64,000 nt of DNA, from positions 124,001 to 188,000 of the forward strand of contig DATLUQ010000013.1 of the NCBI GenBank assembly GCA_035533015.1. Direction: 5' to 3'. Shown piece by piece: positions 1 through 64,000 of the stretch. The stretch is from Gemmatimonadaceae bacterium (GTDB lineage Bacteria > Gemmatimonadota > Gemmatimonadetes > Gemmatimonadales > Gemmatimonadaceae). Numbering within the stretch: position 1 is the first letter of the stretch; every line of letters begins with the position of its first letter. The position numbers were made by a program, and so were the translations under genes. The notes beneath the pieces are model-generated. The model was not told where the DNA came from and made no database searches. It saw nothing but the letters and a program-made list of their open reading frames with translations.

Positions 1-2
1 GG

Positions 3-2036
3 AAGGCGGGGGATTTTGACCAGGCCATCGCTATCTGCCGGGAATTCCTTCCCCAGCAGCCGAGCCATATGAGCGGCCACATCGTCTACGGACAGGCGCT
101 CTTCGACACCCAGCAATTCGAAGAGGCGCGCACGGTATTCGACACGGCCCTCACGCTAGACCCCGAGAACCTGATCGCCCTGCGATCGCTGGGGGATATC
201 GCACGCTACCTCGGCGACCTCGCCGGTGCACGAAACTGGTACCAGCGGGTGCTGGAGGCCGACCCTCGGAACGACGAGATCGCGTCCATCCTCACTGCCA
301 TGACCGCGGGGCCCGAACGGTTCGCCCCGCCCGAACTGCCGCCCGAACCTGCTGAGGCCCCGTCGGGCGAGATCACCTTGGGGGCAGCACTCTTCGATGT
401 GCCGTCAGCCGAACCACCGGTACCCGAGGAGCCAGCGATAGCCGAGGAGGCCGCGCCGGATGAGCCGGCGCTTCAGGCTGAGACGGCCGCCCCGCCGGCG
501 GCCTTCGAAGCGGCAGCGGAGGTGCCGGCACCGGCACCGTCACCGGTACCCGAACCGGTACCGGAACCGGAACCGGTTGCTGAAGGGTCGTCCCCACTCG
601 CGCCCCCGGGCCTCCCGGCTGACGAGCTGTTCGAGTTCGAGGATCTCCACATCCGGCACGAAACACCGGTTTTGCCTCCGTTCAGCGCGTCCTCGTTCAC
701 GTTTCTGGGCGTCGAGATCGAGCGAAACGAGTCGTTCATGCCACGAGCGCAGCCGGCGCCCCCCGAGGCCGAGCCCGAGGAACCGATCGCGGAGGCGATG
801 GACGCCGAGGAGCCGACCGCAGGCGCAATGGACACCGAAGAACCGCACGAGGCCGCTGAGGATGACGAACTCGCCGGTGCGACAGACGAAGCGATCCCGG
901 AAGCGCCCGAACTTTCGGGATTCACGTTCGAGGCCTATGAGCAGATGGAGGCCGCGGCCGCCGCCGCCGAGCCTGCGCCCGATCCCTTTGCCACCGAGAC
1001 GATGGCGGAGCTGTACCTCTCGCAGGGCCACGCCGAGGACGCCCTCCAGGTGTACCGAGCCCTCCTGGCGCAGCGCCCGGGCGACGCGTATCTGGAGCGC
1101 ATGATCGCCGCTACCGAGGCCATGACCGCGCTGACGCCCGCCTACCCAATGGAGGCCGTGCCGGGTCCGGCGGAACCAGAACCCGTGGCCGAGGCAGCAG
1201 TGCAGCCCGAGTCGGAACCGGAGCTGGAACTGGAAGCGACTGCGAACGTCGAAGCCACGGAGTATTTTGAACGGGAGACGGAGCAGGCGGCGGCTCTGGA
1301 TGATGCGGACGAGGAAGAAATCCAGGATCTGCCGGATTTGGACGTGTATGGGTTCGGGTTCGAGACGCCGGCGGAGTCCCGGGTGGAAATCTCCGAGACG
1401 ACGGTCGAGGTGGTTGCCTTGTCGACGGTGGAGTCCGAGCCAGAGCCGGAGACCGCGCCGGCGGGCGGCCCTTCAATCCGGGATTTTCTGAGTGCCTTGG
1501 CCACCCATGCGGCAGGGGCTCGGCGGCCGGCGCCAGAGTCCCCACGCAACGATGTGATGGCGGTTGGCGACCAACCGGAACCGTCAACACGCGGCAGTGC
1601 GACCCCCGCTGCGGGGGCGCCCGTCAGCCTTTTCTCGCCCGATGCTGGTCCACCGGGGCCTCAGACGCCGGCCGAGCACGGCGGTTCGATCGACGGGCTG
1701 TTCGGAGCTGGGGCGGTGGCTGCTCCCGATCAGGCCGCGGCGGCCACGCTGGCCGGCGCGTTCGGGGTCGTGGAAGAGGAGCCGCCGCCGCCGCTTACCG
1801 GTGCGCCGGCGCGTCGCGCTACCGAAGAGCTGTCGCTCGACAACGTGTTCCGCGAGTCTCAGCCGCCGAGCGCCCCGCAGAGCGGCGGGTTCTCGTTCGA
1901 TCGGTTCTTCGAGGGGAGTGCGCCGGCGGAGCGCGTCCCGGAAGGTGAGACGCCTACCGGCCCCCCGGCCGCCGACGCCGCGGAAGCGGACATCGAGCAG
2001 TTCAACTCGTGGCTGCAAGGGCTGAAGAAACGGTGA
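3..2036 (+). CDS. TPR-repeat protein with long acidic/proline-rich tail (5' truncated)
   Basis: The reading frame is open from the left window edge, so the true start lies outside. The first 24 codons before the ATG at 69 already read as a TPR helix pair. TPR-like repeats cover about the first 110 residues and one more lies around 310-350 counted from the ATG at 69 (helix pair with AEDALQVYRALLAQRPGDAY). Between and after them are long tracts rich in Glu, Pro and Ala (PEPVPEPEP type), typical of an unstructured linker. The C-terminus holds short phenylalanine-centred motifs (GFSFDRFFEG, AEADIEQFNSWLQGL) that may bind a partner. No signal peptide can be judged because the N-terminus is missing. 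TPR proteins act as scaffolds; no specific function can be assigned. The stop codon overlaps the GTG of aroQ, so the two are probably cotranscribed. Confidence 0.8.
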   Translation, partial: KAGDFDQAIAICREFLPQQPSHMSGHIVYGQALFDTQQFEEARTVFDTALTLDPENLIALRSLGDIARYLGDLAGARNWYQRVLEADPRNDEIASILTAMTAGPERFAPPELPPEPAEAPSGEITLGAALFDVPSAEPPVPEEPAIAEEAAPDEPALQAETAAPPAAFEAAAEVPAPAPSPVPEPVPEPEPVAEGSSPLAPPGLPADELFEFEDLHIRHETPVLPPFSASSFTFLGVEIERNESFMPRAQPAPPEAEPEEPIAEAMDAEEPTAGAMDTEEPHEAAEDDELAGATDEAIPEAPELSGFTFEAYEQMEAAAAAAEPAPDPFATETMAELYLSQGHAEDALQVYRALLAQRPGDAYLERMIAATEAMTALTPAYPMEAVPGPAEPEPVAEAAVQPESEPELELEATANVEATEYFERETEQAAALDDADEEEIQDLPDLDVYGFGFETPAESRVEISETTVEVVALSTVESEPEPETAPAGGPSIRDFLSALATHAAGARRPAPESPRNDVMAVGDQPEPSTRGSATPAAGAPVSLFSPDAGPPGPQTPAEHGGSIDGLFGAGAVAAPDQAAAATLAGAFGVVEEEPPPPLTGAPARRATEELSLDNVFRESQPPSAPQSGGFSFDRFFEGSAPAERVPEGETPTGPPAADAAEADIEQFNSWLQGLKKR
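521..577 (+). repeat. Low-complexity ACCGG/GGTACC hexamer tract inside the TPR gene
   Basis: Imperfect tandem hexamers (CCGGCA, CCGGTA, CCGGAA) encode alternating Pro-Val, Pro-Glu and Pro-Ala residues of the linker. Several units form GGTACC/ACCGGT palindromes. Such a tract could change length by slippage in multiples of six without breaking the frame. Confidence 0.5.
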
Positions 2037-2473
2037 GAATCGCCGTCCTCAACGGCCCAAACCTCAACCTCCTTGGCACGCGCGAGCCCGAACTCTATGG
2101 AGTGGACTCACTTGCCGATGTGGAGCGGCGGTTGAGCGAGTTGGGCCACGAGCTGGGCCTGGAGGTCGAGTTCGCGCAGCACAATGGCGAAGGCGCCATG
2201 GTGGACGTGATTCACCAGTGGCGGGGCCGCGTGCACGGTGCAGTCGTGAACGCCGGGGCCTACAGCCATACGAGCCTTGCGATTCGCGATGCGCTCACCG
2301 GGGTGGCCGTACCGTTCGTGGAGGTCCATATCACAAATGTGTTTGCGCGCGAGCCGGAGCGGCGGCATTCCATGTTGGCCCCTGCGGCGGTGGGTTTGGT
2401 GTGCGGGCTCGGCGGGCTGGGCTACGAACTGGCGCTCCGGGGGCTGATCGCGCACCTCAAGGCTCATGGCTGA
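2033..2473 (+). CDS. aroQ: 3-dehydroquinate dehydratase, type II
   Basis: Catalyses dehydration of 3-dehydroquinate to 3-dehydroshikimate in the shikimate pathway, as a cytosolic dodecamer. The 146-residue product has the family's usual length. The N-terminal motif NGPNLNLLGTREPELYG carries the catalytic Arg17 and Tyr22. VNAGAYSHTS (72-81) and EVHITN with catalytic His99 follow, and the C-terminal GLGGLGYELAL matches the family. I chose GTG at 2033 because it starts exactly at the conserved first beta strand (VRIAVLNG) and overlaps the upstream stop; a start at 2009 would add an unsupported extension. It overlaps the next gene by 8 bases. Confidence 0.95.
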   Translation: MRIAVLNGPNLNLLGTREPELYGVDSLADVERRLSELGHELGLEVEFAQHNGEGAMVDVIHQWRGRVHGAVVNAGAYSHTSLAIRDALTGVAVPFVEVHITNVFAREPERRHSMLAPAAVGLVCGLGGLGYELALRGLIAHLKAHG

Positions 2474-3554
2474 CGCCCGACCGCGGCGGCTCGCGGCCCT
2501 GACCGATGCGCTGATCCCGGCGCAGCTCGATGCCCTTCTCGTCACCGGGTTGGCCAACATCCGGTATCTCACGGGGTTCTCGGGGTCGAGCGCGCTCGTC
2601 CTCGTCACGCCGCGGGAGACCCTGCTGATCACCGACTTCCGGTACGAGACGCAGGTGGCCGGCGAGGTCGGGTCGCTGGCCCGGATCGTGGTTGAGCCGG
2701 TGAGCCTGTGGACGGCGCTCTGGCAACAGCTTCAGTCGGCGTCTGGTGTTCGGGTGGTGGGGTTCGAGTCTCCGCATCTGATGCACCGCGACTTCCAGCG
2801 GCTGCTCGAGGCGGGGAGCCGGTGGCAATGGCGCCCGACCAGCGATCTGGTGGAGCGCCAGCGTGAACGGAAGGACGCCGATGAGGTGTCGCGCATCAAG
2901 CGCTCGGCCGACGTGGCCACGCGCGCCCTGGCGCGGACGCTGCCTGCCGTGCATCCGGGATTGAGCGAATTGCAGGTGGCCGGCCTGCTTGAGCACGCGC
3001 TCCGCGACGAGGGGAGCGAGGGGTTCGCGTTCCCGTCCATCGTGGCCGCTGGGGCGCGTGCCGCATTGCCGCATGCGCAACCCACCGGCCACCGGGTGGC
3101 GGCCGGGGACTTCCTGCTGATGGATTTCGGCGCGGTGGTGGATGGCTATTGTTCGGACGTGACCCGCACGGTGGTCGTTGGGCGGGCCAGCGCCGAGCAG
3201 CGCGAGGTGTATGAAGTGGTGCGCGGGGCCAATGAGGCCGCATCGGCGGCCGTATGCGCCGGAATGACTGGGCGGGATGCCGACGCGGTCGCGCGGAGCT
3301 ACATTGAGCGGCGCGGGCTGGGGGATCTGTTCGGGCACAGCCTGGGGCACGGCATCGGACTGGAGGTGCACGAGGCGCCACGACTGGCCCGGACCAATGA
3401 GCAGGAGCTCCCGCCGGGGGCGGTGGTCACGATCGAACCCGGAGTGTACCGGGCGGGATGGGGCGGGGTGCGCATCGAAGACGATGTCTGGTTGAGCGCG
3501 GACGGACCGCGCATCCTGACGGAGTTACCGCGGGACCTACTCGAGCTGGTATAA
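2466..3554 (+). CDS. M24-family Xaa-Pro aminopeptidase
   Basis: A 362-residue metallopeptidase of the pita-bread fold that removes N-terminal residues before proline or cleaves Xaa-Pro dipeptides. Residues 1-130 form the creatinase N-terminal domain ([14 protein letters not shown]). The catalytic domain shows all five expected metal ligands: Asp220 ([10 protein letters not shown]), Asp231 (DVTRT), His295 (HSLGHGIG), Glu324 (TIEPG) and Glu338 (RIEDD), plus His203 in LPHAQPT. No signal peptide is present, so it is cytosolic. It lies between aroQ and accB, a neighbourhood seen for pepP/pepQ-like genes in several bacterial phyla. PepP and PepQ substrate classes cannot be told apart here. Confidence 0.92.
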
Positions 3555-3585
3555 CACGACCTTGAGCGCCGCTTCAACGACCCTT

Positions 3586-4092
3586 ATGATCGACCTTCGC
3601 TACGTCAAGAAACTCATCGCCATCATCGATAGCTCGACCGTCGATTCGATCGAGATCTCGTCCGACAAGGGGATGAAGATCCGGATTTCGAAGACGCCGT
3701 CGCAGCGCGGTACGGTGCAGATGGCGGCGCCCGTGTCGATGACGCCCATGATCGCGGGCGCTGGCGACCTGCGCGTGACGCCATCGCAGGGGCTGCCGGC
3801 TGTGGGTGCCGAGGCCGAAGGGGCGCCCAAGGCGCCGGCGCCCCCAGTGGGGTTGGAAGTGAAGTCGCCGATGGTGGGCACGTTCTACGCGGCGCCGGAG
3901 CCGGGAGCGAAGCCGTACGTTTCTGTGGGCAGCCGAGTCTCCAAGGGCCAGGTATTGTGCATCATCGAGGCCATGAAGATCATGAACGAGATCGAATCGG
4001 AATATTCGGGCGTGGTCCAGGACGTGATGGTCGAGGACTCGCAGCCGGTGGAATACGGCCAGGTACTCTTCCGCATCGACCGCAATGGATAA
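3586..4092 (+). CDS. accB: Biotin carboxyl carrier protein of acetyl-CoA carboxylase
   Basis: Carries the biotin that AccC carboxylates and the carboxyltransferase uses to make malonyl-CoA for fatty-acid synthesis. The 168-residue product has the usual N-terminal helix ([15 protein letters not shown]), a flexible Ala/Pro linker around 50-90, and a C-terminal biotinyl domain with the attachment Lys131 in [12 protein letters not shown] prefer ATG 3586 because homologues begin at this point; an in-frame TTG at 3562 would add eight residues. The gene overlaps the PilT-type gene by 8 bases, and accC follows that gene, so the usual accB-accC pair is interrupted. Confidence 0.95.
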
Positions 4093-5248
4093 CCGCCCCG
4101 TTCCGACCGGCGCGGCCCCGGATGCGCCGCCGTTCAACTTCAAGGCGGTGCTGGAGCAACTGGTCCGCCGCGGCGCCTCGGACCTCCATCTCAAGGTCGG
4201 CCGGCCGCCCACGCTGCGCGTGAACGGCGATCTGGAACCGCTCCAGCAGGCGCCGCTGCGCTCGGACGATCTCATGGCACTTGCCGAGCAGCTGATGACG
4301 GCGCGGCAGGTCAAGCAATTCGCGGAGGAGAAGGAGTGCGATTTCGCGGTGGGAGTGCCGGGGGTCGGGCGCTTCCGCGTGAACGCCTACCAACAGCGCG
4401 GCTCGCTGTGCTTTGCCATGCGCGCGATTCCGTACCAGGCGCGCACGATCGACGAGCTGAATCTACCGGCGGTGTTCAAGGAGATCGCGCTCAAGCCGCG
4501 CGGCCTGGTGTTGGTCACGGGCATCACCGGCTCGGGAAAATCGACCGCGTTGGCGGCGATGATTCAGTACATCAACGAGCATCGCAAGGCGAACATCATC
4601 ACGATCGAGGACCCGGTCGAATTCCTGCACCGCGATATCAACTGCCACATCAGCCAGCGCGAAGTAGGCACCGATACGGCCAACTTCTCGCAGGCCTTGC
4701 GGCGCGTGCTGCGCCAGGATCCCGACGTCATCCTCCTGGGCGAGATCCGCGATCTCGAAACGCTCGACACGGCGCTCAAGGCGGCGGACACGGGCCACCT
4801 CGTGTTCTCGACGTTGCACACCACCGACGCCACGCAGACGATCAACCGCGTGCTGTCCTTCTACCCGCCGCACCAACAGGCGGAGGTGCGCTTCTCGCTG
4901 GCCAGTGCGCTGCAGGCCGTGGTGTCGCTACGCCTCGTGCCGCGGGCCGACAAGCCGGGGCGCATTCCGGCCGCCGAGATCCTCATCAATACGGCTGCCG
5001 TGCGCGAGCAGATCCGGGACATGACCAAGGCCCTCAACATTCCGGAACTGATCAAGGATGGCACCGTCCAGTACGGCATGCAGAGCTTCGATCAGTCGCT
5101 GATGCAGCTCTATACCCGCGGCCTCATCTCCTACGAGAGCGCGCTGTTCTACGCCACCAGTCCGAGCGAATTCGCACTGCGCGTGCAGGGAGTTTCCGGC
5201 TCGAGCGACACCAGCTGGTCGTCCTTCGAAGGCGAAGCGTCCAGCTGA
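4085..5248 (+). CDS. pilT: PilT/PilU-family type IV pilus retraction ATPase
   Basis: Hexameric cytoplasmic ATPase expected to power type IV pilus disassembly (twitching, DNA uptake). The 387-residue protein has the N-terminal PAS-like domain ([18 protein letters not shown], 31-48), Walker A GITGSGKS at 146-153, an Asp box, Walker B ([10 protein letters not shown]) and the His box ([14 protein letters not shown]). The C-terminal part ([20 protein letters not shown]) resembles PilU as much as PilT, so the subfamily is open. A short Ser-rich tail follows. No other pilus gene lies in the window; dprA at 41 kb is the only other competence-related gene. It sits between accB and accC with an 8-base overlap to accB. 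Confidence 0.9.
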
Positions 5249-5311
5249 GCGCGCCGGGTTGCATGCCTTTCGCCGTTCCCGGATGCGCTCCAGCCTTGAT
5301 CCGAGACTCTC

Positions 5312-6667
<1,356 letters not shown>

Positions 6668-7411
6668 ATGCGCGTCGACGTCTTCTTCACGGCGCGCGAG
6701 GTCGGGCCGGGAGACGTCGCCGGGCGAGTGGTCGCCGTGATCGACGTGCTCCGGGCGTCGTCCTGCATCGCGGCCGCCCTCGACCACGGCGCCCGCGCCG
6801 TGGTCCCCAGCGACAACGCCGACACGGTCATCACCCTCGCCAAGGCGTTCGACCGGCAGGAGGTGCGGCTCGCCGGCGAGCGGCGCATGCGCAAGATCGA
6901 GGGCTTCGACCTCGGCAACTCGCCCCTCGAATTCACCACCGAGGCCGTCGAGGGACGCACGGTCCTGATGACCACGACCAACGGAACGGCGGCGTTCGCA
7001 GCGTCGCCGGGCGCGAAGGCCGTGTACGTCGGCGCATACGTCAACTTCACGCCGGTGCTCGCCGTGCTGCGCAAGGCGCTCCGGCGGGGGGCCGACCTGG
7101 CGATCATCTGTGCCGGCCACGAAGGCCGGTTCTCGCTCGAGGATGCGGCGTGCGCCGGCCGGTTCGTGCATCATGTGACGCGCCGGCTTACCGGCGTCGC
7201 GCACAACGACGCCGCGCTCGCTGCGGTGCAGGTGCACCGCAAGTTCGGCGCCGACGTGTGGCCGCTGTTCGAGACGTCCAGCCACGCCCAGGCCCTCGCC
7301 GAGGCCGGGTTCGCTGCCGATCTCGTGGCCTGCGCCACGATCGACGGGCATCCCGTGGTGCCGGTGTACCAGGACCGTCAGATCACGCGGCTGGCGCCGC
7401 CGGGGCGCTGA
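6668..7411 (+). CDS. comB: ComB-family 2-phosphosulfolactate phosphatase homologue
   Basis: ComB hydrolyses 2-phosphosulfolactate to sulfolactate in coenzyme M synthesis of methanogens; bacterial homologues occur widely and their roles are mostly unproven. The 247-residue product has family motifs VIDVLRASSCI (residues 20-30), a Gly-Glu-Arg followed by KIEGFDLGNSPLEF, MTTTNGTAA, and HNDAALAAV near the end. It starts directly after the accC stop and ends one base before ftsK, so it is probably in the same transcript. No other coenzyme M or sulfolactate gene is nearby, so the substrate is uncertain. Confidence 0.85.
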   Translation: MRVDVFFTAREVGPGDVAGRVVAVIDVLRASSCIAAALDHGARAVVPSDNADTVITLAKAFDRQEVRLAGERRMRKIEGFDLGNSPLEFTTEAVEGRTVLMTTTNGTAAFAASPGAKAVYVGAYVNFTPVLAVLRKALRRGADLAIICAGHEGRFSLEDAACAGRFVHHVTRRLTGVAHNDAALAAVQVHRKFGADVWPLFETSSHAQALAEAGFAADLVACATIDGHPVVPVYQDRQITRLAPPGR

Positions 7412-9673
7412 GTGCGCGACTCGCTCAAGCGCGAACTCACCGCCATCGCGCTGCTCCTGCTCGCGGTGTTCCTGGCCGGTGCGTTCCTCGTGCTCGGACT
7501 GGCGCAGCTGCGCGGCGGCGTGGACGTACGCGCCAACGTCGGCTGGGTGGGCGCGCACCTCGCGCGGCCGCTGGTGGCGCTGCTCGGTTGGCCCGGCGCC
7601 CTGCTCACCCCGCTCGTGCCCGCCGTGCACGCGCTGCGGCTGTTCGGACGCCTCGAATCCAATGCCGATCGATCGTGGATGATCTTCCTGGGCGGGCTGG
7701 TGCTGCTGGTTCCGGTGGTCGTAGCGCTGGGCAGCGGGCTCAAGCTCGGGGACGACGCGACCGCCGCCTCTGGGCTGTGGGGGGCGTTCGTGGCCTCGTA
7801 CTGGAGAGCCTGGTTCGGCGGCATCGGCTCGTGGATACTCGCGGCGCTGGCGCTGTCGGCGCTGACGGCGGCGACGTTGGCCTGGAATCCCATCCGGGCG
7901 CTCGTCGGCGTGCGCTCCGCAAACGCTGACGCCGCTCGGCCCATGGATCGGGCGCTGGCGCTCGAGCCCCCGCCCGAGGAGATGCCGAGCATCGAGGGTG
8001 CGTTGGATCCGGTAGAGGGGGAGGCCGTGGCGCCGCCGCGGAACCGGGCCAAGAAGCCGCCGCGGATCGCGCCGGCGCCGGACCGCGACGAGCCGACGGC
8101 CTCCGAGGACGCCCCCGACGCCGAGTTGCCGAGCCCCGAACTCCTGACCAGGCCCCCGGCGCGGGCTGGCGACGGAGGCAAGCGCGAGCTCGACGAGATG
8201 GGCCAGAAGCTCATCGAGGCCCTGCGCACGTTCAAGGTGGACGGCCACCTGGTGGGCCGCACCACGGGCCCCGTGGTGACGCAGTTCGAGATCGAGCCAT
8301 CGCCTGGGGTGAAGGTGCGGCAGTTCGCCAACCTGGCCAACGACCTCGCGCTCGCCATGCGAGCCCAGAGCATCCGCATCGTGGCGCCGATTCCGGGGCG
8401 GGGCGCCGTGGGCGTCGAGGTCCCGAACCCGCACTCCGAGATCGTCGCCTTCCGCGAACTGATCGAGTCGCGCGACTTTCAGGAAGCGCGCGCGGCACTG
8501 CCGATCGCTCTCGGCAAGGATCTCGAGGGCAAACCGGTGATCGCCGACCTGGCCAAGATGCCGCACCTGCTGATCGCGGGCGCGACGGGGTCCGGCAAAT
8601 CGGTGTGCGTCAATACGATTATTACAAGTCTCATATATCGCCACACGCCGCGCACGCTGCGCCTGCTGATGGTGGATCCCAAGATGGTGGAACTGTCGGT
8701 CTACAACACCCTGCCGCATCTGCGCCACAAAGTGGTGACCGACAACCGCGACGCGGCGTTCGTGCTGCTCTGGGCCAAGCAGGAGATGGAGAAGCGTTAC
8801 CGACTCCTCGCCGCCAACGGGTGCCGGAACATCCAGGAGTTCAACAAGCGGGTGCTGGACCGATCACCGCTCACGGAAGCGAAGGAGAAGGACGTGGGGC
8901 TGGCGGCGTTGCCATACACGGGCGACGTGCTGCCGTACATCGTGATCGTGATCGACGAGATGGCCGACCTGATGATGACGGTGCAGGGCGAGGTGGAAGG
9001 GCCGATCGCGATGCTGGCCCAGAAGGCCCGGGCCATCGGCATCCACCTCCTCCTGGCCACACAGCGACCGAGCGTCAACGTGATCACGGGCCTGATCAAG
9101 GCGAACTTCCCGAGCCGCATCGCGTTCCGGGTGGCGTCACAGGTGGACAGCCGCACGATCATCGACGGCGCTGGTGCGGAGGCGCTGCTCGGGAACGGCG
9201 ATATGCTGTTCATTCCTCCGGGAAAGTCCGAGCCCGCGCGCCTGCAGGGCGCATTCATCTCGAGCGAGGATACTGAGACGCTAATGAAGTGGTACGAGGA
9301 GCGAGCGGAGGCCCGGCGGAAGGCACGACTGGCCCACGGTCTCGTGGTCGAGGAGTTCCCGGAGGAGGACGTGGTGGCCGCGGGTCGCGCGGCGCAGCAG
9401 GCGGAGGCGGGCGAAGGCAAGGAACCCGAGGCCGACGCCGGCGACCGCGACAAGCTGTTCCGCGAGGCAGCCGAAGCGGTGGTCCACAATCAGGGCGCGT
9501 CCACGTCGCTGCTGCAGCGGCGGCTGGGCATCGGGTACGGGCGGGCTGCCCGGATCATGGATCAGCTCGAAGCGGCGGGGGTGATCAGCAAAGCCGAGCC
9601 GGGCTCGAGTCGGCCCCGGGACGTGCTGGTGGGGCTCGACGAGCTGGCTCGCCTCTGCGGGCCCGACGCATGA
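7412..9673 (+). CDS. ftsK: DNA translocase FtsK/SpoIIIE
   Basis: Septum-anchored DNA pump that clears chromosome termini during division and activates XerCD at dif. The 753-residue protein has four hydrophobic segments in the first about 170 residues, a Pro/Glu/Ala-rich linker (about 175-240), the RecA-like motor with Walker A GATGSGKS (390-397) and Walker B IVIDEMADL (Asp515), the ATQRPSVNVITG motif, and a C-terminal gamma winged helix (about 690-753: LLQRRLGIGYGRAARIMDQL) for KOPS reading. The linker is short compared with E. coli FtsK. GTG start immediately follows the comB stop; its own stop overlaps the next ATG. Confidence 0.96.
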   Translation: MRDSLKRELTAIALLLLAVFLAGAFLVLGLAQLRGGVDVRANVGWVGAHLARPLVALLGWPGALLTPLVPAVHALRLFGRLESNADRSWMIFLGGLVLLVPVVVALGSGLKLGDDATAASGLWGAFVASYWRAWFGGIGSWILAALALSALTAATLAWNPIRALVGVRSANADAARPMDRALALEPPPEEMPSIEGALDPVEGEAVAPPRNRAKKPPRIAPAPDRDEPTASEDAPDAELPSPELLTRPPARAGDGGKRELDEMGQKLIEALRTFKVDGHLVGRTTGPVVTQFEIEPSPGVKVRQFANLANDLALAMRAQSIRIVAPIPGRGAVGVEVPNPHSEIVAFRELIESRDFQEARAALPIALGKDLEGKPVIADLAKMPHLLIAGATGSGKSVCVNTIITSLIYRHTPRTLRLLMVDPKMVELSVYNTLPHLRHKVVTDNRDAAFVLLWAKQEMEKRYRLLAANGCRNIQEFNKRVLDRSPLTEAKEKDVGLAALPYTGDVLPYIVIVIDEMADLMMTVQGEVEGPIAMLAQKARAIGIHLLLATQRPSVNVITGLIKANFPSRIAFRVASQVDSRTIIDGAGAEALLGNGDMLFIPPGKSEPARLQGAFISSEDTETLMKWYEERAEARRKARLAHGLVVEEFPEEDVVAAGRAAQQAEAGEGKEPEADAGDRDKLFREAAEAVVHNQGASTSLLQRRLGIGYGRAARIMDQLEAAGVISKAEPGSSRPRDVLVGLDELARLCGPDA

Positions 9674-10452
9674 CGCGGCGCGAGATCGCCGGGGCCTTAT
9701 TCGCGATTGCCCTGCTGTGCGCGCCGCGTCTCGCTAGGGCGCAGGACACCAGCACGACGCGAATGCCGCCGGGCGACACCATGCCCCCGCCGCGCACGCT
9801 CCCCGTGAACGGCTCGCTGCTCCGCCCCGAGCATCTTCGCTACCAGATGAGCATCGTGTGGCCCGACAGCACGCACGCGATCGGAACGCGAATCGTGGAT
9901 GTCACGCAGAGCAGTTACGGTGCCTTTCCGGCCTGGCTGCTCGCCGAGCGGCGCGACGGAAGCGTGCCGTCCACCGACACGCTGTACCTGTCCTACGTGG
10001 ACCTGCGGCCGCTGCACTGGTCATCGGTGATCGGGCCCTCCCGTCTGGCGCTCGAGTTCACGGCAGACTCGATCTACGGGGCGACGAGCGGCCCCAGCGG
10101 CCACCAGAACATCGCCCTGCCGCGGCCCGGCGACCTGCTCGCGGGCGGGCCGATGACCGAACTCGTGCTTCAGCTCATGCCGCACGCGGTGGGGCGGGTG
10201 GACTCGGTGTCGGTGCTCGAGATCGACCTGGGGTCCCACCGCATCACGCCGGGGGCGCTCACCGTGGAGGGCGAGCAGGACGTGGACACCGCCCTGGGCC
10301 AGATTCACTGCTGGGTGATCTCGCTGAGCACCGCGGGGCGGACGGCCCACTTCTGGGTGGCCGAATCGAACCCCGTCGTCGTGCAGGTCCGCCAGGACGT
10401 TCCGGGACGCCCCGGGGCGGTGTTCGAGCAGCGGCTGATCGCGGCCAAGTAG
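9670..10452 (+). CDS. Secreted or periplasmic protein of unknown function
   Basis: A 260-residue protein with a clear signal peptide: basic start MTRR, hydrophobic core AGALFAIALLCA, and a probable cut after RLARA. The mature part is beta-rich and has no catalytic motif I recognise. The end of the protein (GQIHCWVISLSTAGRTAHFW followed by VVVQVRQ and FEQRLI) resembles the C-terminus of DUF3108-type envelope proteins, but only weakly. The ATG overlaps the ftsK stop (ATGA), so it is cotranscribed. A role at the envelope is inferred from the signal peptide only. Confidence 0.75.
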   Translation: MTRREIAGALFAIALLCAPRLARAQDTSTTRMPPGDTMPPPRTLPVNGSLLRPEHLRYQMSIVWPDSTHAIGTRIVDVTQSSYGAFPAWLLAERRDGSVPSTDTLYLSYVDLRPLHWSSVIGPSRLALEFTADSIYGATSGPSGHQNIALPRPGDLLAGGPMTELVLQLMPHAVGRVDSVSVLEIDLGSHRITPGALTVEGEQDVDTALGQIHCWVISLSTAGRTAHFWVAESNPVVVQVRQDVPGRPGAVFEQRLIAAK

Positions 10453-10478
10453 ACCGCCGGCACCGCAGCCCGGCGGTC
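10452..10478 (+). terminator. GC-rich hairpin just after the secreted-protein gene
   Basis: A perfect 9-bp stem, GACCGCCGG (10452-10460) pairing with CCGGCGGTC (10470-10478), with a 9-base loop, starts at the stop codon. No T-run follows, so it may stabilise the 3' end or act as a weak or Rho-assisted terminator rather than an intrinsic one. Confidence 0.45.
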
Positions 10479-10547
10479 CACAAGATTCTGCGCCGGCCGG
10501 CCAATTTCTGGTGATGATCTCCCGGATTTCGGCCCCAGATTGGCCCC

Positions 10548-10922
10548 ATGTCAGCGGCCACGCAGGCATTCGGGGAACTCGGGGAGCGCATCGCCGAACG
10601 GTGGTTGACCGGGCGTGGATGGCGGGTGTTGCACCGGCGGTATCGCTCAGGCCATCGCGACATCGACCTCGTCATGGAACGCGAAGGGCTCGTGGCGTTC
10701 GTTGAGGTCAAGGCGAGGTCAGGCGATATGTTCGGAGATCCGGTGGAGGCTGTTAACTGGCGTAAGAGAAGAGAGTTAGAGCGGTCCGCCTTAAGTTGGA
10801 TCTCACGCCATGGCCGAACACACGAGTCCTACCGGTTCGACGTTGTCGGGGTGTTGGTCAAGGGACGGCGTGTTCTGGTTCGCCACGTAGAAAATGCGTT
10901 CTCGATGCAATACGGCCCTTGA
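10548..10922 (+). CDS. YraN-family (UPF0102) nuclease-like protein
   Basis: A 124-residue protein of the YraN family, which has a restriction-endonuclease-like fold but no settled function. Visible are the N-terminal helix (ELGERIAERWLTGRGW), the strand with RSGHRDIDLVME, and the core FVEVKARSG, giving the Asp-ExK pattern of the fold. Length is typical. It has its own ATG after a 95-base gap containing a hairpin. It precedes recA here, which is suggestive of a DNA role but not proof. Confidence 0.88.
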   Translation: MSAATQAFGELGERIAERWLTGRGWRVLHRRYRSGHRDIDLVMEREGLVAFVEVKARSGDMFGDPVEAVNWRKRRELERSALSWISRHGRTHESYRFDVVGVLVKGRRVLVRHVENAFSMQYGP

Positions 10923-10946
10923 TTCCTTCAATGTGTTTCGTATTTT

Positions 10947-10983
10947 GTTCGGGGTAACGATTGGGGCGCCCGACGGGTACGAT
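10947..10983 (+). promoter_or_regulatory. Candidate recA control region (dyad and -10-like hexamer)
   Basis: GTTCGGGGTAAC (10947-10958) is an imperfect dyad (GTT-N6-AAC), and TACGAT (10978-10983) fits a -10 element about 50 bases before the recA start. There is no E. coli-type CTGT-N8-ACAG box or Bacillus-type GAAC-N4-GTTC box. A LexA-operator role is speculation based only on position. Confidence 0.25.
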
Positions 10984-11031
10984 TAGCCCGCGTGGCCAGG
11001 GGTTCACGCTCAACCACAGGAAGTGCCGATC

Positions 11032-12081
<1,050 letters not shown>

Positions 12082-12171
12082 CCCGGCGATTCGCTCGGTG
12101 ACCGGCAAGAACTGCGTGCCGGGGAGACGTTACCTGAACGCGACGGGACCCGGAAACTCCCAACGCTGCAG

Positions 12172-12198
12172 GGTGCTGCTCCCCGGCACCTTCTTTTT
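12172..12198 (+). terminator. Intrinsic-terminator-like hairpin between recA and recX
   Basis: GGTGC (12172-12176) can pair with GCACC (12186-12190), directly followed by the T-rich run TTCTTTTT (12191-12198). The stem is short, so partial read-through is likely. Such attenuation would keep RecX well below RecA, as described for other recA-recX pairs. Confidence 0.5.
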
Positions 12199-12252
12199 CG
12201 GCCGGGTGCTCCCGGTCTTCGACCAACCGGTGCCGCCCCGGCGGGGGCGCCA

Positions 12253-12909
12253 GTGTCCGTAATCACCGCGCTCACGCCGCACCCTCGGCGCCAGGGCCGC
12301 GTGGACGTCCTGGTGGACGGCAAGTCGGTGGGCGCCATTTCGGGAGACGCGGTCGCCCGCCTGCGCCTGAGCGTGGGAACGGAGTTCGAGCCCGTGCGGC
12401 TGGCATTCGAGGCCGAAGCGGCGGCGCTGGCCACGTGGGACGCTGCCAGCCGCCTGCTGGCCGCGCGGGCGCGATCGCGATCGGAGTTGCGCCGGCAATT
12501 GCTGCGCAAGGGCGAGCCGGTGGTGCGCGTGGATCAGGTGCTCGACCGCCTGGAGCGGGCCGGTTACCTGGATGACGCCGATTACGCGCGCCAGTTTGCG
12601 CGCAGTCGGTCGCTGGTGCGGGGCATGTCGCGACGGCGTGTGCAGCAGGAGTTGGCCAAACGCGGCATCGCGCGCGAGGTGGCCGAGGCCGCGATCGCGG
12701 ATGTGTTCGCGCAAGAAGGAGTGGACGAATACGCGGCCGTCGAACGGCTGGCCCGTAGGAAGCTGCCCAGTTTGGCCAAGCTCGATCCCATCATGCGCCG
12801 ACGGCGGTTGTACGCATTCCTTGCGCGGCGTGGTTTCGAGTCCGACGACATTCAACGCGTTATCGGCGCGCTCGGCATCGAACGATTCGGCGATAGCGCG
12901 GAGGAGTAG
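12253..12909 (+). CDS. recX: RecX-family recombination regulator
   Basis: RecX binds RecA filaments and limits their activity. The 218-residue product has an N-terminal strand region (VDVLVDGKSVGAIS) and then RecX three-helix repeats, including SRSELRRQLLRKG, VLDRLERAGYLDDADYARQF and RRRVQQELAKRGI. It starts with GTG at 12253, 171 bases after recA. The long gap carries a hairpin with a T-run. Confidence 0.88.
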   Translation: MSVITALTPHPRRQGRVDVLVDGKSVGAISGDAVARLRLSVGTEFEPVRLAFEAEAAALATWDAASRLLAARARSRSELRRQLLRKGEPVVRVDQVLDRLERAGYLDDADYARQFARSRSLVRGMSRRRVQQELAKRGIAREVAEAAIADVFAQEGVDEYAAVERLARRKLPSLAKLDPIMRRRRLYAFLARRGFESDDIQRVIGALGIERFGDSAEE

Positions 12910-12995
12910 ACGAAGCGCCGGAGGTAGCCATGGGACAAGGCCTTGGCGGTCGCGCCGCCAACGCCTGCGCAACGGCGTGGCGGCCGGCGATTTGG

Positions 12996-13001
12996 TATAT
13001 T
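12996..13001 (+). promoter_or_regulatory. -10 element TATATT eight bases before alaS
   Basis: TATATT lies 8 bases before the alaS ATG, with TTTGG just upstream. There is no Shine-Dalgarno sequence, so transcription probably starts at or within two bases of the ATG (leaderless). No good -35 box is visible. Confidence 0.5.
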
Positions 13002-13009
13002 GCGCCCGT

Positions 13010-15813
<2,804 letters not shown>

Positions 15814-15817
<4 letters not shown>

Positions 15818-16149
15818 CGGTGGGCGCATGGCTGTCTCGCCGGACGCTGCGTCCTCCCGAGGCGCTGGACGCGCGCGTGCGCCGGGCGCTCGGCGGCCGG
15901 TTGGCGCTCGACGCCTCGGAGACGCACCGGGTGTGCGAGGCGGCGGCCGAGGAGGTGCTCTCGTCGCTGCTTGGCGCACGCGAGACGGGGCGCGAATCGG
16001 CGCTCGACCTGCTCGCCGTCGACGCCCTCGTCACATATGCGTTCGAGCATGCAGCGGCGGGTGGGGACCTCGACGCGATGGCGGTCGGCGCCATGCAACG
16101 CATCGCGGCGATCGGGGCGCATCACGCGGCCGCCGGAGACGGGGCGTGA
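15814..16149 (+). CDS. Small Ala-rich helical protein, unknown
   Basis: A 111-residue protein, rich in Ala, Arg and Leu and predicted mostly helical, with no signal peptide, metal-binding pattern or domain I recognise. It is supported as a gene by the ATGA overlap with alaS, the codon pattern matching its neighbours, and the tight spacing (22 bases) to the cpsB-like gene. Some members of this arrangement may be lineage-specific. Function unknown. Confidence 0.6.
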
Positions 16150-16171
16150 CGGCGCGCCGGGAACGGGCGCC

Positions 16172-16951
16172 GTGATCGACATCCACACGCACCTGCTGCC
16201 GGGCGTGGACGACGGATCGCCCTCGATCGATGTGTCGTTGCCGGTGCTGCAGCGATTCGCGGCTGGCGGCGTGGACGTGGTGGTGTGCACGCCGCACCTG
16301 ATGGCGTCGAAAGCCGTGAGCGCGCCGTACAACCAGCACGCACAGATCCTGGCGTCGCTGCGCGAAGCGGCGCCGGCTGGGCTGGAGTTGAAGCTTGGCT
16401 GGGAGATCATGCTCGACACGCCCGGCACGGACCTGCGCCACCCACAGCTGTCACTTGGTGGCTCCAAGGCCGTGCTGGTCGAATTTCCACGGATGTCCAT
16501 TCCGCCCAATGCGACCGATGAGTTGTTCCGCCTGCGGACGAGTGGGATCCTGCCGGTGCTCGCGCATCCCGAGCGGTACGTCGGATGCACGGTGGAACAG
16601 GTGGGCGAGTGGCGGCAGTCGGGCGCGACGATCCAACTGGACGGGGCGGCGCTGCTCGGCCACCATCGCATGTCCGAACTGGCGCGGGCGATCCTCGCCC
16701 GCGGATATGCCGACATCATCGCCAGCGACACCCATGGCGATAGTCGTTCGCTCATTGCGGTGCGCGATTGGCTGGTCGAAGTGGGCACGGCGGAGCAGAT
16801 CGACCTGCTGACGAACGAGAATGCGCGGCGCTTGCTGGCCGACGAGCCGCTGCGGGCGGTGCCGCCGCTCGTCGTGCGCCAGGGCATGTTGGACCGGCTC
16901 CGCCGGTTGGTGCTTGGCCGCGCGCGGTCCGCGGGTTCTACACGACAGTGA
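16172..16951 (+). CDS. CpsB/YwqE-type PHP-domain tyrosine-protein phosphatase
   Basis: This family removes phosphate from tyrosine kinases of the Wzc/CpsD type that control exopolysaccharide export. The 259-residue product opens with the PHP metal motif DIHTHLLPGVDDG (His5, His7) and shows TPHLMA, GWEIML, HPERY and ASDTHGDS, covering the expected metal ligands. GTG 16172 is set by the conserved DIHTH start. No matching tyrosine kinase or capsule gene is in the window, so its target lies elsewhere. gmhA follows after 21 bases. Confidence 0.85.
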   Translation: MIDIHTHLLPGVDDGSPSIDVSLPVLQRFAAGGVDVVVCTPHLMASKAVSAPYNQHAQILASLREAAPAGLELKLGWEIMLDTPGTDLRHPQLSLGGSKAVLVEFPRMSIPPNATDELFRLRTSGILPVLAHPERYVGCTVEQVGEWRQSGATIQLDGAALLGHHRMSELARAILARGYADIIASDTHGDSRSLIAVRDWLVEVGTAEQIDLLTNENARRLLADEPLRAVPPLVVRQGMLDRLRRLVLGRARSAGSTRQ

Positions 16952-16972
16952 CCCAACGGCGGAGGCGCCGGA

Positions 16973-17548
16973 GTGACGCGATCATCGAGTAGGGAGTTCA
17001 GCGAAGCCCTTCGGGCGCTGTCCGACACGGCGCTCCACGTGGCCGACACCATGGGCGCCGAGCTCGACGAGGCGCTGCGCCTCGTGCGTGACACGGTGAA
17101 GGCGGGTGGTACGCTCTTCTTCTGTGGCAATGGGGGCAGCGCCGCCGACGCCCAGCACGTGGCCACCGAATACGTCGTGCGCTATACGCGCAACCGGCGT
17201 GCCTACCCGGCCGTTGCCCTCACCACCGATTCATCCCTTCTCACCGCGGCCGGCAATGATCTCGGATTCGACCAGGTGTTCGCGCGCCAGGTCGAAGCCC
17301 TGGCGGGGCCCGGCGACCTGCTCGTGATCCATTCCACCAGCGGCAATTCGCCCAACGTGCTGCGGGCCGCCGAGGCGGCCCGCGCGGCCGGGGCGAAGGT
17401 GCTGGCCTTCTCCGCCCGCGATGGTGGAGCGCTGCGTGCCCTGGCCGACCACGCGGTGGTGATTCCTACCGATCGAACCGACCGGGCGCAGGAACTGCAT
17501 CTGTGTCTCGAACACATCATCTGCGACATCGTGGAGAAGACGCTGTGA
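16973..17548 (+). CDS. gmhA: Sedoheptulose-7-phosphate isomerase (phosphoheptose isomerase)
   Basis: Converts sedoheptulose 7-phosphate to D-glycero-D-manno-heptose 7-phosphate, first step to the heptose of lipopolysaccharide core or S-layer glycans. The 191-residue SIS protein has FFCGNGGSAADAQHVATEYV, the TTDSSLLTAAGND loop, HSTSGNSPNV, and ELHLCLEHIICD with the zinc/catalytic residues. A GGAGG sequence lies before GTG 16973. rfaE1 (36.2 kb) supplies the next pathway step. Its stop overlaps the SDR start. Confidence 0.93.
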   Translation: MTRSSSREFSEALRALSDTALHVADTMGAELDEALRLVRDTVKAGGTLFFCGNGGSAADAQHVATEYVVRYTRNRRAYPAVALTTDSSLLTAAGNDLGFDQVFARQVEALAGPGDLLVIHSTSGNSPNVLRAAEAARAAGAKVLAFSARDGGALRALADHAVVIPTDRTDRAQELHLCLEHIICDIVEKTL

Positions 17549-18300
17549 TCGATCTCGCCGGAAAGTGCGCGCTCGTGACCGGGGGCTCGCGGGGCATCGG
17601 CGCGGCGACCGTGCTCCTGCTCGCCGAGTCGGGCGCCGACGTCGTGCTCGGCTATCGAGCGCGGGCGGTGGATGCCGAGCGTGTCGCCGCCGAGGCGCGC
17701 GCGCTGGGCGTGCGGGCCGTTGCGGTGGCAGCCGACATCGCCACCTCGAACGGCGCCGACGATCTGGTGCGCGGAGCGGTGGCCGAGCTCGGCGCGCTCG
17801 ACCTGTTCGTGGGCAACGCCGGCATCTGGCCGGTGGAGGAGGAGGACGTTACGCAGATCTCCGATGCCCGCTGGCGCCACACGATGGCGCAGAACGTCGA
17901 TTCGATGTTCTACACCACCCGGGCCGCCGCTCGCGTGCTCCGCGACCACGGACGCATCGTGCTCGTGTCCAGCACGGCCGGCCAGCGCGGCGAGGCGTTT
18001 CATTCCGACTACGGGGCGTCGAAGGGCGCGATGATCTCGTTCGTGAAGTCCCTGGCCCCCGAACTCGCCAGGCGGGACATCACGATCAACAGCGTCGCAC
18101 CGGGCTGGGTGGACACCGAGATGTGCGACGTACCCTACGCCGACGGCGGGCGGGAGCGAATCGCGGCCACGATTCCGCTGGGGCGTGTGGCCGACGCCCG
18201 GGACATCGCCGGGCCGATCGTATTCCTCTGTTCGGCGCTCGCCCGGCACATCACCGGAGAGATCGTGAACGTGAATGGCGGCAGCGTGCTCTGCGGATGA
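17545..18300 (+). CDS. SDR-family NAD(P)-dependent oxidoreductase (FabG-like)
   Basis: A 251-residue short-chain dehydrogenase with the nucleotide motif TGGSRGIG (12-19), the NAGIW strand, catalytic Ser in LVSSTAGQ, Tyr-Lys in YGASKGA, and a C-terminal region ITGEIVNVNGGSVL, all typical of FabG-like reductases. Substrate unknown. The start is GTG 17545 (VIDLAGKCALVTGG), which overlaps the gmhA stop; an upstream start at 17503 would extend into gmhA without similarity. The location after gmhA could mean a sugar or nucleotide-sugar role, but this is only context. Confidence 0.88.
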   Translation: MIDLAGKCALVTGGSRGIGAATVLLLAESGADVVLGYRARAVDAERVAAEARALGVRAVAVAADIATSNGADDLVRGAVAELGALDLFVGNAGIWPVEEEDVTQISDARWRHTMAQNVDSMFYTTRAAARVLRDHGRIVLVSSTAGQRGEAFHSDYGASKGAMISFVKSLAPELARRDITINSVAPGWVDTEMCDVPYADGGRERIAATIPLGRVADARDIAGPIVFLCSALARHITGEIVNVNGGSVLCG

Positions 18301-19256
18301 TCGTTCTCATATTCACCGGCGGGACGATCTCCATGCGCCACGATCCCGCGGCGGGCGGGGCCGTACCCGCGCTCGCCGGGCGTGACATCCTGGCGCTCGC
18401 GCCCGGCCTCGATCGGATCGCGCAACTCGAGGTCGATGACTTCGGCGCCTTTCCCGGTCCGCATATGACCGTGGAGCGCGTGTGGGCGCTGCGTGCGCGC
18501 ATCGCTGCGCATCTGGCGCGCCCCGAGGTCGAAGGCATCGTCGTCACCCACGGCACGGACTCCCTGGAGGAGTCGGCGTACCTCATGGCGCGATCGCTCG
18601 ACACCGAAAAGCCCGTCGTCTTCACCGGCGCGATGCGCACGTCGAGCGACCTCGGGTGGGATGGGCCGGCCAACCTCGGTGCGTCGGTGCGCACGGCCGC
18701 CAGCAACGAGGCGCGTGGGTTGGGCGTGCTGGTCGTGATGGGCGATCGTATCTTCAGCGCTCTCGACGTGACCAAGGTGCACACGCACATGCCAGACGCG
18801 TTCGAGAGCCCTGGTCTGGGGCCGCTGGGCGTGGTGGACGACGGGCGCGTGATCGTGCGGCGCCTCGTGGAGGGTTCGTTGGCGGTGTTGGCCCCCGAGG
18901 CGCCGGCCCAGCCGGTGGACATTGTGTACGCCTGGGGCGGTGCCGACGCCCGCCTTCTCGACGCATCGCGCCAGGCCGCGCTGGGTGTGGTGGTGGCGGC
19001 GATGGGGCGGGGCAACGTCCCGCCGCCGATGGCCGAGGGGATCGACCGGTGGATTGCCGACGGCAAGCCGGTGGTGATCACCTCGCGCGCCCTGCGTGGC
19101 CGCGTGGGGCACACGTACGGGTACCCGGGCGGGGGGCGCCGGCTGTTCGAGGCCGGCGCGCTCTTCGCGGGCAGCCGCCGGCCCACGCAGGCGCGCATCG
19201 ACCTCATGCTCGCACTCGGCGCCGGCGTCGACCTGCGCTCGGTGTTCGATGGCTGA
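18297..19256 (+). CDS. L-asparaginase (type I/II aspartate-active family)
   Basis: Hydrolyses asparagine to aspartate and ammonia. The 319-residue product shows both threonine motifs of the family: FTGGTIS near the N-terminus and VVTHGTDSLEESA around residue 82-94, plus VFTGAMR and GNVPPPM. No signal peptide, so cytoplasmic and closer to type I. ATG overlaps the SDR stop (ATGA). A second, unrelated asparaginase lies at 38390. Confidence 0.9.
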   Translation: MIVLIFTGGTISMRHDPAAGGAVPALAGRDILALAPGLDRIAQLEVDDFGAFPGPHMTVERVWALRARIAAHLARPEVEGIVVTHGTDSLEESAYLMARSLDTEKPVVFTGAMRTSSDLGWDGPANLGASVRTAASNEARGLGVLVVMGDRIFSALDVTKVHTHMPDAFESPGLGPLGVVDDGRVIVRRLVEGSLAVLAPEAPAQPVDIVYAWGGADARLLDASRQAALGVVVAAMGRGNVPPPMAEGIDRWIADGKPVVITSRALRGRVGHTYGYPGGGRRLFEAGALFAGSRRPTQARIDLMLALGAGVDLRSVFDG

Positions 19257-20583
19257 GCACGACGACCTGCGCAAGCTGCGGCCGCCCAAGCCGGTGCTCG
19301 AGATCGCCGGGAGGCTGGAGAATGCCGGCCACGAAACATGGTGCGTGGGGGGCGCCGTGCGCGACGCGCTGCTCGGCCATCAGCACCTGGATTGGGATCT
19401 GGCCACGGCGGCGACCCCGGAACAGGTGCGCGCGCTGTTCGGCCATCGGCGCACGATTCCCGTAGGCATCGAATTCGGGACGGTGGGTGTGCTCGACGAC
19501 ACTAAGACGCTGCACGAGGTGACCACCTTTCGCCGCGACGTGCGCACGGACGGGCGCCACGCCGAGGTCGAGTTCGGCGTCTCGCTGGATGAGGACCTCG
19601 CGCGCCGCGACTTCACGATCAATGCCATCGCGTACTCGCCGCGGCTGGAGCGGTTGCACGATCCGTTCGATGGTCGCCGCGATCTCGAGCGGCGGCTGGT
19701 GCGCGCCGTGGGCGATCCGGGCCAGCGGATGCGCGAGGATCGGTTGCGCGCGCTGCGCGCGATCCGGTTCTCGGCGCGGTTCGGGTTCGCGATCGACCAG
19801 CCCACCTGGCGGGCCATCGTCGAGAGTGCGCCGTACCTGGGACGGCTGTCGCCCGAGCGGGTGAAGCAGGAGCTCGAGAAGACCATGGAGCAGGTGGCGG
19901 CGCCGAGTGCGGCGCTTCGGCGGTGGCGCGAAGCCGGGGCCCTCCCGGTGCTGGTGCCGGCGCTGGCCGGCGTGAGCGACGAGGTCGTGGACGCGCTCGA
20001 TTGCCTGGCGAAGCCGGGCATCCCACACCGTCCGAACCGCCGCGTGCATCGAATGGCCATGCTGTTCAGCGACGTGCCCGCCAAGCAGATCGGGGCGGCG
20101 CTCACGGCGTTGCGCTGCTCCAAGCTGGAGATGACCTGGATCCAGATGCTGGTGGAACGCTGGCAAGCGGTAGGTGGATCCATGGGAAACGCACTGATCG
20201 CCGCCGCGCCGATCACCGACGCGGAGGTGCGGCGCTGGGTGGCAAGCGTGGGCCGCCTGCACCTCCCGGGGTACTTCCGGCTTGCCGGCGCGCGTTGGGC
20301 CGTGCGGCGTCGCGTGACGCCATCCGCGCCCTCGCCTCAGGCGATCCGAGCGCTCTACCGGCGCGCACTCCGCGCGGCGTTCCGCGATCCGGTGGATCTG
20401 CGCGATCTCGCGCTGGATGGCGACGACCTGCGGCGCGCCGGTATTCCCGCGGGGCCCGCGCTCGGCAAGATCCTCCAGGCGTTGCTCGATTGGGTGTTGG
20501 ATGATCCGGCGCGGAACACGCCATCGGCGCTGCTGGCGCGCGCCGACGAACTGCGCGCGGCAGCCAGGTCGGAGGGACCGTGA
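19249..20583 (+). CDS. cca: CCA tRNA nucleotidyltransferase
   Basis: Adds or repairs the 3'-CCA end of tRNAs. The 444-residue class II enzyme has the nucleotidyltransferase core WCVGGAVRDALLG and DWDLATAA (catalytic carboxylates), the RRDFTINAIAY motif, EDRLRALRAIRFSARFGF, and a C-terminal helical domain. Neither tRNA gene in this window encodes its CCA end, so such an enzyme is required. Overlaps the asparaginase gene by 8 bases and rarA by GTGA. Confidence 0.92.
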   Translation: MAEHDDLRKLRPPKPVLEIAGRLENAGHETWCVGGAVRDALLGHQHLDWDLATAATPEQVRALFGHRRTIPVGIEFGTVGVLDDTKTLHEVTTFRRDVRTDGRHAEVEFGVSLDEDLARRDFTINAIAYSPRLERLHDPFDGRRDLERRLVRAVGDPGQRMREDRLRALRAIRFSARFGFAIDQPTWRAIVESAPYLGRLSPERVKQELEKTMEQVAAPSAALRRWREAGALPVLVPALAGVSDEVVDALDCLAKPGIPHRPNRRVHRMAMLFSDVPAKQIGAALTALRCSKLEMTWIQMLVERWQAVGGSMGNALIAAAPITDAEVRRWVASVGRLHLPGYFRLAGARWAVRRRVTPSAPSPQAIRALYRRALRAAFRDPVDLRDLALDGDDLRRAGIPAGPALGKILQALLDWVLDDPARNTPSALLARADELRAAARSEGP

Positions 20584-21959
20584 CCCGCGGCGGCAAGCGC
20601 GGAGCGCGCGCCACCGGCGGCGGAGACAAGGCCGGGGGGGCCTCACTCTGGGCGCGCCCCGACGATGCGCCCCTCGCCGCTCGCATGCGTCCGCGCACGC
20701 TCGACGAGTTCGTGGGTCAGCGGCAGATACTCGCCCCCGGCAAGCCGCTGCGAGCCGCCATCGAATCGGGAACCGTGGGCTCGATGGTATTCTGGGGACC
20801 GCCGGGTTCCGGCAAGACGACGCTTGCACGCCTCATCGCCCGGCACGCCGACCGTGAGTTCGTGCCGTTCTCGGCCGTCACCGAGGGCGTACCGCGCGTG
20901 CGTGAGATCGTGGCGGAGGCGGAGTCGCGCCGCCTGCTGGGGCGGGGGACGATTCTCTTCGCGGACGAGATTCACCGCTTCAACAAGGCGCAGCAGGACG
21001 CGTTCCTCCCGCACGTCGAATCGGGCACCATCACGCTGATCGGCGCCACCACCGAGAATCCGTCGTTCGAAATCATCGGCGCATTGCGGTCTCGCATGCG
21101 AGTGTTCGTGCTCGAGCCGTTGTCGGAGCAGGACATCGAGACGGTGATTCGTTCGGCATTGGCCGACGAGGAGCGCGGGTTGGGCGGCCGGAAGCTCGTG
21201 GTGGACGAACCCGCGATGGCGCTCATCGCCGCCGAAGCGGACGGCGATGCACGGCGCGCGCTCACGGTGCTCGAAGCGGCGGCGGCCCACGCCGGGCAGG
21301 GTGGGCGCATCGGGGAATCCGAAGCGCGGGAGGCGCTGCAGTTCCGATTCGCGCGATTCGACAAGGGCGGCGAAGAGACCTACAACATGCTGAGCGCGTA
21401 CCACAAGAGCCTGCGCGGCAGCGATCCGCAGGGCGCGCTGTACTGGATGGCGCGGATGATCGACGGCGGTGCCGACCCGATGGTCCTGTTCCGGCGGGCG
21501 ATCGCCATGGCAGCGGAGGACATCGGACTGGCCGATCCCGAGGCGCTCAAGCTCGCGGTGGCGGCGCGCGACGCGTTCCACATGCTGGGCGCCCCGGAGG
21601 GTTATCTTCCGTTGGCCGAGATGACCGTGTATCTCGCAACGGCGCCCAAGTCGAACAGTTCGAAACGGGCGCTGGACGCGGCGATGGCGGCCGCGCGGGA
21701 CACGCCCGCCGAGCCGGTCCCGCTGCACATCCGCAACGCGCCCACGGGATTGATGAAGGAACTGGGGTATGGGCGTGGGTATCAATACGCACATGCGGTG
21801 CCCGAGGCGTACGTGCCGCAGGAATATTTGCCGGAGCGATTGCGGGGCACCACGTTCTTCGAACCGGGCGCGTTCGGATTCGAAAAGGAGATCGCCAGGC
21901 GGTTGGCCTGGTGGGCCGAGCGCAAACGCCGGGCCGATGAGGGAGACCACAGTGTATGA
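20580..21959 (+). CDS. rarA: Replication-associated recombination protein A (RarA/MgsA)
   Basis: AAA+ ATPase related to clamp loaders that acts at stalled replication forks. The 459-residue product has PLAARMRPRTLDEFVGQ, Walker A GPPGSGKTTLARLIA, Walker B ILFADEIHRFNKAQQD, sensor ATTENPSFEI, and the RarA C-terminal tetramerisation region (HKSLRGSDPQGALYWMARM; PPEGY-like APEGYLPLAEM). GTG start overlaps the cca stop. The lipoprotein gene follows with an ATGA overlap. Confidence 0.93.
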   Translation: MTRGGKRGARATGGGDKAGGASLWARPDDAPLAARMRPRTLDEFVGQRQILAPGKPLRAAIESGTVGSMVFWGPPGSGKTTLARLIARHADREFVPFSAVTEGVPRVREIVAEAESRRLLGRGTILFADEIHRFNKAQQDAFLPHVESGTITLIGATTENPSFEIIGALRSRMRVFVLEPLSEQDIETVIRSALADEERGLGGRKLVVDEPAMALIAAEADGDARRALTVLEAAAAHAGQGGRIGESEAREALQFRFARFDKGGEETYNMLSAYHKSLRGSDPQGALYWMARMIDGGADPMVLFRRAIAMAAEDIGLADPEALKLAVAARDAFHMLGAPEGYLPLAEMTVYLATAPKSNSSKRALDAAMAAARDTPAEPVPLHIRNAPTGLMKELGYGRGYQYAHAVPEAYVPQEYLPERLRGTTFFEPGAFGFEKEIARRLAWWAERKRRADEGDHSV

Positions 21960-22450
21960 GGTGGCGAATGGTGCGGACTTCCGTAAGCAAAGTAGTATGG
22001 ATGGCCGGGGCCTTGGCGGTCATGGCTGGGTGTGCGACCCTCGGCCGACAGTTCTTCAAGCAGCCGACGGTGGTGCTGCGCGACGTGCGCTTGGCGGGGC
22101 TCGGGATCACGGGGGGCAACCTGGATGTCGTGCTCGCGGTGTACAATCCCAACGGCTACCAGCTTGACGCTACGAGCCTCCATTATCGGTTGCTGGTTGA
22201 CACCGTCGAGGTCGCCGATGGCAACGTGAGCGAGCGGAGTGCGTTCCGCGGCGGCGACACCACCATCGTGCACCTGCCGGTGACGTTCAGCTACGCCGGC
22301 GTGGGCGCGGCCGGTCGCGAGTTGACGCAGACCGGCGCGGTGAACTACCGCGTGGTGGGCGACATCACGGTCGATTCGCCGATCGGCAGCCGCACCTTCC
22401 CCTTCACGTCGAGCGGGCGTTTCACCACCGTCAACGCCACGATTCACTAG
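21956..22450 (+). CDS. LEA14/WHy-like lipoprotein
   Basis: A 164-residue protein with a lipoprotein signal: basic MRWRMVR, hydrophobic stretch WMAGALAVMAG and lipobox VMAGC. The mature domain (VRLAGLGITGGNLDVVLAVYNPNGY) is the beta-sandwich LEA14/water-stress-hypersensitivity fold found in desiccation and envelope proteins. Expected location is the outer-membrane or inner-membrane inner face. Start at 21956 overlaps the rarA stop; a second ATG at 21968 is also possible. Exact role unknown. Confidence 0.8.
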   Translation: MRWRMVRTSVSKVVWMAGALAVMAGCATLGRQFFKQPTVVLRDVRLAGLGITGGNLDVVLAVYNPNGYQLDATSLHYRLLVDTVEVADGNVSERSAFRGGDTTIVHLPVTFSYAGVGAAGRELTQTGAVNYRVVGDITVDSPIGSRTFPFTSSGRFTTVNATIH

Positions 22451-22508
22451 GGAGACGCGCATCGCACGAGAACTGATCGACGTCACGCAGGCGGCGGACC
22501 GGGCGCTG

Positions 22509-23759
22509 TTGGTCGGCGCCCCGTTGAAGCGCGCCGGCGGCCGGCGGGCACTCGACGAACACCTGCGGGAGCTGGCGCGACTGGCCGATACGGCGGGCGC
22601 GACGGTGGTAGGCGAAATGACCCAGCAGATCGACCGTCCGCATTCGGGCACGTACCTTGGCGCGGGCAAGCTCGACGAGCTGCGCGCCCGCGTCGGGGAG
22701 CTGGGCGCCACGCTCGTCATCTTCGATGATGAGCTGTCGCCCACACAGGGCAAGAACATCGAGGACGCCATCGGCCAGCGCGTCGTGGATCGCGCGGAAC
22801 TGATCCTCGACATCTTCGCCACCCGCGCGCGGAGCAGCGAGGCCAAGATGCAGGTGGAACTGGCCCAGCTCGAGTACATGCTGCCGCGGCTCACCCGCAT
22901 GTGGACCCACCTCGAGAAGTTCCGCGGGGGCATCGGCGTGCGCGGCCCCGGTGAAACGCAGCTCGAAACGGACCGCCGGTTGATCAACCATCGCATCAAG
23001 CTGCTGCGCGGGCGGTTGCGGGACGTGATGAAGGCGCGCGTGGTACAGCGGCAATCGCGGCATGGCGCGTTCAAGGCGTCGCTGGTCGGCTACACCAACG
23101 CCGGCAAGTCATCGATCCTGCGCGGGCTGGCTGGCGACGCCGGCGTGTTCGTGGAAGACCGCCTGTTCGCGACGCTCGATCCGCTCACCCGCGAAGTGGA
23201 TCTGGGCGAGAACGCTCACGTGCTGGTGACCGACACCGTGGGGTTCATTCGCAAGCTGCCGCACCACCTCGTGGCGTCGTTCCGCGCCACGCTGGAGGAG
23301 ACGAGCGACGCCGACATCCTGCTGCACGTCGTCGATGCCAGCCACCCCTTGTGGGAAGACCAGCGCCAGGTGGTGGAGCAAGTGCTCGAGGAGCTGGGCC
23401 TCCAGGACAAGCCGGTGCTGCTGGTATTCAACAAAGTGGACGCGCTGAGCGACGAGGCATTGCTCGCCCTCCAGGGGCGCATGGCCACCGCGTCGCCCGG
23501 GGCCATCTTCGTGTCGGCGAACGCCGAGGGGGGATTGGAGCCGCTGCGCCGGGCCCTGCAGGCGGCTGTGCGCGCACGCCGGCCGGTGTCGGAAATCCGC
23601 CTGTCGGCGGCTGACGGCAAGCTGCTCGCCTTCATTCATCGTGAGGGCGAGGTGCTGGAGCAGCGCACCGTTGATGATCGGCTGATCGTGCGGGCCCGGG
23701 TGAACGACGCGCTGGCCGGACGGCTGCGAAGCGCGGGCGCGGAGGTCGAGCAGGTCTGA
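22509..23759 (+). CDS. hflX: GTPase HflX
   Basis: Ribosome-binding GTPase that splits stalled or hibernating 70S ribosomes, often under stress. It has the HflX N-terminal domain (GTYLGAGKLDEL, VELAQLEYMLPRL), the signature GGIGVRGPGETQLETDRR, the G domain with G1 GYTNAGKSS, G3 DTVGFIRKLP and G4 NKVD. The coordinates use the first normal start (TTG 22509), but the reading frame upstream still resembles HflX (LIDVTQAADRALLVG aligns with the E. coli N-terminus), so the true start is probably AUC 22461, which has GGGAG just before it, or CUG 22473. Confidence 0.93.
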   Translation: MVGAPLKRAGGRRALDEHLRELARLADTAGATVVGEMTQQIDRPHSGTYLGAGKLDELRARVGELGATLVIFDDELSPTQGKNIEDAIGQRVVDRAELILDIFATRARSSEAKMQVELAQLEYMLPRLTRMWTHLEKFRGGIGVRGPGETQLETDRRLINHRIKLLRGRLRDVMKARVVQRQSRHGAFKASLVGYTNAGKSSILRGLAGDAGVFVEDRLFATLDPLTREVDLGENAHVLVTDTVGFIRKLPHHLVASFRATLEETSDADILLHVVDASHPLWEDQRQVVEQVLEELGLQDKPVLLVFNKVDALSDEALLALQGRMATASPGAIFVSANAEGGLEPLRRALQAAVRARRPVSEIRLSAADGKLLAFIHREGEVLEQRTVDDRLIVRARVNDALAGRLRSAGAEVEQV

Positions 23760-23775
23760 GTATTGGCTATTCAAA

Positions 23776-23802
23776 TATGACAGCTTATGACAAGAGTTGA
23801 CA
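23776..23802 (+). repeat. Three direct repeats (T/G)(A/T)TGACA, 10-bp phased
   Basis: TATGACA at 23776-23782, TATGACA at 23786-23792 and GTTGACA at 23796-23802 are exactly 10 bp apart, so they face the same side of the helix. The third contains the -35 box of the promoter for the following gene. Head-to-tail repeats are the kind of site bound cooperatively by excisionase/MerR-like helix-turn-helix proteins, and the next gene encodes one; autoregulation is an inference. Confidence 0.6.
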
Positions 23803-23826
23803 AATGGCGATGAAAATGGCCATAAT
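23797..23826 (+). promoter_or_regulatory. Strong sigma-70-type promoter of the HTH-EIIA/Ehr-like operon
   Basis: Perfect -35 TTGACA (23797-23802), 18-bp spacer, and -10 CATAAT (23821-23826, five of six consensus bases) in an AT-rich island within otherwise GC-rich DNA. Expected transcription start is about 23833, giving a leader of about 34 bases before the TTG at 23867. Confidence 0.7.
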
Positions 23827-23866
23827 TACTCGTCAACAATAGTGGGATGCCGAGCTGCCAGACCTG

Positions 23867-24559
23867 TTGAGCCCCAAACAACTCGCCGAATATCTGCAGT
23901 TGTCCCAGCGCACGGTGTATCGGCTGCTGGAGCGGGGCGACCTGCCCGCCGTCAAGGTCGGCGGGCAGTGGCGCTTCCGGAAGGCGACCCTGGACGAGTG
24001 GCTGGATGTGAACATGCATCGCCTCGACGCCGACTCCCTGCAGGCCCTCGAAGGTGACGAAGCGTCCGGGCAGCCGGTTCCCGCCATCGCCGACCTGATC
24101 GCCCCGGACAACGCGCGCATCACCGTGCCTGCCGGTTCGCAGGAGACCGTGATCCGGGCATTCGTAGAGAGCGTGCGGTTCCCGGAGCCGGTGTCGCGCG
24201 ATCTCGTGTGCGAGCGCGTGCTCGAACGCGAACGGCTGTGCAGCACAGCGTTGTCAGGTGGGGTGGCGCTCCTGCACACGGCACGAAGCCGGCCGCGTGT
24301 GCTTCAGGCACACGATCTGGTGGCGATCGGTCGCGTTCAGTCGCCGGTGGAATTCGGGGCGTTGGACGGCAGCGTGACCGACACGCTCATTCTCGTGCTG
24401 GGGCGGAGCGAGCGCGACCAGCTCGTGCTGCTCGCCCGACTGACGCGGCTGTGCCAGGAGCCCGGTTTCCTTTCCGCGCTGCGTTACGCGACGGACGCCG
24501 CTCAGGTGATCGAGCTCGTCCGCCGTACCGCGAGCCGGCTGTTCGTCTCGGCTCAGTGA
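23867..24559 (+). CDS. HTH (excisionase/MerR-type) DNA-binding protein fused to a PTS EIIA domain, copy 1
   Basis: Residues 1-55 form a helix-turn-helix with winged end (SPKQLAEYLQLSQRTVYRLL, VKVGGQWRFRKATLDEWL). Residues about 70-225 form a PTS EIIA type-2 (fructose/nitrogen-type) domain; the expected phospho-acceptor is His137 in GGVALLHTARS, where the usual Pro before His is Leu. Such fusions would let the phosphotransferase system change DNA binding. No HPr or EI gene is in the window. TTG 23867 is the only normal start after the upstream stop at 23840. First gene of a probable nine-gene operon; the second copy follows after 16 bases. Confidence 0.85.
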   Translation: MSPKQLAEYLQLSQRTVYRLLERGDLPAVKVGGQWRFRKATLDEWLDVNMHRLDADSLQALEGDEASGQPVPAIADLIAPDNARITVPAGSQETVIRAFVESVRFPEPVSRDLVCERVLERERLCSTALSGGVALLHTARSRPRVLQAHDLVAIGRVQSPVEFGALDGSVTDTLILVLGRSERDQLVLLARLTRLCQEPGFLSALRYATDAAQVIELVRRTASRLFVSAQ

Positions 24560-24575
24560 CCGCCTCCGGATACCC

Positions 24576-25286
24576 ATGCAACTGACGCTCCGCCAGGTCG
24601 CCTCGTACCTCGACGTGCCCGAGGCCACGGCCCGCCGCTGGATCACGGCGCGGGGGCTGCCGGCGCACCGCGTGAACGAGCGGCTCTACTGCAACGCCAT
24701 CGAACTCTGGGAGTGGGCGGTGGAGCAGGGGATCCCGGTGTCGCGCAGCCTGCTCGAGCAGGCGCAGCGCGCGCCGGACGCGGTGCCCGCGCTGTCGGCG
24801 CTCATCGCGGAGGGGGGGGTGTACCGAGACGTCGGCGGAGCGACAAAGCCGGAGGTGCTGCGCCACGTGGTCGCGCTGCTGCCGCTTCCCGACGACGTGG
24901 ACCGGGAGTTTCTGGTCACCGTGCTCGAGGCGCGGGAAGCGATGGGATCCACCGGCATCGGCGACGGCATCGCCATTCCGCATGTTCGCAATCCGATTCT
25001 CTTGCACGTGGCGCGATCCTTCGTCGCCCTCTGTCTGCTCAAACAGCCGGTGGAGTTCGAGGCGGTGGACCGTCAGCCCGTGGGCGCGCTGTTCCTAGTG
25101 GTGAGTCCCAACGTGCCGGCGCACCTGCGGATTCTTGCCAAGCTCGGATTCGTGTTGCGCGACGTGGAGCTTCGGCGGTTACTGCGCACGGCTGCGGCGA
25201 CGGACGAGATTCTGGCGCGCATCTCGGCGTTGGAGGCGGGTTCCGCCTCGAGCGCGCGTCCGGACGCCACGCGGAGCGGAGCATGA
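24576..25286 (+). CDS. HTH DNA-binding protein fused to a PTS EIIA domain, copy 2
   Basis: Same architecture as the preceding gene: helix-turn-helix at 1-50 (LTLRQVASYLDVPEATARRW) then a PTS EIIA domain at about 80-220 with the canonical active-site motif GDGIAIPHVRNP (His136). The two proteins are clearly related but diverged, so this is an old duplication. Presence of the intact His motif suggests real phosphorylation. The tail (SASSARPDATRSGA) is disordered. The stop lies 7 bases before the HyfB-type gene, tying these regulators to the membrane complex. Confidence 0.85.
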   Translation: MQLTLRQVASYLDVPEATARRWITARGLPAHRVNERLYCNAIELWEWAVEQGIPVSRSLLEQAQRAPDAVPALSALIAEGGVYRDVGGATKPEVLRHVVALLPLPDDVDREFLVTVLEAREAMGSTGIGDGIAIPHVRNPILLHVARSFVALCLLKQPVEFEAVDRQPVGALFLVVSPNVPAHLRILAKLGFVLRDVELRRLLRTAAATDEILARISALEAGSASSARPDATRSGA

Positions 25287-25293
25287 GCCGGTG

Positions 25294-27282
25294 ATGGCGT
25301 TCGCCGCCGCGATCGGGTGTTGGGCCATCGGCGCTCTTGCGGCGCTGGTCGCGCGCGGGCGTTCCATGCCTGCGGCCCTCGGCGCCGCGGGGGCCGTGGC
25401 CGGCGGGCTCGCGGCGCTGACCGCCGGTGGCACGGTGCTGGCAGGCGGCGCCCCGCGCCTGTGGGAGGCGCCGTGGAGCGTGCCCGCTGGCGCGCTCGCG
25501 CTGCGCCTCGATCCGTTGGCGGCGGTCTTCCTGTTGCCGATCGCAGTCATCGGGGCGCTCGGCGCCGTGTATGGCGTGGCCTACCAGCGAGAACATGCGC
25601 CGGCGCGCTCGAGCGCGGGGTCGTTCGCGGCCTACAACCTGCTGCTGCTGAGCATGGCGCTCGTGGTCACCGCCGCCAACCTGGTGCTTCTGATCGTGGC
25701 GTGGGAATTGATGACACTGAGCTCCTGGGCGCTGGTCGTGGAGGATCACGATCGTGGCGGTGTGCGCGTGGCGGGGCTTCAATACCTGATAGCTGGCCAT
25801 CTCGCCACCGCGGCGTTGCTGCTCATGGCATTGCTGCTGGCAGGGGCCAACAACGGCTTCGCGATCGCGCCGCTCGCGGGTCCGGCGGCGGTGCCTGCGG
25901 GGGTGCTGTTCGCGCTGGCCCTCATCGGGTTCGGAACCAAGGCCGGGATCGTGCCGATGCACGTATGGTTGCCCGACGCGCATTCCTCGGCGCCTTCGCA
26001 CGTGTCGGCGCTGATGTCGGGCGTGATGATCACGATGGGTTTCTACGGGATGGCGCGGTTCTTCCCGCTGTTCGGAGCGCCGCCCGTGTGGTGGGCCTAC
26101 GTGCTCCTGGCGCTCGGCGCGGTGGGCACGGTCGGCGGGATCCTGTTCTCATTGGCACAGCGCGACGTGAAGCGGGCGCTCGCGTACTCGACGGTCGAGA
26201 ACGCTGGGCTGACGGCGCTTGCCATGGGTGTCGGGCTCCTGGGCACGTCGCTGCACGATCCCGTCCTGGCCGGGCTCGGCTGGATGGCGGCGTTGTTGCA
26301 TCTCTGGAATCACGCGCTGGCCAAGAGCCTGCTGTTTCTCGGGTTCGGCGCCGTCGCCCTCCGCGTCCACAGTCGGGAACTCGACGCCATGGGCGGAGTG
26401 CTGCGCCGCTGGAAACTGGTGGGCGGCGTGCTTGTGCTCGGCGCGGCGGCGCTCGCGGCGCTGCCCGGGCTCAACGTGTTCGCCGGTGAATGGCTCCTGT
26501 TGCGCGCGCTGCTTTCGGGAATTCTGAACCTCGCGGGGTTCGACCGCGTGGTGCTGCTGGGCGCCCTGGCCGCACTGGCGTTCGCGGGTGGGCTCGCCGT
26601 GGCGGGGTTCACGCGCCTCGTGGGCGTCGGCCTCCTCGGCAAGCCACGTTCACCGGAGGCGGCGGACGCGCGCGAACCGGGGTGGATGACGCGTCTGCCA
26701 ATCGTGGTGTTGGGTGCCGGGTGCGTTGCGATCGCGGCGGTGCCGAGTCGGGTGGTGGGTGTGTTGGCGCCGGCGGGTAGGGGCACGGCGCCGGGCGCCG
26801 ATGTCGCCGCGGCCGGCGCCGCGCTGCTCCCATTGACGGCGCTCCTGCCCGTGCTGGGCGCGTTGGCGGTGCTCGTCGCCGCGCTGCGCGCCGCATCGGC
26901 GCGGCGATCGCCGCGCCGCGCTGACGATACGTGGGGCTGCGGGTTCGCGGGTGCGACGCCGTCCATGCAATACAGCTCCACGTCGTTCGCGGGGGGGCTC
27001 ACGACGGTCATGCAGCCGGTGCTCCGCGCGGAGACGCGGCGGCAGGGCATGGCGGACGGGCGCGGGGTGTCGGGGTCGCTGTGGCCTGCGGCCGCGTCAT
27101 GGGCTTCGGCGACGGCGGACCGCGTGCTCGAAGAGGTCTATCGGCCGGTGTTCTCAAGTGCGGGGCGCGTGGCGGCGCGCCTGCGCGCGCTTCATCGGGC
27201 CCGGGTGACGACGTCCCTGCTGTACATGGTGGCGGCCGTCGCCGTGCTGCTCGCGCTGTTGTTCCGGTCGGGGCCGGGCTGA
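25294..27282 (+). CDS. hyfB: HyfB-like antiporter-type subunit 1 of an Ehr-like complex
   Basis: A 662-residue polytopic membrane protein of the NuoL/M/Mrp antiporter family, HyfB/HycC type. It contains the TM5 glutamate (LIVAWELMTLSSW), the half-channel motif HVWLPDAHSSAPSHVSALMS, RDVKRALAYSTVENAG, and the HyfB-type C-terminus (DTWGCGFAGATPSMQYSSTS and a final TM helix). At the position where HyfB proteins have Lys in VMVKTG it has Thr247 (GVMITMG). ATG 25294 is preferred; GTG 25291 is adjacent. It should form a proton or sodium channel in the membrane arm. Confidence 0.9.
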   Translation: MAFAAAIGCWAIGALAALVARGRSMPAALGAAGAVAGGLAALTAGGTVLAGGAPRLWEAPWSVPAGALALRLDPLAAVFLLPIAVIGALGAVYGVAYQREHAPARSSAGSFAAYNLLLLSMALVVTAANLVLLIVAWELMTLSSWALVVEDHDRGGVRVAGLQYLIAGHLATAALLLMALLLAGANNGFAIAPLAGPAAVPAGVLFALALIGFGTKAGIVPMHVWLPDAHSSAPSHVSALMSGVMITMGFYGMARFFPLFGAPPVWWAYVLLALGAVGTVGGILFSLAQRDVKRALAYSTVENAGLTALAMGVGLLGTSLHDPVLAGLGWMAALLHLWNHALAKSLLFLGFGAVALRVHSRELDAMGGVLRRWKLVGGVLVLGAAALAALPGLNVFAGEWLLLRALLSGILNLAGFDRVVLLGALAALAFAGGLAVAGFTRLVGVGLLGKPRSPEAADAREPGWMTRLPIVVLGAGCVAIAAVPSRVVGVLAPAGRGTAPGADVAAAGAALLPLTALLPVLGALAVLVAALRAASARRSPRRADDTWGCGFAGATPSMQYSSTSFAGGLTTVMQPVLRAETRRQGMADGRGVSGSLWPAAASWASATADRVLEEVYRPVFSSAGRVAARLRALHRARVTTSLLYMVAAVAVLLALLFRSGPG

Positions 27283-29246
27283 TGGCGTTCGTGGCATGGA
27301 GCATCGCCCTCATGGTGGCGGCCGGCGTGCTCAACGCCGTGCTGTGGCGACGGCCCGATCTTGCCGACGCGACGTTTCGTGTGGGCCTGTTGGGCGCCGC
27401 GGTGGTGGGGTGCATCCCCGCGGTGCGTGTGCTGGCTGGAGGTTCGGTGCCCGACGTTTCGATCGCGACGCAGATGCCGGGCGGATCGTGGGTGTTCGGA
27501 TTGGACGCGCTGTCGGCGCTGTTCCTGTTGGTGATCCTCGCCGTCGGTTCGGCCTGCGCGTTCTTCGGCGTGACCTACCTGCGGGCCGGAGCGACGCGGC
27601 GCGGGGCGCGCGCGTCGCTCTTCTTTGTCGCCACGCTCATGGCTGCACTGTCGGTGGTGGTGATCGCGCGGGCCGCGCTGCCGTTCCTGATCGCGTGGGA
27701 GGCCATGGCGCTGGCCTCGTACGCCGCGATCGTGCTCGATCACGGTCAGGCCGAGGTGCGCCGCGCAGGGATGCTCTATCTCGTGGCCACGCACGTCGGG
27801 ACGCTGGCGCTGTTCGGGTTGTTCGCGGTGTGGGGAACGGGGGCCCGCAACCTCAGCTTCGCGTCGCTCGCGGCGCGGCCGCTCCACGGTGTGGCACAGG
27901 TCGCCGTCCTGGGCGCGGCGCTGCTCGGCTTCGGCATGAAGGCGGGACTCGTGCCATTTCACTTCTGGCTTCCCGAAGCCCACGCTGCCGCTCCGTCGCA
28001 CGTCTCGGCCATCATGTCGGGCGTGGTGATCAAGATGGGGATCTACGGCCTGCTGCGCGTGAGCCTTCTGATGCAGGGGCCGCCCGCCTGGTGGGGGTGG
28101 CTGCTGCTCATGGCGGGCGCGGTCTCGGGCATCCTGGGCGTCGTGTGGGCGTTGGCCCAGCACGACCTGAAGCGGCTGCTCGCGTTCCATAGCGTGGAGA
28201 ACATCGGGATCATCCTCTTAGGGATCGGTGCCGGTTCGCTGGGCATCACGTACGGCCATCCGCTGGTGGCCGTGCTCGGCTTTGCCGGCGCGGCCCTGCA
28301 CACGGTGAATCACGCGCTGTTCAAGGGTCTGCTCTTTCTGGGCGCGGGTTCGGTGGCGCACGCGACCGGAACGCGTGAGATCGACCGCCTGGGCGGGTTG
28401 GCGCGGCGCATGCCCATTACCGCGATCACCTTCCTGTTGGGTTCGGCGGCGATCGTCGGGCTGCCGCCGCTCAATGGTTTCGTGAGCGAGTGGCTGGTGT
28501 ACCGCGCCCTGCTCGACGCGGGCCTCGTGGCCAGCACGGCGCGCCTTGCCGTGCTCGCTGTCGCCGTGCTGGGATTGGTCGGTGCGCTCGCGCTGGCGTG
28601 CTTTTCCAAGGTAGTCGGCGTGATATTTCTCGGCAGCCCGCGCGATTCAACCGTGTCCGTCGCGCACGAGTCCCCGGCCGGCATGACCGGGCCGCTCATC
28701 GCGCTGGCGGCGGCGTGCGCGGCGATCGGGCTGCTGCCGGTCCTCGTGGTGGCGCCGCTGCTGCGGGTGGGTTCGCTGGTGGCCGGTACGTCGCCCACCG
28801 CGGTGTGGCTGGGTGGCGCGGACCCCGCCGCGGGCGCCGTCACCTGGTTCGTGCTTGCATTCGCGGCGACGCTGGCGGTGGGCTTGGTGATGCGGTCGCG
28901 ATGGTCGGCGCGCCGGGGCTCCACGGTGGCCGGGACGTGGGGTTGCGCATTCACCACGCCGACGGCGCGGATGCAATACACCGCGTCGTCGTTCGCTGCG
29001 CCGCTGCTCACGGCCTATCGGAGCGTGGCGGGCCTCCACACCGAGCGCACGGCACTGGCATTGGCGACGCATGCGGCGGACCCGGTGCTCGACCGGATCA
29101 TGGTGCCGGTGTGGCACGGGATCGAATCGGCGGCGCGGCGGATCCGCCCCCTGCAGCGGGGCCGGCTGTCGCAGTACCTGCTGTACATCGTGGCGGCGCT
29201 GGTGGTGGCGCTCGGATACCTGATGCTCGCGGGGTGGATGTCATGA
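27282..29246 (+). CDS. hyfB: HyfB-like antiporter-type subunit 2 of an Ehr-like complex
   Basis: A 654-residue paralogue of the preceding protein with the same plan: TM5 glutamate in LIAWEAMALASY, HFWLPEAHAAAPSHVSAIMS, and here the conserved lysine Lys251 in GVVIKMGIYG is kept. The C-terminus repeats the pattern GTWGCAFTTPTARMQYTASS and ends with a TM helix. Start and stop overlap with neighbours (TGATG; ATGA), so translation is coupled. Two HyfB-type subunits plus HyfF give three antiporter-like modules. Confidence 0.9.
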   Translation: MAFVAWSIALMVAAGVLNAVLWRRPDLADATFRVGLLGAAVVGCIPAVRVLAGGSVPDVSIATQMPGGSWVFGLDALSALFLLVILAVGSACAFFGVTYLRAGATRRGARASLFFVATLMAALSVVVIARAALPFLIAWEAMALASYAAIVLDHGQAEVRRAGMLYLVATHVGTLALFGLFAVWGTGARNLSFASLAARPLHGVAQVAVLGAALLGFGMKAGLVPFHFWLPEAHAAAPSHVSAIMSGVVIKMGIYGLLRVSLLMQGPPAWWGWLLLMAGAVSGILGVVWALAQHDLKRLLAFHSVENIGIILLGIGAGSLGITYGHPLVAVLGFAGAALHTVNHALFKGLLFLGAGSVAHATGTREIDRLGGLARRMPITAITFLLGSAAIVGLPPLNGFVSEWLVYRALLDAGLVASTARLAVLAVAVLGLVGALALACFSKVVGVIFLGSPRDSTVSVAHESPAGMTGPLIALAAACAAIGLLPVLVVAPLLRVGSLVAGTSPTAVWLGGADPAAGAVTWFVLAFAATLAVGLVMRSRWSARRGSTVAGTWGCAFTTPTARMQYTASSFAAPLLTAYRSVAGLHTERTALALATHAADPVLDRIMVPVWHGIESAARRIRPLQRGRLSQYLLYIVAALVVALGYLMLAGWMS

Positions 29247-30166
29247 TGGCGTTCGTCGACCGGAGCGCGCTCGCGGCGCTGGCCGTCTTGTTGCTCGTGG
29301 CGCCGGCGCTTCCGGGGATCGCCATCAAGACCAAGTCGCTGCTCACGGGACGGCGCGGGGCGCCGGTGCTACAGTTGTATCGCGATCTGGCCAAGCTGGC
29401 GCGCAAGGGTTCGGTGTACAGCACCACCACCACGTGGGTCTTCCGCGCCGGGCCCGTGGTGGTGCTGGCGTCGCTTCTCGCGGCCGCGCTCTTGCTTCCG
29501 CTCAATGGCCGCGTCGCGCCGATTCATTTTGCCGGCGACCTCGTGGCGTTCGCGGGGCTGCTCGCCCTGGCGCGGTTCGCGCTCGTGCTCTCGGGCCTCG
29601 ACACCGGTTCCAGCTTCGAGGGCATGGGGGCGAGCCGCGAAGTCACGTTTGCGAGCTTCGCCGAGCCGGCGCTGTTTCTCTGCTTCGTTGGGCTCGTGCT
29701 GGTCACCGGGCACCTGTCGCTCAGCAACATGCTAGGCCCGGCGCTCGCCACGGCATGGCCGCGCGACACGGCCTCGCTGGTGCTGGTGGGGCTGGCGCTG
29801 TTCGTGCTCCTGCTCGCCGAGAATTCGCGCGTGCCGGTGGACGATCCGGCCACGCATCTCGAGCTGACGATGGTCCACGAAGTCATCGTGCTCGATCACA
29901 GCGGGCCCGATCTCGCGCTCATCCTGTATGGCAGCGCGCTCAAGCTCTCCATCTTCGCGGCGGTGTTGGTGAGCATGGCGGCGCCGCGCGGCGCGCTCCC
30001 GATGTGGGCGGGGTTGGCGTTGCTCGTCGTGGGGCTGGCCGTGGTGGCCGTGATGGTGGGCGTCGTCGAGTCGGTCATGGCGCGCCTGCGGCTCACGCGC
30101 GTACCGCAGTTGATCGTGGGCGCCGGGGCCCTGGCGCTATTCGGCATCATCCTCCTGCTCCGCTGA
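29243..30166 (+). CDS. hyfC: HyfC/NuoH-like membrane anchor subunit
   Basis: A 307-residue membrane protein of the NuoH/HycD/HyfC family, which links the redox arm to the antiporter arm. Visible are GIAIKTKSLLTGRRGAPVLQ (N-terminal loop), a glutamate-rich central loop (SSFEGMGASREVTFASFAEP) and the highly conserved ENSRVPVDDPATHLELTM with VHEVIVLDHSGPDLAL. About eight TM segments. Start is one of two adjacent ATGs (29243 or 29246). Confidence 0.92.
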   Translation: MMAFVDRSALAALAVLLLVAPALPGIAIKTKSLLTGRRGAPVLQLYRDLAKLARKGSVYSTTTTWVFRAGPVVVLASLLAAALLLPLNGRVAPIHFAGDLVAFAGLLALARFALVLSGLDTGSSFEGMGASREVTFASFAEPALFLCFVGLVLVTGHLSLSNMLGPALATAWPRDTASLVLVGLALFVLLLAENSRVPVDDPATHLELTMVHEVIVLDHSGPDLALILYGSALKLSIFAAVLVSMAAPRGALPMWAGLALLVVGLAVVAVMVGVVESVMARLRLTRVPQLIVGAGALALFGIILLLR

Positions 30167-30168
30167 CC

Positions 30169-30807
30169 ATGCAGACCAGCGCGGAACTGCTCCTCCTGCT
30201 CGTGGTGCTCACCAACTTCGCGGTGCTCGGCACCTCGCGGCTGCGCACGTGTATCCGCGCGGTGGCGGCGCAGGGCCTTCTCCTCGGCCTGTTGCCGGTG
30301 GCGCTCGCGTCGCACCTCACGTTGCACGTGGGGAGTCTCGCGGTGGGGACGGTGCTGGTGAAGGCGGTGATCCTGCCCTGGTTCCTGCTCTGGGCCATTC
30401 GCGAGGCGGCCGTGCGGCGCGAGGTGGAGCCGCTGGTCGGGTTCATCACCTCGCTGCTGCTGGGTGCGTTGGCGCTCGCCCTCGCGTTTGCGATCTCGGC
30501 GCGACTTCCCGCCGGCGACGTGCGCGAGCCGCTGCTCGTGCCCGTCGCCTTGGCCACGGTGATGATCGGATTGGTGGTGCTCACCACGCGGCGCAAGGCG
30601 CTCACGCAGGTCGTGGGCTACCTGATGCTCGAGAATGGCATCTATCTCTTCGGCCTCACGCAGACGGAGAGCGTGCCGTTCCTCCTGGAGCTCGGCGTTC
30701 TGCTCGACGTGTTCGCCGGCGTGTTCATCATGGGGATCGTGGTCTTTCACATCAACCGCGAGTTCGATTCGCTCGATTCGGCGCGGCTGACCGAGCTCAA
30801 GGACTGA
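30169..30807 (+). CDS. hyfE: HyfE/NuoK-like membrane subunit
   Basis: A 212-residue hydrophobic protein similar in length and order to HyfE, which contains a NuoK-like unit. Six or so TM helices; the region GYLMLENGIYLFGL carries the NuoK-type conserved glutamate, followed by LGVLLDVFAGVFIMGI. Two bases separate it from hyfC, and it overlaps the next gene by TGATG. Confidence 0.9.
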   Translation: MQTSAELLLLLVVLTNFAVLGTSRLRTCIRAVAAQGLLLGLLPVALASHLTLHVGSLAVGTVLVKAVILPWFLLWAIREAAVRREVEPLVGFITSLLLGALALALAFAISARLPAGDVREPLLVPVALATVMIGLVVLTTRRKALTQVVGYLMLENGIYLFGLTQTESVPFLLELGVLLDVFAGVFIMGIVVFHINREFDSLDSARLTELKD

Positions 30808-32246
30808 TGCGCCTGATTGCGTTGGTCCTACTCCCGGTGCTCGCCGCCGCGATCACCGGCGCCGTGCCGTCGCCGCGGGTGACGCGGTGGCGCGTCGCGG
30901 TGTTGGTCGGCACGGCGGCCGTGCATCTCGCCATCACCGCGACGTTGTGGGGCGCCCCAGGCGGGAGCGCGATCAACGGGTGGCTCGGCGACGATGCCCT
31001 CGGGCTCATCGTGCTCACGCTCACCAGCGTGCTGTTCTTCGTGACGGCGATCTACACCGTGGGCTACCTGCAGCGCGCGACGCCGCGTGGGGGCCGCGTG
31101 TTCGTGAGCGGCCTGCTCGGGTTCCTTGCCGCGACCACGGTCGTGGCGCTCAGCCAGCACCTGGCCATGCTGTGGGTGGGGCTCGAGGCGACGACCTTGA
31201 CGGTGGCGCCGCTCATCTTCCACCGGCACGATCGCCGGTCGTTGGAAGCCGTCTGGAAGTACCTCGTGATCTCGTCGGTGGGCATCGCGCTGGCATTGCT
31301 CGGGATGTTCTTTCTTGCGAGCGCGCAGCACGGCGTCACTGGCAATCCGCTGATCCTCGGCGACCTCGTGGCGCACGCTCGCCAGTTGCAGCCGGCGTGG
31401 CTGCGCGCTGCGTTCCTGTTCCTGCTCGTCGGCTTCGGCACCAAGATGGGGCTCGCCCCCATGCATACATGGAAGCCGGATACCTACGGCGAAGCGCCGG
31501 CCCTCGTGGGCGGGCTGATGGCGGGCGCGCTCACCAGTTGTGCGTTCCTCGGCGTCGCGCGCATCACAGAGATCACCATGGCGGCGGGCCTCGGCCCGTT
31601 CGTGCAGCCGGTACTGCTCGGGTTCGGGCTGCTGTCGCTGGCCACGGCGGCGGCGTTCATCATCGGGCAGGGGGATCTCAAGCGATTGCTCGCGTACTCG
31701 AGCGTCGAGCACATGGGCCTGCTGGTGCTCGGGCTCGGCCTGGGCGGCGTGGGCGCGTACGGCACCGTGCTCCATCTCGTGAACAACGGCCTCGCCAAGG
31801 GCTGGCTGTTCCTCGTGGCTGGCAACGTGGTGCTGGCCACCGGCACCTCGGCGGCCGCGGGCAATCGCGGACTCATCCGCACGCTTCCGGTATCCGGCGT
31901 GCTGCTGGTGGCCGGCCTGTTCGCGGTCACCGGCTCGCCGCCGTTCGGCTTGTTTCTCAGCGAATTCACCATCCTCCGCGCCGCCGTCAACGGCGGACAC
32001 CTGTGGATCGCCGTTGTCACGCTGCTGCTGCTCGCCGTGATCTTCGTTGGGATGGCCATGCTCATCCTGAACATGGCGCTCGGCGAACCCGAGCCTGGCG
32101 TGCCCGTGGTGCGCGAAAGCCCGTGGCTGGTGGCCGGTCCGATCGCGCTGGCGGGCGCGGTGCTGCTCCTCGGATTGTACATCCCGGCGCCGCTGCAGCG
32201 CGCGCTGGTGCACGCGGCCGCGGCGCTCGGCGGGAGGGCGCCGTGA
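30807..32246 (+). CDS. hyfF: HyfF-like antiporter-type subunit
   Basis: A 479-residue polytopic protein of the antiporter-like family, HyfF type. The TM5 glutamate lies in WVGLEATTLTVAPLIF, the half-channel segment in KMGLAPMHTWKPDTYGEAPA, and GDLKRLLAYSSVEHMG follows. The TM8 position that is Lys in other subunits is Ser (GALTSCAF), as is common for HyfF (polar, not Lys). Third antiporter-like subunit of the complex. Confidence 0.9.
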   Translation: MRLIALVLLPVLAAAITGAVPSPRVTRWRVAVLVGTAAVHLAITATLWGAPGGSAINGWLGDDALGLIVLTLTSVLFFVTAIYTVGYLQRATPRGGRVFVSGLLGFLAATTVVALSQHLAMLWVGLEATTLTVAPLIFHRHDRRSLEAVWKYLVISSVGIALALLGMFFLASAQHGVTGNPLILGDLVAHARQLQPAWLRAAFLFLLVGFGTKMGLAPMHTWKPDTYGEAPALVGGLMAGALTSCAFLGVARITEITMAAGLGPFVQPVLLGFGLLSLATAAAFIIGQGDLKRLLAYSSVEHMGLLVLGLGLGGVGAYGTVLHLVNNGLAKGWLFLVAGNVVLATGTSAAAGNRGLIRTLPVSGVLLVAGLFAVTGSPPFGLFLSEFTILRAAVNGGHLWIAVVTLLLLAVIFVGMAMLILNMALGEPEPGVPVVRESPWLVAGPIALAGAVLLLGLYIPAPLQRALVHAAAALGGRAP

Positions 32247-33754
32247 CAGCGTTCAGCGCGCTGGGCCTGCGCAATCGCCGCGCGGTGTCGTTCGAGGCCG
32301 TGCCGACGGAGTCTGTCGACGACTTTCGCCGCACCGTGATCGTGGCGGTGCGCGACGGCTGGCGGGTGGTCGCGCTGTTCGGCATGCCCGAAGGGAGCGA
32401 CCGGACGCGCATCGTCGCCGTGCTCGCCGACGACACGCGCGGCGAACTTGGCGCGACGAGCACGGTGGTCGGCGATCGCTATCCTGCGCTCACGCCCGAG
32501 TGCCCCCAGGTGCACGCCTTCGAGCGGGAGATCGCCGAGCAGTGTGGCGTGACTCCCGAGGGCCACCCCTGGCTGAAGCCGCTGCGCCGGCATCTGCCCG
32601 ATCATCGACCGCCGGCGCGCGCCGAGGTTGTGCTCGATCCCGAGCGCCATCCGTTCTTCCGCGTCGAGGGTTCCGAGGTGCACGAGGTGGCGGTGGGTCC
32701 AGTGCACGCTGGCGTGATCGAGCCGGGGCACTTCCGGTTTCAGGCCCACGGCGAGGAAGTACTGTTCCTGGAGATCATGCTCGGCTACCAGCATCGGGGT
32801 GTGGAGCGCCTGTTGGAGACGACGACCGCGGAGCGCGCCGTGCTCGTGGCGGAATCCATCGCCGGCGACACCGTGATTGGCCACGTGGGCGCCTACTGCG
32901 GCGCCATCGAGGCGCTGGCGCGTTGCCGGAAAACGCCGCGCGCGCAGGCGATCCGCGGCATCGCGCTCGAGATCGAGCGGCTGGCGAATCACATCGGAGA
33001 TCTGGGCGCCATCGCAGGCGACGTGGCGTATCAACCGGCGGCCGCCTATTTCGGCGCGCTACGGGGCGAATGTCTCAATCTGTTGATGACGGTGTCCGGC
33101 AATCGGTACGGTCGCGGGTTGATCCGGCCGGGCGGGGTGAGCTGGGACCTCCCGCCGGAGATGGCGGCCGAGATGCGTTCGCGACTCGAAGTGCTGCGTC
33201 TAGAATTGGAGCCGGTGGCAGCGCTGATGTTCGAGAGCGCGTCGGTGCAGGCGCGCCTCGAAGGGGTGGGGGCGGTATCGCACGACCAATGCATCGAACT
33301 GGGATTCGTGGGGCCGGTTGCCCGGGCGTGCGAGGTGGCGCGCGACGTGCGGCACGACCATCCGTACGGAATCTTCAGGTTCGCGCACATTCCCGTGGCT
33401 ACGGGATGGGCGGGCGACGTCCACGCGCGCGCGCTGGTCCGGTGGCACGAGGTGCGGCGCTCGCTGGAGTTCGCGATCGAACAGCTCGGCGCGCTACCTC
33501 GGGGCGAGACGCGTATCCCGTGTGGTCCGCTGCGCCCCAATGAACTCGTCGTGGCGTTGCAGGAAGGCTGGCGCGGCGAGTTGGCTCACGTGGTCGTGAC
33601 CGACGATCGGGGCGCGATCCGCCGCCATAAGGTGGTGGACGCGTCGTTCCACAACTGGCCCGCGCTGGCCGCGTCGATGCCGGGCAACCAGATCTCGGAC
33701 TTTCCCCTGTGCAATAAGAGTTTCAATCTCTCGTATGCCGGCCATGATCTCTAA
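32243..33754 (+). CDS. hyfG: HyfG/HycE-like large subunit lacking NiFe ligands (Ehr-like)
   Basis: A 503-residue fusion of a NuoC-like N-terminal domain (about 1-125) and a NuoD/hydrogenase-large-subunit domain (about 145-503, EIMLGYQHRGVERLLE). In true group 4 NiFe hydrogenases two CxxC motifs bind the metal centre. Here the first, expected as RxCGxC, reads SIAGDT at 205-210, and the second, expected as DPCxxC, reads DFPLCNK at 486-492. At least three of four cysteine ligands are therefore missing, so hydrogen chemistry is not expected. Architecture matches described energy-converting-hydrogenase-related (Ehr) complexes. Substrate unknown. GTG start overlaps hyfF stop. Confidence 0.9.
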   Translation: MTAFSALGLRNRRAVSFEAVPTESVDDFRRTVIVAVRDGWRVVALFGMPEGSDRTRIVAVLADDTRGELGATSTVVGDRYPALTPECPQVHAFEREIAEQCGVTPEGHPWLKPLRRHLPDHRPPARAEVVLDPERHPFFRVEGSEVHEVAVGPVHAGVIEPGHFRFQAHGEEVLFLEIMLGYQHRGVERLLETTTAERAVLVAESIAGDTVIGHVGAYCGAIEALARCRKTPRAQAIRGIALEIERLANHIGDLGAIAGDVAYQPAAAYFGALRGECLNLLMTVSGNRYGRGLIRPGGVSWDLPPEMAAEMRSRLEVLRLELEPVAALMFESASVQARLEGVGAVSHDQCIELGFVGPVARACEVARDVRHDHPYGIFRFAHIPVATGWAGDVHARALVRWHEVRRSLEFAIEQLGALPRGETRIPCGPLRPNELVVALQEGWRGELAHVVVTDDRGAIRRHKVVDASFHNWPALAASMPGNQISDFPLCNKSFNLSYAGHDL

Positions 33755-33787
33755 CGCCACGTGGCGCGCGCGCGCCGGAGAATGCCG

Positions 33788-34501
33788 ATGTTCGATCTGC
33801 TGAGAACCCGAATGGCGCAGGGGATGCGCACGTCGCCGTTCCCCGGGCGCGACGTGGAGTTTCCGGACCGGTTCCGCGGCTTGCCGGTTCTTGAAGCGTC
33901 GCCTGGTGGTGCGCCACTGGACGTCGGCGCTTGCCTGTTCAGCCCCGAGGAGGCCGGCACCGGCGCCGGCGGCACCGTGCGCTACACGGCGGACTACCGC
34001 ATGGCCGCGTCGAGTCGCGCGGCGCTCGTCTCGAGCACGGGGCAGGTGGAGCTCGCGGGGGCGCTGGACGCCGAGATGCGCCGGTTGTTCGGTCGCTCGC
34101 TCAAGCTCCGGTCCGTGGTGGCGGGTAGCTGTGGGGGCTGCGAAGGGGAACTCAACGCGATGAGCAACGTCGTGTTCGACATGGCGCGGTTCGGGGTGCA
34201 GTTCGTCGCCTCGCCGCGGCACGCCGACGGGCTCGTCATCACGGGCGCGCTGAATCGCAACATGCTCGCTGCCGTGCGGAAGACGTACGAGGCCACGCCC
34301 AGCCCGCGACTCGTGATCGCGGTCGGTGCATGCGCCATCGCGGGTGGACCGTTCGCCGGCAGCCCCGAGGTCGGCATGGATCCGGACCTGCCCATCGACC
34401 TGTACGTGCCAGGCTGCCCACCGCACCCCCTCACGGTGCTCGACGGTCTGCTGCGTCTCCTCGGCCGTATGCCCCGCGAACGCGTGCATTCGAGCGGTTG
34501 A
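33788..34501 (+). CDS. hyfI: HyfI/NuoB-like small subunit with degenerate HycF-like N-terminus
   Basis: A 237-residue protein. Residues about 100-237 are the NuoB/HycG fold with all four cluster ligands: Cys115 and Cys118 (GSCGGCEGE), Cys182 (GACAIAGG) and Cys210 (PGCPPHP), so one 4Fe-4S (N2-like) cluster should be present. Residues 1-85 look like a decayed HycF/HyfH ferredoxin subunit: MFDLLRTRMAQGMRTSPFP matches the HycF start, FRGLPVLE the FRGKP segment, and ACLFSPEE the second cluster motif with only Cys49 left. CGGAG-type Shine-Dalgarno before ATG 33788 fixes the start. Last gene of the unit. Confidence 0.88.
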   Translation: MFDLLRTRMAQGMRTSPFPGRDVEFPDRFRGLPVLEASPGGAPLDVGACLFSPEEAGTGAGGTVRYTADYRMAASSRAALVSSTGQVELAGALDAEMRRLFGRSLKLRSVVAGSCGGCEGELNAMSNVVFDMARFGVQFVASPRHADGLVITGALNRNMLAAVRKTYEATPSPRLVIAVGACAIAGGPFAGSPEVGMDPDLPIDLYVPGCPPHPLTVLDGLLRLLGRMPRERVHSSG

Positions 34502-34531
34502 CGCGGTGGCTGCGCGCGAAGGCATCGCCGC

Positions 34532-34570
34532 ATGAAAGATGGGGGCCCCTTCGGGGCCCCCATCTTTCAT
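34532..34570. terminator. Perfect 18-bp bidirectional hairpin terminator
   Basis: ATGAAAGATGGGGGCCCC (34532-34549) pairs without mismatch with 34553-34570 around a TTC loop. It separates the hyf-like unit (plus) from the tRNA genes (minus). The 3' arm ends in T-rich CATCTTTCAT on plus and, by symmetry, on minus, so it can end transcription from both sides. Its last base is the discriminator base of the tRNA-Val gene. Confidence 0.8.
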
Positions 34571-34643
34571 GGTCGCGCAGGGACTCGAACCCCGGACCTC
34601 TGGTATGTGAGACCAGCGCTCTAACCAGCTGAGCTACGCGACC
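34570..34643 (-). tRNA. tRNA-Val (anticodon CAC)
   Basis: Reverse complement folds as a normal 74-nt tRNA: acceptor GGTCGCG with CGCGACC, D arm GCTC/GAGC, anticodon stem CTGGT/ACCAG with loop CTCACAT (anticodon CAC, reading GUG), T loop TTCGAGT, discriminator A. The CCA end is not encoded. Confidence 0.95.
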
Positions 34644-34729
34644 GGAGCATGCCGAGCGGCACGCAGTCCGGAAAACCTAACCGCGCGCCGCGGCGGATGG
34701 TAGTGCGGTGCCTGGAGGCGGCCGTCGAG

Positions 34730-34803
34730 TGGGGCCTGCAGGATTCGAACCTGCGACCGTTGGATTATGAGTCCACTGCTCTAACCAACTGAGCTAAGGC
34801 CCC
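34730..34803 (-). tRNA. tRNA with anticodon CAU (Ile2 or elongator Met)
   Basis: Reverse complement gives a 74-nt cloverleaf: acceptor GGGGCCT/AGGCCCC, D arm GCTC/GAGC, anticodon loop CTCATAA (CAU), T loop TTCGAAT, discriminator A, no encoded CCA. The GTGGACTCATAATCCAA arm resembles tRNA-Ile2 (lysidine-modified) of other bacteria, but elongator Met cannot be excluded. Initiator Met is excluded because the anticodon stem lacks three G-C pairs. The 86 bases between the two tRNA genes hold no gene. Confidence 0.9.
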
Positions 34804-34875
34804 GACGATTCAGAAACATCACACCCGAGAACGCCGTAGACAACTCCGGGATGCGCTTGGCGGCAGCGTCTCCGG

Positions 34876-36249
34876 CTACGCCACCGGACGAGCGCCCGAT
34901 TGCTGCAGCGCCGCTCCATACGGTCGGAATCCCACGCGGCGCACGAGGATCCACCCCAATCCCAGTCCGGCGCATGCGATCAACAGGTTAGTCACGTCCA
35001 TGAACCGGCCCGAAACCACGGAGTGCCCAGCTTCGATAAGAACAGCGAGCCCCACTCCGGACCACAGATGCGACCAGCGACCGGCCAGACGGAGCGGCCA
35101 CACCGCCAGGAGGCCACCGAGGGGGAAGTACAGGAAGAACTGTTGTGCGATGTGCAGTGCGCTGAAGACGTCCACGCGTCCGGCAAGCGCTTGGAGCGGC
35201 ACGAGGTGGCCCACCGCGAACTGCGCGGCGATGGCGCGACCGCTCGTTTCCAGGATGAAGGGCCGCCATCCCCACAAGGCCAGGATCACGCCGTAGGCCC
35301 CGAGCGCGGCGCGGGCTCGCGCCGGACCACGCATTGTGCGCGAGAGTGGCGCGAGCCAGCGATGCGCCGCCCACGCACCCACGCTCCACGCCATGGCGTG
35401 CAACGCGGCCGCCTCCCAACGGATCGGGAGCCTGATGAACCCGTGCGCGAATTCGGCGGCGAACATGAGACCTGAGCCAACCGTGGCGACCCTGGGCCAG
35501 GCCGCGCCGGCCCCGCGCTCGCTGAGCATCACCACGACCAGGAAGCCCGCCGGCGCGAACAGCAGGAAGTCGGTGAGTGGAACGTGGGACAACGAGAGCG
35601 GCAGCGACGCATGCAACGCATCGCGCAACCAGGCCATCGGGCCACCCGGAATGTCCGGCAATTGTTCGCTGGTGAAGAGCGGCGTCACTGCCTCACACAG
35701 TGTCGCGATCACATACGGCCCTGCCAACAGGAAGGCAGGGATCCCGAGGTACGAGCGCGACCGCTTGTTCCGGCCGATCTCCGCGATTACCTGGGCCACT
35801 GCCAGTGCCCCGACGAACGCCCCGAACGTATTCGTCGCCAGGTCCACGATGCTCGCGGTGCGGGTGGGCGAGAAGACCTGCGTCGCCTCGACGGTCGCAC
35901 TGAGTGCGCAGCCGACCAGGACCGCCTTCCGGACTTCGGCGCGGATCGCGCCCGACGCCGACGTCGCCACCCAGACCGCCCCCAGCCCCGCGAAGAGTGC
36001 CACGTTCCGCAATCCGTCGATCGCGTCGCGCCATCCCAGGCTCGGGTCCAGTGAGCGCGCGAGCCTCCGGGACGCCGCGGATAGGTCACCTGAGAGGTGG
36101 AGATCCGTCAGCGTCGCAAGCGCCACCACGGCCACGTACGCGATGCGCGCCGTTCGGTAGACCCGGGCGGAGACGTTCGTCGTTGTTATAGAAGCTCCAC
36201 GTTGGGCACGAGGGCGATCATCGGTGCCCCTGGCGCTCGACGAACGCAT
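34876..36249 (-). CDS. VanZ-like multi-domain membrane protein
   Basis: A 457-residue protein with about eleven hydrophobic segments. The VanZ-type motif occurs near residue 115-145 (ATVEATQVFSPTRTASIVD followed by LATNTFGAFVGA) and again near the C-terminus (LIEAGHSVVSGRFMDVTNLL), so at least two VanZ-like units are fused; a third, weaker one may lie between (FAAEFAHGFIR). VanZ proteins are linked to teicoplanin resistance and envelope stress, but most homologues are uncharacterised. It overlaps the rfaE1 end by 32 bases and is likely cotranscribed with it. Confidence 0.75.
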   Translation of the reverse strand: MRSSSARGTDDRPRAQRGASITTTNVSARVYRTARIAYVAVVALATLTDLHLSGDLSAASRRLARSLDPSLGWRDAIDGLRNVALFAGLGAVWVATSASGAIRAEVRKAVLVGCALSATVEATQVFSPTRTASIVDLATNTFGAFVGALAVAQVIAEIGRNKRSRSYLGIPAFLLAGPYVIATLCEAVTPLFTSEQLPDIPGGPMAWLRDALHASLPLSLSHVPLTDFLLFAPAGFLVVVMLSERGAGAAWPRVATVGSGLMFAAEFAHGFIRLPIRWEAAALHAMAWSVGAWAAHRWLAPLSRTMRGPARARAALGAYGVILALWGWRPFILETSGRAIAAQFAVGHLVPLQALAGRVDVFSALHIAQQFFLYFPLGGLLAVWPLRLAGRWSHLWSGVGLAVLIEAGHSVVSGRFMDVTNLLIACAGLGLGWILVRRVGFRPYGAALQQSGARPVA

Positions 36250-37222
36250 CGTATGACGCCAGCACTTCTTCGCCGGTCACGGTGGCGGCGCCAAGTTTGC
36301 CCACCTCGACTCCGGCGGCGAAGTTGGCGATTACCGCTGCCTCGCTCGCCGTCGCCCCCGCCGCCAGTGTGGCGCCAAGATACGCCGTGACCGTGTCGCC
36401 GGCGCCCACCACGTCGTACACCTCGCGCGCCACAGTCGGGATTCGCAGCACGTTGCCATCGTGCGAAATGAGCGCCATGCCACGCTCGCCGAGCGTGAGC
36501 AGCAGGTGGTCCACGCCCAGACGGGCGAACACCTGGGGCAGCGCCCGCGTTTCATCGAGACTGATCTCGGCGCCCAGGGCGGCCTCCAGTTCGCGGAGGT
36601 TGGGTTTGAACACGGTCGCGCCGCGATACGCGAAGAAATTGCGGTACTTGGGATCGACGACGATGGGAATGCCGCGCTCCCGCGCCCACGTCATCGCCTT
36701 GGTGATCACCTCTGCCACCAGCACGCCCTTGTTGTAGTCCTCGAGCACGAGCGCATTGGACGCGGCGATCGCCGAATGCACGGCGTCGAGCAGGCGGTCG
36801 ATCTCCCCGCGTCCGAGATCGGCGTCGTCCTCCTCGTCCACCCGCACTAGTTGCTGCGAGCGCGCCACGACGCGGGTCTTGGTGGTGGTGGGACGGCCGA
36901 CGTCCACGAGGTGGTCAGACTCCACCGACATCGCGTCGAGCATCGTGCGAAGCGTGGATCCGGCTGCGTCGGTGCCCACCGCACCCACCAGATGGCAATG
37001 GGCGCCGATGGCGCAGACATTCTGCGCCACGTTGGCGGCCCCACCCAGCGCATAGCGCCGCTCGCGCACACGCACCACCGGCACCGGCGCCTCGGGCGAA
37101 ATGCGGTCGACGTCGCCGACGAGATAGATGTCGAGCATGGCATCGCCGATCACGGCCACGCGTTGCGAGGGGGCCTCGGCGAGCAGCGCGGCGAGTCGGT
37201 CGCGGGAGATGGACAGGGGCAT
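36218..37222 (-). CDS. rfaE1: D-glycero-beta-D-manno-heptose-7-phosphate kinase (PfkB family)
   Basis: Phosphorylates heptose 7-phosphate at C1 in ADP-heptose synthesis. The 334-residue product corresponds to the kinase half of HldE. It shows VAVIGDAMLDIYLVGDVDRISPE-type start (key residues GDAMLD), GGAANVAQN, KTRVVARSQQLVRVDEED, EDYNKG, and the PfkB signature VVGAGDTVTA with catalytic Asp. The adenylyltransferase half is absent and must be encoded elsewhere. ATG 37222 is set by homology; the frame is open 162 bases further upstream without similarity. Pairs functionally with gmhA at 17 kb. Confidence 0.9.
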   Translation of the reverse strand: MPLSISRDRLAALLAEAPSQRVAVIGDAMLDIYLVGDVDRISPEAPVPVVRVRERRYALGGAANVAQNVCAIGAHCHLVGAVGTDAAGSTLRTMLDAMSVESDHLVDVGRPTTTKTRVVARSQQLVRVDEEDDADLGRGEIDRLLDAVHSAIAASNALVLEDYNKGVLVAEVITKAMTWARERGIPIVVDPKYRNFFAYRGATVFKPNLRELEAALGAEISLDETRALPQVFARLGVDHLLLTLGERGMALISHDGNVLRIPTVAREVYDVVGAGDTVTAYLGATLAAGATASEAAVIANFAAGVEVGKLGAATVTGEEVLASYDAFVERQGHR

Positions 37223-37230
37223 GGGGCAGA

Positions 37231-37236
37231 AATCTA
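37231..37236 (-). promoter_or_regulatory. -10 element TAGATT eight bases before rfaE1
   Basis: On the minus strand TAGATT lies 8 bases before the rfaE1 ATG; no Shine-Dalgarno sequence is visible, suggesting a leaderless transcript. A weak TTCGCC sits 18 bp further upstream. Confidence 0.5.
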
Positions 37237-37368
37237 CGATGGCGGGCGGTGGACGGCGAACCGAACGCGGCGAAACTGATAACCGAAGCCCGCTGCCGTG
37301 CGCTGGCACGTGGGACATCTGCGCTCTGAGCCCGTGGGTGCAGCGACGAGCGGGGCCCTGGACAGAAT

Positions 37369-38295
37369 ATGCCCGTCCGCCCACCCTTTGTCCGCATGTC
37401 CCCTGCCGTCGTCCTCGCCATGGCCGTCCTCGGCATCTCGTTCGGCGGACCGCTCACCCGCCTTTCGGGTGCGCCGGCGCTCACCGTGGCCGCGGGTCGG
37501 CTGGGGTTCTCGCTCGTCGTGGTTGCCGTTGCTCTCGTGGCCACGGGGAGCTGGCGGCAACTCCGCACCCTGGGCCGGCGCGACCTACTCGTCGGTCTCG
37601 GCGCGGGCGGCATGCTCGCCGTGCACTTCTGGTCGTGGAATGCATCGCTGAACCTCACCACGGTGTCGGCGTCGGTGGTGCTGGTGGACATGCAGCCGGC
37701 CATCGTCGGGTTGCTGTCGGTCGTGTGGTTGCGTGAGATGCCGACCCGCCGCCAGTGGGGCGGGATCGCGATTGCGATGGTCGGCGCGGTCGTCGTCACC
37801 CTTCCCGATCTGATGCGCGAAGGGGCGGGCGTGGGTGGCCGCGCGCTGTTCGGCGACGCGCTGGCGTTCGTCGGGGCCATCGCCGGCGCGTGTTATTTCG
37901 TGGCCGGTCGCAAGCTGCGCGCCACGCTCGACCTCTGGCCCTACGTGGCCGTGGTGTACGGTGCGTGCTTCGTGGTGCTGATCGCGGCGGCGCGGGGCAC
38001 GGGCGTCGTGCTGCTGCCGCAGCCGCCGCGCCAACTCGTCATCTTCGCCGCGCTGGCGCTGGGACCCATGCTGCTCGGACACACGGGCCTGAACTACGCA
38101 CTGCGCTATGTGCCGGCGTACGTCGTGAACCTGGCACTCCTCTGCGAGCCCATCGGCGCCACGATCCTCGCGGCGCTGATTCCCAGCATCCACGAATTTC
38201 CCAACTGGGGCACGGTAGCGGGCGGCGCGCTGGTGCTATTCGGCATCGCCAGGGCCACCACCCGGGGCGCGCCTCCCGCAGTGGCCGACGCCTGA
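37369..38295 (+). CDS. EamA-family (DMT) transporter
   Basis: A 308-residue protein with ten hydrophobic segments in two EamA repeats, typical of drug/metabolite exporters. Repeat signatures are visible around SASVVLVDMQPAIVGLLSVV (end of repeat 1) and YVVNLALLCEPIGATILAAL (end of repeat 2). Substrate cannot be predicted. Starts at ATG 37369 or at ATG 37396 (MSPAVVLAMAVLG), the latter being closer to the first TM helix. Divergent from rfaE1; the 146-base gap holds the rfaE1 promoter. Confidence 0.85.
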   Translation: MPVRPPFVRMSPAVVLAMAVLGISFGGPLTRLSGAPALTVAAGRLGFSLVVVAVALVATGSWRQLRTLGRRDLLVGLGAGGMLAVHFWSWNASLNLTTVSASVVLVDMQPAIVGLLSVVWLREMPTRRQWGGIAIAMVGAVVVTLPDLMREGAGVGGRALFGDALAFVGAIAGACYFVAGRKLRATLDLWPYVAVVYGACFVVLIAAARGTGVVLLPQPPRQLVIFAALALGPMLLGHTGLNYALRYVPAYVVNLALLCEPIGATILAALIPSIHEFPNWGTVAGGALVLFGIARATTRGAPPAVADA

Positions 38296-38389
38296 CGCCT
38301 GACGGGCGCTTCGACAGGAGGAGCGGGCCGGCCGGGGTTATCTTTCGGGAGCGGCTTTCCTCTCGCGAACCCCTCTTCCCACTCCCGGC

Positions 38390-39379
38390 ATGGCCGAGCT
38401 GCACCTCGATATCGCCGTCACGCGCGGCGACAGCACGGAATCGCTCCACCGCGTGCACGCCGCGGTGGTGCGCCCGTCTGGCGAGCTGGTGGCATTCGCC
38501 CGCGATCCCGGGCTGGTCACCCACTGGCGTTCGTGCGCCAAACCGTTCCAGGCGATGCCGCTGGTGGAGGCCGGTGGCTTCGAGGCGCTGGGATGGGGTG
38601 AGGAGCGGCTGGCGCTCGCCTGCGCCTCGCATGGCGGAGAGCCGGAGCACGTGGCGATCGCCGCGGCGATGCTCGCCGACCTGGGCCTGGTCGAGGGAGA
38701 CCTGGCCTGTGGCCCGCACGAGCCGCTATCGGCGCGCGGGGCGCAACTGTTGCGCGACGCTGGTCAGACTCCGACGCGGCTGCACAACAACTGCTCGGGC
38801 AAGCACGCGGCCATGCTGGGTCGGGCCAAGACCGCGGGGTGGAGCACTGCGGGCTACCATACGGGGGCGCACCGGGTGCAGCAGGGGTGCCTCGCCTCGG
38901 TGAGCCGCTGGTCGGGGGTCGACCGCGACGCCGTCGGCTGCGCCGTGGACGGCTGCGGTGTGGTCGAGTATTCGTTATCGCTAATAGGCATGGCGACGGC
39001 GTATGCCCGGCTGGGGCAGGCGGCGGTGGACGGCGCACCGGGCCCCGCCCAGGTGGTCCACGCGATGGGGGCGCACCCCTTCCTCGTCGGCGGCACGGAC
39101 CGGTTCGACACGATCCTGATGGAATTGACCGCCGGCCGGATCATCTGCAAGGTGGGCGCCGAAGGGGTGCACTCCGCCGTGAGCCTTGACCGCGGGGTGG
39201 GCGTGGCGATCAAGGCCGAAGACGGGGCGGGCCGCGCGCAGTATCCGGCGCTCCTCCGCGTTCTGCAGATGGTCGATGCGCTCCCGGCTCAGCTCCCGCC
39301 GCGACTGGCGGACCTGGCGCGTCGTCCGATCCTCAACACGCGGGGCGAGTTGGTCGGTGAGATCCGGCCGGTCGCCTGA
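38390..39379 (+). CDS. Asparaginase of the Rhizobium etli type (Asparaginase_II family)
   Basis: A 329-residue protein of the family founded by the thermolabile Rhizobium etli asparaginase, unrelated to the enzyme at 18297. Family motifs are RSCAKPFQAMP, CASHGGEPEHV, NNCSGKHAAML (Ser-Lys pair and Cys of the active site) and VDGCGVVEYSLSL. Cytoplasmic, no signal peptide. A TTATCTTT stretch at 38339-38346 may be its -10 region with a 45-base leader. Role: asparagine use or control of its level. Confidence 0.87.
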   Translation: MAELHLDIAVTRGDSTESLHRVHAAVVRPSGELVAFARDPGLVTHWRSCAKPFQAMPLVEAGGFEALGWGEERLALACASHGGEPEHVAIAAAMLADLGLVEGDLACGPHEPLSARGAQLLRDAGQTPTRLHNNCSGKHAAMLGRAKTAGWSTAGYHTGAHRVQQGCLASVSRWSGVDRDAVGCAVDGCGVVEYSLSLIGMATAYARLGQAAVDGAPGPAQVVHAMGAHPFLVGGTDRFDTILMELTAGRIICKVGAEGVHSAVSLDRGVGVAIKAEDGAGRAQYPALLRVLQMVDALPAQLPPRLADLARRPILNTRGELVGEIRPVA

Positions 39380-39414
39380 CGGCGCGCGATTTTGCGCCTT
39401 GCCCCGTGGAAACG

Positions 39415-40047
39415 ATGACAACTCCTGCCCGCCGCATCGATACTCTGGTGACACTGGACGAGCCCACACGGCGGCTCGTGCGGTTATCGGCCGTGGTCAC
39501 GGCCGGGAGCGAAGCGGAGCAGCGGGCGGTGATTGCCGCAGTGGTGGAGACCGTGCCGCCGCGCTGGGTAGAAGAGTTGTTGCTGCAGTCGTATCTGTTC
39601 GCGGGGTTCCCGAGGGCGCTCAATGCCATGCGGGAATGGCGGCGGGTGCACCCTGAGCCCGCCGCTCCACCGCCGGCCGGCGCACCGGACGAATGGCGCG
39701 CCGCCGGCGAACACACGTGCGCCATCGTCTATGGCCAGTTCTACGACCGGTTGCGGGACAACATCCGACATCTGCACCCGGCGCTCGATGAATGGATGAT
39801 CATGGAGGGTTACGGGAAGGTGCTCAGCCGGCCGGAACTCGACCTCGCGCGGCGCGAGTTGTGCATCGTCGCGGCCTGCGCGGCCGCAGGGCAGGACCGT
39901 CAACTCCATTCGCACCTGCACGGGGCGCTCAATGCAGGTGTGGCGCCCGACGTGGTGTCGGCAGCCATCGAATCGCTCGATGGCGTGATCGGCTCTGATC
40001 TGCTCGAAACGGCGCGGCTGCTCTGGGCGCGCGTCCAGGGGAAATAG
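39415..40047 (+). CDS. Carboxymuconolactone decarboxylase (CMD)-family protein
   Basis: A 210-residue all-helical protein. The C-terminal half (RRELCIVAACAAAGQDRQLH, HLHGALNAGVAPDVV) matches the CMD/AhpD fold. It has a Cys-x4-Cys arrangement (CIVAAC) and not the CxxC of AhpD peroxidases, so redox activity is uncertain. The N-terminal half (residues 1-90) is a second, degenerate helical repeat. ATG 39415 is used; GTG 39406 is possible. It ends one base before obgE and is probably cotranscribed. Confidence 0.78.
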   Translation: MTTPARRIDTLVTLDEPTRRLVRLSAVVTAGSEAEQRAVIAAVVETVPPRWVEELLLQSYLFAGFPRALNAMREWRRVHPEPAAPPPAGAPDEWRAAGEHTCAIVYGQFYDRLRDNIRHLHPALDEWMIMEGYGKVLSRPELDLARRELCIVAACAAAGQDRQLHSHLHGALNAGVAPDVVSAAIESLDGVIGSDLLETARLLWARVQGK

Positions 40048-40048
40048 C

Positions 40049-41068
40049 ATGTTCATCGATCGTGCAGTGGTGAAGGTCGAAGCGGGCACCGGCGGGTCCG
40101 GGCAGACCTCGTTCCGCCACGAGAAGTTCGTGCCGATGGGCGGGCCCGACGGCGGCGACGGCGGACGCGGCGGCGACGTGTTCGTGCGCGCCGACGCCAA
40201 CCTGTCGACGCTCCTCGATTTCACCTACCGTGATTTCTGGAAGGCCGACCGCGGGCAGCACGGCGAGGGCAGCAATCGCACCGGAAGGTCGGGCTCCGAC
40301 ATCGTCCTCCCCGTGCCCCCGGGAACCGTGGTGCGCGACCTCGATGCGGGCGAGTTGCTCGGCGAGGTGCTCGAGGATGGTGATACGCTCCTCGTGGCCA
40401 AGGGCGGCCGCGGCGGCAAGGGGAACGCGTTCTTCGTGACCGCCACGCACCAGTCGCCGCGAGAATGGCAGCCGGGCGAGGAAGGTCAGACGCGCACGCT
40501 GGAGTTGGAACTCAAGCTGATCGCCGACATCGGGCTCGTCGGGCAGCCCAATGCCGGCAAGTCCACGTTGCTCTCCGTCATCTCAGCGGCGCGTCCCAAG
40601 ATCGGCGACTATCCCTTCACCACGCTTGCCCCCAACCTGGGCGTCGTGCCGCTGAGCGGGCACCGGACGTTCGTCGTGGCCGACATTCCCGGCATCATCG
40701 AGGGCGCTCACGACGGCAAGGGTCTCGGACTGCAGTTCCTGCGGCACATCGAGCGTACGCGCATTCTCGCGTTCCTCGTTCCCATCGATTCCATGGACTG
40801 GCAGGTCGAGTACGATCAACTCCGCTCGGAGATCGCCGCATACTCACCCGAACTCGCCCTCAAGCCACACTGCGTCGTGTTCACCAAGATGGACCTGTGG
40901 GGCGACGACCCGGTGCCCGATATCGACGCGCCGGGTGCGTTCGCCGTGTTCGCCATCAGCGCGGCCAACCGCACGGGGCTTGAAGACCTGCTCGCTGGCT
41001 GGTGGGCGAAGACCCTCGAACTGAAAAAGGCCGTTGCGCCCAAGCGGGAGTTCTCCGACCTCCTCTGA
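40049..41068 (+). CDS. obgE: GTPase ObgE/CgtA
   Basis: Essential GTPase for large-subunit ribosome assembly and stress signalling. The 339-residue product has the glycine-rich Obg fold (GTGGSGQTSFRHEKFVPMGG, GGDGGRGGDVFV), then the G domain with GQPNAGKST, DIPGIIEGAHDGKGLG, and TKMD. The C-terminal OCT domain is absent, as in many short Obg proteins. Overlaps the start of dprA. Confidence 0.95.
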   Translation: MFIDRAVVKVEAGTGGSGQTSFRHEKFVPMGGPDGGDGGRGGDVFVRADANLSTLLDFTYRDFWKADRGQHGEGSNRTGRSGSDIVLPVPPGTVVRDLDAGELLGEVLEDGDTLLVAKGGRGGKGNAFFVTATHQSPREWQPGEEGQTRTLELELKLIADIGLVGQPNAGKSTLLSVISAARPKIGDYPFTTLAPNLGVVPLSGHRTFVVADIPGIIEGAHDGKGLGLQFLRHIERTRILAFLVPIDSMDWQVEYDQLRSEIAAYSPELALKPHCVVFTKMDLWGDDPVPDIDAPGAFAVFAISAANRTGLEDLLAGWWAKTLELKKAVAPKREFSDLL

Positions 41069-42098
41069 AGCGCGCGCGGCGCTTGCGCTCTCGATGATCG
41101 ACGGCATCGGGTGCGCAACCTTCCAGCAACTGATTGCACGATTCGGGTCCGCCCAGCGCGCGTTGGATGACGCCGAGTGGGCGCCGCAGCGTCAGGCGGC
41201 CGTAGCCGCTGCGGACTGCGCGCTGGGTGATGCCGCGCGCTCCGGTATGGAACTGCTCGCGTGGGGAGATCCCGCGCTCCCCGCGTCCCTGCGCGAGCTG
41301 AATGACGTACCGCCCGTGCTCTGGGCGTTGGGGGACCTCTCGCTCCTCGATGATCGTCCCCGTGTGGCCATCGTCGGGACTCGGCGCGCGACGGCGTACG
41401 GCACCCGCGTGGCCCGCGCGTTGGCCGGCGCTTTTGCCCGGGTCGGTGCCTGCGTGGTGAGCGGCCTGGCGCGCGGCATCGACGCCGCGGCGCATCGCTC
41501 GGCCCTCGACGCGGGTGGCACCACCATCGCCGTACTCGGCACCGGCGCCGACATCGTGTATCCCGTCGCCAACGGCACGTTGCACGGCGAAATTGCCGAA
41601 CGCGGCCTGCTGCTCTCGGAATATCCGCCCGGCGAGCGCGCGAATGGCGGATCGTTTCCGCGCCGCAATCGCCTCATCGCCGCCCTCGCCCCGCTCACCA
41701 TCGTCGTGGAGGCGGGGGTGAAGAGCGGCGCGCTCATCACGGCCGGCTACGCCACCGCCCTCGACCGCGTGGTCGCCGCCGTGCCCGGTCCCATGGACCA
41801 GCCGCAGAGCGAGGGCGCCAACCTTCTCATTCGCGACGGGGCGCACATCCTCGCGTCGGTGGAGGACGCGTTGGCGCTGCTCGGCCTCACGCGTCCGGTC
41901 CGGCTGCCGCCGCTCGAACCGGGGAGCGACGAGGCCGCAGTGTGGAACGCGCTCGGGCAGGGCGACGCCGATCTGGACGCGCTGTGCGCCCGATGCGCAC
42001 TGCCCGCGCAGCGCTGCATGGCGGCCGTGACCGCGTTGGAGATCGCCGGGGCGGTGGAGTGCTCGATGGCCGGCGACGTGCGGCGGCGCATCGGGTAG
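41034..42098 (+). CDS. dprA: DNA-processing protein DprA
   Basis: Loads RecA onto incoming single-stranded DNA during natural transformation. The 354-residue product has an N-terminal helix-hairpin-helix/SAM-like region (ALSMIDGIGCATFQQLIARFG), the Rossmann-like DprA core (VAIVGTRRATAYGTRVAR, SGLARGIDAAAH, GTGADIVYP, SEYPPGERANGGSFPRRNRLIAALA) and a C-terminal winged helix. TTG 41034 is the only start giving the full N-terminal domain; it overlaps obgE by 35 bases. Together with the PilT-type ATPase it hints at competence. Confidence 0.92.
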   Translation: MRPSGSSPTSSEARAALALSMIDGIGCATFQQLIARFGSAQRALDDAEWAPQRQAAVAAADCALGDAARSGMELLAWGDPALPASLRELNDVPPVLWALGDLSLLDDRPRVAIVGTRRATAYGTRVARALAGAFARVGACVVSGLARGIDAAAHRSALDAGGTTIAVLGTGADIVYPVANGTLHGEIAERGLLLSEYPPGERANGGSFPRRNRLIAALAPLTIVVEAGVKSGALITAGYATALDRVVAAVPGPMDQPQSEGANLLIRDGAHILASVEDALALLGLTRPVRLPPLEPGSDEAAVWNALGQGDADLDALCARCALPAQRCMAAVTALEIAGAVECSMAGDVRRRIG

Positions 42099-42112
42099 CA
42101 TGGCTGCCGCCG

Positions 42113-42118
42113 TATATT
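42113..42118 (+). promoter_or_regulatory. -10 element TATATT five bases before hemW
   Basis: TATATT at 42113-42118, then five bases (CCGGC), then GTG 42124. The spacing places the transcription start on the start codon. This argues against ATG 42100, which lies upstream of the element. Confidence 0.5.
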
Positions 42119-42123
42119 CCGGC

Positions 42124-43245
42124 GTGCTTCCCCGACATCTCTACGTCCACGTGCCGTTCTGCGCCAGGCGCTGCTCCTACTGCGATTTCTCGATCGCCGT
42201 GCGCGCCGTCGTGCCGGCCGGGGATTTCGCGCGGGCCGTCGCATCGGAACTGCGGATGCACTACCCAGGCAGCGAGCGCTGGGAGTTGGACACGCTGTAC
42301 TTCGGAGGGGGCACGCCTTCCAAACTTGGCGGAGAGGGCGTGACCCAACTGCTCGACCTCATTCGGGGGCGCGTCACGCTCGCACCCGATGCCGAGGTCA
42401 CGCTCGAAGCCAACCCCGAAGACGTGTCGCCCGCATCGGTCCGCGCCTGGCGCGCGGCCGGTGTCAATCGCCTCTCGTTGGGCGCGCAGTCGTTTGACGA
42501 TCGCGTGCTCACGTGGATGCACCGCACGCACGACGCCGGGGCGATTCCGCGCGCCGTGGAGACGGCGCGCGCCGCGGGATTCTCCGACGTGTCGCTCGAC
42601 CTCATCTTCGCGCTTCCTGATTCTCTCGAACGCGACTGGATTCGCGATCTTGAATCGGCGCTGGCGCTACGTCCTACGCACCTTTCGTTGTACGGCCTCA
42701 CCGTGGAGCCGGCCACGCCTCTGGCGCGGTGGCGGGCCCGCGGCAAGGTCCACGAGGCGCCCGAAGAGCGATACGAGCGCGAATTCCTGGCCGCCCACGA
42801 GATCCTGGCCGCGCACGGGTTGGCGCACTATGAGGTTTCCAACTACGCGCGACCCGGCCACGAAGCACGCCACAATGCCGCCTACTGGCGCGGCGTTCCC
42901 TATGCGGCTGTCGGACCGTCGGCACACGCGTTCGACGGTGGGCGTCGCCGTTGGAACACGGCCGCATATGCGGCCTGGCTCGACCACGTTGCGGCGGGGC
43001 GCGATCCGATCGAAGGCGAGGAGCAGCTGACCGAGGATTCCCGCGCGCTGGAACTGGTGTACCTGGGGCTCCGCACGGCCGGGGGCCTCCAACTGATGCC
43101 CGGAGAGAGTGACTTCCTGGAGCCCTGGGTGGCCGCGGGGTGGGCGGAAATCGATGCGGATGGCACACTTCGGCTCACCCCCCTCGGCTGGCTCCGACTG
43201 GATGCGCTCACCGAACACTTGACCATTCGTCGAAGTCGTTACTAG
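42124..43245 (+). CDS. hemW: HemW-like radical SAM heme chaperone / coproporphyrinogen oxidase-like
   Basis: HemW binds heme and is thought to insert it into respiratory enzymes; older annotations call it oxygen-independent coproporphyrinogen III oxidase. The 373-residue product starts VLPRHLYVHVPFC and has the radical SAM motif CARRCSYCDFS, GGGTPSKLG, TLEANPEDV, RLSLGAQSFDD and the HemW C-terminal domain (YEVSNYARPGHEARHNAAYW). GTG 42124 fits the family N-terminus and the preceding -10 box better than ATG 42100. Confidence 0.9.
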   Translation: MLPRHLYVHVPFCARRCSYCDFSIAVRAVVPAGDFARAVASELRMHYPGSERWELDTLYFGGGTPSKLGGEGVTQLLDLIRGRVTLAPDAEVTLEANPEDVSPASVRAWRAAGVNRLSLGAQSFDDRVLTWMHRTHDAGAIPRAVETARAAGFSDVSLDLIFALPDSLERDWIRDLESALALRPTHLSLYGLTVEPATPLARWRARGKVHEAPEERYEREFLAAHEILAAHGLAHYEVSNYARPGHEARHNAAYWRGVPYAAVGPSAHAFDGGRRRWNTAAYAAWLDHVAAGRDPIEGEEQLTEDSRALELVYLGLRTAGGLQLMPGESDFLEPWVAAGWAEIDADGTLRLTPLGWLRLDALTEHLTIRRSRY

Positions 43246-43248
43246 ATT
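43219..43248 (+). promoter_or_regulatory. Promoter of hrcA (leaderless)
   Basis: TTGACC (43219-43224), 18-bp spacer, TAGATT (43243-43248), then seven bases and the hrcA ATG at 43256. It overlaps the 3' end of hemW. No CIRCE element (TTAGCACTC-N9-GAGTGCTAA) is present nearby. Confidence 0.65.
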
Positions 43249-43255
43249 TGAACTT

Positions 43256-44299
43256 ATGGGTTCAGAACAGCTCACCAGTCGCGAGCGAACCGTACTCGAG
43301 GCCGTGATCCAGACGTACGTTGAAACTGCCGAACCGGCGGGCTCGCGAACGCTCTCGCGGCGGTTCGGGCTAGGGGTATCGCCGGCCACGATCCGGAACA
43401 CGATGAGCGATCTCGAGGAGAAGGGATTCCTCGCCCACCCGCACACGTCTGCCGGCCGCATTCCCACCAACAAGGCGTACCGCGCATTCGTGGACTCGCT
43501 GCTCACGCGCGGGCAGGTAGCCGTGGTCGAACGCAACCGGCTGGCGCACGACATTGGCCGCGCCGATTCGCCCATCGAGACGATCCTCCGCCGGGCGGCG
43601 CAGAGTCTTGGCGTACTGGCGCAGGAGTTGGGCGTGGCGCTGGGACCCACGCTCGCCAAGACCGTGCTGCGGAGTCTCGACCTCGTGCGCGTGAGCAGCG
43701 AGCGGCTTCTCATGGTATTGCAGCTTGAAGGGGGCGTGGCGCGCACGGTGTTCGTGGAGGTGCACGGTGAGATCGCCGACGGCGTGCTGGTGGAGGTGAC
43801 GGCCGTGCTCAACGAGCGTCTGGCCGGGCTCAGCCTCGATCAGATCAGCGCGACCGTAGGATCTCGGCTGCGCGATACGTCGGCGGGTGCCGATGCGCGC
43901 GAGTTGCTCAACATCTTCGTCCAGGACGCCGGCGTGCTGTTCGGGCCGACCCTGCCACTGGCCGATGGGGCGCTGGTGCTGGGGCAGGCTTCGGTGCTGG
44001 CCGGTCAGCCCGAGTTCTCGGAGGCCGAGCGGCTGCGCCGGCTGCTCGATCTCACGGAGAGTCCCCAGTCGCTGGCCGACGCCATCCGCGGGCGGCCGCA
44101 GGCGCACGGCATCTCGATCACCATCGGGCACGAGCACGCCGATCCGCGGTTGGAGGATTTCACGATGGTCACGGCGGAATACCACGCCGGTTCGCTGGCC
44201 GGGGTGATCGGCGTGATCGGCCCCACGCGCATGCCCTACGACAAGGTCATCGCCCTCGTCTCGCACACATCGCAGCTGCTCACCGAGCTGCTGGATTGA
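43256..44299 (+). CDS. hrcA: Heat-inducible transcription repressor HrcA
   Basis: Represses chaperone operons through CIRCE operators and is released on heat shock. The 347-residue product has an N-terminal winged helix ([41 protein letters not shown]), the signature [22 protein letters not shown], and the C-terminal GAF-like domain ending [20 protein letters not shown]. It is followed directly by dnaJ; grpE and dnaK, which normally stand between, are missing here. No CIRCE is seen in front of it. Confidence 0.94.
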
Positions 44300-44309
44300 G
44301 AGTTCACTA

Positions 44310-45458
44310 ATGGCAGATTTCTACTCCGTGCTCGGCGTGGTCCGCACGGCATCGGACGAGGACATCAAGAAGGCCTATCGCAAGCTGGCGATGACCTACC
44401 ACCCCGACCGCAATGCCGGGTCCAAGGACGCCGAGGAGAAGTTCAAGGAGATCACCGAGGCATACGACGTGCTGCGCGATCCGCAGAAACGCGCCGCGTA
44501 TGACCGGTATGGTGAAGCGGGGCTGCGCGGCGGGGCCGGGGCGGCGGGGTTCCACCATGTGGATCTCTCCGAAGCGCTCGGCATCTTCATGCGCGACTTC
44601 GGCCTCGGTGGCTTCGAGGAGTTGTTCGGCGGCGTCGCCGGTGGGGGACGGACGGCTGGCAGTGTGCGCACCGGCGCGGACGTGCGCATCACCATTCCGC
44701 TCACCCTGGCCGAGGTCGAGGCCGGGGTGGAGAAGAAGGTCACGGCCAAGCTGCTCGACACGTGCGGGCCCTGTCAGGGCACGGGCGCGGAGCCCGGAAC
44801 GCGCGTGGAAACGTGCCCCAGTTGCGGGGGGGCGGGCGAGGTGCGGCGGGCGCAGCGGTCGTTCTTCGGGCAGTTCCTCACCGTCGTGCCATGCCCCACC
44901 TGCAAGGGCGATGGCACGATCATCCAGGCGCCGTGCAAGAAGTGCCGTGGTGAGGGCCGTGTGCGCGCTGAGCGGGAGTTGAGCATCCAGATTCCGGCCG
45001 GGGTGGCCACGGGGCAGTACATGACCATGCGCGCGGCGGGGAACGCCGGTGCGCGGGGCGGCCAGCGTGGCGACGTGCACGTGGTGTTCGAGGTGGCCGA
45101 GGATCCCCGATTCGAGCGCGATGGCGAGGATCTCTTCACCGAAGTGCTGGTCACCTATCCGCAGCTCGCGCTCGGCGCAGACATCAACGTGCCGACGGTC
45201 ACGTCGAGCGTGTCGCTGCGCGTGCCGCCGGGAACGCACAGCGGGCAGATGTTCCACCTCAAGTCGCGCGGGTTGCCGCGCGTGAACGCCAACGGCACCG
45301 GCGACCTCCACGTGCGCGTGCAATTGTGGACTCCCGATCGCCTGAGCGACGAAGAGGAACGGCTCATCAAACAACTGGCGACGGTGCAGGCGAGCGTGCC
45401 CGTGGGAGGGCGCGAGAAGAGCTTCTGGGCCAAGATGAAAGAAGCGCTGGGTGCGTGA
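44310..45458 (+). CDS. dnaJ: Chaperone protein DnaJ
   Basis: Delivers clients to DnaK and stimulates its ATPase. The 382-residue product has the J domain with HPD ([11 protein letters not shown], about residues 27-37), a shortened Gly/Phe region, four zinc-binding repeats ([32 protein letters not shown]), and two C-terminal substrate-binding domains. All eight zinc cysteines are present. Eleven bases after hrcA, with GAGAG as a possible Shine-Dalgarno sequence. Stop overlaps prmA. Confidence 0.94.
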
Positions 45459-46276
45459 ACTGGACCACCGTACGGGTGCGGCCGGCGGTGCACCGCGACG
45501 AGGTGCTGGCGGCGATATTCGCGGCCGGGGCGGGTGGCGTGCACGAGGACGGCGATGCCTTCGTCACGCAAGTGGACGAGGCCGTCGATATTGAAGCACT
45601 CATAGCGGCCATCGGCCGGGCCGACCCCGGGGCGACGGTCGAGACGGCGCCGCTCCCGGCGGTGGACTGGACCGAGGCGTGGAAGCGCGGTGTCACGGCC
45701 CACGACGTGGGTGCGCTCACCGTCACGCCGCCCTGGCTGGCCGAAGGGCGCGACCGCGCGCGTACCATCGTCATCGAGCCCGAGATGGCGTTCGGCACCG
45801 GCGAGCATGCCACCACGCGCGGCGTGCTCGCCCTGGCGCAGGGGGTACTGCGGCGCGGCGATCGCGTGGCCGACCTCGGAGCCGGAAGCGCGGTGCTGTC
45901 CATTGCGGCGGCGAAGCTCGGCGCGGTGAGCGTTGCCGCCATAGAGCTGGACCCGGACGCGATTGCCAACGCCGAATGGAACGTGGCGGCGAACGGCGCC
46001 GCCGATCGCGTGACCGTGATTCTCGGCGATGCGGCGGTGCTGCTGCCGCTCGTCGCACCGGTGGACGTGGTGCTCGCCAACATCCTGTCGACGGTCATCC
46101 GTGGGCTGCTTCCGGCCATCGGCGCCGCGCTGGCGCCGGGCGGGCGCGTCGTGTTGAGCGGCATCATGACGTCGGAGCGCGACGAGATGCGGGCCGTGCT
46201 CGGGACCAGCGGCTGGCGCGTCACCGCCGAATACGAGGAGGAGGCGTGGTGGAGCGTCGCGGCGGTTCGAGCCTAG
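45455..46276 (+). CDS. prmA: Ribosomal protein L11 methyltransferase
   Basis: Trimethylates L11 with S-adenosylmethionine. The 273-residue product has an N-terminal substrate-binding domain and the methyltransferase core with [46 protein letters not shown] and [11 protein letters not shown] (NPP-like NIL). GTG 45455 overlaps the dnaJ stop. dnaJ-prmA-rsmE is a common gene order. Confidence 0.93.
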
Positions 46277-46977
46277 CCACCTTCTTCGTCGAGGGCACCC
46301 TGGGGTCCGGAGTGCCGGTGTCGCTCTCCGAAGCCGCGGCGAAACATGCGCGGGTGCGGCGGCTGGAAGTGGGCGACGAGGTGCGGCTGACGGACGGGCG
46401 GGGCACCGTGGCGATGGGGGCGCTGATACGGCTGGATCACCGGGCCGGCGAGGTGGAGGTGGCGTCATGCGCGCGCGTGCCGCGGCCCTCGCCCCTCGCA
46501 TTGCTCGTGCCCGTGGCCGACCGCGATCGCATGCTCTGGCTGGCCGAGAAGGCCGCCGAGTTGGCCGTCACCGACTGGCGTCCGGTGCTCTACGTGCGGT
46601 CGCGCAGCGTGTCGCCGCGCGGCGAGGGCGAGGCATTCGCACGCAAGGTCCGGGCACGGATGATCGGCGCGTTGGAACAATCTGGGGGCGCCTGGCTACC
46701 GGCGATCCACAACGAAGCGTCGCTCGGCGAGGCGCTCGCCGCGTGCGCCGATGCGCGCGGCTTGGTGCTCGACGCGGACGGAGCGGCGCTGCCGTCGCTG
46801 GCGCCATTCGGCGCGACGGCGATTGCCGTGGGGCCGGAGGGCGGATTGGAGCCGGCCGAGCGCGACGAGTTGGCGGCGTGCGGTTGGCGTGCCGCGTCGC
46901 TCGGGGGGACGACGTTACGATTCGAGACGGCGGGGGTCGCGGCGGCCGCGATGGTCCGCGCCGCGCAGGGCCGTTGA
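46249..46977 (+). CDS. rsmE: 16S rRNA (uracil-1498-N3)-methyltransferase
   Basis: SPOUT-class enzyme that methylates U1498 in the decoding region. The 242-residue product has an N-terminal PUA-like domain (KHARVRRLEVGDEVRLTDG) and the knotted C-terminal domain with AVGPEGGLEPAERDEL and SLGGTTLRFETAGVAA. An AGGAGG at 46239-46244 precedes two adjacent GTG codons (46246, 46249). It overlaps prmA by 28 bases. Confidence 0.92.
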   Translation: MERRGGSSLATFFVEGTLGSGVPVSLSEAAAKHARVRRLEVGDEVRLTDGRGTVAMGALIRLDHRAGEVEVASCARVPRPSPLALLVPVADRDRMLWLAEKAAELAVTDWRPVLYVRSRSVSPRGEGEAFARKVRARMIGALEQSGGAWLPAIHNEASLGEALAACADARGLVLDADGAALPSLAPFGATAIAVGPEGGLEPAERDELAACGWRAASLGGTTLRFETAGVAAAAMVRAAQGR

Positions 46978-46994
46978 CCGAGCCAGGAGGCTTC

Positions 46995-47336
46995 GTGTCC
47001 GATAATTGTCTGTTCTGCCGCATCGCGCGGCACGAGATACCGACCACCGTCGTCGTGGAGAACGACCAGTTCATGGCGTTCCGCGACGTGCACCCGCAGG
47101 CCCCGGTGCACATCCTGATCATCCCCAAGGCGCACGTGGCATCGCTGAACGATATCGGCGATTTCGCGATGGTGGGCAAGATGACGCAACTGGCCACCGA
47201 GATCGCCGAGCAGGAGGGCATCGCGCAGCGCGGGTATCGCGTGGTGATGAACACGAATGCCGACGGCGGGCAGACGGTGTTCCATCTGCACCTGCACTTG
47301 ATGGGCGGGCGGTCGCTGGGCTGGCCGCCGGGGTGA
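46995..47336 (+). CDS. HIT-family nucleotide hydrolase/transferase
   Basis: A 113-residue histidine-triad protein of the HINT/PKCI branch, which cleaves nucleoside phosphoramidates. It shows CLFCRIARHEIPTTVV (zinc-type Cys pair), HILIIPKAHVASLND and the triad HLHLHLMGG. AGGAGG stands four bases before GTG 46995. Convergent with the kinase gene, only four bases separating their stops; no terminator is visible. Confidence 0.9.
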   Translation: MSDNCLFCRIARHEIPTTVVVENDQFMAFRDVHPQAPVHILIIPKAHVASLNDIGDFAMVGKMTQLATEIAEQEGIAQRGYRVVMNTNADGGQTVFHLHLHLMGGRSLGWPPG

Positions 47337-47340
47337 GGGG

Positions 47341-49260
47341 CTAGGCCGGCGTCGTCGCGATCTCGCGCGGGAACTCGAGGTGGTGCTCGAGTTCCTCGCG
47401 GGCAGCGAGCAAGCGCTCCACCTCGCGTGATACTTCGGCCGCGATGTTCAGGTGCGTCGTCAGCCCGTCGACCGTGGCCGAGCCGGCGTGGAGGCGGAGC
47501 AGATTCAGCCGGATGGTTTCGAGCGCGCCGACGGTGTCGGTGAGCTTGTCGTGGATGGCGTCGCGCGTGGCTCGCACGTCCGCGTAGGCCTCCGACGCGC
47601 CGCCGTCCGGCGCCTCGGACAGCGCCTCCTGCAGTTCGTTGTACTGGGCGCGGAGCAGCTGCGCATCGTGCTGCAGCCGGTCCAGCACCTTCGGCAGATC
47701 GCCGAGGGCGAGGCGCGTCTCCTTGGGTAGCGTCTCGAACAGGTTCTCGGCGGCTAGTCCGAGCGCCAGTTCCGTCGCCCGATGCGTCATCACGGCGGAA
47801 GCCTTCCGGCGCCCCACGAGCCGACGCGCCATGGCGAACACGACGCGGCCGATGCGGCCGGTCCAAACGCGCTTCCAGAAGTTCCCGTCCACATCGTCAC
47901 GTTGCTGGACGGCGGTCAGGTACCCCAGCGTGGAAAGGAATGCGCTGCCAGCACAGAATGCGAAAAGCGATATGCCCCACCCTGGAATGGTGATGGGGCC
48001 CAGAATCCTGGGTCCGAACGCGGAGCCGAGGATCCAGATGGTCGTTCCCGCGAGACCAAGCCCCGATGTCAGAGCCAACTGGCGGAGCGGAGTCTCGAAC
48101 TTCGCCAGGCTGCGCCCGTATTGGGCCGCCCGCTCCTCGCGCGCCTGCTCGATCTCAGCCTGGAACGCCGGAGCCACGTCGGCCTGAGCGAAGCCCTGGC
48201 GGAGGAGCCGTCCGGCGGCGTGGACGAGGTAGGCCAGCGGACTGAGCACGCCCAGCGCGGCCAAGGTGCCATACGCCGCGGCGGTCCCGAACAGGCTGGA
48301 CACGCCGACCGTCACCCCGAGCAACGCGAACGGAAAGATGATAGTGCCACCGCCGTTGAGGCGAGCGCCGTCTTTCGCGAAGACGCGCAACGCAACCGGC
48401 AGTTCCCGTCGCTGCTCGATCGCCACACCGAGTTGTGCGGCTACCGCCTCGGCGCTGGCGGGCCGCTGGTCCCGCGATTTCGCCAGGCAGCGGTCCACGA
48501 TCGCCGCGATCTTGCGCGAGACCGGCGCGCCCATGGAAAGCAGGGGCGCGGCCGGCTCCGTGACCTGCTTGGCCAGCACCTCGGTGGGCGTCCTGCCCTC
48601 GAACGGCAACCGGCCCGTGAGCGCGTAGAACGCCGTGACGCCAAGTCCGTACAGATCGCTCCGGCCATCCAACTCCTGCCCCAGCGCCTGCTCAGGGCTC
48701 ATGAACTCGGGGGTGCCAGAGATTCCCTCGCCGGTGGCGTCGGCGCTCACGGCGGCGATGCCGAAGTCGGCCACGAGCACGCGCCCGGTGCCCGATTCCA
48801 GCAAGATGTTGTCCGGCTTCACGTCGCGGTGAACGAGTCCTTGCGAATGGGCGTGGGCGAGCGCCCAGGCCGCGTCGCGCATGATGCGCGCCGCTTCGGA
48901 ACTCGACACGGGGCCGCGGAGGCGCACGCGTTCCGCCAACGTCTCGCCGTCCACGTAGGCCATGGCGTAGAACACGAACCCCGTGCTCTCGTCCACCGCG
49001 TAGATCGGGATGATGTTCGGGTGCGATAGCTTGGCGGCCAGCCGCGCCTCTCGCAGGAAGCGGTCGCGCAGGGCGGGGTCGGCGGCCCGCTCCGGAGGTA
49101 GCAGCTTGATGGCCACCGGCCGGTCAAGGTGGACCTCGCGGGCTAGGTAGACGACCCCCATGCCGCCGCGGCCCAGTTCACGGTCAATCGAGTAGCGGCC
49201 GGCCAGCGCGAGCTGGAAGGTGACGAACAGCGAATCGGCGGGGGAGCCAGGCAGCGTCAT
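47341..49260 (-). CDS. Membrane-anchored Ser/Thr protein kinase (PknB-like)
   Basis: A 639-residue protein. The kinase domain spans about 23-285: glycine loop GRGGMGVV (30-37), Lys52, HRDVKPDN (His144-Asn151), DFG (165-167), GTPEFMSPEQAL. A helical linker follows, then hydrophobic pairs at about 325-365 and 430-475 (roughly four TM segments), and a C-terminal cytosolic-looking coiled coil (about 540-639: LGDLPKVLDRLQHDAQLLRA). No PASTA, WD40 or TPR sensor domain. ATG 49260 is supported by a -10 box five bases upstream; a longer ORF to 49311 would cross that promoter. Confidence 0.9.
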   Translation of the reverse strand: MTLPGSPADSLFVTFQLALAGRYSIDRELGRGGMGVVYLAREVHLDRPVAIKLLPPERAADPALRDRFLREARLAAKLSHPNIIPIYAVDESTGFVFYAMAYVDGETLAERVRLRGPVSSSEAARIMRDAAWALAHAHSQGLVHRDVKPDNILLESGTGRVLVADFGIAAVSADATGEGISGTPEFMSPEQALGQELDGRSDLYGLGVTAFYALTGRLPFEGRTPTEVLAKQVTEPAAPLLSMGAPVSRKIAAIVDRCLAKSRDQRPASAEAVAAQLGVAIEQRRELPVALRVFAKDGARLNGGGTIIFPFALLGVTVGVSSLFGTAAAYGTLAALGVLSPLAYLVHAAGRLLRQGFAQADVAPAFQAEIEQAREERAAQYGRSLAKFETPLRQLALTSGLGLAGTTIWILGSAFGPRILGPITIPGWGISLFAFCAGSAFLSTLGYLTAVQQRDDVDGNFWKRVWTGRIGRVVFAMARRLVGRRKASAVMTHRATELALGLAAENLFETLPKETRLALGDLPKVLDRLQHDAQLLRAQYNELQEALSEAPDGGASEAYADVRATRDAIHDKLTDTVGALETIRLNLLRLHAGSATVDGLTTHLNIAAEVSREVERLLAAREELEHHLEFPREIATTPA

Positions 49261-49265
49261 GCGCC

Positions 49266-49271
49266 AGTATA
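49266..49271 (-). promoter_or_regulatory. -10 element TATACT five bases before the kinase gene
   Basis: On the minus strand TATACT is followed by GGCGC and ATG 49260. The spacing implies leaderless transcription and moves the start 51 bases inside the longest ORF. Confidence 0.5.
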
Positions 49272-49299
49272 TACTAATCCCGCCGTATTTCCCCCAGCA

Positions 49300-49329
49300 T
49301 TGACACCGCACCGGCGCTGTCGCTAAACT
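49300..49329 (+). promoter_or_regulatory. Promoter of rpsU-yqeY
   Basis: Perfect -35 TTGACA (49300-49305), 18-bp spacer and -10 TAAACT (49324-49329). The expected start near 49336 leaves a leader of about 50 bases containing the ribosome binding site AAGGGGGGAG. Confidence 0.7.
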
Positions 49330-49386
49330 AAAGGGCTACGCACACTTATCCGGCGCCGCAAACGCCACGAAGGGGGGAGAGAACTA

Positions 49387-49575
49387 TTGTCGGAAGTCAT
49401 CATCCACGACGATGAAAACTTCGAGCGCGCGCTCAAGCGCTTCAAGAAGAAGTGCGAGAAGGCCGGAATCCTGTCCGACCTGCGCAAGCATCGTCACTAC
49501 GAGAAGCCGAGCGAACGCCGCAAGCGCAAGCTCAACGCCGCCATCCGCAAGAACCGCCGGACGCGGTCGACCTAA
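49387..49575 (+). CDS. rpsU: 30S ribosomal protein S21
   Basis: Small basic ribosomal protein needed for initiation. The 62-residue product matches S21 along its length ([40 protein letters not shown]). Start is TTG 49387, with a strong AAGGGGGGAG at 49371-49380. In many bacteria rpsU heads the macromolecular synthesis operon with dnaG and rpoD; here yqeY and mutS2 lie before dnaG. Confidence 0.95.
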
Positions 49576-50019
49576 GTGTCCGCGTTGATTGGGCAGCTGC
49601 ACGCCGATCTCAACGCGTCGCGGAAAGCGCACGACAAGCCCGCCACGCTCCTGCTCGGCACGATCATCGCCGACGCCAGGAACCGCGAGATCGAACTCCA
49701 TCGCGACCTCACCGACGAGGACGTGGTCGAGGTACTCCGGCGCGGCATCAAGAAACGGCGCGAGTCGATCGAGATGTACGTGACCGGCAAGCGGGAAGAG
49801 CTCGCGGACAAGGAACGCCACGAAGTCGAATTGCTCGAGAAGTATCTGCCCGCCGCCGTGGATCCACAGGAGATCCGCGCCGCCGTCAAGGCGGCGATCG
49901 CCGCCGGCGCCGCCAACGTGGGCGCCGTGATGGGCAAGGTCATGCCGCAGTTCAAGGGGCGGGCAGAGGGCGGGACCATCAACGCGATCGTACGCGAGGA
50001 ACTCGCCCCAAAGGAGTGA
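49576..50019 (+). CDS. GatB/YqeY domain-containing protein
   Basis: A 147-residue protein of the YqeY family, resembling the tail domain of GatB, the tRNA-dependent amidotransferase subunit. Features are LHADLNASRKAHDKPATLLL, KKRRESIEMY, and the C-terminal GKVMPQFKGRAEGG. Thought to bind tRNA or ribosomes; function not settled. GTG start directly abuts the rpsU stop; rpsU-yqeY is a common pair. A terminator follows. Confidence 0.9.
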   Translation: MSALIGQLHADLNASRKAHDKPATLLLGTIIADARNREIELHRDLTDEDVVEVLRRGIKKRRESIEMYVTGKREELADKERHEVELLEKYLPAAVDPQEIRAAVKAAIAAGAANVGAVMGKVMPQFKGRAEGGTINAIVREELAPKE

Positions 50020-50044
50020 CGGTGTCCACCATGCACCCCACCGG

Positions 50045-50082
50045 AACCCGAATGGGCGACTCTCCCCGCCCGTTCGGGTTTT
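50045..50082 (+). terminator. Intrinsic terminator after yqeY
   Basis: AACCCGAATGGGCG (50045-50058) pairs with CGCCCGTTCGGGTT (50067-50080) with one T-G wobble, 8-base loop, followed by a TTTT run. It should separate rpsU-yqeY from mutS2. Confidence 0.8.
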
Positions 50083-50103
50083 GCGTCCCGCCCCGGTAGC
50101 CCC

Positions 50104-52497
50104 GTGAACGCCCACGCCCTCGCGGTCCTGGAATTCCCCCGCGTGCTCGCCCTGGTGGCCGACCGCGCCACCTCGTCGCTGGGGGCCGCCCGCGTGCGGG
50201 GCCTCGCCCCGCGGATCGACCGTGCGTGGCTCGACGCCGAACACGCCCGGGTGGCTGCCGTGCGCGCCCTGCGCGCGGGCGAGGCCCCCTGGCATCCGGA
50301 GCCGATCCCCGACGCCACTGCCGCCCTCAAGCGGCTGCGCGTGGCGGGCAGCCGCTGGACGGCCGAGGAACTGCGCGCCGGCGGTCAGCTGCTCCGCTCG
50401 TCGCGCCGCACGCGCGAAGCCCTCACCGACCCCAGGACGCCGGCCGTCGCCCGCGCGGTGCTCGACGCGCTAATTAGCAAACTAATATCGCAGCGCATGG
50501 TCGAGGACGCCATCGACCGGACGTTCGATGATGAGGGGGCCGTGCGCGACGACGCGTCGCCCGAACTCAAACGGCTGCGCCGCGAGCTGCGACAGGCGGA
50601 GGGCGAGCTGGTGCGCATTCTGGAGCGCGCCATGGCCCAGATCCCGGCGCACCACCGGCCAGTGGACCTCTCAATCACGATCCGCAATGGCCGCTACGTG
50701 ATCCCGGTACGGCGCGAGGGGCGCGGCGCCGTGGGCGGCATCGTCCACGACGCCTCGGCCAGCGGCGGCACGCTGTTCGTCGAGCCGCCGGCGGCCATCG
50801 AGTTCGGAAACCGGATGCGCGAGCTGGAAGCTGCCGAGGTCGAAGAGATCGAACGCATCCTCACCGAGCTGACCGAGCGGGTGCGCCCCCTGTACGAGCC
50901 CATGGTTGCTTCGCTCGACGCGCTCTCCGAACTCGACGGGCTGTTCGCGCGCGCCCGGTTCGCCGATGAATTCGACTGCGCCAGCGCCACGCTCGGCGCA
51001 CCGGACGAAGGGTTCGACATCGCCCGTGGCCGGCATCCGCTGCTCGTGGCCCAGGGCATTCCCGTCGTCCCGTTCGACCTCAAGATGGAGCCCTCCGAGC
51101 GCACCCTGCTGGTGTCGGGCCCCAATACCGGTGGCAAGACCGTGCTGCTCAAAGCGCTGGGGCTCATCTCGGCGCTCGCGCAGTCGGGCATCCCCGCGCC
51201 GGTGGGACCGGCGTCGCGCATTCCCGTGGTGGACGACTTCTTCGCCGATGTCGGCGACGAGCAGTCCATCGAGGCCAGTCTCTCCACCTTCAGCGCGCAC
51301 CTCAAGAACCTGGCCGAGATCATCCGTCAGGCCACGCCCGACTCCCTCGTCCTGATCGATGAGTTGGGCTCGGGAACGGACCCACAGGAGGGCGCGGCCT
51401 TGGGCTGGGCAATTCTCGAGTCCCTCACGCGGCGCGGCACGACGACCATTGCCACCACGCACCTGGGCACGCTCAAGGAACTGGCGGCGCACCAAGCCGG
51501 CGTGGTGAACGCCTCGCTCCAGTTCGACGCCGTGGCCCTCGCGCCGACGTATCGGCTGGTCAAAGGCGTGCCGGGACGGTCGTACGGGATCAGCATCGCG
51601 CGGCGGCTGGAGATGCCCGAGGCGATCGTCGAGCGGGCCGAGGAGCGGATTCCACAGAACGAACGCGACACGCGGGATCTGCTGGAACGGCTGGAGGCCC
51701 AGGAGAAGGAGCTGGCATCGCGGGAGGCCGAGTTGGAGGCCGTGCTCGAGGACGGCCGCCGCCGCATGGCGGACGTAGCCCGCCGCGAGCATGCCGTGCA
51801 TGAGCGCGAACGCGAGGTGGAGCGCGCGGCGCGCCTCGAAGCCCGCCGCTATCTGCTCGATGCCCGCCACGACATTGAGCGGACGATCCACGAACTCAAG
51901 CGGTCGGGCGCCGACGCGATCGAAGAAGCGGGGAGGGAAGCGCGGCAGCGCGCCGAACGGCTGGCCGCCGACCATGCCGAAGCCTTGGCGGCGCTCGACG
52001 CGGCCGAGGCACGCGGGGCCGCCGAGCGGGCTCGGGGGCCGGCGGCCCCCGTGGCGCTCGCCCCGGGCGTGCGTGTGGCGGTGGGCACGTTGGGGGGCAA
52101 ACCTGGGCGGATCGTGAACGTGCGCGGCGCCGAAGCCGTGGTGGCCGTGGGGTCGCTCAAACTCACCGTGCCGCTGGGTTCGCTGACCGCGACCGCCGAG
52201 CCGCAGCCCGGAGAAACGGCGGTCGCGTGGTCGGGTGACCTCCCCGAAGCGCACGCCCCGAGCGAGATTGATCTGCGTGGCCTGCGAGTGGACGAAGCGG
52301 AGAGCGTGGTGATGCAAGCGATCGATTCGGCGGTGCGCGCCGATCTGCGCATGCTTCGCATCATTCACGGCAAGGGCACCGGTGCCCTGCGCGAGCGCGT
52401 CTCGGAGATGCTCAAGAAGGATTCCCGTGTGAAGCAATTCCGACTGGGCGCCTGGAACGAGGGTGGCGCGGGCGTGACCGTGGCGGATCTGGCGTGA
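50104..52497 (+). CDS. mutS2: Endonuclease MutS2
   Basis: MutS paralogue lacking the mismatch-recognition domain; homologues suppress recombination or act on collided ribosomes. The 797-residue protein has core/lever helices, Walker A GPNTGGKT (339-346), SSLSTFSAHLKNL-like signature (EASLSTFSAHL), Walker B VLIDELGSGTDP, a long coiled coil (about 510-640) and a C-terminal Smr nuclease domain with DLRGLRVDEA and IIHGKGTGALRERV. GTG 50104 is 22 bases after the terminator. Overlaps dnaG (GTGA). Confidence 0.95.
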   Translation: MNAHALAVLEFPRVLALVADRATSSLGAARVRGLAPRIDRAWLDAEHARVAAVRALRAGEAPWHPEPIPDATAALKRLRVAGSRWTAEELRAGGQLLRSSRRTREALTDPRTPAVARAVLDALISKLISQRMVEDAIDRTFDDEGAVRDDASPELKRLRRELRQAEGELVRILERAMAQIPAHHRPVDLSITIRNGRYVIPVRREGRGAVGGIVHDASASGGTLFVEPPAAIEFGNRMRELEAAEVEEIERILTELTERVRPLYEPMVASLDALSELDGLFARARFADEFDCASATLGAPDEGFDIARGRHPLLVAQGIPVVPFDLKMEPSERTLLVSGPNTGGKTVLLKALGLISALAQSGIPAPVGPASRIPVVDDFFADVGDEQSIEASLSTFSAHLKNLAEIIRQATPDSLVLIDELGSGTDPQEGAALGWAILESLTRRGTTTIATTHLGTLKELAAHQAGVVNASLQFDAVALAPTYRLVKGVPGRSYGISIARRLEMPEAIVERAEERIPQNERDTRDLLERLEAQEKELASREAELEAVLEDGRRRMADVARREHAVHEREREVERAARLEARRYLLDARHDIERTIHELKRSGADAIEEAGREARQRAERLAADHAEALAALDAAEARGAAERARGPAAPVALAPGVRVAVGTLGGKPGRIVNVRGAEAVVAVGSLKLTVPLGSLTATAEPQPGETAVAWSGDLPEAHAPSEIDLRGLRVDEAESVVMQAIDSAVRADLRMLRIIHGKGTGALRERVSEMLKKDSRVKQFRLGAWNEGGAGVTVADLA

Positions 52498-54320
52498 TTC
52501 CGGACGACGTTGTGGAGCGCGTGGCCGACGCGGCCGACATCGTGCAGATCATCGGCGAGCACGTGAAGCTCAAGCGCGTGGGCCGCACGTGGCGCGGCCC
52601 CTGTCCCTTTCATCAGGGCACCCACCCCAACTTCTCCGTCACGCCGGGCGGCGGGTACCGCTGCTGGTCGTGCGGCGAGAAGGGCAGCGTGTTCACCTTC
52701 GTACAGAAGCGGCTCGGCATGGACTTCGTGGACGCCGTGAAATACGTGGGGCAGAAGGCGGGGATCGACGTGCAGGAGGTGTCACGGAAGCGCGAGGGCC
52801 CCGACGCGCGCGAGCCGCTGTGGGAGGCCAACGCCGCCGCCGCCGAGTACTTCCGGCGCATGTTGTGGGAAGGCGAGTCCGGCTTGGCAGCGCGCGAGTA
52901 TCTGGCGCAACGCGAGGTGAACCAGGAGCAGGCCGACCGGTTCATGCTCGGATTCGCGCCACGCGAGATCGGCCTCATGCGGGCGCACCTGCAGACGCTG
53001 GGCTTCGACGACGAACGCCAGTTGCTGGCCGGGTTGCTCGTGAAGCGGGACGAGACGGAGGAGCCGCGGCCGCGGTTCCGTGGACGGCTCATGTTCCCGA
53101 TCCTCGACGCGCAGGGCCGCGTGGTGGCGTTCGGTGGGCGGCTGATCGGGTCCGGCGAGCCCAAGTATCTCAATTCCGGGGAATCGCCCACGTTCATCAA
53201 GGGGCGCACGCTGTATGGCCTGTCGTGGGCCAAGAACGCCATCCGGCGTAGCGACCGCGCGATCCTGGTGGAGGGCTACTTCGACTGCGTGCGGTTGATG
53301 ATGGCGGGGGTGGATGATGTGGTGGCGCCGCTCGGCACCGCGCTCGCCGAGCCGCAGGCCGAGCTGCTGCGGCGCTACACCCGCAACGTATACCTGCTGT
53401 ACGACAGCGACACGGCGGGGCTCAAAGCCACCTTCCGCGCCGGCGACGAATTGCTGCGCCTCGGCATGTCGGTGCAGGTCGTCACGCTGCCGGAGGGGGA
53501 GGATCCCGACAGCTTCGTGCGCGCGCACGGCAAGGAGAAGCTCGAGGAACACCTCGCGCAGGCGATCGACGTGTTCGAGCGGAAGATCCAACTGCTCGAC
53601 CGCGGCGGATGGTTCGGCGATCTGAGGCGCAAGCGTCAGGCGCTGGACCGGCTGCTGCCCACGCTCCGCGCGGTGACCGATCCGATCACCCGTGACCTGT
53701 ATATCGCGCGGACGGCCGAGGCCGCGGGGGTGAGCCGGGACCTCCTCGAGCGCGAGATTGGACACGGTCCGGAGCCGGTGCGGGGGGGCGGGGGACCGCC
53801 GGACGCGCCGCCCGAGTATTACGAAGAGAGCGCCCCGGAAGTGCCGCGGCGTGCGGTGCGCCGTGACCCGCGGCGCACGCCCGGGGTTAGGACTGAATGG
53901 GAGCTGGTGCGTGTGATGTTGCAGCAGCCGACGTATGTTGAGACGGTGGCGGAACGCGTGGGACCGCAGGAATTCCGCGATCCGGCGCTGCGCGCGATCT
54001 ACGCGCGGATGGCCGCCGCGGCGACCGAACGTTCCACGGAGCAGCTGGCGGCGGGGCTCGACGACGACGCGACCGCCGTATTGGAGCAGTTGCTCGAACA
54101 AGGCGGTGGCGACGAAGACGTCGAGCGTACGGTGAAGGATTGTCTTGCAGCGCTGCAGTTGGAACGGCTGCAGGACGCGCTGCGGGAGATCGATCGCCAG
54201 CTTCCGCTGGCCACGGGCGCTGAGCAGGACGCGCTCATGGTGCGCAAGCAGCAGTTGACGGACGAGTGGCGCTCTTTGGGCGGGCGCGGCTGGAAATCGT
54301 TCGGTAGACCACGCCCGTGA
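52494..54320 (+). CDS. dnaG: DNA primase
   Basis: Makes RNA primers at the replication fork. The 608-residue product has the zinc-binding domain CPFH...CWSC (Cys37, His40, Cys57, Cys60), the DnaG N-terminal core with LMFPILDAQGRVVAFGGR, the TOPRIM domain with VEGYFDCVRL and LLYDSDTAGLKA, a disordered linker (about 425-465) and a C-terminal DnaB-binding helical region. GTG start overlaps the mutS2 stop. No rpoD follows. Confidence 0.95.
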   Translation: MIPDDVVERVADAADIVQIIGEHVKLKRVGRTWRGPCPFHQGTHPNFSVTPGGGYRCWSCGEKGSVFTFVQKRLGMDFVDAVKYVGQKAGIDVQEVSRKREGPDAREPLWEANAAAAEYFRRMLWEGESGLAAREYLAQREVNQEQADRFMLGFAPREIGLMRAHLQTLGFDDERQLLAGLLVKRDETEEPRPRFRGRLMFPILDAQGRVVAFGGRLIGSGEPKYLNSGESPTFIKGRTLYGLSWAKNAIRRSDRAILVEGYFDCVRLMMAGVDDVVAPLGTALAEPQAELLRRYTRNVYLLYDSDTAGLKATFRAGDELLRLGMSVQVVTLPEGEDPDSFVRAHGKEKLEEHLAQAIDVFERKIQLLDRGGWFGDLRRKRQALDRLLPTLRAVTDPITRDLYIARTAEAAGVSRDLLEREIGHGPEPVRGGGGPPDAPPEYYEESAPEVPRRAVRRDPRRTPGVRTEWELVRVMLQQPTYVETVAERVGPQEFRDPALRAIYARMAAAATERSTEQLAAGLDDDATAVLEQLLEQGGGDEDVERTVKDCLAALQLERLQDALREIDRQLPLATGAEQDALMVRKQQLTDEWRSLGGRGWKSFGRPRP

Positions 54321-54336
54321 CCAGGGAGAACGGTAC

Positions 54337-55041
54337 GTGCATCAGGATGTGGTGATCTTATTGGAGGTCCAGCAGCAGGACGCGGCCATCTTCCAACTCG
54401 AAGACCGGCTGGCAGCGCTGGCGCCGCGGCTGGCGGCGCTGGAAGCCGACACGCAGCGTGCCGAGCACGCGCTGGCCGAAGTCCGTGCCGGCATCGAGGC
54501 CGAGGAGAAGCGGCAACGCGACGCACAGTTCCGGATCGATCAGCACCGGGAGTTGTTGAAGCGGCATGAGCAGGTGCTCAACACGGTGACCTCGCCGCGC
54601 GAGGCGGCGGCCGCGGTGGCGCAGACGGAACAGGCGCGCCGCATGCTGGCCGACGACGAGCAGGAAATGGCGTCGATCCACTCGCGCGTCGCGGAACTGC
54701 GGTCGCACGCTGCGGAGCGCGAGAAGGACGTGGAAGCCACGCGCGCCGCCCAGGCGGGGGCACGGGAGACGCTCGCCGCCGAACGTGGAGAAATCGAGCG
54801 GGCGGTGGCGGCTGCGCACGCGGAACGCGATGCGCGTTCCGCAAACGTCTCGCGCTCGCTCCTTACGCGGTACGACCGGATCCAGAAGCGACAGCGGTCG
54901 GTGGCCCTGTACGCGCTGCGGGGGCAGTCGTGCGGCAACTGCGACACGATCATCCCCATGCAGCGGCGGAACGTGATGGTGGGCTCGGGCACGCCGGAGG
55001 TCTGCGAAGGGTGCGGAGTGCTCCTGTACGCAGGCGAATGA
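54337..55041 (+). CDS. Coiled-coil zinc-ribbon protein (CdsZ/C4-type)
   Basis: A 234-residue protein with a long antiparallel coiled coil (about 10-170) and a C-terminal C4 zinc ribbon: CGNCDTIIP and CEGCGVLLY. Homologues with this plan occur in most bacterial phyla and have been linked to stress or nucleic-acid binding, function unsettled. GTG 54337 follows GGGAG after a 16-base gap from dnaG. The product is too short for SMC-like roles. Confidence 0.85.
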   Translation: MHQDVVILLEVQQQDAAIFQLEDRLAALAPRLAALEADTQRAEHALAEVRAGIEAEEKRQRDAQFRIDQHRELLKRHEQVLNTVTSPREAAAAVAQTEQARRMLADDEQEMASIHSRVAELRSHAAEREKDVEATRAAQAGARETLAAERGEIERAVAAAHAERDARSANVSRSLLTRYDRIQKRQRSVALYALRGQSCGNCDTIIPMQRRNVMVGSGTPEVCEGCGVLLYAGE

Positions 55042-55044
55042 TGG

Positions 55045-55073
55045 TTGTTGAGGTGGGCTGCCGGACATAGCTT
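55045..55073 (+). promoter_or_regulatory. Promoter of recJ (leaderless)
   Basis: TTGTTG (55045-55050), 17-bp spacer, TAGCTT (55068-55073), six bases, then GTG 55080. No Shine-Dalgarno sequence. Confidence 0.55.
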
Positions 55074-55079
55074 TCGCGC

Positions 55080-56801
55080 GTGACCGTCCCTGAAATCCGG
55101 CTGCGGAGCCGCACCCGGTGGGTGATGGCGGCGGAGCCCGACGCGCACGCCGTTGCCGAACTGGCCGCCGCCCTGCACCTGCCCGAGACGGTGTGCCGGT
55201 TGATGGTCGGCCGTGGGCACGCCGACCCGGAGCAGGCCAAGCGCTTCCTGCGGCCGCGGCTGGAGCACCTCCACGAGCCCTCCACGCTGCTCGACCTGGA
55301 CCGCGCCGTGGAGCGCCTGAGCCACGCCATCCGCGGCGGCGAGGTGGTGCTCATCCACGGCGACTACGACGTGGACGGCATGTGCTCCACGACGATCCTG
55401 CTCAAGACGCTGCGCGCGTTGGGCGCCAACGCCGTGCCGTTCATTCCGCAACGGCTGCGCGACGGGTACGACCTCACCGACGCCGGAGTGCGGGCCGCGC
55501 AGGAGCACGGCGCGCGCGTCGTGGTCACCTGCGACTGCGGCACGAGCGCGCACGAGCCGGTACGTCGCCTCACGGCCGCCGGCGTGGATGTGATCATCAC
55601 CGACCACCACCTGCCGGGCGGGCCGCTTCCCGACGCGTTCGCGATCATCAACCCCCAACGGCCTGGCTGCCCGTCGCCGGACAAGGACCTGGCCGCCGTG
55701 GGCGTTGCGTTCAAGCTCGCGCTGGCCCTCGTGCGCGCCTTCGGCGGCAACGAGCAGGCGGTGTACGAGATGCTCGACCTCGTGGCGCTCGCCACGGTGG
55801 CCGACATCGCCCCGCTGCGCGGCGAGAATCGCGTGTTCGTACGGTACGGGCTGCGGTTGCTCGCCGAGACGCGGAACGTCGGGCTGCGGGCCCTGATCCG
55901 CGCGGCGGGGCTCGACCGCAAGGCCATGACGGCCGGGCGCGTCGGCTTCATCCTCGCGCCGCGGCTCAACGCGGTGGGGCGGCTCGACCGTGCCATGCGC
56001 GGGGTCGAGTTGCTCACCACCGACGACGAATCCCGCGCCAACGCGTTGGCGCGCGAGTTCGAGGAGTTGAACGCCCGCCGCCAGGACCTGGACCGCCGCA
56101 CGCTCGACGACGCGCGGCGCATGGCCGAGGGGCTGGACCTCGACCGCACGTACGGCCTCGTACTCGCCGGTGAGGGCTGGCACGCCGGCGTGATCGGGAT
56201 CGTGGCCTCCCGGCTGGTGGAGGAGTTCGGGCGTCCCACGATCCTCATTGCGCTCGAGGGCGACGAGGGGAAGGGGTCGGGGCGCTCGATTTCATCGTTC
56301 GACCTGCACGGCGGCATCAGCCGCTGCCGCGACCTGCTCATCCGCTTCGGGGGGCACCGCGCGGCGGCCGGTGTGACCATCGCGCGGCACCAGGTTGCCG
56401 CGTTCGCCGAGCGGTTCAACGCGGTGGCGCTCGAGACGCTCACGGCCGACGATCTCGTGCCCGAATTGCGCACCGATCTGGAACTGCCCTTCGACGCGGC
56501 CACGGAGGATCTGGAATCGCTGCTCCGGCACTTGGAACCGTGCGGCGTTGGAAACCCGTCGCCCGTTCTCGTTTCGCGCGGTGTGACGTTGGGCGCCCCG
56601 CCCAGGGCGATCGGCAAGGACGGCCTCCGCCTGGTGCTGCAAGGGGGCGGACACACGCTCACGGCGATTGGTTGGGGGATGGCGGGCCGTCGTAGCGAGC
56701 TGGACCTGGGCCGGCCCATCGATGTGGCGTTCCGGCTCGAACGCGACGAATGGAACGGGGAATCGCGGCTGCAAGCCCGGCTGGCCGACTTCCGGGGCTG
56801 A
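55080..56801 (+). CDS. recJ: Single-stranded-DNA-specific exonuclease RecJ
   Basis: 5'-3' exonuclease for recombination and repair. The 573-residue product has the DHH domain with GDYDVDG (94-100), DCGTSAHE (with metal Asp), TDHHLPGG, then the DHHA1 domain with the RFGGHRAAAGVTI motif and a C-terminal OB-like domain (CGVGNPSPVLVSRGV). GTG 55080 fits the preceding promoter. rsmD follows two bases after the stop. Confidence 0.95.
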   Translation: MTVPEIRLRSRTRWVMAAEPDAHAVAELAAALHLPETVCRLMVGRGHADPEQAKRFLRPRLEHLHEPSTLLDLDRAVERLSHAIRGGEVVLIHGDYDVDGMCSTTILLKTLRALGANAVPFIPQRLRDGYDLTDAGVRAAQEHGARVVVTCDCGTSAHEPVRRLTAAGVDVIITDHHLPGGPLPDAFAIINPQRPGCPSPDKDLAAVGVAFKLALALVRAFGGNEQAVYEMLDLVALATVADIAPLRGENRVFVRYGLRLLAETRNVGLRALIRAAGLDRKAMTAGRVGFILAPRLNAVGRLDRAMRGVELLTTDDESRANALAREFEELNARRQDLDRRTLDDARRMAEGLDLDRTYGLVLAGEGWHAGVIGIVASRLVEEFGRPTILIALEGDEGKGSGRSISSFDLHGGISRCRDLLIRFGGHRAAAGVTIARHQVAAFAERFNAVALETLTADDLVPELRTDLELPFDAATEDLESLLRHLEPCGVGNPSPVLVSRGVTLGAPPRAIGKDGLRLVLQGGGHTLTAIGWGMAGRRSELDLGRPIDVAFRLERDEWNGESRLQARLADFRG

Positions 56802-56803
56802 CC

Positions 56804-57322
56804 ATGCGCATCGTGGGTGGAAGATGGCGTGGACGCCGCATCAAGCCGCCGGCAGACGATCGGGTGCGTCCCACCGCCGATCGCGTGCGCGAAGCGTGGA
56901 TGAGCATCGTGTCGCCCTGGCTTCCCGATGCGCGCGTGCTCGATCTGTATGCCGGCTCGGGTGCGCTCGGGCTGGAGGCCCTGTCGCGTGGCGCGGCCGA
57001 GGCGCACCTGGTGGAGATTTTGCCGTCCTCGCTGCGGTGCATGGCGGACAATGCCGCAACACTGGGGGCGGGCGGCGCGGCCGTGATCCATCGCGGCGAT
57101 GCGCTGCGATTCGCGCAGGGACTGGAGGCGCACGCCTACGACGTCGCGTTCGCCGATCCGCCGTATGGGCAGGGGTTGGCCACCCGGCTCGCGGAAGCCT
57201 GGCTGGCGGTGCCCTTTGCCGACATCCTAGGCGTGGAGCATCGCCGGGATGAGCATCTCCCGGGTGACGGCGAGCGGCGGGTCTACGGCGACACGGTGAT
57301 CACGATCTTTCGCGTGGAATAG
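56804..57322 (+). CDS. rsmD: 16S rRNA (guanine-966-N2)-methyltransferase
   Basis: Methylates G966 of 16S rRNA. The 172-residue product has MRIVGGRWRGRRIKPP, RPTADRVREAWMSIV, VLDLYAGSGALGLEALSRGA and the catalytic FADPPYGQG. ATG 56804 is set by the conserved start; the frame is open 54 bases further into recJ. rsmD-coaD is a common pair. Confidence 0.93.
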   Translation: MRIVGGRWRGRRIKPPADDRVRPTADRVREAWMSIVSPWLPDARVLDLYAGSGALGLEALSRGAAEAHLVEILPSSLRCMADNAATLGAGGAAVIHRGDALRFAQGLEAHAYDVAFADPPYGQGLATRLAEAWLAVPFADILGVEHRRDEHLPGDGERRVYGDTVITIFRVE

Positions 57323-57429
57323 CGGTGGGCGGCGCGCGCGGCGGGTGCTATCATTAGCGGAGCGTGCCGGCGGAGGTTGAAGCGCCGCCGGCGGGAGCAG
57401 GCCGCGAGGACTCTCACGCCCCGAATGCC

Positions 57430-57915
57430 ATGACGCGCACTGCCATCTACGCCGGAAGTTTCGACCCGATCACGCGCGGACACGAAGATCTGATGCTGCG
57501 CAGCCTCGGTTTCGTGGACCGGTTGGTCGTGGCCGTGACCACCAACGTGGCCAAGCAGCCCCTCTTTCCGGTGGCCGAGCGCGTGCAGTTGATCACGGCC
57601 GCAGTGGGCAACGAAGCGCGGATCGACGTGCGCGCATTCACCGGGCTGCTGGTGGATTTCGCCCGGCAGGTGGGCGCCACCCTGTTCATCCGCGGCCTGC
57701 GCGCGGTGAGCGATTTCGAATATGAGTATCAGATGGCACTCATGAACCGCCACCTGTCGCCCAATCTCGAGACGGTCTTCATGGTCCCGTCGCTCGATAC
57801 GACCTACATCAGCGCGAGCCTGGTGCGCGAGGTGGCCAGGTTCGGAGGCGATCTGAGCGGCCTGGTGCATCCGGTGGTGGCCGAGGCCCTGCGCCGGAAG
57901 TTCGCTCCGGCATGA
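57430..57915 (+). CDS. coaD: Phosphopantetheine adenylyltransferase
   Basis: Penultimate step of coenzyme A synthesis. The 161-residue product is of standard length and has the nucleotidyltransferase motif TAIYAGSFDPITRGH, the EYEYQMALMNRHL helix, and PSLDTTYISASLVREV (ISS-like). ATG 57430 is chosen over GTG 57364, which would add 22 unsupported residues. A TATCAT at 57349-57354 could be its -10 box. Overlaps pta by ATGA. Confidence 0.95.
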   Translation: MTRTAIYAGSFDPITRGHEDLMLRSLGFVDRLVVAVTTNVAKQPLFPVAERVQLITAAVGNEARIDVRAFTGLLVDFARQVGATLFIRGLRAVSDFEYEYQMALMNRHLSPNLETVFMVPSLDTTYISASLVREVARFGGDLSGLVHPVVAEALRRKFAPA

Positions 57916-58943
57916 GCTTCCTGGCCGACGTCCGCGCGCGCGCCGCGGCGCTCCACCGACGCGTGATCTTTCCGGAGACGGCCGACGCGCGGACGCTCGA
58001 GGCGGTGCGGGCGCTCAAGGCGCAGGCCGTGGTGGTGCCGCTCGCGGTGCTGGATCCGGCGGCGCCCGCATCGCACGCCGCGGTGCGCGCCCTCGGCGTC
58101 GAGGTGGTCGATCCGTCCGCGGACGCGCGGGTGGACCAGATCGCGCACCTGCTGTACGCGGCGCGCCACGAAAAGGGGATGACGGAGGGCGAGGCCGCGC
58201 GGCTGGCCACCACGCCGCTGTACTTCGCCGACGGGTTGGTGCGGTTGGGTGTGGCCGACGCGTGCGTGGCCGGCGTGTGCCACACCACGGCCGACGTGCT
58301 GCGCGCGTCGCTGGCCCTGCTCGGTCCCGCCCCCGGTGTGCACACCGTGTCGAGCGCGTTCTACATGGTCGTCCCGCCGTTTCGCGGCACGGAGAACGAC
58401 GAGGTGCTCACGTTCACTGACTGCGCGGTGATTCCGTATCCCACGGTCGACCAGTTGGTCGACATCGCGATCGCTGCGGCGCGCGACCGGCGGCGCATCG
58501 TGGGGGACGAGCCCGTGGTGGCGTTCCTGTCGTTCAGCACCTACGGCAGTGCCGGCGGTCCGAGCGTGGAGCTCGTCCGCCACGCCGTTCGGCTGACCCG
58601 GGCGTGCGCGCCGGACCTGGCGATCGACGGCGAGATGCAGGCCGATGCGGCGCTCATCGCGTCGGTGGCGGCCCGCAAGGTGCCCGGGAGCGTGGTGGGT
58701 GGGCGGGCCAACGTGCTCGTGTTCCCCTCGCTCGACGCCGGGAACATCGCCTACAAGTTGGTGCAACGCCTGGCCGACGCCACCGCGGTCGGGCCGATCG
58801 TGCAGGGACTCAAGCGGCCGTGCAGCGACCTTTCGCGCGGCGCGACGAGTGACGACATATTCCACGTGGCGGCAGTGACCGCCCTTCAGGCACACGACGG
58901 TGCGGCCACCGCCGCGCCGGCCCCCGAGGAGAACAAGGCATGA
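57912..58943 (+). CDS. pta: Phosphate acetyltransferase
   Basis: Interconverts acetyl-CoA and acetyl phosphate. The 343-residue product is the short, catalytic-domain-only form: VIFPETADARTLEAV, YSS-like VSSAFYMVVPPF, FLSFSTYGSAGGPSVELV, GEMQADAALI and VFPSLDAGNIAYKL, ending with GLKRPCSDLSRGA. No ackA is adjacent. Coupled to coaD before and to the STAS gene after (ATGA). Confidence 0.93.
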   Translation: MSFLADVRARAAALHRRVIFPETADARTLEAVRALKAQAVVVPLAVLDPAAPASHAAVRALGVEVVDPSADARVDQIAHLLYAARHEKGMTEGEAARLATTPLYFADGLVRLGVADACVAGVCHTTADVLRASLALLGPAPGVHTVSSAFYMVVPPFRGTENDEVLTFTDCAVIPYPTVDQLVDIAIAAARDRRRIVGDEPVVAFLSFSTYGSAGGPSVELVRHAVRLTRACAPDLAIDGEMQADAALIASVAARKVPGSVVGGRANVLVFPSLDAGNIAYKLVQRLADATAVGPIVQGLKRPCSDLSRGATSDDIFHVAAVTALQAHDGAATAAPAPEENKA

Positions 58944-59272
58944 GCTTCACCATCACCAAGCAGGGCGACATTTCCATCGTCGAGATCGACGGCCAGTTGA
59001 TCGTCGGCAACCGGCAGGAACTCAAGCAGAAGATGCTCGACGCGCTCGAGCACGGAGCACGCAAGCTGCTCGTCGACTTCACCAAGACCGGGTACATCGA
59101 CAGCTCGGGACTCGGCGTGCTCGTCTCGCTCTCCAAGAAGATCCGCGAGCAGGGCGGGGAACTGCGGCTGGCCGCGCTCAACGAGGACCTGCGGACGCTG
59201 TTCGAACTGACCAAACTCGACACGCTGTTCCAGATCTCCGATAGCCGCGAGCAGGCGCTCGCGAGCTTCTGA
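58940..59272 (+). CDS. STAS-domain anti-sigma factor antagonist (RsbV/SpoIIAA-like)
   Basis: A 110-residue STAS protein. Unphosphorylated, such proteins sequester an anti-sigma factor kinase. The phosphorylation site is visible as GYIDSSGLGVLVSL. ATG overlaps the pta stop, so it is transcribed with pta. The next two genes encode a matching kinase/anti-sigma factor and PP2C phosphatase, completing a partner-switching module. Confidence 0.92.
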   Translation: MSFTITKQGDISIVEIDGQLIVGNRQELKQKMLDALEHGARKLLVDFTKTGYIDSSGLGVLVSLSKKIREQGGELRLAALNEDLRTLFELTKLDTLFQISDSREQALASF

Positions 59273-59311
59273 TCCACCAATCGAGTCGACGCTGACGCGA
59301 GGGTGAGCTCC

Positions 59312-59758
59312 ATGCCTGGGCCGCGGGACCAGTTCCCGGAGGCGCGTATTCTCGAGTTCGAGATTCCGAGCGACGTGCGGTTCATCGAGCGCGTGGTCGA
59401 GGCCGTGCGCGCCGAGTGCCGGACGATGTGCTACACCGAGCGGCATGTCGCGCTCAACGTGCCGGTGGCGCTCACCGAGGCGCTCTCCAACGCCATCCTG
59501 CGCGGCAATGGCGAGCGCCGCGACCGGTCGGTGCTCATCCGGGCGCATGTCGGCGATGTGCGGTTGATCATGGAGGTGACGGACGAGGGCCAGGGGTTCG
59601 ACCTCGATGCGTGTCTGATGGACCCGACCACCCCCGAGCGGCTGCTCAGCGAGGATGGCCGCGGCCTGTACCTCATGCTCAAGCTCATGGACCACGTAGA
59701 GCGTGTGCAGGCCCAACGGGGCAACCTCGTGCGCATGATCCTCAACCGCGCCTCATGA
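59312..59758 (+). CDS. Anti-sigma factor / serine kinase (RsbW-like HATPase)
   Basis: A 148-residue GHKL ATPase. N box VALTEALSNAILRGN, G1 box EVTDEGQGFD, G2 region DGRGLYLMLKLMDHV. Expected to phosphorylate the STAS protein and bind a sigma factor or other partner. ATG 59312 has GAGGG 8 bases upstream; GTG 59303 is part of that site. No sigma factor gene is adjacent. Overlaps the phosphatase gene by ATGA. Confidence 0.88.
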   Translation: MPGPRDQFPEARILEFEIPSDVRFIERVVEAVRAECRTMCYTERHVALNVPVALTEALSNAILRGNGERRDRSVLIRAHVGDVRLIMEVTDEGQGFDLDACLMDPTTPERLLSEDGRGLYLMLKLMDHVERVQAQRGNLVRMILNRAS

Positions 59759-61344
59759 GCGATCTCACCTCGGTGCTCTCGGCGTTCAAAGAAGCGACGC
59801 GCTGCGAGGCGGCCGTGTGGGTCGAGCCGCGCGGCGGCGGACCGCCGCGCTGCGAGGCAGCCACCTATCGCGCTCCACCCCCCGAGCGATGGACGGGGCC
59901 GTCGGAGGGCGCGCAACGCGTCTCCACCCCGGACGGCCCCGCCCTCATCGCCACCGTGCCCGGGCCCCGGCACGCGTGGCTGCTCCTGGGGCCCAGTCCA
60001 TCCAGCCGCGCCGCCCTCGAGACGCACCTCCGCTTCCTCCTCCCCGTCGTCTCGCACTTCCTCCAAGCGTCCCTCGAAGTAGAACACGCCGCAACCGAAC
60101 TCGCCGACCGGTACGAGGAAATCAACCTCCTCTATACGATCGGAGAGATCCTCGGTCGTACGGTGGCGTTGGAGGAGGCGGCCCACACGATCCTCACCGA
60201 GATCTCCGAAACGGTGGGCGCCCGGCGCGCCAGCGTGCTCGTGTTCGACGAACCGTCGCGCGAACTCCGCGTGGTCGCCGCCCTTGGGGCACGCCCCGCG
60301 GCGCTGCCCTCCATTTCCGCCGATGACGAGTGCAGCGTTACGGCCCGCGTCTTCCGCACCATGCACCCGGAGATCGTCGAAGCCGCCGAATCACCGTGCC
60401 CGCAGGAGCGCGATCACCGCGACGGCGCCATGATGTCGGTGCCGATCCTCTGGAGCACGCCCCGCGGCGCCCAGGCGCTGGGGGTGGTCAATCTCTCGGG
60501 TCGGCGGAACGGCGAGCCGTTCTCCGCCGGCGATCAGAAGCTCATCGCCGCCATCGCCACCCAGATCGGCACAGCCATCCAGAACGCCCGCTTGGTGCGC
60601 CATTCCGTCGCCCAACAGCGGCTGTCGCACGAGATGCAGATGGCGCACGACCTGCAGATGAAACTGCTCCCCAGCGGGGCTGAACTGGCGGCCGACGCCG
60701 ACGCCGCGGCGCGCGTGGTGCCGGCGGAAAGCGTGGGCGGCGACTTCTACAATTTCTTCCGGCTGGGCCGCGGTCGCGTGGGCGCGCTGCTCGGTGACGT
60801 GTCGGGCCACGGCTACCAGGCGGCACTCATCATGGCGCTCGTCATGAGCGCCTCGGCCATCCACTCCAAGACCACCGCTGATCCGGGTGAGACGCTCAAT
60901 GCGCTGCTCGCGTCGTTGCGCGAAGAACTGACGGCCACCGAGATGTTCCTGTCGGCATTCTACGCCGTGATCGATCGCAGCAACGGCACGCTCCGCTACG
61001 CCAACGCCGGTCACCCGTCGGCGTTTCTCGTGCACGGCGACGGGTCGAGTGAACGACTGTCGGCGCTCGACCCGCCGCTCGGCCTCGGCGCCGAATCGCC
61101 CCACTCCGGCAAGCGCAAGTGGGACGCTAACGGCGACCTCCTGCTGCTGTTCACCGACGGCGTGAGCGACGCGCGCAATCGCGAGGGCGAGCGGTTCGGC
61201 GAGCGGCGCGTGCTCGACGTGGTCAGACGCCACTGCTCCGAAACGTCGTCGGCGATCGTCGAGCGCGTGTTCCAGGCGGTGGACGAGTTCCTGCGCGGCG
61301 CGCGGTTCCGCGACGACCTCACGGTCGTCGTGGTGCGGAGCTGA
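59755..61344 (+). CDS. GAF-domain PP2C/SpoIIE-type phosphatase (RsbU-like)
   Basis: A 529-residue protein. N-terminal region of unclear fold (1-100), GAF sensor domain (about 125-290, LLYTIGEILGRTVALEEAAH), then a PP2C-type phosphatase with ESVGGDFYNFF, ALLGDVSGHGYQAALIMALV, YANAGHPSAFL and LFTDGVSDARN, which hold the metal-binding Asp residues. It should dephosphorylate the STAS protein when the GAF domain detects its signal. Last gene of the module. Confidence 0.92.
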   Translation: MSDLTSVLSAFKEATRCEAAVWVEPRGGGPPRCEAATYRAPPPERWTGPSEGAQRVSTPDGPALIATVPGPRHAWLLLGPSPSSRAALETHLRFLLPVVSHFLQASLEVEHAATELADRYEEINLLYTIGEILGRTVALEEAAHTILTEISETVGARRASVLVFDEPSRELRVVAALGARPAALPSISADDECSVTARVFRTMHPEIVEAAESPCPQERDHRDGAMMSVPILWSTPRGAQALGVVNLSGRRNGEPFSAGDQKLIAAIATQIGTAIQNARLVRHSVAQQRLSHEMQMAHDLQMKLLPSGAELAADADAAARVVPAESVGGDFYNFFRLGRGRVGALLGDVSGHGYQAALIMALVMSASAIHSKTTADPGETLNALLASLREELTATEMFLSAFYAVIDRSNGTLRYANAGHPSAFLVHGDGSSERLSALDPPLGLGAESPHSGKRKWDANGDLLLLFTDGVSDARNREGERFGERRVLDVVRRHCSETSSAIVERVFQAVDEFLRGARFRDDLTVVVVRS

Positions 61345-61354
61345 CGGCCGCGCA

Positions 61355-62176
61355 GTGGCCGCCGGCCCTCCACGCCGTGACCGCGCCGGCTTCCCACCCG
61401 TTCGGAAGAGCCTCGGCCAACACTTCCTGAACGACACTCGCGCGCTCGCGCGCATCGTCGACGCGCTGCAGCTCACGGGCGTCGAGACCGTGCTCGAAAT
61501 CGGCCCCGGCCGGGGGGCGCTCACGGAGCGGCTGGTGCCCCACGCCCGCCGCCTGGTGCTCATCGAGTACGACCGCGCGCTCGCCGATCTGCTGCGGCAA
61601 CGGTACGCCGCCGTGCCAACGGTGGAGGTGGTCGAGGCGGACGTGCTGTCCACCGATCTCGGCGCGCTGGCCGGCGGACCGTACGTGTTGGTGGGGAACG
61701 TGCCCTATTACATCACGACGCCCATTCTCTTCCACGCCCTGGAGCGTCCACGACCCGAGCGCGCCGTGTACCTGGTGCAGCGCGAGGTGGCCGACCGGCT
61801 GGCCGCCGCGCCGGGGTCGCGGGTGTACGGCGCGCTGTCGGTGAACGTCCAGGCGGTGGCGATTCCGGAATTCATCGCCGCCGTACCGGCGGGGGCGTTC
61901 AGGCCGCCCCCAAAGGTGGAGAGCGCCATTGTCCGCATCGTGCCGCGGGAACCGCCGGCCGTGACCGCCGACGAGGAGACGCGCTTCCGCAAGCTGGTGC
62001 AGGAGGTGTTCGGCATGCGGCGCAAGCAGATGCGCCGCATCGTCCGCTCGGTGGCGGCGCTCGACGCCGAGGGCGCCGAGGCCGTGCTGCGCGCGGCCGG
62101 CATCGATCCCGAAGCGCGGCCCGAAACACTCAGTCCCGACGCCTTCGCGGCGCTGCTGCGGGCGCTGCGCCGCTAG
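61355..62176 (+). CDS. rsmA: 16S rRNA dimethyladenosine transferase (RsmA/KsgA)
   Basis: Dimethylates A1518/A1519 of 16S rRNA. The 273-residue product has RKSLGQHFLND, VLEIGPGRGALTERL, IEYDRALADLL, and the catalytic NVPYYITTPILF, plus the C-terminal helical domain with FRPPPKVESAIVRI. GTG 61355 gives an N-terminal extension; a later start is possible. Its TAG overlaps the rex stop on the other strand within CTAG. Confidence 0.93.
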   Translation: MAAGPPRRDRAGFPPVRKSLGQHFLNDTRALARIVDALQLTGVETVLEIGPGRGALTERLVPHARRLVLIEYDRALADLLRQRYAAVPTVEVVEADVLSTDLGALAGGPYVLVGNVPYYITTPILFHALERPRPERAVYLVQREVADRLAAAPGSRVYGALSVNVQAVAIPEFIAAVPAGAFRPPPKVESAIVRIVPREPPAVTADEETRFRKLVQEVFGMRRKQMRRIVRSVAALDAEGAEAVLRAAGIDPEARPETLSPDAFAALLRALRR

Positions 62177-62796
62177 TCGCGGTTGGTGAGCGCGAACGAG
62201 AGTCCTTCCAGCTCCATCGCCATGTTCACCGTCTTCACCGTGACGTCGGCGGGCACTTGCAGCTGAACCGGCGCGAAGTTGAGGATGGCCTTGACCCCGG
62301 CGTGCACCAGTCGGTTGGCGACCTTCTGCGCCACCTGCTCGGGGACGGTCAGCACCGCGATATCCGGGTGGTCGCGATGAACGTCGCGTTCGAGATGCGA
62401 CCCGTCGCGCACCGTCACCCCCTCGAGGTCGGTGCCGATCGTCGCGGGATCGGTGTCGTACGCGGCGACGATTTGAAAGCCCCGCTGCCGGAACCCGTGG
62501 TGGCGGGCCAGGGCGGCGCCGATCTTCCCCGCGCCGACGATGATCACCTTCCACTCGCGGCCGAGACCGAGGATCTCTCGCAGCCGGCCGGCCAGTTCTG
62601 GCACCGAATACCCGAGTCCCCGCTTGCCGAACGAGCCGAAGAACGAGAGGTCCTTCCGGACCTGCGCGGAGGTCGTACCGCCCCGCTTGGCCAGTTCGTC
62701 GCTCGAAATGGTAGTCAGGCCGCGCCCCTCGAAGTCTTCGAGGAACCGGAGGTAGGCCGATAGCCTGCGAACTGTAGAATCCGCAATGCGTTTCAC
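62173..62796 (-). CDS. rex: Redox-sensing transcriptional repressor Rex
   Basis: Represses fermentation and respiration genes and leaves DNA when NADH is high. The 207-residue product has the N-terminal winged helix (RLSAYLRFLEDFEGRGLTTI, TSAQVRKDLSFFGSFGKRG), the NAD Rossmann motif VIIVGAGKIGAALA, and the C-terminal domain-swap helix (FALTNRD end). GTG start at 62796. A Rex operator stands 14 bases upstream of it, so it probably represses itself. Confidence 0.95.
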   Translation of the reverse strand: MKRIADSTVRRLSAYLRFLEDFEGRGLTTISSDELAKRGGTTSAQVRKDLSFFGSFGKRGLGYSVPELAGRLREILGLGREWKVIIVGAGKIGAALARHHGFRQRGFQIVAAYDTDPATIGTDLEGVTVRDGSHLERDVHRDHPDIAVLTVPEQVAQKVANRLVHAGVKAILNFAPVQLQVPADVTVKTVNMAMELEGLSFALTNRD

Positions 62797-62809
62797 GGTA
62801 TCCGAGGGC

Positions 62810-62827
62810 TTGTGAATTCATTCACAA
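62810..62827 (-). promoter_or_regulatory. Rex operator upstream of rex
   Basis: TTGTGAATTCATTCACAA (18 bp) is the Rex consensus TTGTGAA-N4-TTCACAA with perfect arms. It adjoins a TTATCT -10-like element (62827-62832, minus strand), so bound Rex would block rex transcription. It is also about 102 bases upstream of the arginine deiminase start on the other strand. Confidence 0.85.
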
Positions 62828-62917
62828 GATAAGCGTGGGGTCGGCCAGGCACCAGCCGCCGGATCGGGACGCCGCAAGCCCGTGCGCGCGGGACGGTCGA
62901 GTGGCCGCAGCCGCGAT

Positions 62918-62923
62918 TAACTT
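62918..62923 (+). promoter_or_regulatory. -10 element TAACTT five bases before the arginine deiminase gene
   Basis: TAACTT then TGAGC and ATG 62929. No Shine-Dalgarno sequence and no good -35 box; spacing fits a leaderless transcript. Confidence 0.45.
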
Positions 62924-62928
62924 TGAGC

Positions 62929-64000
62929 ATGCCCGTACACGTGACCTCTGAGATCGGCGCGCTCCGCGAAGTGCTGGTGCATACCCCGGGGCGCGAACTC
63001 CTCGCGGTGACTCCCAGCACCCGGGAGGACTACCTCTACGACGACATCATCGATGCCGACGCGGCGCAACGCGAGCACCGGCGGTTCATCGCCCTCCTGG
63101 AACGGTTTGGCACGGTCCATCAGGTGAGTGACCTGCTCGAGCAGGTGCTCGCGGTCCCGACGGCCCGCGAACAGCTCATGCGTGCTGCCATGGATATCGT
63201 GCCCTTGGAGCCGCTGGCCCGCGACATCGCGGCGCTCGATCCGGCTGCCGTGACCCGCATGCTGATCGAGGGCCGCGAAGACGAGGCCGGCCCGCTCGCC
63301 AAGGCCCTCAACGAGCCCGGCTATACGCTGCCCCCGCTGCCGAATCTGTTCTTCACCCGCGACAGCGCCATGGTGACGGGCGACCACGTGCTCGTCGGGT
63401 CCATGCGGTACGGGGTCCGATGGTCCGAAGAACTGATCATGAAATCGCTGTTCACGCACCATCCGGCGCTCGGCAATGCCGGCATCCTGTTCGACGGGGC
63501 CAGCGAACGGCGCACCAACCATACGTTGGAGGGCGGGGATGTCCATCCCCTCCGGCGCGACCTCGTGGTGATCGGATTCAGCGAGCGGTCGAGCCCGGCG
63601 GCCATCGACCAGCTCGCGTCGCTGTTCTTCGCACAGACACCCGTCACGGACATCATCGTCGTGGTCATGCCAAAGCAACAAACGGCGATCCACCTCGACA
63701 TGATCTTCACGCAGGTGGACCGCGAACTGTGCGTGGTGTTTCCGCCGCACTTCGTGGGTTCGGAACGGTTGAGCGTGCTCCACTGGCGCAAGGGCGCGGC
63801 GCAGCTGCGCGAGATGCCCAACATGTTCGCCGCGCTCAAGGAGTGCGGCATGCCCATGGAGCCCATCTTCTGCGGGGGCACGCGCCGCACTGCACAGGAG
63901 CGCGAGCAGTGGGCGTCGGGGTGCAACTTCGTGGCGGTGCGCCCGGGCGTCGTCATCTCCTACCAGCGCAATGACATCACGCTCCGCGAGATGGAACGCA
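62929..64000 (+). CDS. arcA: Arginine deiminase (3' end beyond window)
   Basis: Hydrolyses arginine to citrulline and ammonia, first step of the arginine deiminase energy pathway. At least 357 codons are present and no stop occurs before the edge. Family motifs are FTRDSAMV (142-149), the active-site EGGDVHPL (Glu201, Asp204), HLDMIFTQVD (His255, Asp257) and SGCNFVAVRPGVVISYQRN near the end; the catalytic cysteine region should follow beyond the window. ATG 62929 matches the family N-terminus (VTSEIGALREVLVHTPGREL). Divergent from rex. Neighbouring arcB/arcC would be expected to the right if the pathway is complete. Confidence 0.9.
   Translation, partial: MPVHVTSEIGALREVLVHTPGRELLAVTPSTREDYLYDDIIDADAAQREHRRFIALLERFGTVHQVSDLLEQVLAVPTAREQLMRAAMDIVPLEPLARDIAALDPAAVTRMLIEGREDEAGPLAKALNEPGYTLPPLPNLFFTRDSAMVTGDHVLVGSMRYGVRWSEELIMKSLFTHHPALGNAGILFDGASERRTNHTLEGGDVHPLRRDLVVIGFSERSSPAAIDQLASLFFAQTPVTDIIVVVMPKQQTAIHLDMIFTQVDRELCVVFPPHFVGSERLSVLHWRKGAAQLREMPNMFAALKECGMPMEPIFCGGTRRTAQEREQWASGCNFVAVRPGVVISYQRNDITLREMER

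Follow-up and report, generated by a model that had tools for sequence, protein, structure and literature searches.

Introduction

The sensory domain considered in this report has the same fold as the EIIA-Ntr (PtsN) and EIIA-Fru/Mtl proteins (PF00359). PtsN is a standalone protein that acts by protein contact, and EIIA-Ntr proteins, which dock on TrkA or KdpD, regulate K+ transport proteins in this manner. EIIA-like domains also occur in the transcription regulators MtlR, LicR, and LevR, which are controlled by PTS phosphorylation. These PRD-type regulators (named for the PTS regulation domain) target sugar genes.

Another relevant group consists of the excisionase-type (HTH_17) proteins BldC, RdfS, and AlpA, which are small winged helix-turn-helix (wHTH) proteins. 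BldC uses a 9-bp repeat and has no sensory domain, and it binds direct repeats cooperatively to form head-to-tail multimers (PMC5859096). Finally, energy-converting hydrogenase-related (Ehr) complexes are encoded by seven-subunit, Hyf-like gene clusters in which the large subunit lacks Ni-Fe ligands. Ehr complexes are related to complex I and the group-4 hydrogenases and are widely distributed, and we know of no established reaction or physiological role for them. In the literature outside subscription journals, we found no description of a regulator of Ehr or of any connection between Ehr and a protein that fuses an HTH to an EIIA domain.

Two such fusions are encoded in tandem in a 64,000-nucleotide stretch of DNA from a Gemmatimonadaceae bacterium (hereafter the window), where they head an Ehr operon. 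Unlike PtsN, these HTH-EIIA proteins carry their EIIA domain fused to a DNA-binding wHTH. They resemble MtlR, LicR, and LevR in placing an EIIA-like domain in a regulator, but they lack a PRD, have a different type of HTH, and neighbor an ion-pump operon. They share the small winged HTH of BldC and its relatives, but they are associated with a 10-bp TGTCC repeat and possess an EIIA sensor. The protein encoded by the second gene (gene 2) shares the catalytic His, the second His, and the Arg of its EIIA relatives, whereas that encoded by the first (gene 1) lacks the second His. We consider it reasonably likely that HTH-EIIA proteins serve as a dedicated, PTS-gated, autoregulating, and probably repressing switch for Ehr. 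To our knowledge, this would be the first PTS-gated regulator with direct-repeat (BldC-type) DNA binding.

Organization of the locus

The earlier note on this DNA had described two adjacent genes, each joining an HTH to a PTS EIIA domain, with gaps of 16 bases between them and 7 bases to hyfB. Both open reading frames were confirmed with this spacing (Table 1). Gene 1 and gene 2 precede a seven-gene operon running from hyfB to hyfI, whose products are, by Pfam matches, of the HyfB, HyfB, HyfC, HyfE, HyfF, HyfG, and HyfI types and whose reading frames overlap or nearly do so. The cluster is assigned to Ehr on the basis of a HyfG-like subunit without Ni-Fe cysteines together with antiporter-like, NuoH-like, and NuoB-like subunits. 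In HyfG, the sequence LGYQHRG(V/I)E replaces the N-terminal Ni-Fe CxxC, as it does in the homologues inspected in a 51-sequence alignment, which also share the C-terminal motif ISDFPLCNKSFNLSYxGHDL. A single near-consensus promoter was found, upstream of gene 1, and a search between gene 1 and gene 2 revealed no terminator-like site. We also considered that the second HyfB might be paired with the second HTH-EIIA, and rejected this idea because the pairing is not strict across loci.

Table 1. Predicted features of the HTH-EIIA and Ehr locus, in window coordinates.
Feature	Position	Strand	Remarks
Phased direct-repeat operator (predicted)	23778..23802	+	three TGACA boxes at 23778, 23788, 23798
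Sigma-70-type promoter (predicted), TTGACA-N18-CATAAT	23797..23826	+	11/12 consensus matches
Gene 1, HTH_17 + EIIA(Ntr)-like fusion	23867..24559	+	TTG start; alternative CTG at 23855
Gene 2, HTH_17 + EIIA(Ntr)-like fusion	24576..25286	+	active site intact: R120, H136, H183
HyfB-type antiporter-like subunit, first copy	25294..27282	+	Proton_antipo_M E=1.7e-41; hydrogenase-4 subunit B-like
HyfB-type antiporter-like subunit, second copy	27282..29246	+	Proton_antipo_M E=2e-52
HyfC/NuoH-like membrane subunit	29243..30166	+	NADHdh E=1.4e-29
HyfE/NuoK-like subunit	30169..30807	+	Oxidored_q2 E=1.7e-6
HyfF-type antiporter-like subunit	30807..32246	+	Proton_antipo_M E=3.9e-45
HyfG/NuoD-like large subunit	32243..33754	+	without N-terminal [NiFe] CxxC; LGYQHRG instead, the Ehr signature
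HyfI/NuoB-like small subunit	33782..34501 (start 33761 or 33782)	+	Oxidored_q6 E=3.9e-28; CxxC, GACA, PGCPP cysteines

Domains and active sites of the two fusion proteins

Both proteins exceed the curated Pfam cut-offs for HTH_17 (E=7e-18 for gene 1 and 1.3e-7 for gene 2) and for PTS_EIIA_2 (3.5e-16 and 6.2e-24, respectively). NCBIfam assigns the HTH to the 'excisionase family', with gene 1 above the cut-off, and neither Pfam nor NCBIfam gave a match to a PRD in either protein. The EIIA domain scores 65.3 bits against the PtsN equivalog TIGR01419, for which the cut-off is 138.7, and is, judging from its sequence, related to PtsN but not PtsN itself. The modeled EIIA domains of both proteins match EIIA-Ntr structures (TM ~0.8 to 1A6J, 3URR, and 2A0J; Foldseek E ~1e-8), and both models display the order of elements of a wHTH.

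The candidate phospho-histidines named earlier, H137 of gene 1 and H136 of gene 2, align with the catalytic His73 of E. coli EIIA-Ntr. Among 102 gene-2-type proteins, a set that includes one gene 1 copy, the catalytic His (H136) is present in 102, the Arg (R120) in 101, and the second His (H183) in 100. The EIIA domain is the most conserved part of gene 2. The active site of gene 1 is degenerate: it retains H137 and R121, and in gene 2 numbering P135 is replaced by L, R138 by A, and H183 by Q. The gene 1 orthologues of five related genomes share the Leu preceding the retained His and the Gln in place of the second His; the copy in genome G142 is canonical at these positions.

These differences bear on the idea that the regulator is independent of phosphorylation and uses its EIIA domain only for oligomerization or ligand binding. 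Gene 1, which lacks the equivalents of H183, P135, and R138, is in keeping with this idea, and therefore at least one of the two EIIA domains may not act as a phosphocarrier. However, H136, R120, and H183 are essentially invariant among about 100 gene-2-type proteins, and of 20 genomes tested, 19 have genes for EI and HPr, among them all 15 Gemmatimonadota with Ehr. Phosphorylation-independent action thus seems improbable to us.

The genome that contains the window encodes one EI, one HPr, an HPr kinase, an EIIA-Man, and an EIID. It carries three EIIA-2 domains, two of which are those of gene 1 and gene 2. The only stand-alone PtsN-like EIIA gene of the genome (contig C54) is adjoined by a transposase-like gene (L001, 333-1298, minus strand), which from our own reading of the sequence is presumably of the IS1595 type.

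Gene 1 has no ATG start. Its relatives have ATG or GTG, before P-D-L-L, at the position of the CTG at 23855, and G024 likewise has CTG there. This codon (CTGCCAGACCTGTTGAGC; M-P-D-L-L-S-P-K...) may therefore be the true start of gene 1.

A quick tree, whose supports are modest and whose branches are long, places gene 2 together with the HTH-EIIA that other Gemmatimonadota have in single copy, and we regard gene 2 as orthologous to the single-copy HTH-EIIA that recurs in other phyla. Gene 1 and its orthologues branch off deeply as a clade of their own, near third copies from Planctomycetota, one of which lies downstream of hyfI as in G142. The tree thus gives no support to the idea that gene 1 arose from gene 2 in a recent tandem duplication. 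Gene 1 is best viewed as a derived, partly degenerate second copy. In G142 and in a Phycisphaerales genome, gene-1-like HTH-EIIA genes follow hyfI and thus close the Ehr operon (L036, 3477-4211, minus strand; L129, 19656-20327).

HTH-EIIA genes are linked to Ehr across phyla

The search of genomes for co-occurrence of HTH-EIIA genes with hyfB-type operons that had been suggested for this locus was positive, both within the phylum and beyond it. Among 150 genomes of Gemmatimonadota, a full-length gene-2-type HTH-EIIA (E<1e-40) and the HyfG of Ehr (14 at E<1e-140 and one cut by a contig end) are found in the same 15 genomes, and neither is found in the other 135. Wherever the contig is unbroken in these Ehr-bearing genomes, HTH-EIIA lies directly upstream of hyfB.

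With 15 aligned gene 2 proteins as query, 577 relatives were identified among 84,980 species genomes. The best 80 loci derive from Gemmatimonadota, Eisenbacteria, Planctomycetota, Thermodesulfobacteriota, Myxococcota, Latescibacterota, Goldiibacteriota, Omnitrophota, Verrucomicrobiota, Spirochaetota, Elusimicrobiota, Acidobacteriota, Fibrobacterota, Kiritimatiellota, Hydrogenedentota, Zixibacteriota, and Glassbacteria. Of 77 loci whose sequence continues downstream for at least 400 nt, 70 have hyfB as the next gene on the same strand, representing at least 15 phyla. In several Desulfuromonadales, which are relatives of Geobacter (L124, L126, L131, L133, and L137), the Ehr cluster is divergent from a pair formed by HTH-EIIA and hyfB. 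Geobacter and Geomonas, which include culturable laboratory strains, carry HTH-EIIA and hyfB genes.

The reverse test began with HyfG in 199 Planctomycetota genomes. Of 17 close Ehr clusters with complete upstream context, 13 are preceded by HTH-EIIA; of 5 clusters from a more distant Ehr subclade whose upstream regions are present, none is. The link is therefore strong but confined to one large branch of Ehr, and because HTH-EIIA is absent from 4 of the 17 clusters and from all 5 of the second subclade, it is not essential for Ehr. Members of the second subclade (L053 and L194-L199) show ~38-41% HyfG identity, and L194-L198 are without HTH-EIIA.

These counts also address whether HTH-EIIA is an unrelated gene that resides beside Ehr by chance or by hitch-hiking. 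A few solitary HTH-EIIA genes exist (e.g., L117), and some Ehr clusters have no HTH-EIIA, as chance linkage would allow. However, the perfect co-occurrence within the phylum and the same-strand position directly upstream of hyfB in so many phyla make this explanation so implausible that we reject it.

The tandem arrangement of the window proved not to be the typical unit, since a single HTH-EIIA is the rule across loci. Pairs are found, as a lineage-specific addition, in the lineage of the window and, separately, in some members of Planctomycetota and one of Latescibacterota (L075, L096, L100, and L129), and we therefore rejected the tandem pair as a conserved unit.

A predicted direct-repeat operator at HTH-EIIA promoters

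The third TGACA box upstream of gene 1 lies inside the -35 hexamer of the predicted promoter. Approximately 0.0 promoters of this quality are expected in shuffled sequences, and the spacing is kept in relatives. The exact triple TGACA pattern has a single occurrence in the 3.03 Mb genome, and a reversed control has none. Slightly altered forms of the pattern precede gene 1 in G024, G225, G226, and G181, and it is degenerate or partly inverted in G167 and G105.

An unbiased scan of k-mers and spacings found GACA/TGTC repeated at exactly 10 bp in 34 of 97 HTH-EIIA upstream regions, versus a mean of 2.6, which ranks first by far among all 4-mers and spacings; the same count in random windows from the same contigs is about 1. 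These pooled counts are decisive; a generic triple-repeat score calculated region by region is too weak (below 0.05 in 9 of 105). The repeat has the consensus wTGTCCnnnwwTGTCmA in either direction, with the strict form TGTCC-N5-TGTCCA. The strict form is present in 30 of 97 HTH-EIIA upstream regions and in 0 of 397 regions that precede other genes of these contigs (Fisher 1e-23), where the motif was derived from the set in which it was counted, the control set is external, and shared ancestry inflates the p-values. Four further Planctomycetota loci outside the first set, reached via HyfG, also carry the repeat. No strict repeat was found in the gaps between HTH-EIIA and hyfB, or upstream of eight Ehr clusters that have no HTH-EIIA. 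Elsewhere in other genomes, exact TGTCCN5TGTCCA sites number 0-7 each, and the reversed control is similar in several; therefore, we do not claim a genome-wide regulon.

About half of the HTH-EIIA promoters have no recognizable 10-bp repeat, including those of Geobacter relatives, such as the Desulfuromonadales loci listed above, and those of Gemmatimonadota that have gene 2 alone. Among the latter, viewed ~100-200 bases upstream of HTH-EIIA in L042, L040, and L063, some carry at a promoter-like site an inverted repeat, TTGAAC-N4-GTTCAA, in place of the 10-bp repeat; this inverted repeat may serve another regulator as operator.

The position of the repeats is relevant to the direction of control. 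Repressor action is the probable mode because the repeats cover the -35 element in the window and, in other loci, are found close to where the transcript is expected to begin. An alternative is that the repeats are activator sites from which the protein recruits RNA polymerase at -45/-55, as might be suggested by two of the three repeats of the window being upstream of the -35 element. However, the third repeat coincides with the -35 hexamer, the promoter is already near consensus, and in many other loci the repeats are ~32-60 nt before the start codon, which is near the expected transcript start. We consider activation unlikely, though worth keeping in mind. In some loci (L088 and L097), two repeat pairs in opposite orientation flank the promoter.

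The repeats could instead belong to another regulator. At repeat-bearing promoters, the HTH-EIIA protein has Y20 in 35 of 37 cases, Q36 in 37 of 37, R38 in 37 of 37, and F39 in 35 of 37, and these residues are much rarer where the repeat is absent, although the significance of this difference is inflated by shared ancestry. The matching, putatively DNA-reading residues are retained in gene 1 (TVYR and QWRF), whereas the corresponding residues of gene 2 are R, R, Y, and C. In addition, gene 1 of G105 consists of an HTH only (~62 codons) and is directly followed by a complete gene 2. The matching residues of gene 1 and the HTH-only form in G105 therefore suggest that gene 1 reads DNA and gene 2 senses phosphate. 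The best BldC chain found with the gene 1 HTH is 6amk, a weak match (E=0.037), and this weakness, like the 9-bp rather than 10-bp repeat unit of BldC, counts against the parallel with BldC.

The earlier note proposed that PTS state controls the ion-pumping complex or that the proteins touch it directly. The specific predicted direct-repeat operator favors control, and the contact half of the proposal finds no such backing. Contact would mean that EIIA docks on the Ehr complex and gates ion pumping by its phosphorylation, leaving the HTH with autoregulation only or as a vestige. EIIA-Ntr is generally known to control K+ transport proteins by contact, and a docking role would also suit the wing of gene 2, which has diverged from the DNA-reading consensus, and its highly conserved EIIA domain. 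However, all full-length homologues retain the HTH, a specific operator is predicted at the promoter, and one relative (G105) has lost the EIIA domain of gene 1 while keeping its HTH. Given these observations, we have little confidence in docking.

Proposed mechanism and implications

Returning to the PTS-gated transcriptional switch that we favor, we propose that the HTH domains would bind the repeats side by side and head to tail, as BldC does, and that binding at the third repeat would keep RNA polymerase out. As this repeat coincides with the -35 box, we predict that the operon as a whole is autorepressed. The state of the PEP-EI-HPr relay, which would reflect the PEP:pyruvate ratio and thus carbon or energy status, would set the phosphorylation of H136, and this modification would change the assembly of the protein on DNA. 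In the lineage of the window, the job seems to be split such that the DNA-reading HTH comes from gene 1 and the phospho-sensing EIIA from gene 2, and perhaps the two proteins form a mixed oligomer.

More broadly, we lean slightly toward the view that a PTS-controlled family of BldC-like HTH–EIIA-Ntr proteins governs Ehr in at least 15 phyla via a 10-bp direct-repeat operator, and that in the lineage of the window this regulator has been divided into cooperating gene 1 and gene 2 protomers.

From a regulator that is conserved and whose sensor is of a known kind, one would learn when cells want the Ehr pump. If Ehr use is tied to PTS state, it is therefore tied to carbon or energy status, and our analysis suggests that this status switches the pump on and off. 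The operator and the co-varying HTH residues offer a concrete handle for tests and for finding regulons in culturable hosts.

Follow-up and report, generated by a model that had tools for sequence, protein, structure and literature searches.

The 64,000-nucleotide stretch of Gemmatimonadaceae DNA analysed here (the window) carries an operon predicted to encode a seven-subunit complex in which the membrane arm of an ion-translocating machine of the complex-I type is joined to NuoCD-like and NuoB-like subunits. As judged from its sequence, the complex lacks the nickel-iron (NiFe) ligands, both quinone-headgroup ligands, and both of the ferredoxin-type clusters that lead to cluster N2. We place it with the energy-converting-hydrogenase-related (Ehr) complexes, in a type named Ehr-A; Ehr-A and Ehr-B are working labels coined in the present analysis and are not published names. 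Our preferred reading, held tentatively and with confidence just short of even, is that this is an Ehr whose electron input has been cut and which would work as an electron-independent cation/proton transporter linked to the phosphotransferase system (PTS).

The window belongs to a 3.03 Mb assembly (95% complete) whose closest relatives are Gemmatimonadota metagenome bins; the host of the operon is a soil bacterium. The operon occupies positions 23867-34501 of the (+) strand, and its genes are intact, tightly packed and mostly overlapping, with two genes for PTS-type regulators (HTH-EIIA) at the 5′-end:

23867..24559 (+): HTH_17 plus PTS EIIA type 2 regulator, first copy (TTG start; Pfam PF12728 7e-18, PF00359 3.5e-16)
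24576..25286 (+): HTH_17 plus PTS EIIA type 2 regulator, second copy (Pfam PF00359 6.2e-24, PF12728 1.3e-7)
25294..27282 (+): HyfB-like antiporter subunit a, HyfB-a (Proton_antipo_M 1.7e-41; top NCBIfam match hydrogenase 4 subunit B)
27282..29246 (+): HyfB-like antiporter subunit b, HyfB-b (Proton_antipo_M 2e-52)
29243..30166 (+): HyfC/NuoH-like membrane anchor (NADHdh PF00146 8.6e-30)
30169..30807 (+): HyfE, NuoK-containing membrane subunit (PF00420; NCBIfam hydrogenase 4 membrane subunit 6e-26)
30807..32246 (+): HyfF-like antiporter subunit (Proton_antipo_M 3.9e-45; hydrogenase 4 subunit F)
32243..33754 (+): HyfG/HycE/NuoCD-like large subunit, Ehr-A (GTG start, 503 aa)
33782..34501 (+): HyfI small subunit, a NuoI-like domain fused to a NuoB-like domain (PF01058 3.9e-28; alternative start 33761)

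The NCBIfam matches to hydrogenase 4 subunits bear out the "hydrogenase-4-like" label of the initial annotation for the operon, and the antiporter-like and NuoH-like membrane subunits are those expected of an Ehr.

Three short segments of HyfG bear on its catalytic site:

32855..32872 (+): SIAGDT (residues 205-210), at the place of the hydrogenase RxCGxC; G208 and D209 are invariant in Ehr-A
33698..33718 (+): DFPLCNK (residues 486-492), upstream of the DPCxxC position; Cys490 is present in 78/79 Ehr-A rows
33725..33742 (+): NLSYAG (residues 495-500), the true DPCxxC position; the canopy Asp is replaced by Asn495

In a MAFFT alignment with Escherichia coli HycE, A207/T210 stand at the positions of the ligands C241/C244, and S497/G500 at those of C531/C534, so that none of the four nickel-iron ligands (0/4) is present and neither the RxCGxC nor the DPCxxC of group 4 [NiFe] hydrogenases is found in the window HyfG. 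The initial annotation had recognized the loss of all four cysteines and had located the first pair correctly in SIAGDT, but it placed the second nine residues too early: DFPLCNK aligns to HycE DAPLIIG, and it is NLSYAG that aligns to HycE DPCYSC. The surrounding NuoD/HycE framework is intact, as it had claimed, the best solved relative being HycE (7z0s_E, E=1.6e-47 by phmmer, most of the length aligned), which the AlphaFold model (pLDDT 88.7) matches over the whole chain with a TM of 0.87. Asn495, found here and in 76/79 Ehr-A rows, takes the place of the canopy aspartate (HycE D529), a residue described as strictly conserved in both complex I and hydrogenases (PMC9474812). In the same alignment, the beta1-beta2 glutamate (E160), the canopy arginine (R444) and the proton path H250-E403-R361 are kept, and the positions of the quinone-headgroup His and Tyr of complex I are occupied by I159 and G208. 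HyfG has no C-terminal extension past the DPCxxCxxR cleavage site; its last residue lies at the position of HycE R537, where hydrogenases are trimmed, and a maturation protease would therefore be unneeded.

A single scan of the genome collection recovered 80 loci. Among 81 aligned Ehr-A large subunits, identity reaches at least 97% at more than 100 positions, which cluster in the blocks EPGHFRF, LGYQHRG, E-S/T-x-A/C-G-D and a C-terminal SDFPLCNKSFNLSYxGxDL; the C-terminal signature can be written as ...SDFPLCNKSFNLSY(C/A/S)GxDL, stopping where hydrogenase maturation cuts. Because E204, G208 and D209 are invariant across all 81 and the SDFPxCNKSxxLSY block is nearly so (C490 lost only in L024), the loss of ligands cannot be put down to chance. 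Ehr-A forms a single clade (support 100/99; IQ-TREE, LG+C20), which excludes complex I as well as HycE, HyfG and the true group 4 hydrogenases of Gemmatimonadota. Its sister type is Ehr-B (ADFPLCNKSFNCSYSGHDL and similar), which is carried by plasmids of rhizobia, Azospirillum and Burkholderiales; the two types group together with a support of 100/95 in a tree whose outgroups are few and include two on long branches. Loci L106-L113, considered as distant Ehr, were set aside, being true group 4 hydrogenases that show DPCFSCTER wherever this motif can be read. On alignment and tree, the large subunit is classed as Ehr-type and not as a hydrogenase, which agrees with the initial annotation.

Ehr-A is found in about ten phyla, its hosts including Gemmatimonadota, Eiseniibacteriota, Planctomycetota, Verrucomicrobiota, Lentisphaerota, Elusimicrobiota, Acidobacteriota, Hydrogenedentota, Spirochaetota and Melainabacteria, in addition to a Variovorax plasmid. 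Its distribution in Gemmatimonadota is patchy (36/395 genomes, about 9%, at E<1e-60, a count that takes in a few weaker matches of other types). Ehr complexes have been reported in Riflemargulisbacteria, Melainabacteria, comammox Nitrospira, and ammonia-oxidising archaea (PMC6349859; PMC10284858; PMC10432482). As the initial annotation noted, those cysteine-less complexes are known without a proven reaction, and they share with the window complex a group-4-like architecture, missing NiFe ligands and antiporter-like subunits. An Ehr without NiFe ligands is thus already published, and the window HyfG is a further member; what sets the window lineage apart from the published Ehr is that its ferredoxin clusters are missing as well. 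Since the published definition of an Ehr rests on the missing NiFe ligands (PMC6349859; PMC10284858; PMC10432482), we regard the iron-sulphur (Fe-S) chain as typical of an Ehr but not as part of what defines one.

The small subunit HyfI of Ehr-A is a fusion of a NuoI-like two-[4Fe-4S] ferredoxin domain followed by a NuoB-like N2 domain. In complex I, as seen in Nqo9/NuoI structures, N6a is held by C1-C3 of motif 1 and C4 of motif 2, and N6b by C1-C3 of motif 2 and C4 of motif 1, with electrons passing from N6a to N6b to N2. The corresponding parts of the window HyfI are:

33866..34000 (+): remnant two-[4Fe-4S] ferredoxin domain, with 1/8 ligand cysteines left (in DVGACLFSPEE)
34130..34417 (+): N2-type ligands SCGGC...GAC...GCPP (Cys 117, 120, 184 and 212, numbered from the 33782 start)

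The ligands of N6a and N6b are therefore gone and those of N2 kept, which leaves the Fe-S chain from a partner to the active-site pocket broken. No Fer4 match was found by Pfam in the window HyfI; cluster-intact relatives match Fer4 families, and relatives in other phyla have all 12 HyfI cluster cysteines.

Among the HyfI rows, 31 have both N6 clusters, 36 N6b only, nine N6a only, and 38 neither, although the rows are not all independent since several genomes are present in two collections. Where C1-C3 are present in motif 1 and absent from motif 2, C4 of motif 1 is lost in 9/9 rows and C4 of motif 2 kept in 9/9; in the reverse case, C4 of motif 1 is kept in 36/38. The cysteines vanish closely in whole-cluster, interleaved sets, by cluster and not by motif. 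N6b is missing all through a 37-row clade of the HyfG tree (SH-aLRT 100) that comprises Gemmatimonadota and one Eiseniibacteriota row; nine of these rows still have N6a, and the rest, the window included, do not. Over the whole tree, parsimony gives two changes for N6b and nine for N6a. These patterns indicate that in Gemmatimonadota N6b, which adjoins N2, was lost first and N6a several times thereafter; left stranded by the loss of N6b, N6a decayed repeatedly. The opposite combination, N6a lost and N6b kept, is seen in Elusimicrobiota (all but L031) and most Melainabacteria, and the complete wire persists in other Gemmatimonadota (G001, G038, G043, G174, G222, and G307), three of which carry Verrucomicrobiota-like copies. 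It is likewise intact in the cultured Geothrix limicola (L058). No report of Fe-S loss in an Ehr was found in the searchable papers; as far as these show, loss by cluster sets would be new.

The process has gone furthest in G283, a 99% complete genome in which the ligands of N6a, N6b and N2 are all gone, the N2 positions reading S/D/E/F. It accounts for both HyfI rows without any cluster, being counted twice (L024/L125), and it shows the sole replacement of C490, by Ile. The operon genes are otherwise retained, all in open reading frames and split over two contigs, one with EIIA, HyfB, HyfC and HyfE, the other with HyfF, HyfG and HyfI. The N2 ligands and Cys490 are present in practically all other wire-less rows.

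Selection has kept the rest of the machine. In comparisons of the window with its close relatives L120, L010 and L006, dN/dS was 0.07-0.36 for all seven subunits, indicating purifying selection on every subunit gene; within HyfI it was 0.25-0.30 for the clusterless domain vs. 0.12-0.14 for the N2 domain. AlphaFold, run with an alignment that included cluster-intact relatives, still predicts an ordered fold for the clusterless domain. The TM5 Glu, TM7 Lys and TM12 Glu of the ion path are present in all three antiporter-like subunits: E138, K216 and E399 in HyfB-a (at NuoM E144/K234/E407), E140, K220 and E403 in HyfB-b, and E127, K213 and E386 in HyfF. The TM8 Lys is kept only in HyfB-b (K251) and is missing in HyfB-a and HyfF. 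The initial annotation had proposed an ion-translocating complex with an unknown redox partner; the first part fits the conserved ion-path residues and the three antiporter-like subunits, but the second does not fit the loss of N6a and N6b.

Of the two regulators, the first has VALLH at the phospho-acceptor position, and the second keeps the AIPHVR phospho-histidine motif. An HTH-EIIA gene lies immediately upstream in 17/50 scored Ehr-A loci and also in L021, which the count missed because of an overlapping ORF. Such upstream copies occur in six phyla (Gemmatimonadota, Eiseniibacteriota, Planctomycetota, Verrucomicrobiota, Spirochaetota, and one Elusimicrobiota), with the phospho-His position kept; they are missing from many other Ehr-A operons, those of Elusimicrobiota for the most part and those of Melainabacteria and Holophagaceae. 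An EI-type protein is encoded in the window genome. In proteobacteria, EIIA-Ntr governs potassium (K+) transport (PMC9239096); by analogy, HTH-EIIA could plausibly have an ion transporter as its client.

Under the transporter reading, electrons would no longer enter by the normal route, and with that route absent the complex would move cations or protons without the need of ferredoxin-type input. The cytosolic (peripheral) arm would then be a lid, coupling element or sensor instead of an electron input, the remaining N2 cluster would have a structural or sensory role, and the two HTH-EIIA proteins would make expression, or activity, of the complex depend on how far the phosphotransferase chain is phosphorylated. 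A stricter form, which we consider possible but hold with more doubt than conviction, is that of a complex-I-superfamily machine without any electron transfer, a one-time redox pump converted into a gated PTS-linked cation/proton transporter whose end point is G283 with no Fe-S ligands. Against electron-free operation, N2 and Cys490 are kept in almost all wire-less rows outside G283, and N2 therefore still has some role, possibly in redox. The conserved pocket formed by E204, D209, C490 and N495 looks like a substrate site, which pure antiport would not need, and this counts against a transporter. The two missing TM8 lysines and the many operons without HTH-EIIA were counted on the same side. 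The papers on Ehr cited above (PMC6349859; PMC10284858; PMC10432482) report neither a transport measurement nor a biochemical demonstration that a cytoplasmic reaction is coupled to ion translocation.

The main rival, which we regard as doubtful though a serious contender, is that the complex is still redox-driven, either by a small substrate that reacts in the HyfG pocket beside N2 as the sole cluster or by a donor that docks on N2, with the reaction driving pumping. N2 and the four pocket residues are conserved in wire-less members, the canopy arginine and proton path are kept, and there is a precedent in Pyrococcus MBS (sulfane sulphur reductase), which performs cluster-based chemistry without a NiFe site, its proximal cluster itself reducing polysulphide (PMC7684303). 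However, G283 has lost N2 and yet keeps the operon and the remaining signature, the loss of N6a and N6b leaves no path from a surface donor, and a comparison of Ehr-A neighbourhoods, from which many short antisense "families" were left out as frame artefacts, found no dehydrogenase or other redox gene as a conserved neighbour in the window lineage. A GlpA/GlpB/DUF1667 set lies upstream of Ehr-A only in Elusimicrobiota.

It is improbable that a formate dehydrogenase or another dehydrogenase feeds the complex. Such a pairing has been put forward for Riflemargulisbacteria (PMC6349859), and the window genome has a formate dehydrogenase of its own, but this lies on contig C28, away from the Ehr genes on C13. 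The gene contains a TGA and is probably of the Sec type, and its neighbours, a 2Fe-2S/NuoG-N-like protein, FdhD and FTHFS, suggest a separate soluble enzyme; the clusters that would take in its electrons are also gone. Still less probable is that the operon is decaying towards loss: cofactors have been lost stepwise and the distribution is patchy, but purifying selection acts on all subunits, the overlapping genes are intact, and many divergent wire-less genomes share intact operons and an invariant HyfG signature. An active [NiFe] hydrogenase with unusual ligands, to which the presence of Hyp genes in the genome could point, is scarcely credible and was rejected at the sequence level, as the HycE alignment shows all four ligands replaced, the maturation tail is absent, and hyp genes are not linked to Ehr-A across genomes. 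The initial annotation had expected hyp maturation genes to be absent, but HypD is present on contig C36 together with a canonical RICGVC/DPCNAC uptake hydrogenase. HypD was found in 17/31 Ehr-A genomes vs. 9/20 Ehr-A-negative relatives, and eight of the 14 Ehr-A genomes lacking it are at least 92% complete. Absence of hyp is uninformative as a test, because hyp serves the canonical hydrogenase and does not track Ehr-A.

It has long been asked how quinone or hydrogenase chemistry powers the antiporter arm of complex I, and a lineage whose redox chain was taken apart one cluster at a time, with the ion path preserved by selection, offers a natural experiment on the parts that ion movement requires. 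It also suggests that for some Ehr complexes the search for a redox partner may be misdirected, and the window complex could reveal what machines of the complex-I type do without redox chemistry. The HyfI cysteine sets offer a simple marker to separate redox-competent from wire-less members.

Among characterized systems, the window complex shares HyfB/C/E/F/G/I counterparts, the HycE fold and much of the proton path with E. coli FHL-1 and FHL-2 (hydrogenases 3 and 4; HycE, HyfG), but lacks their NiFe ligands, canopy Asp, HyfA/HyfH ferredoxin subunits and maturation tail, and its HyfI bears its own, clusterless, NuoI-like domain. Like MBS, it is a relative of complex I without NiFe catalysis or quinone ligands. 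In MBS, however, the proximal cluster is held by three cysteines, two of the NiFe cysteines remain, and the medial and distal clusters are kept (PMC7684303), whereas the window complex has lost the wire and holds N2 by four cysteines with CxxC spacing. The complex is homologous to the Q-module of respiratory complex I (NuoB/CD/H/I), and HyfG stops at the same C-terminal position, but the quinone His/Tyr are replaced, the N2 CxxC stands in place of a CC pair, and the operon has no N-module genes. Mrp Na+/H+ antiporters have homologous antiporter subunits and run without redox input; unlike the window operon with HyfG and HyfI, they have no NuoCD/NuoB arm.

Two further candidates in the window were discarded. 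A tRNA-Leu called by ARAGORN at 32221-32309 was taken as false as Rfam gave no confirmation, and fluoride control of the operon was ruled out since no fluoride riboswitch was found within the 64-kb window. Nine fluoride riboswitches share a locus with a Cys-less complex I-like operon on a plasmid of Burkholderia cenocepacia.

Cysteine 490 of the window's HyfG (32243-33754, forward strand), which lies in the DFPLCNK block, may be linked to cluster N2 of the small subunit HyfI. One 99% complete Gemmatimonadota genome (G283; L024/L125) encodes both the sole HyfI without any cluster ligand and the sole large subunit with Cys490 replaced in Ehr-A, the type of large subunit without NiFe cysteines to which the window's HyfG belongs. 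The coincidence of these two losses, each unique in Ehr-A, suggests the link, but Ehr-B, the second such type, has Ile at this position and an intact N2.

Upstream of HyfB at 13 Elusimicrobiota loci (L034-L060), the Ehr-A operon is preceded by genes for DUF1667 and two flavoproteins, one GlpB-like and the other GlpA-like with a BFD [2Fe-2S] domain. Together they are candidates for supplying electrons to the Ehr-A of this lineage, in which N6a has disappeared and N6b remains.

On plasmid 3 of Variovorax sp. PBL-E5 (L090, 8857-26737), an Ehr-A operon neighbours an Ehr-B operon; genes for universal stress protein and genes resembling spermidine synthase lie both between and around the two. A Cys-less HycE-like complex, whose HyfI has all 12 cluster cysteines, lies within a fluoride-resistance island of a Burkholderia cenocepacia plasmid (L094, NZ_CP073707.1, 10413-18139). 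The island encodes two pyrophosphatases, enolase, CrcB, a CLC channel and MutS and has nine fluoride riboswitches, one of which stands next to a gene of the complex:

10413-10483, fluoride riboswitch, immediately 5′ of the NuoH gene

In the window, the tRNA-Leu predicted by ARAGORN across the hyfF/hyfG junction (32221-32309) was unconfirmed by Rfam and is probably a false positive. Elsewhere in this genome, contig C28 encodes a formate dehydrogenase (L097 and L103, near 6660) with an in-frame TGA where selenocysteine usually sits (SCNRT[TGA]HAPSVV), probably a Sec enzyme, close to a 2Fe-2S/NuoG-N-like protein, FdhD and formate-THF ligase. Contig C36 carries hypD and a true hydrogenase:

5505-8484 (L086), both subunits (large and small) of a canonical [NiFe] uptake hydrogenase

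True group 4 NiFe hydrogenases with DPCFSCTER are also found in Gemmatimonadota (L106-L113), with HyfB/C/E/F-like genes of their own.
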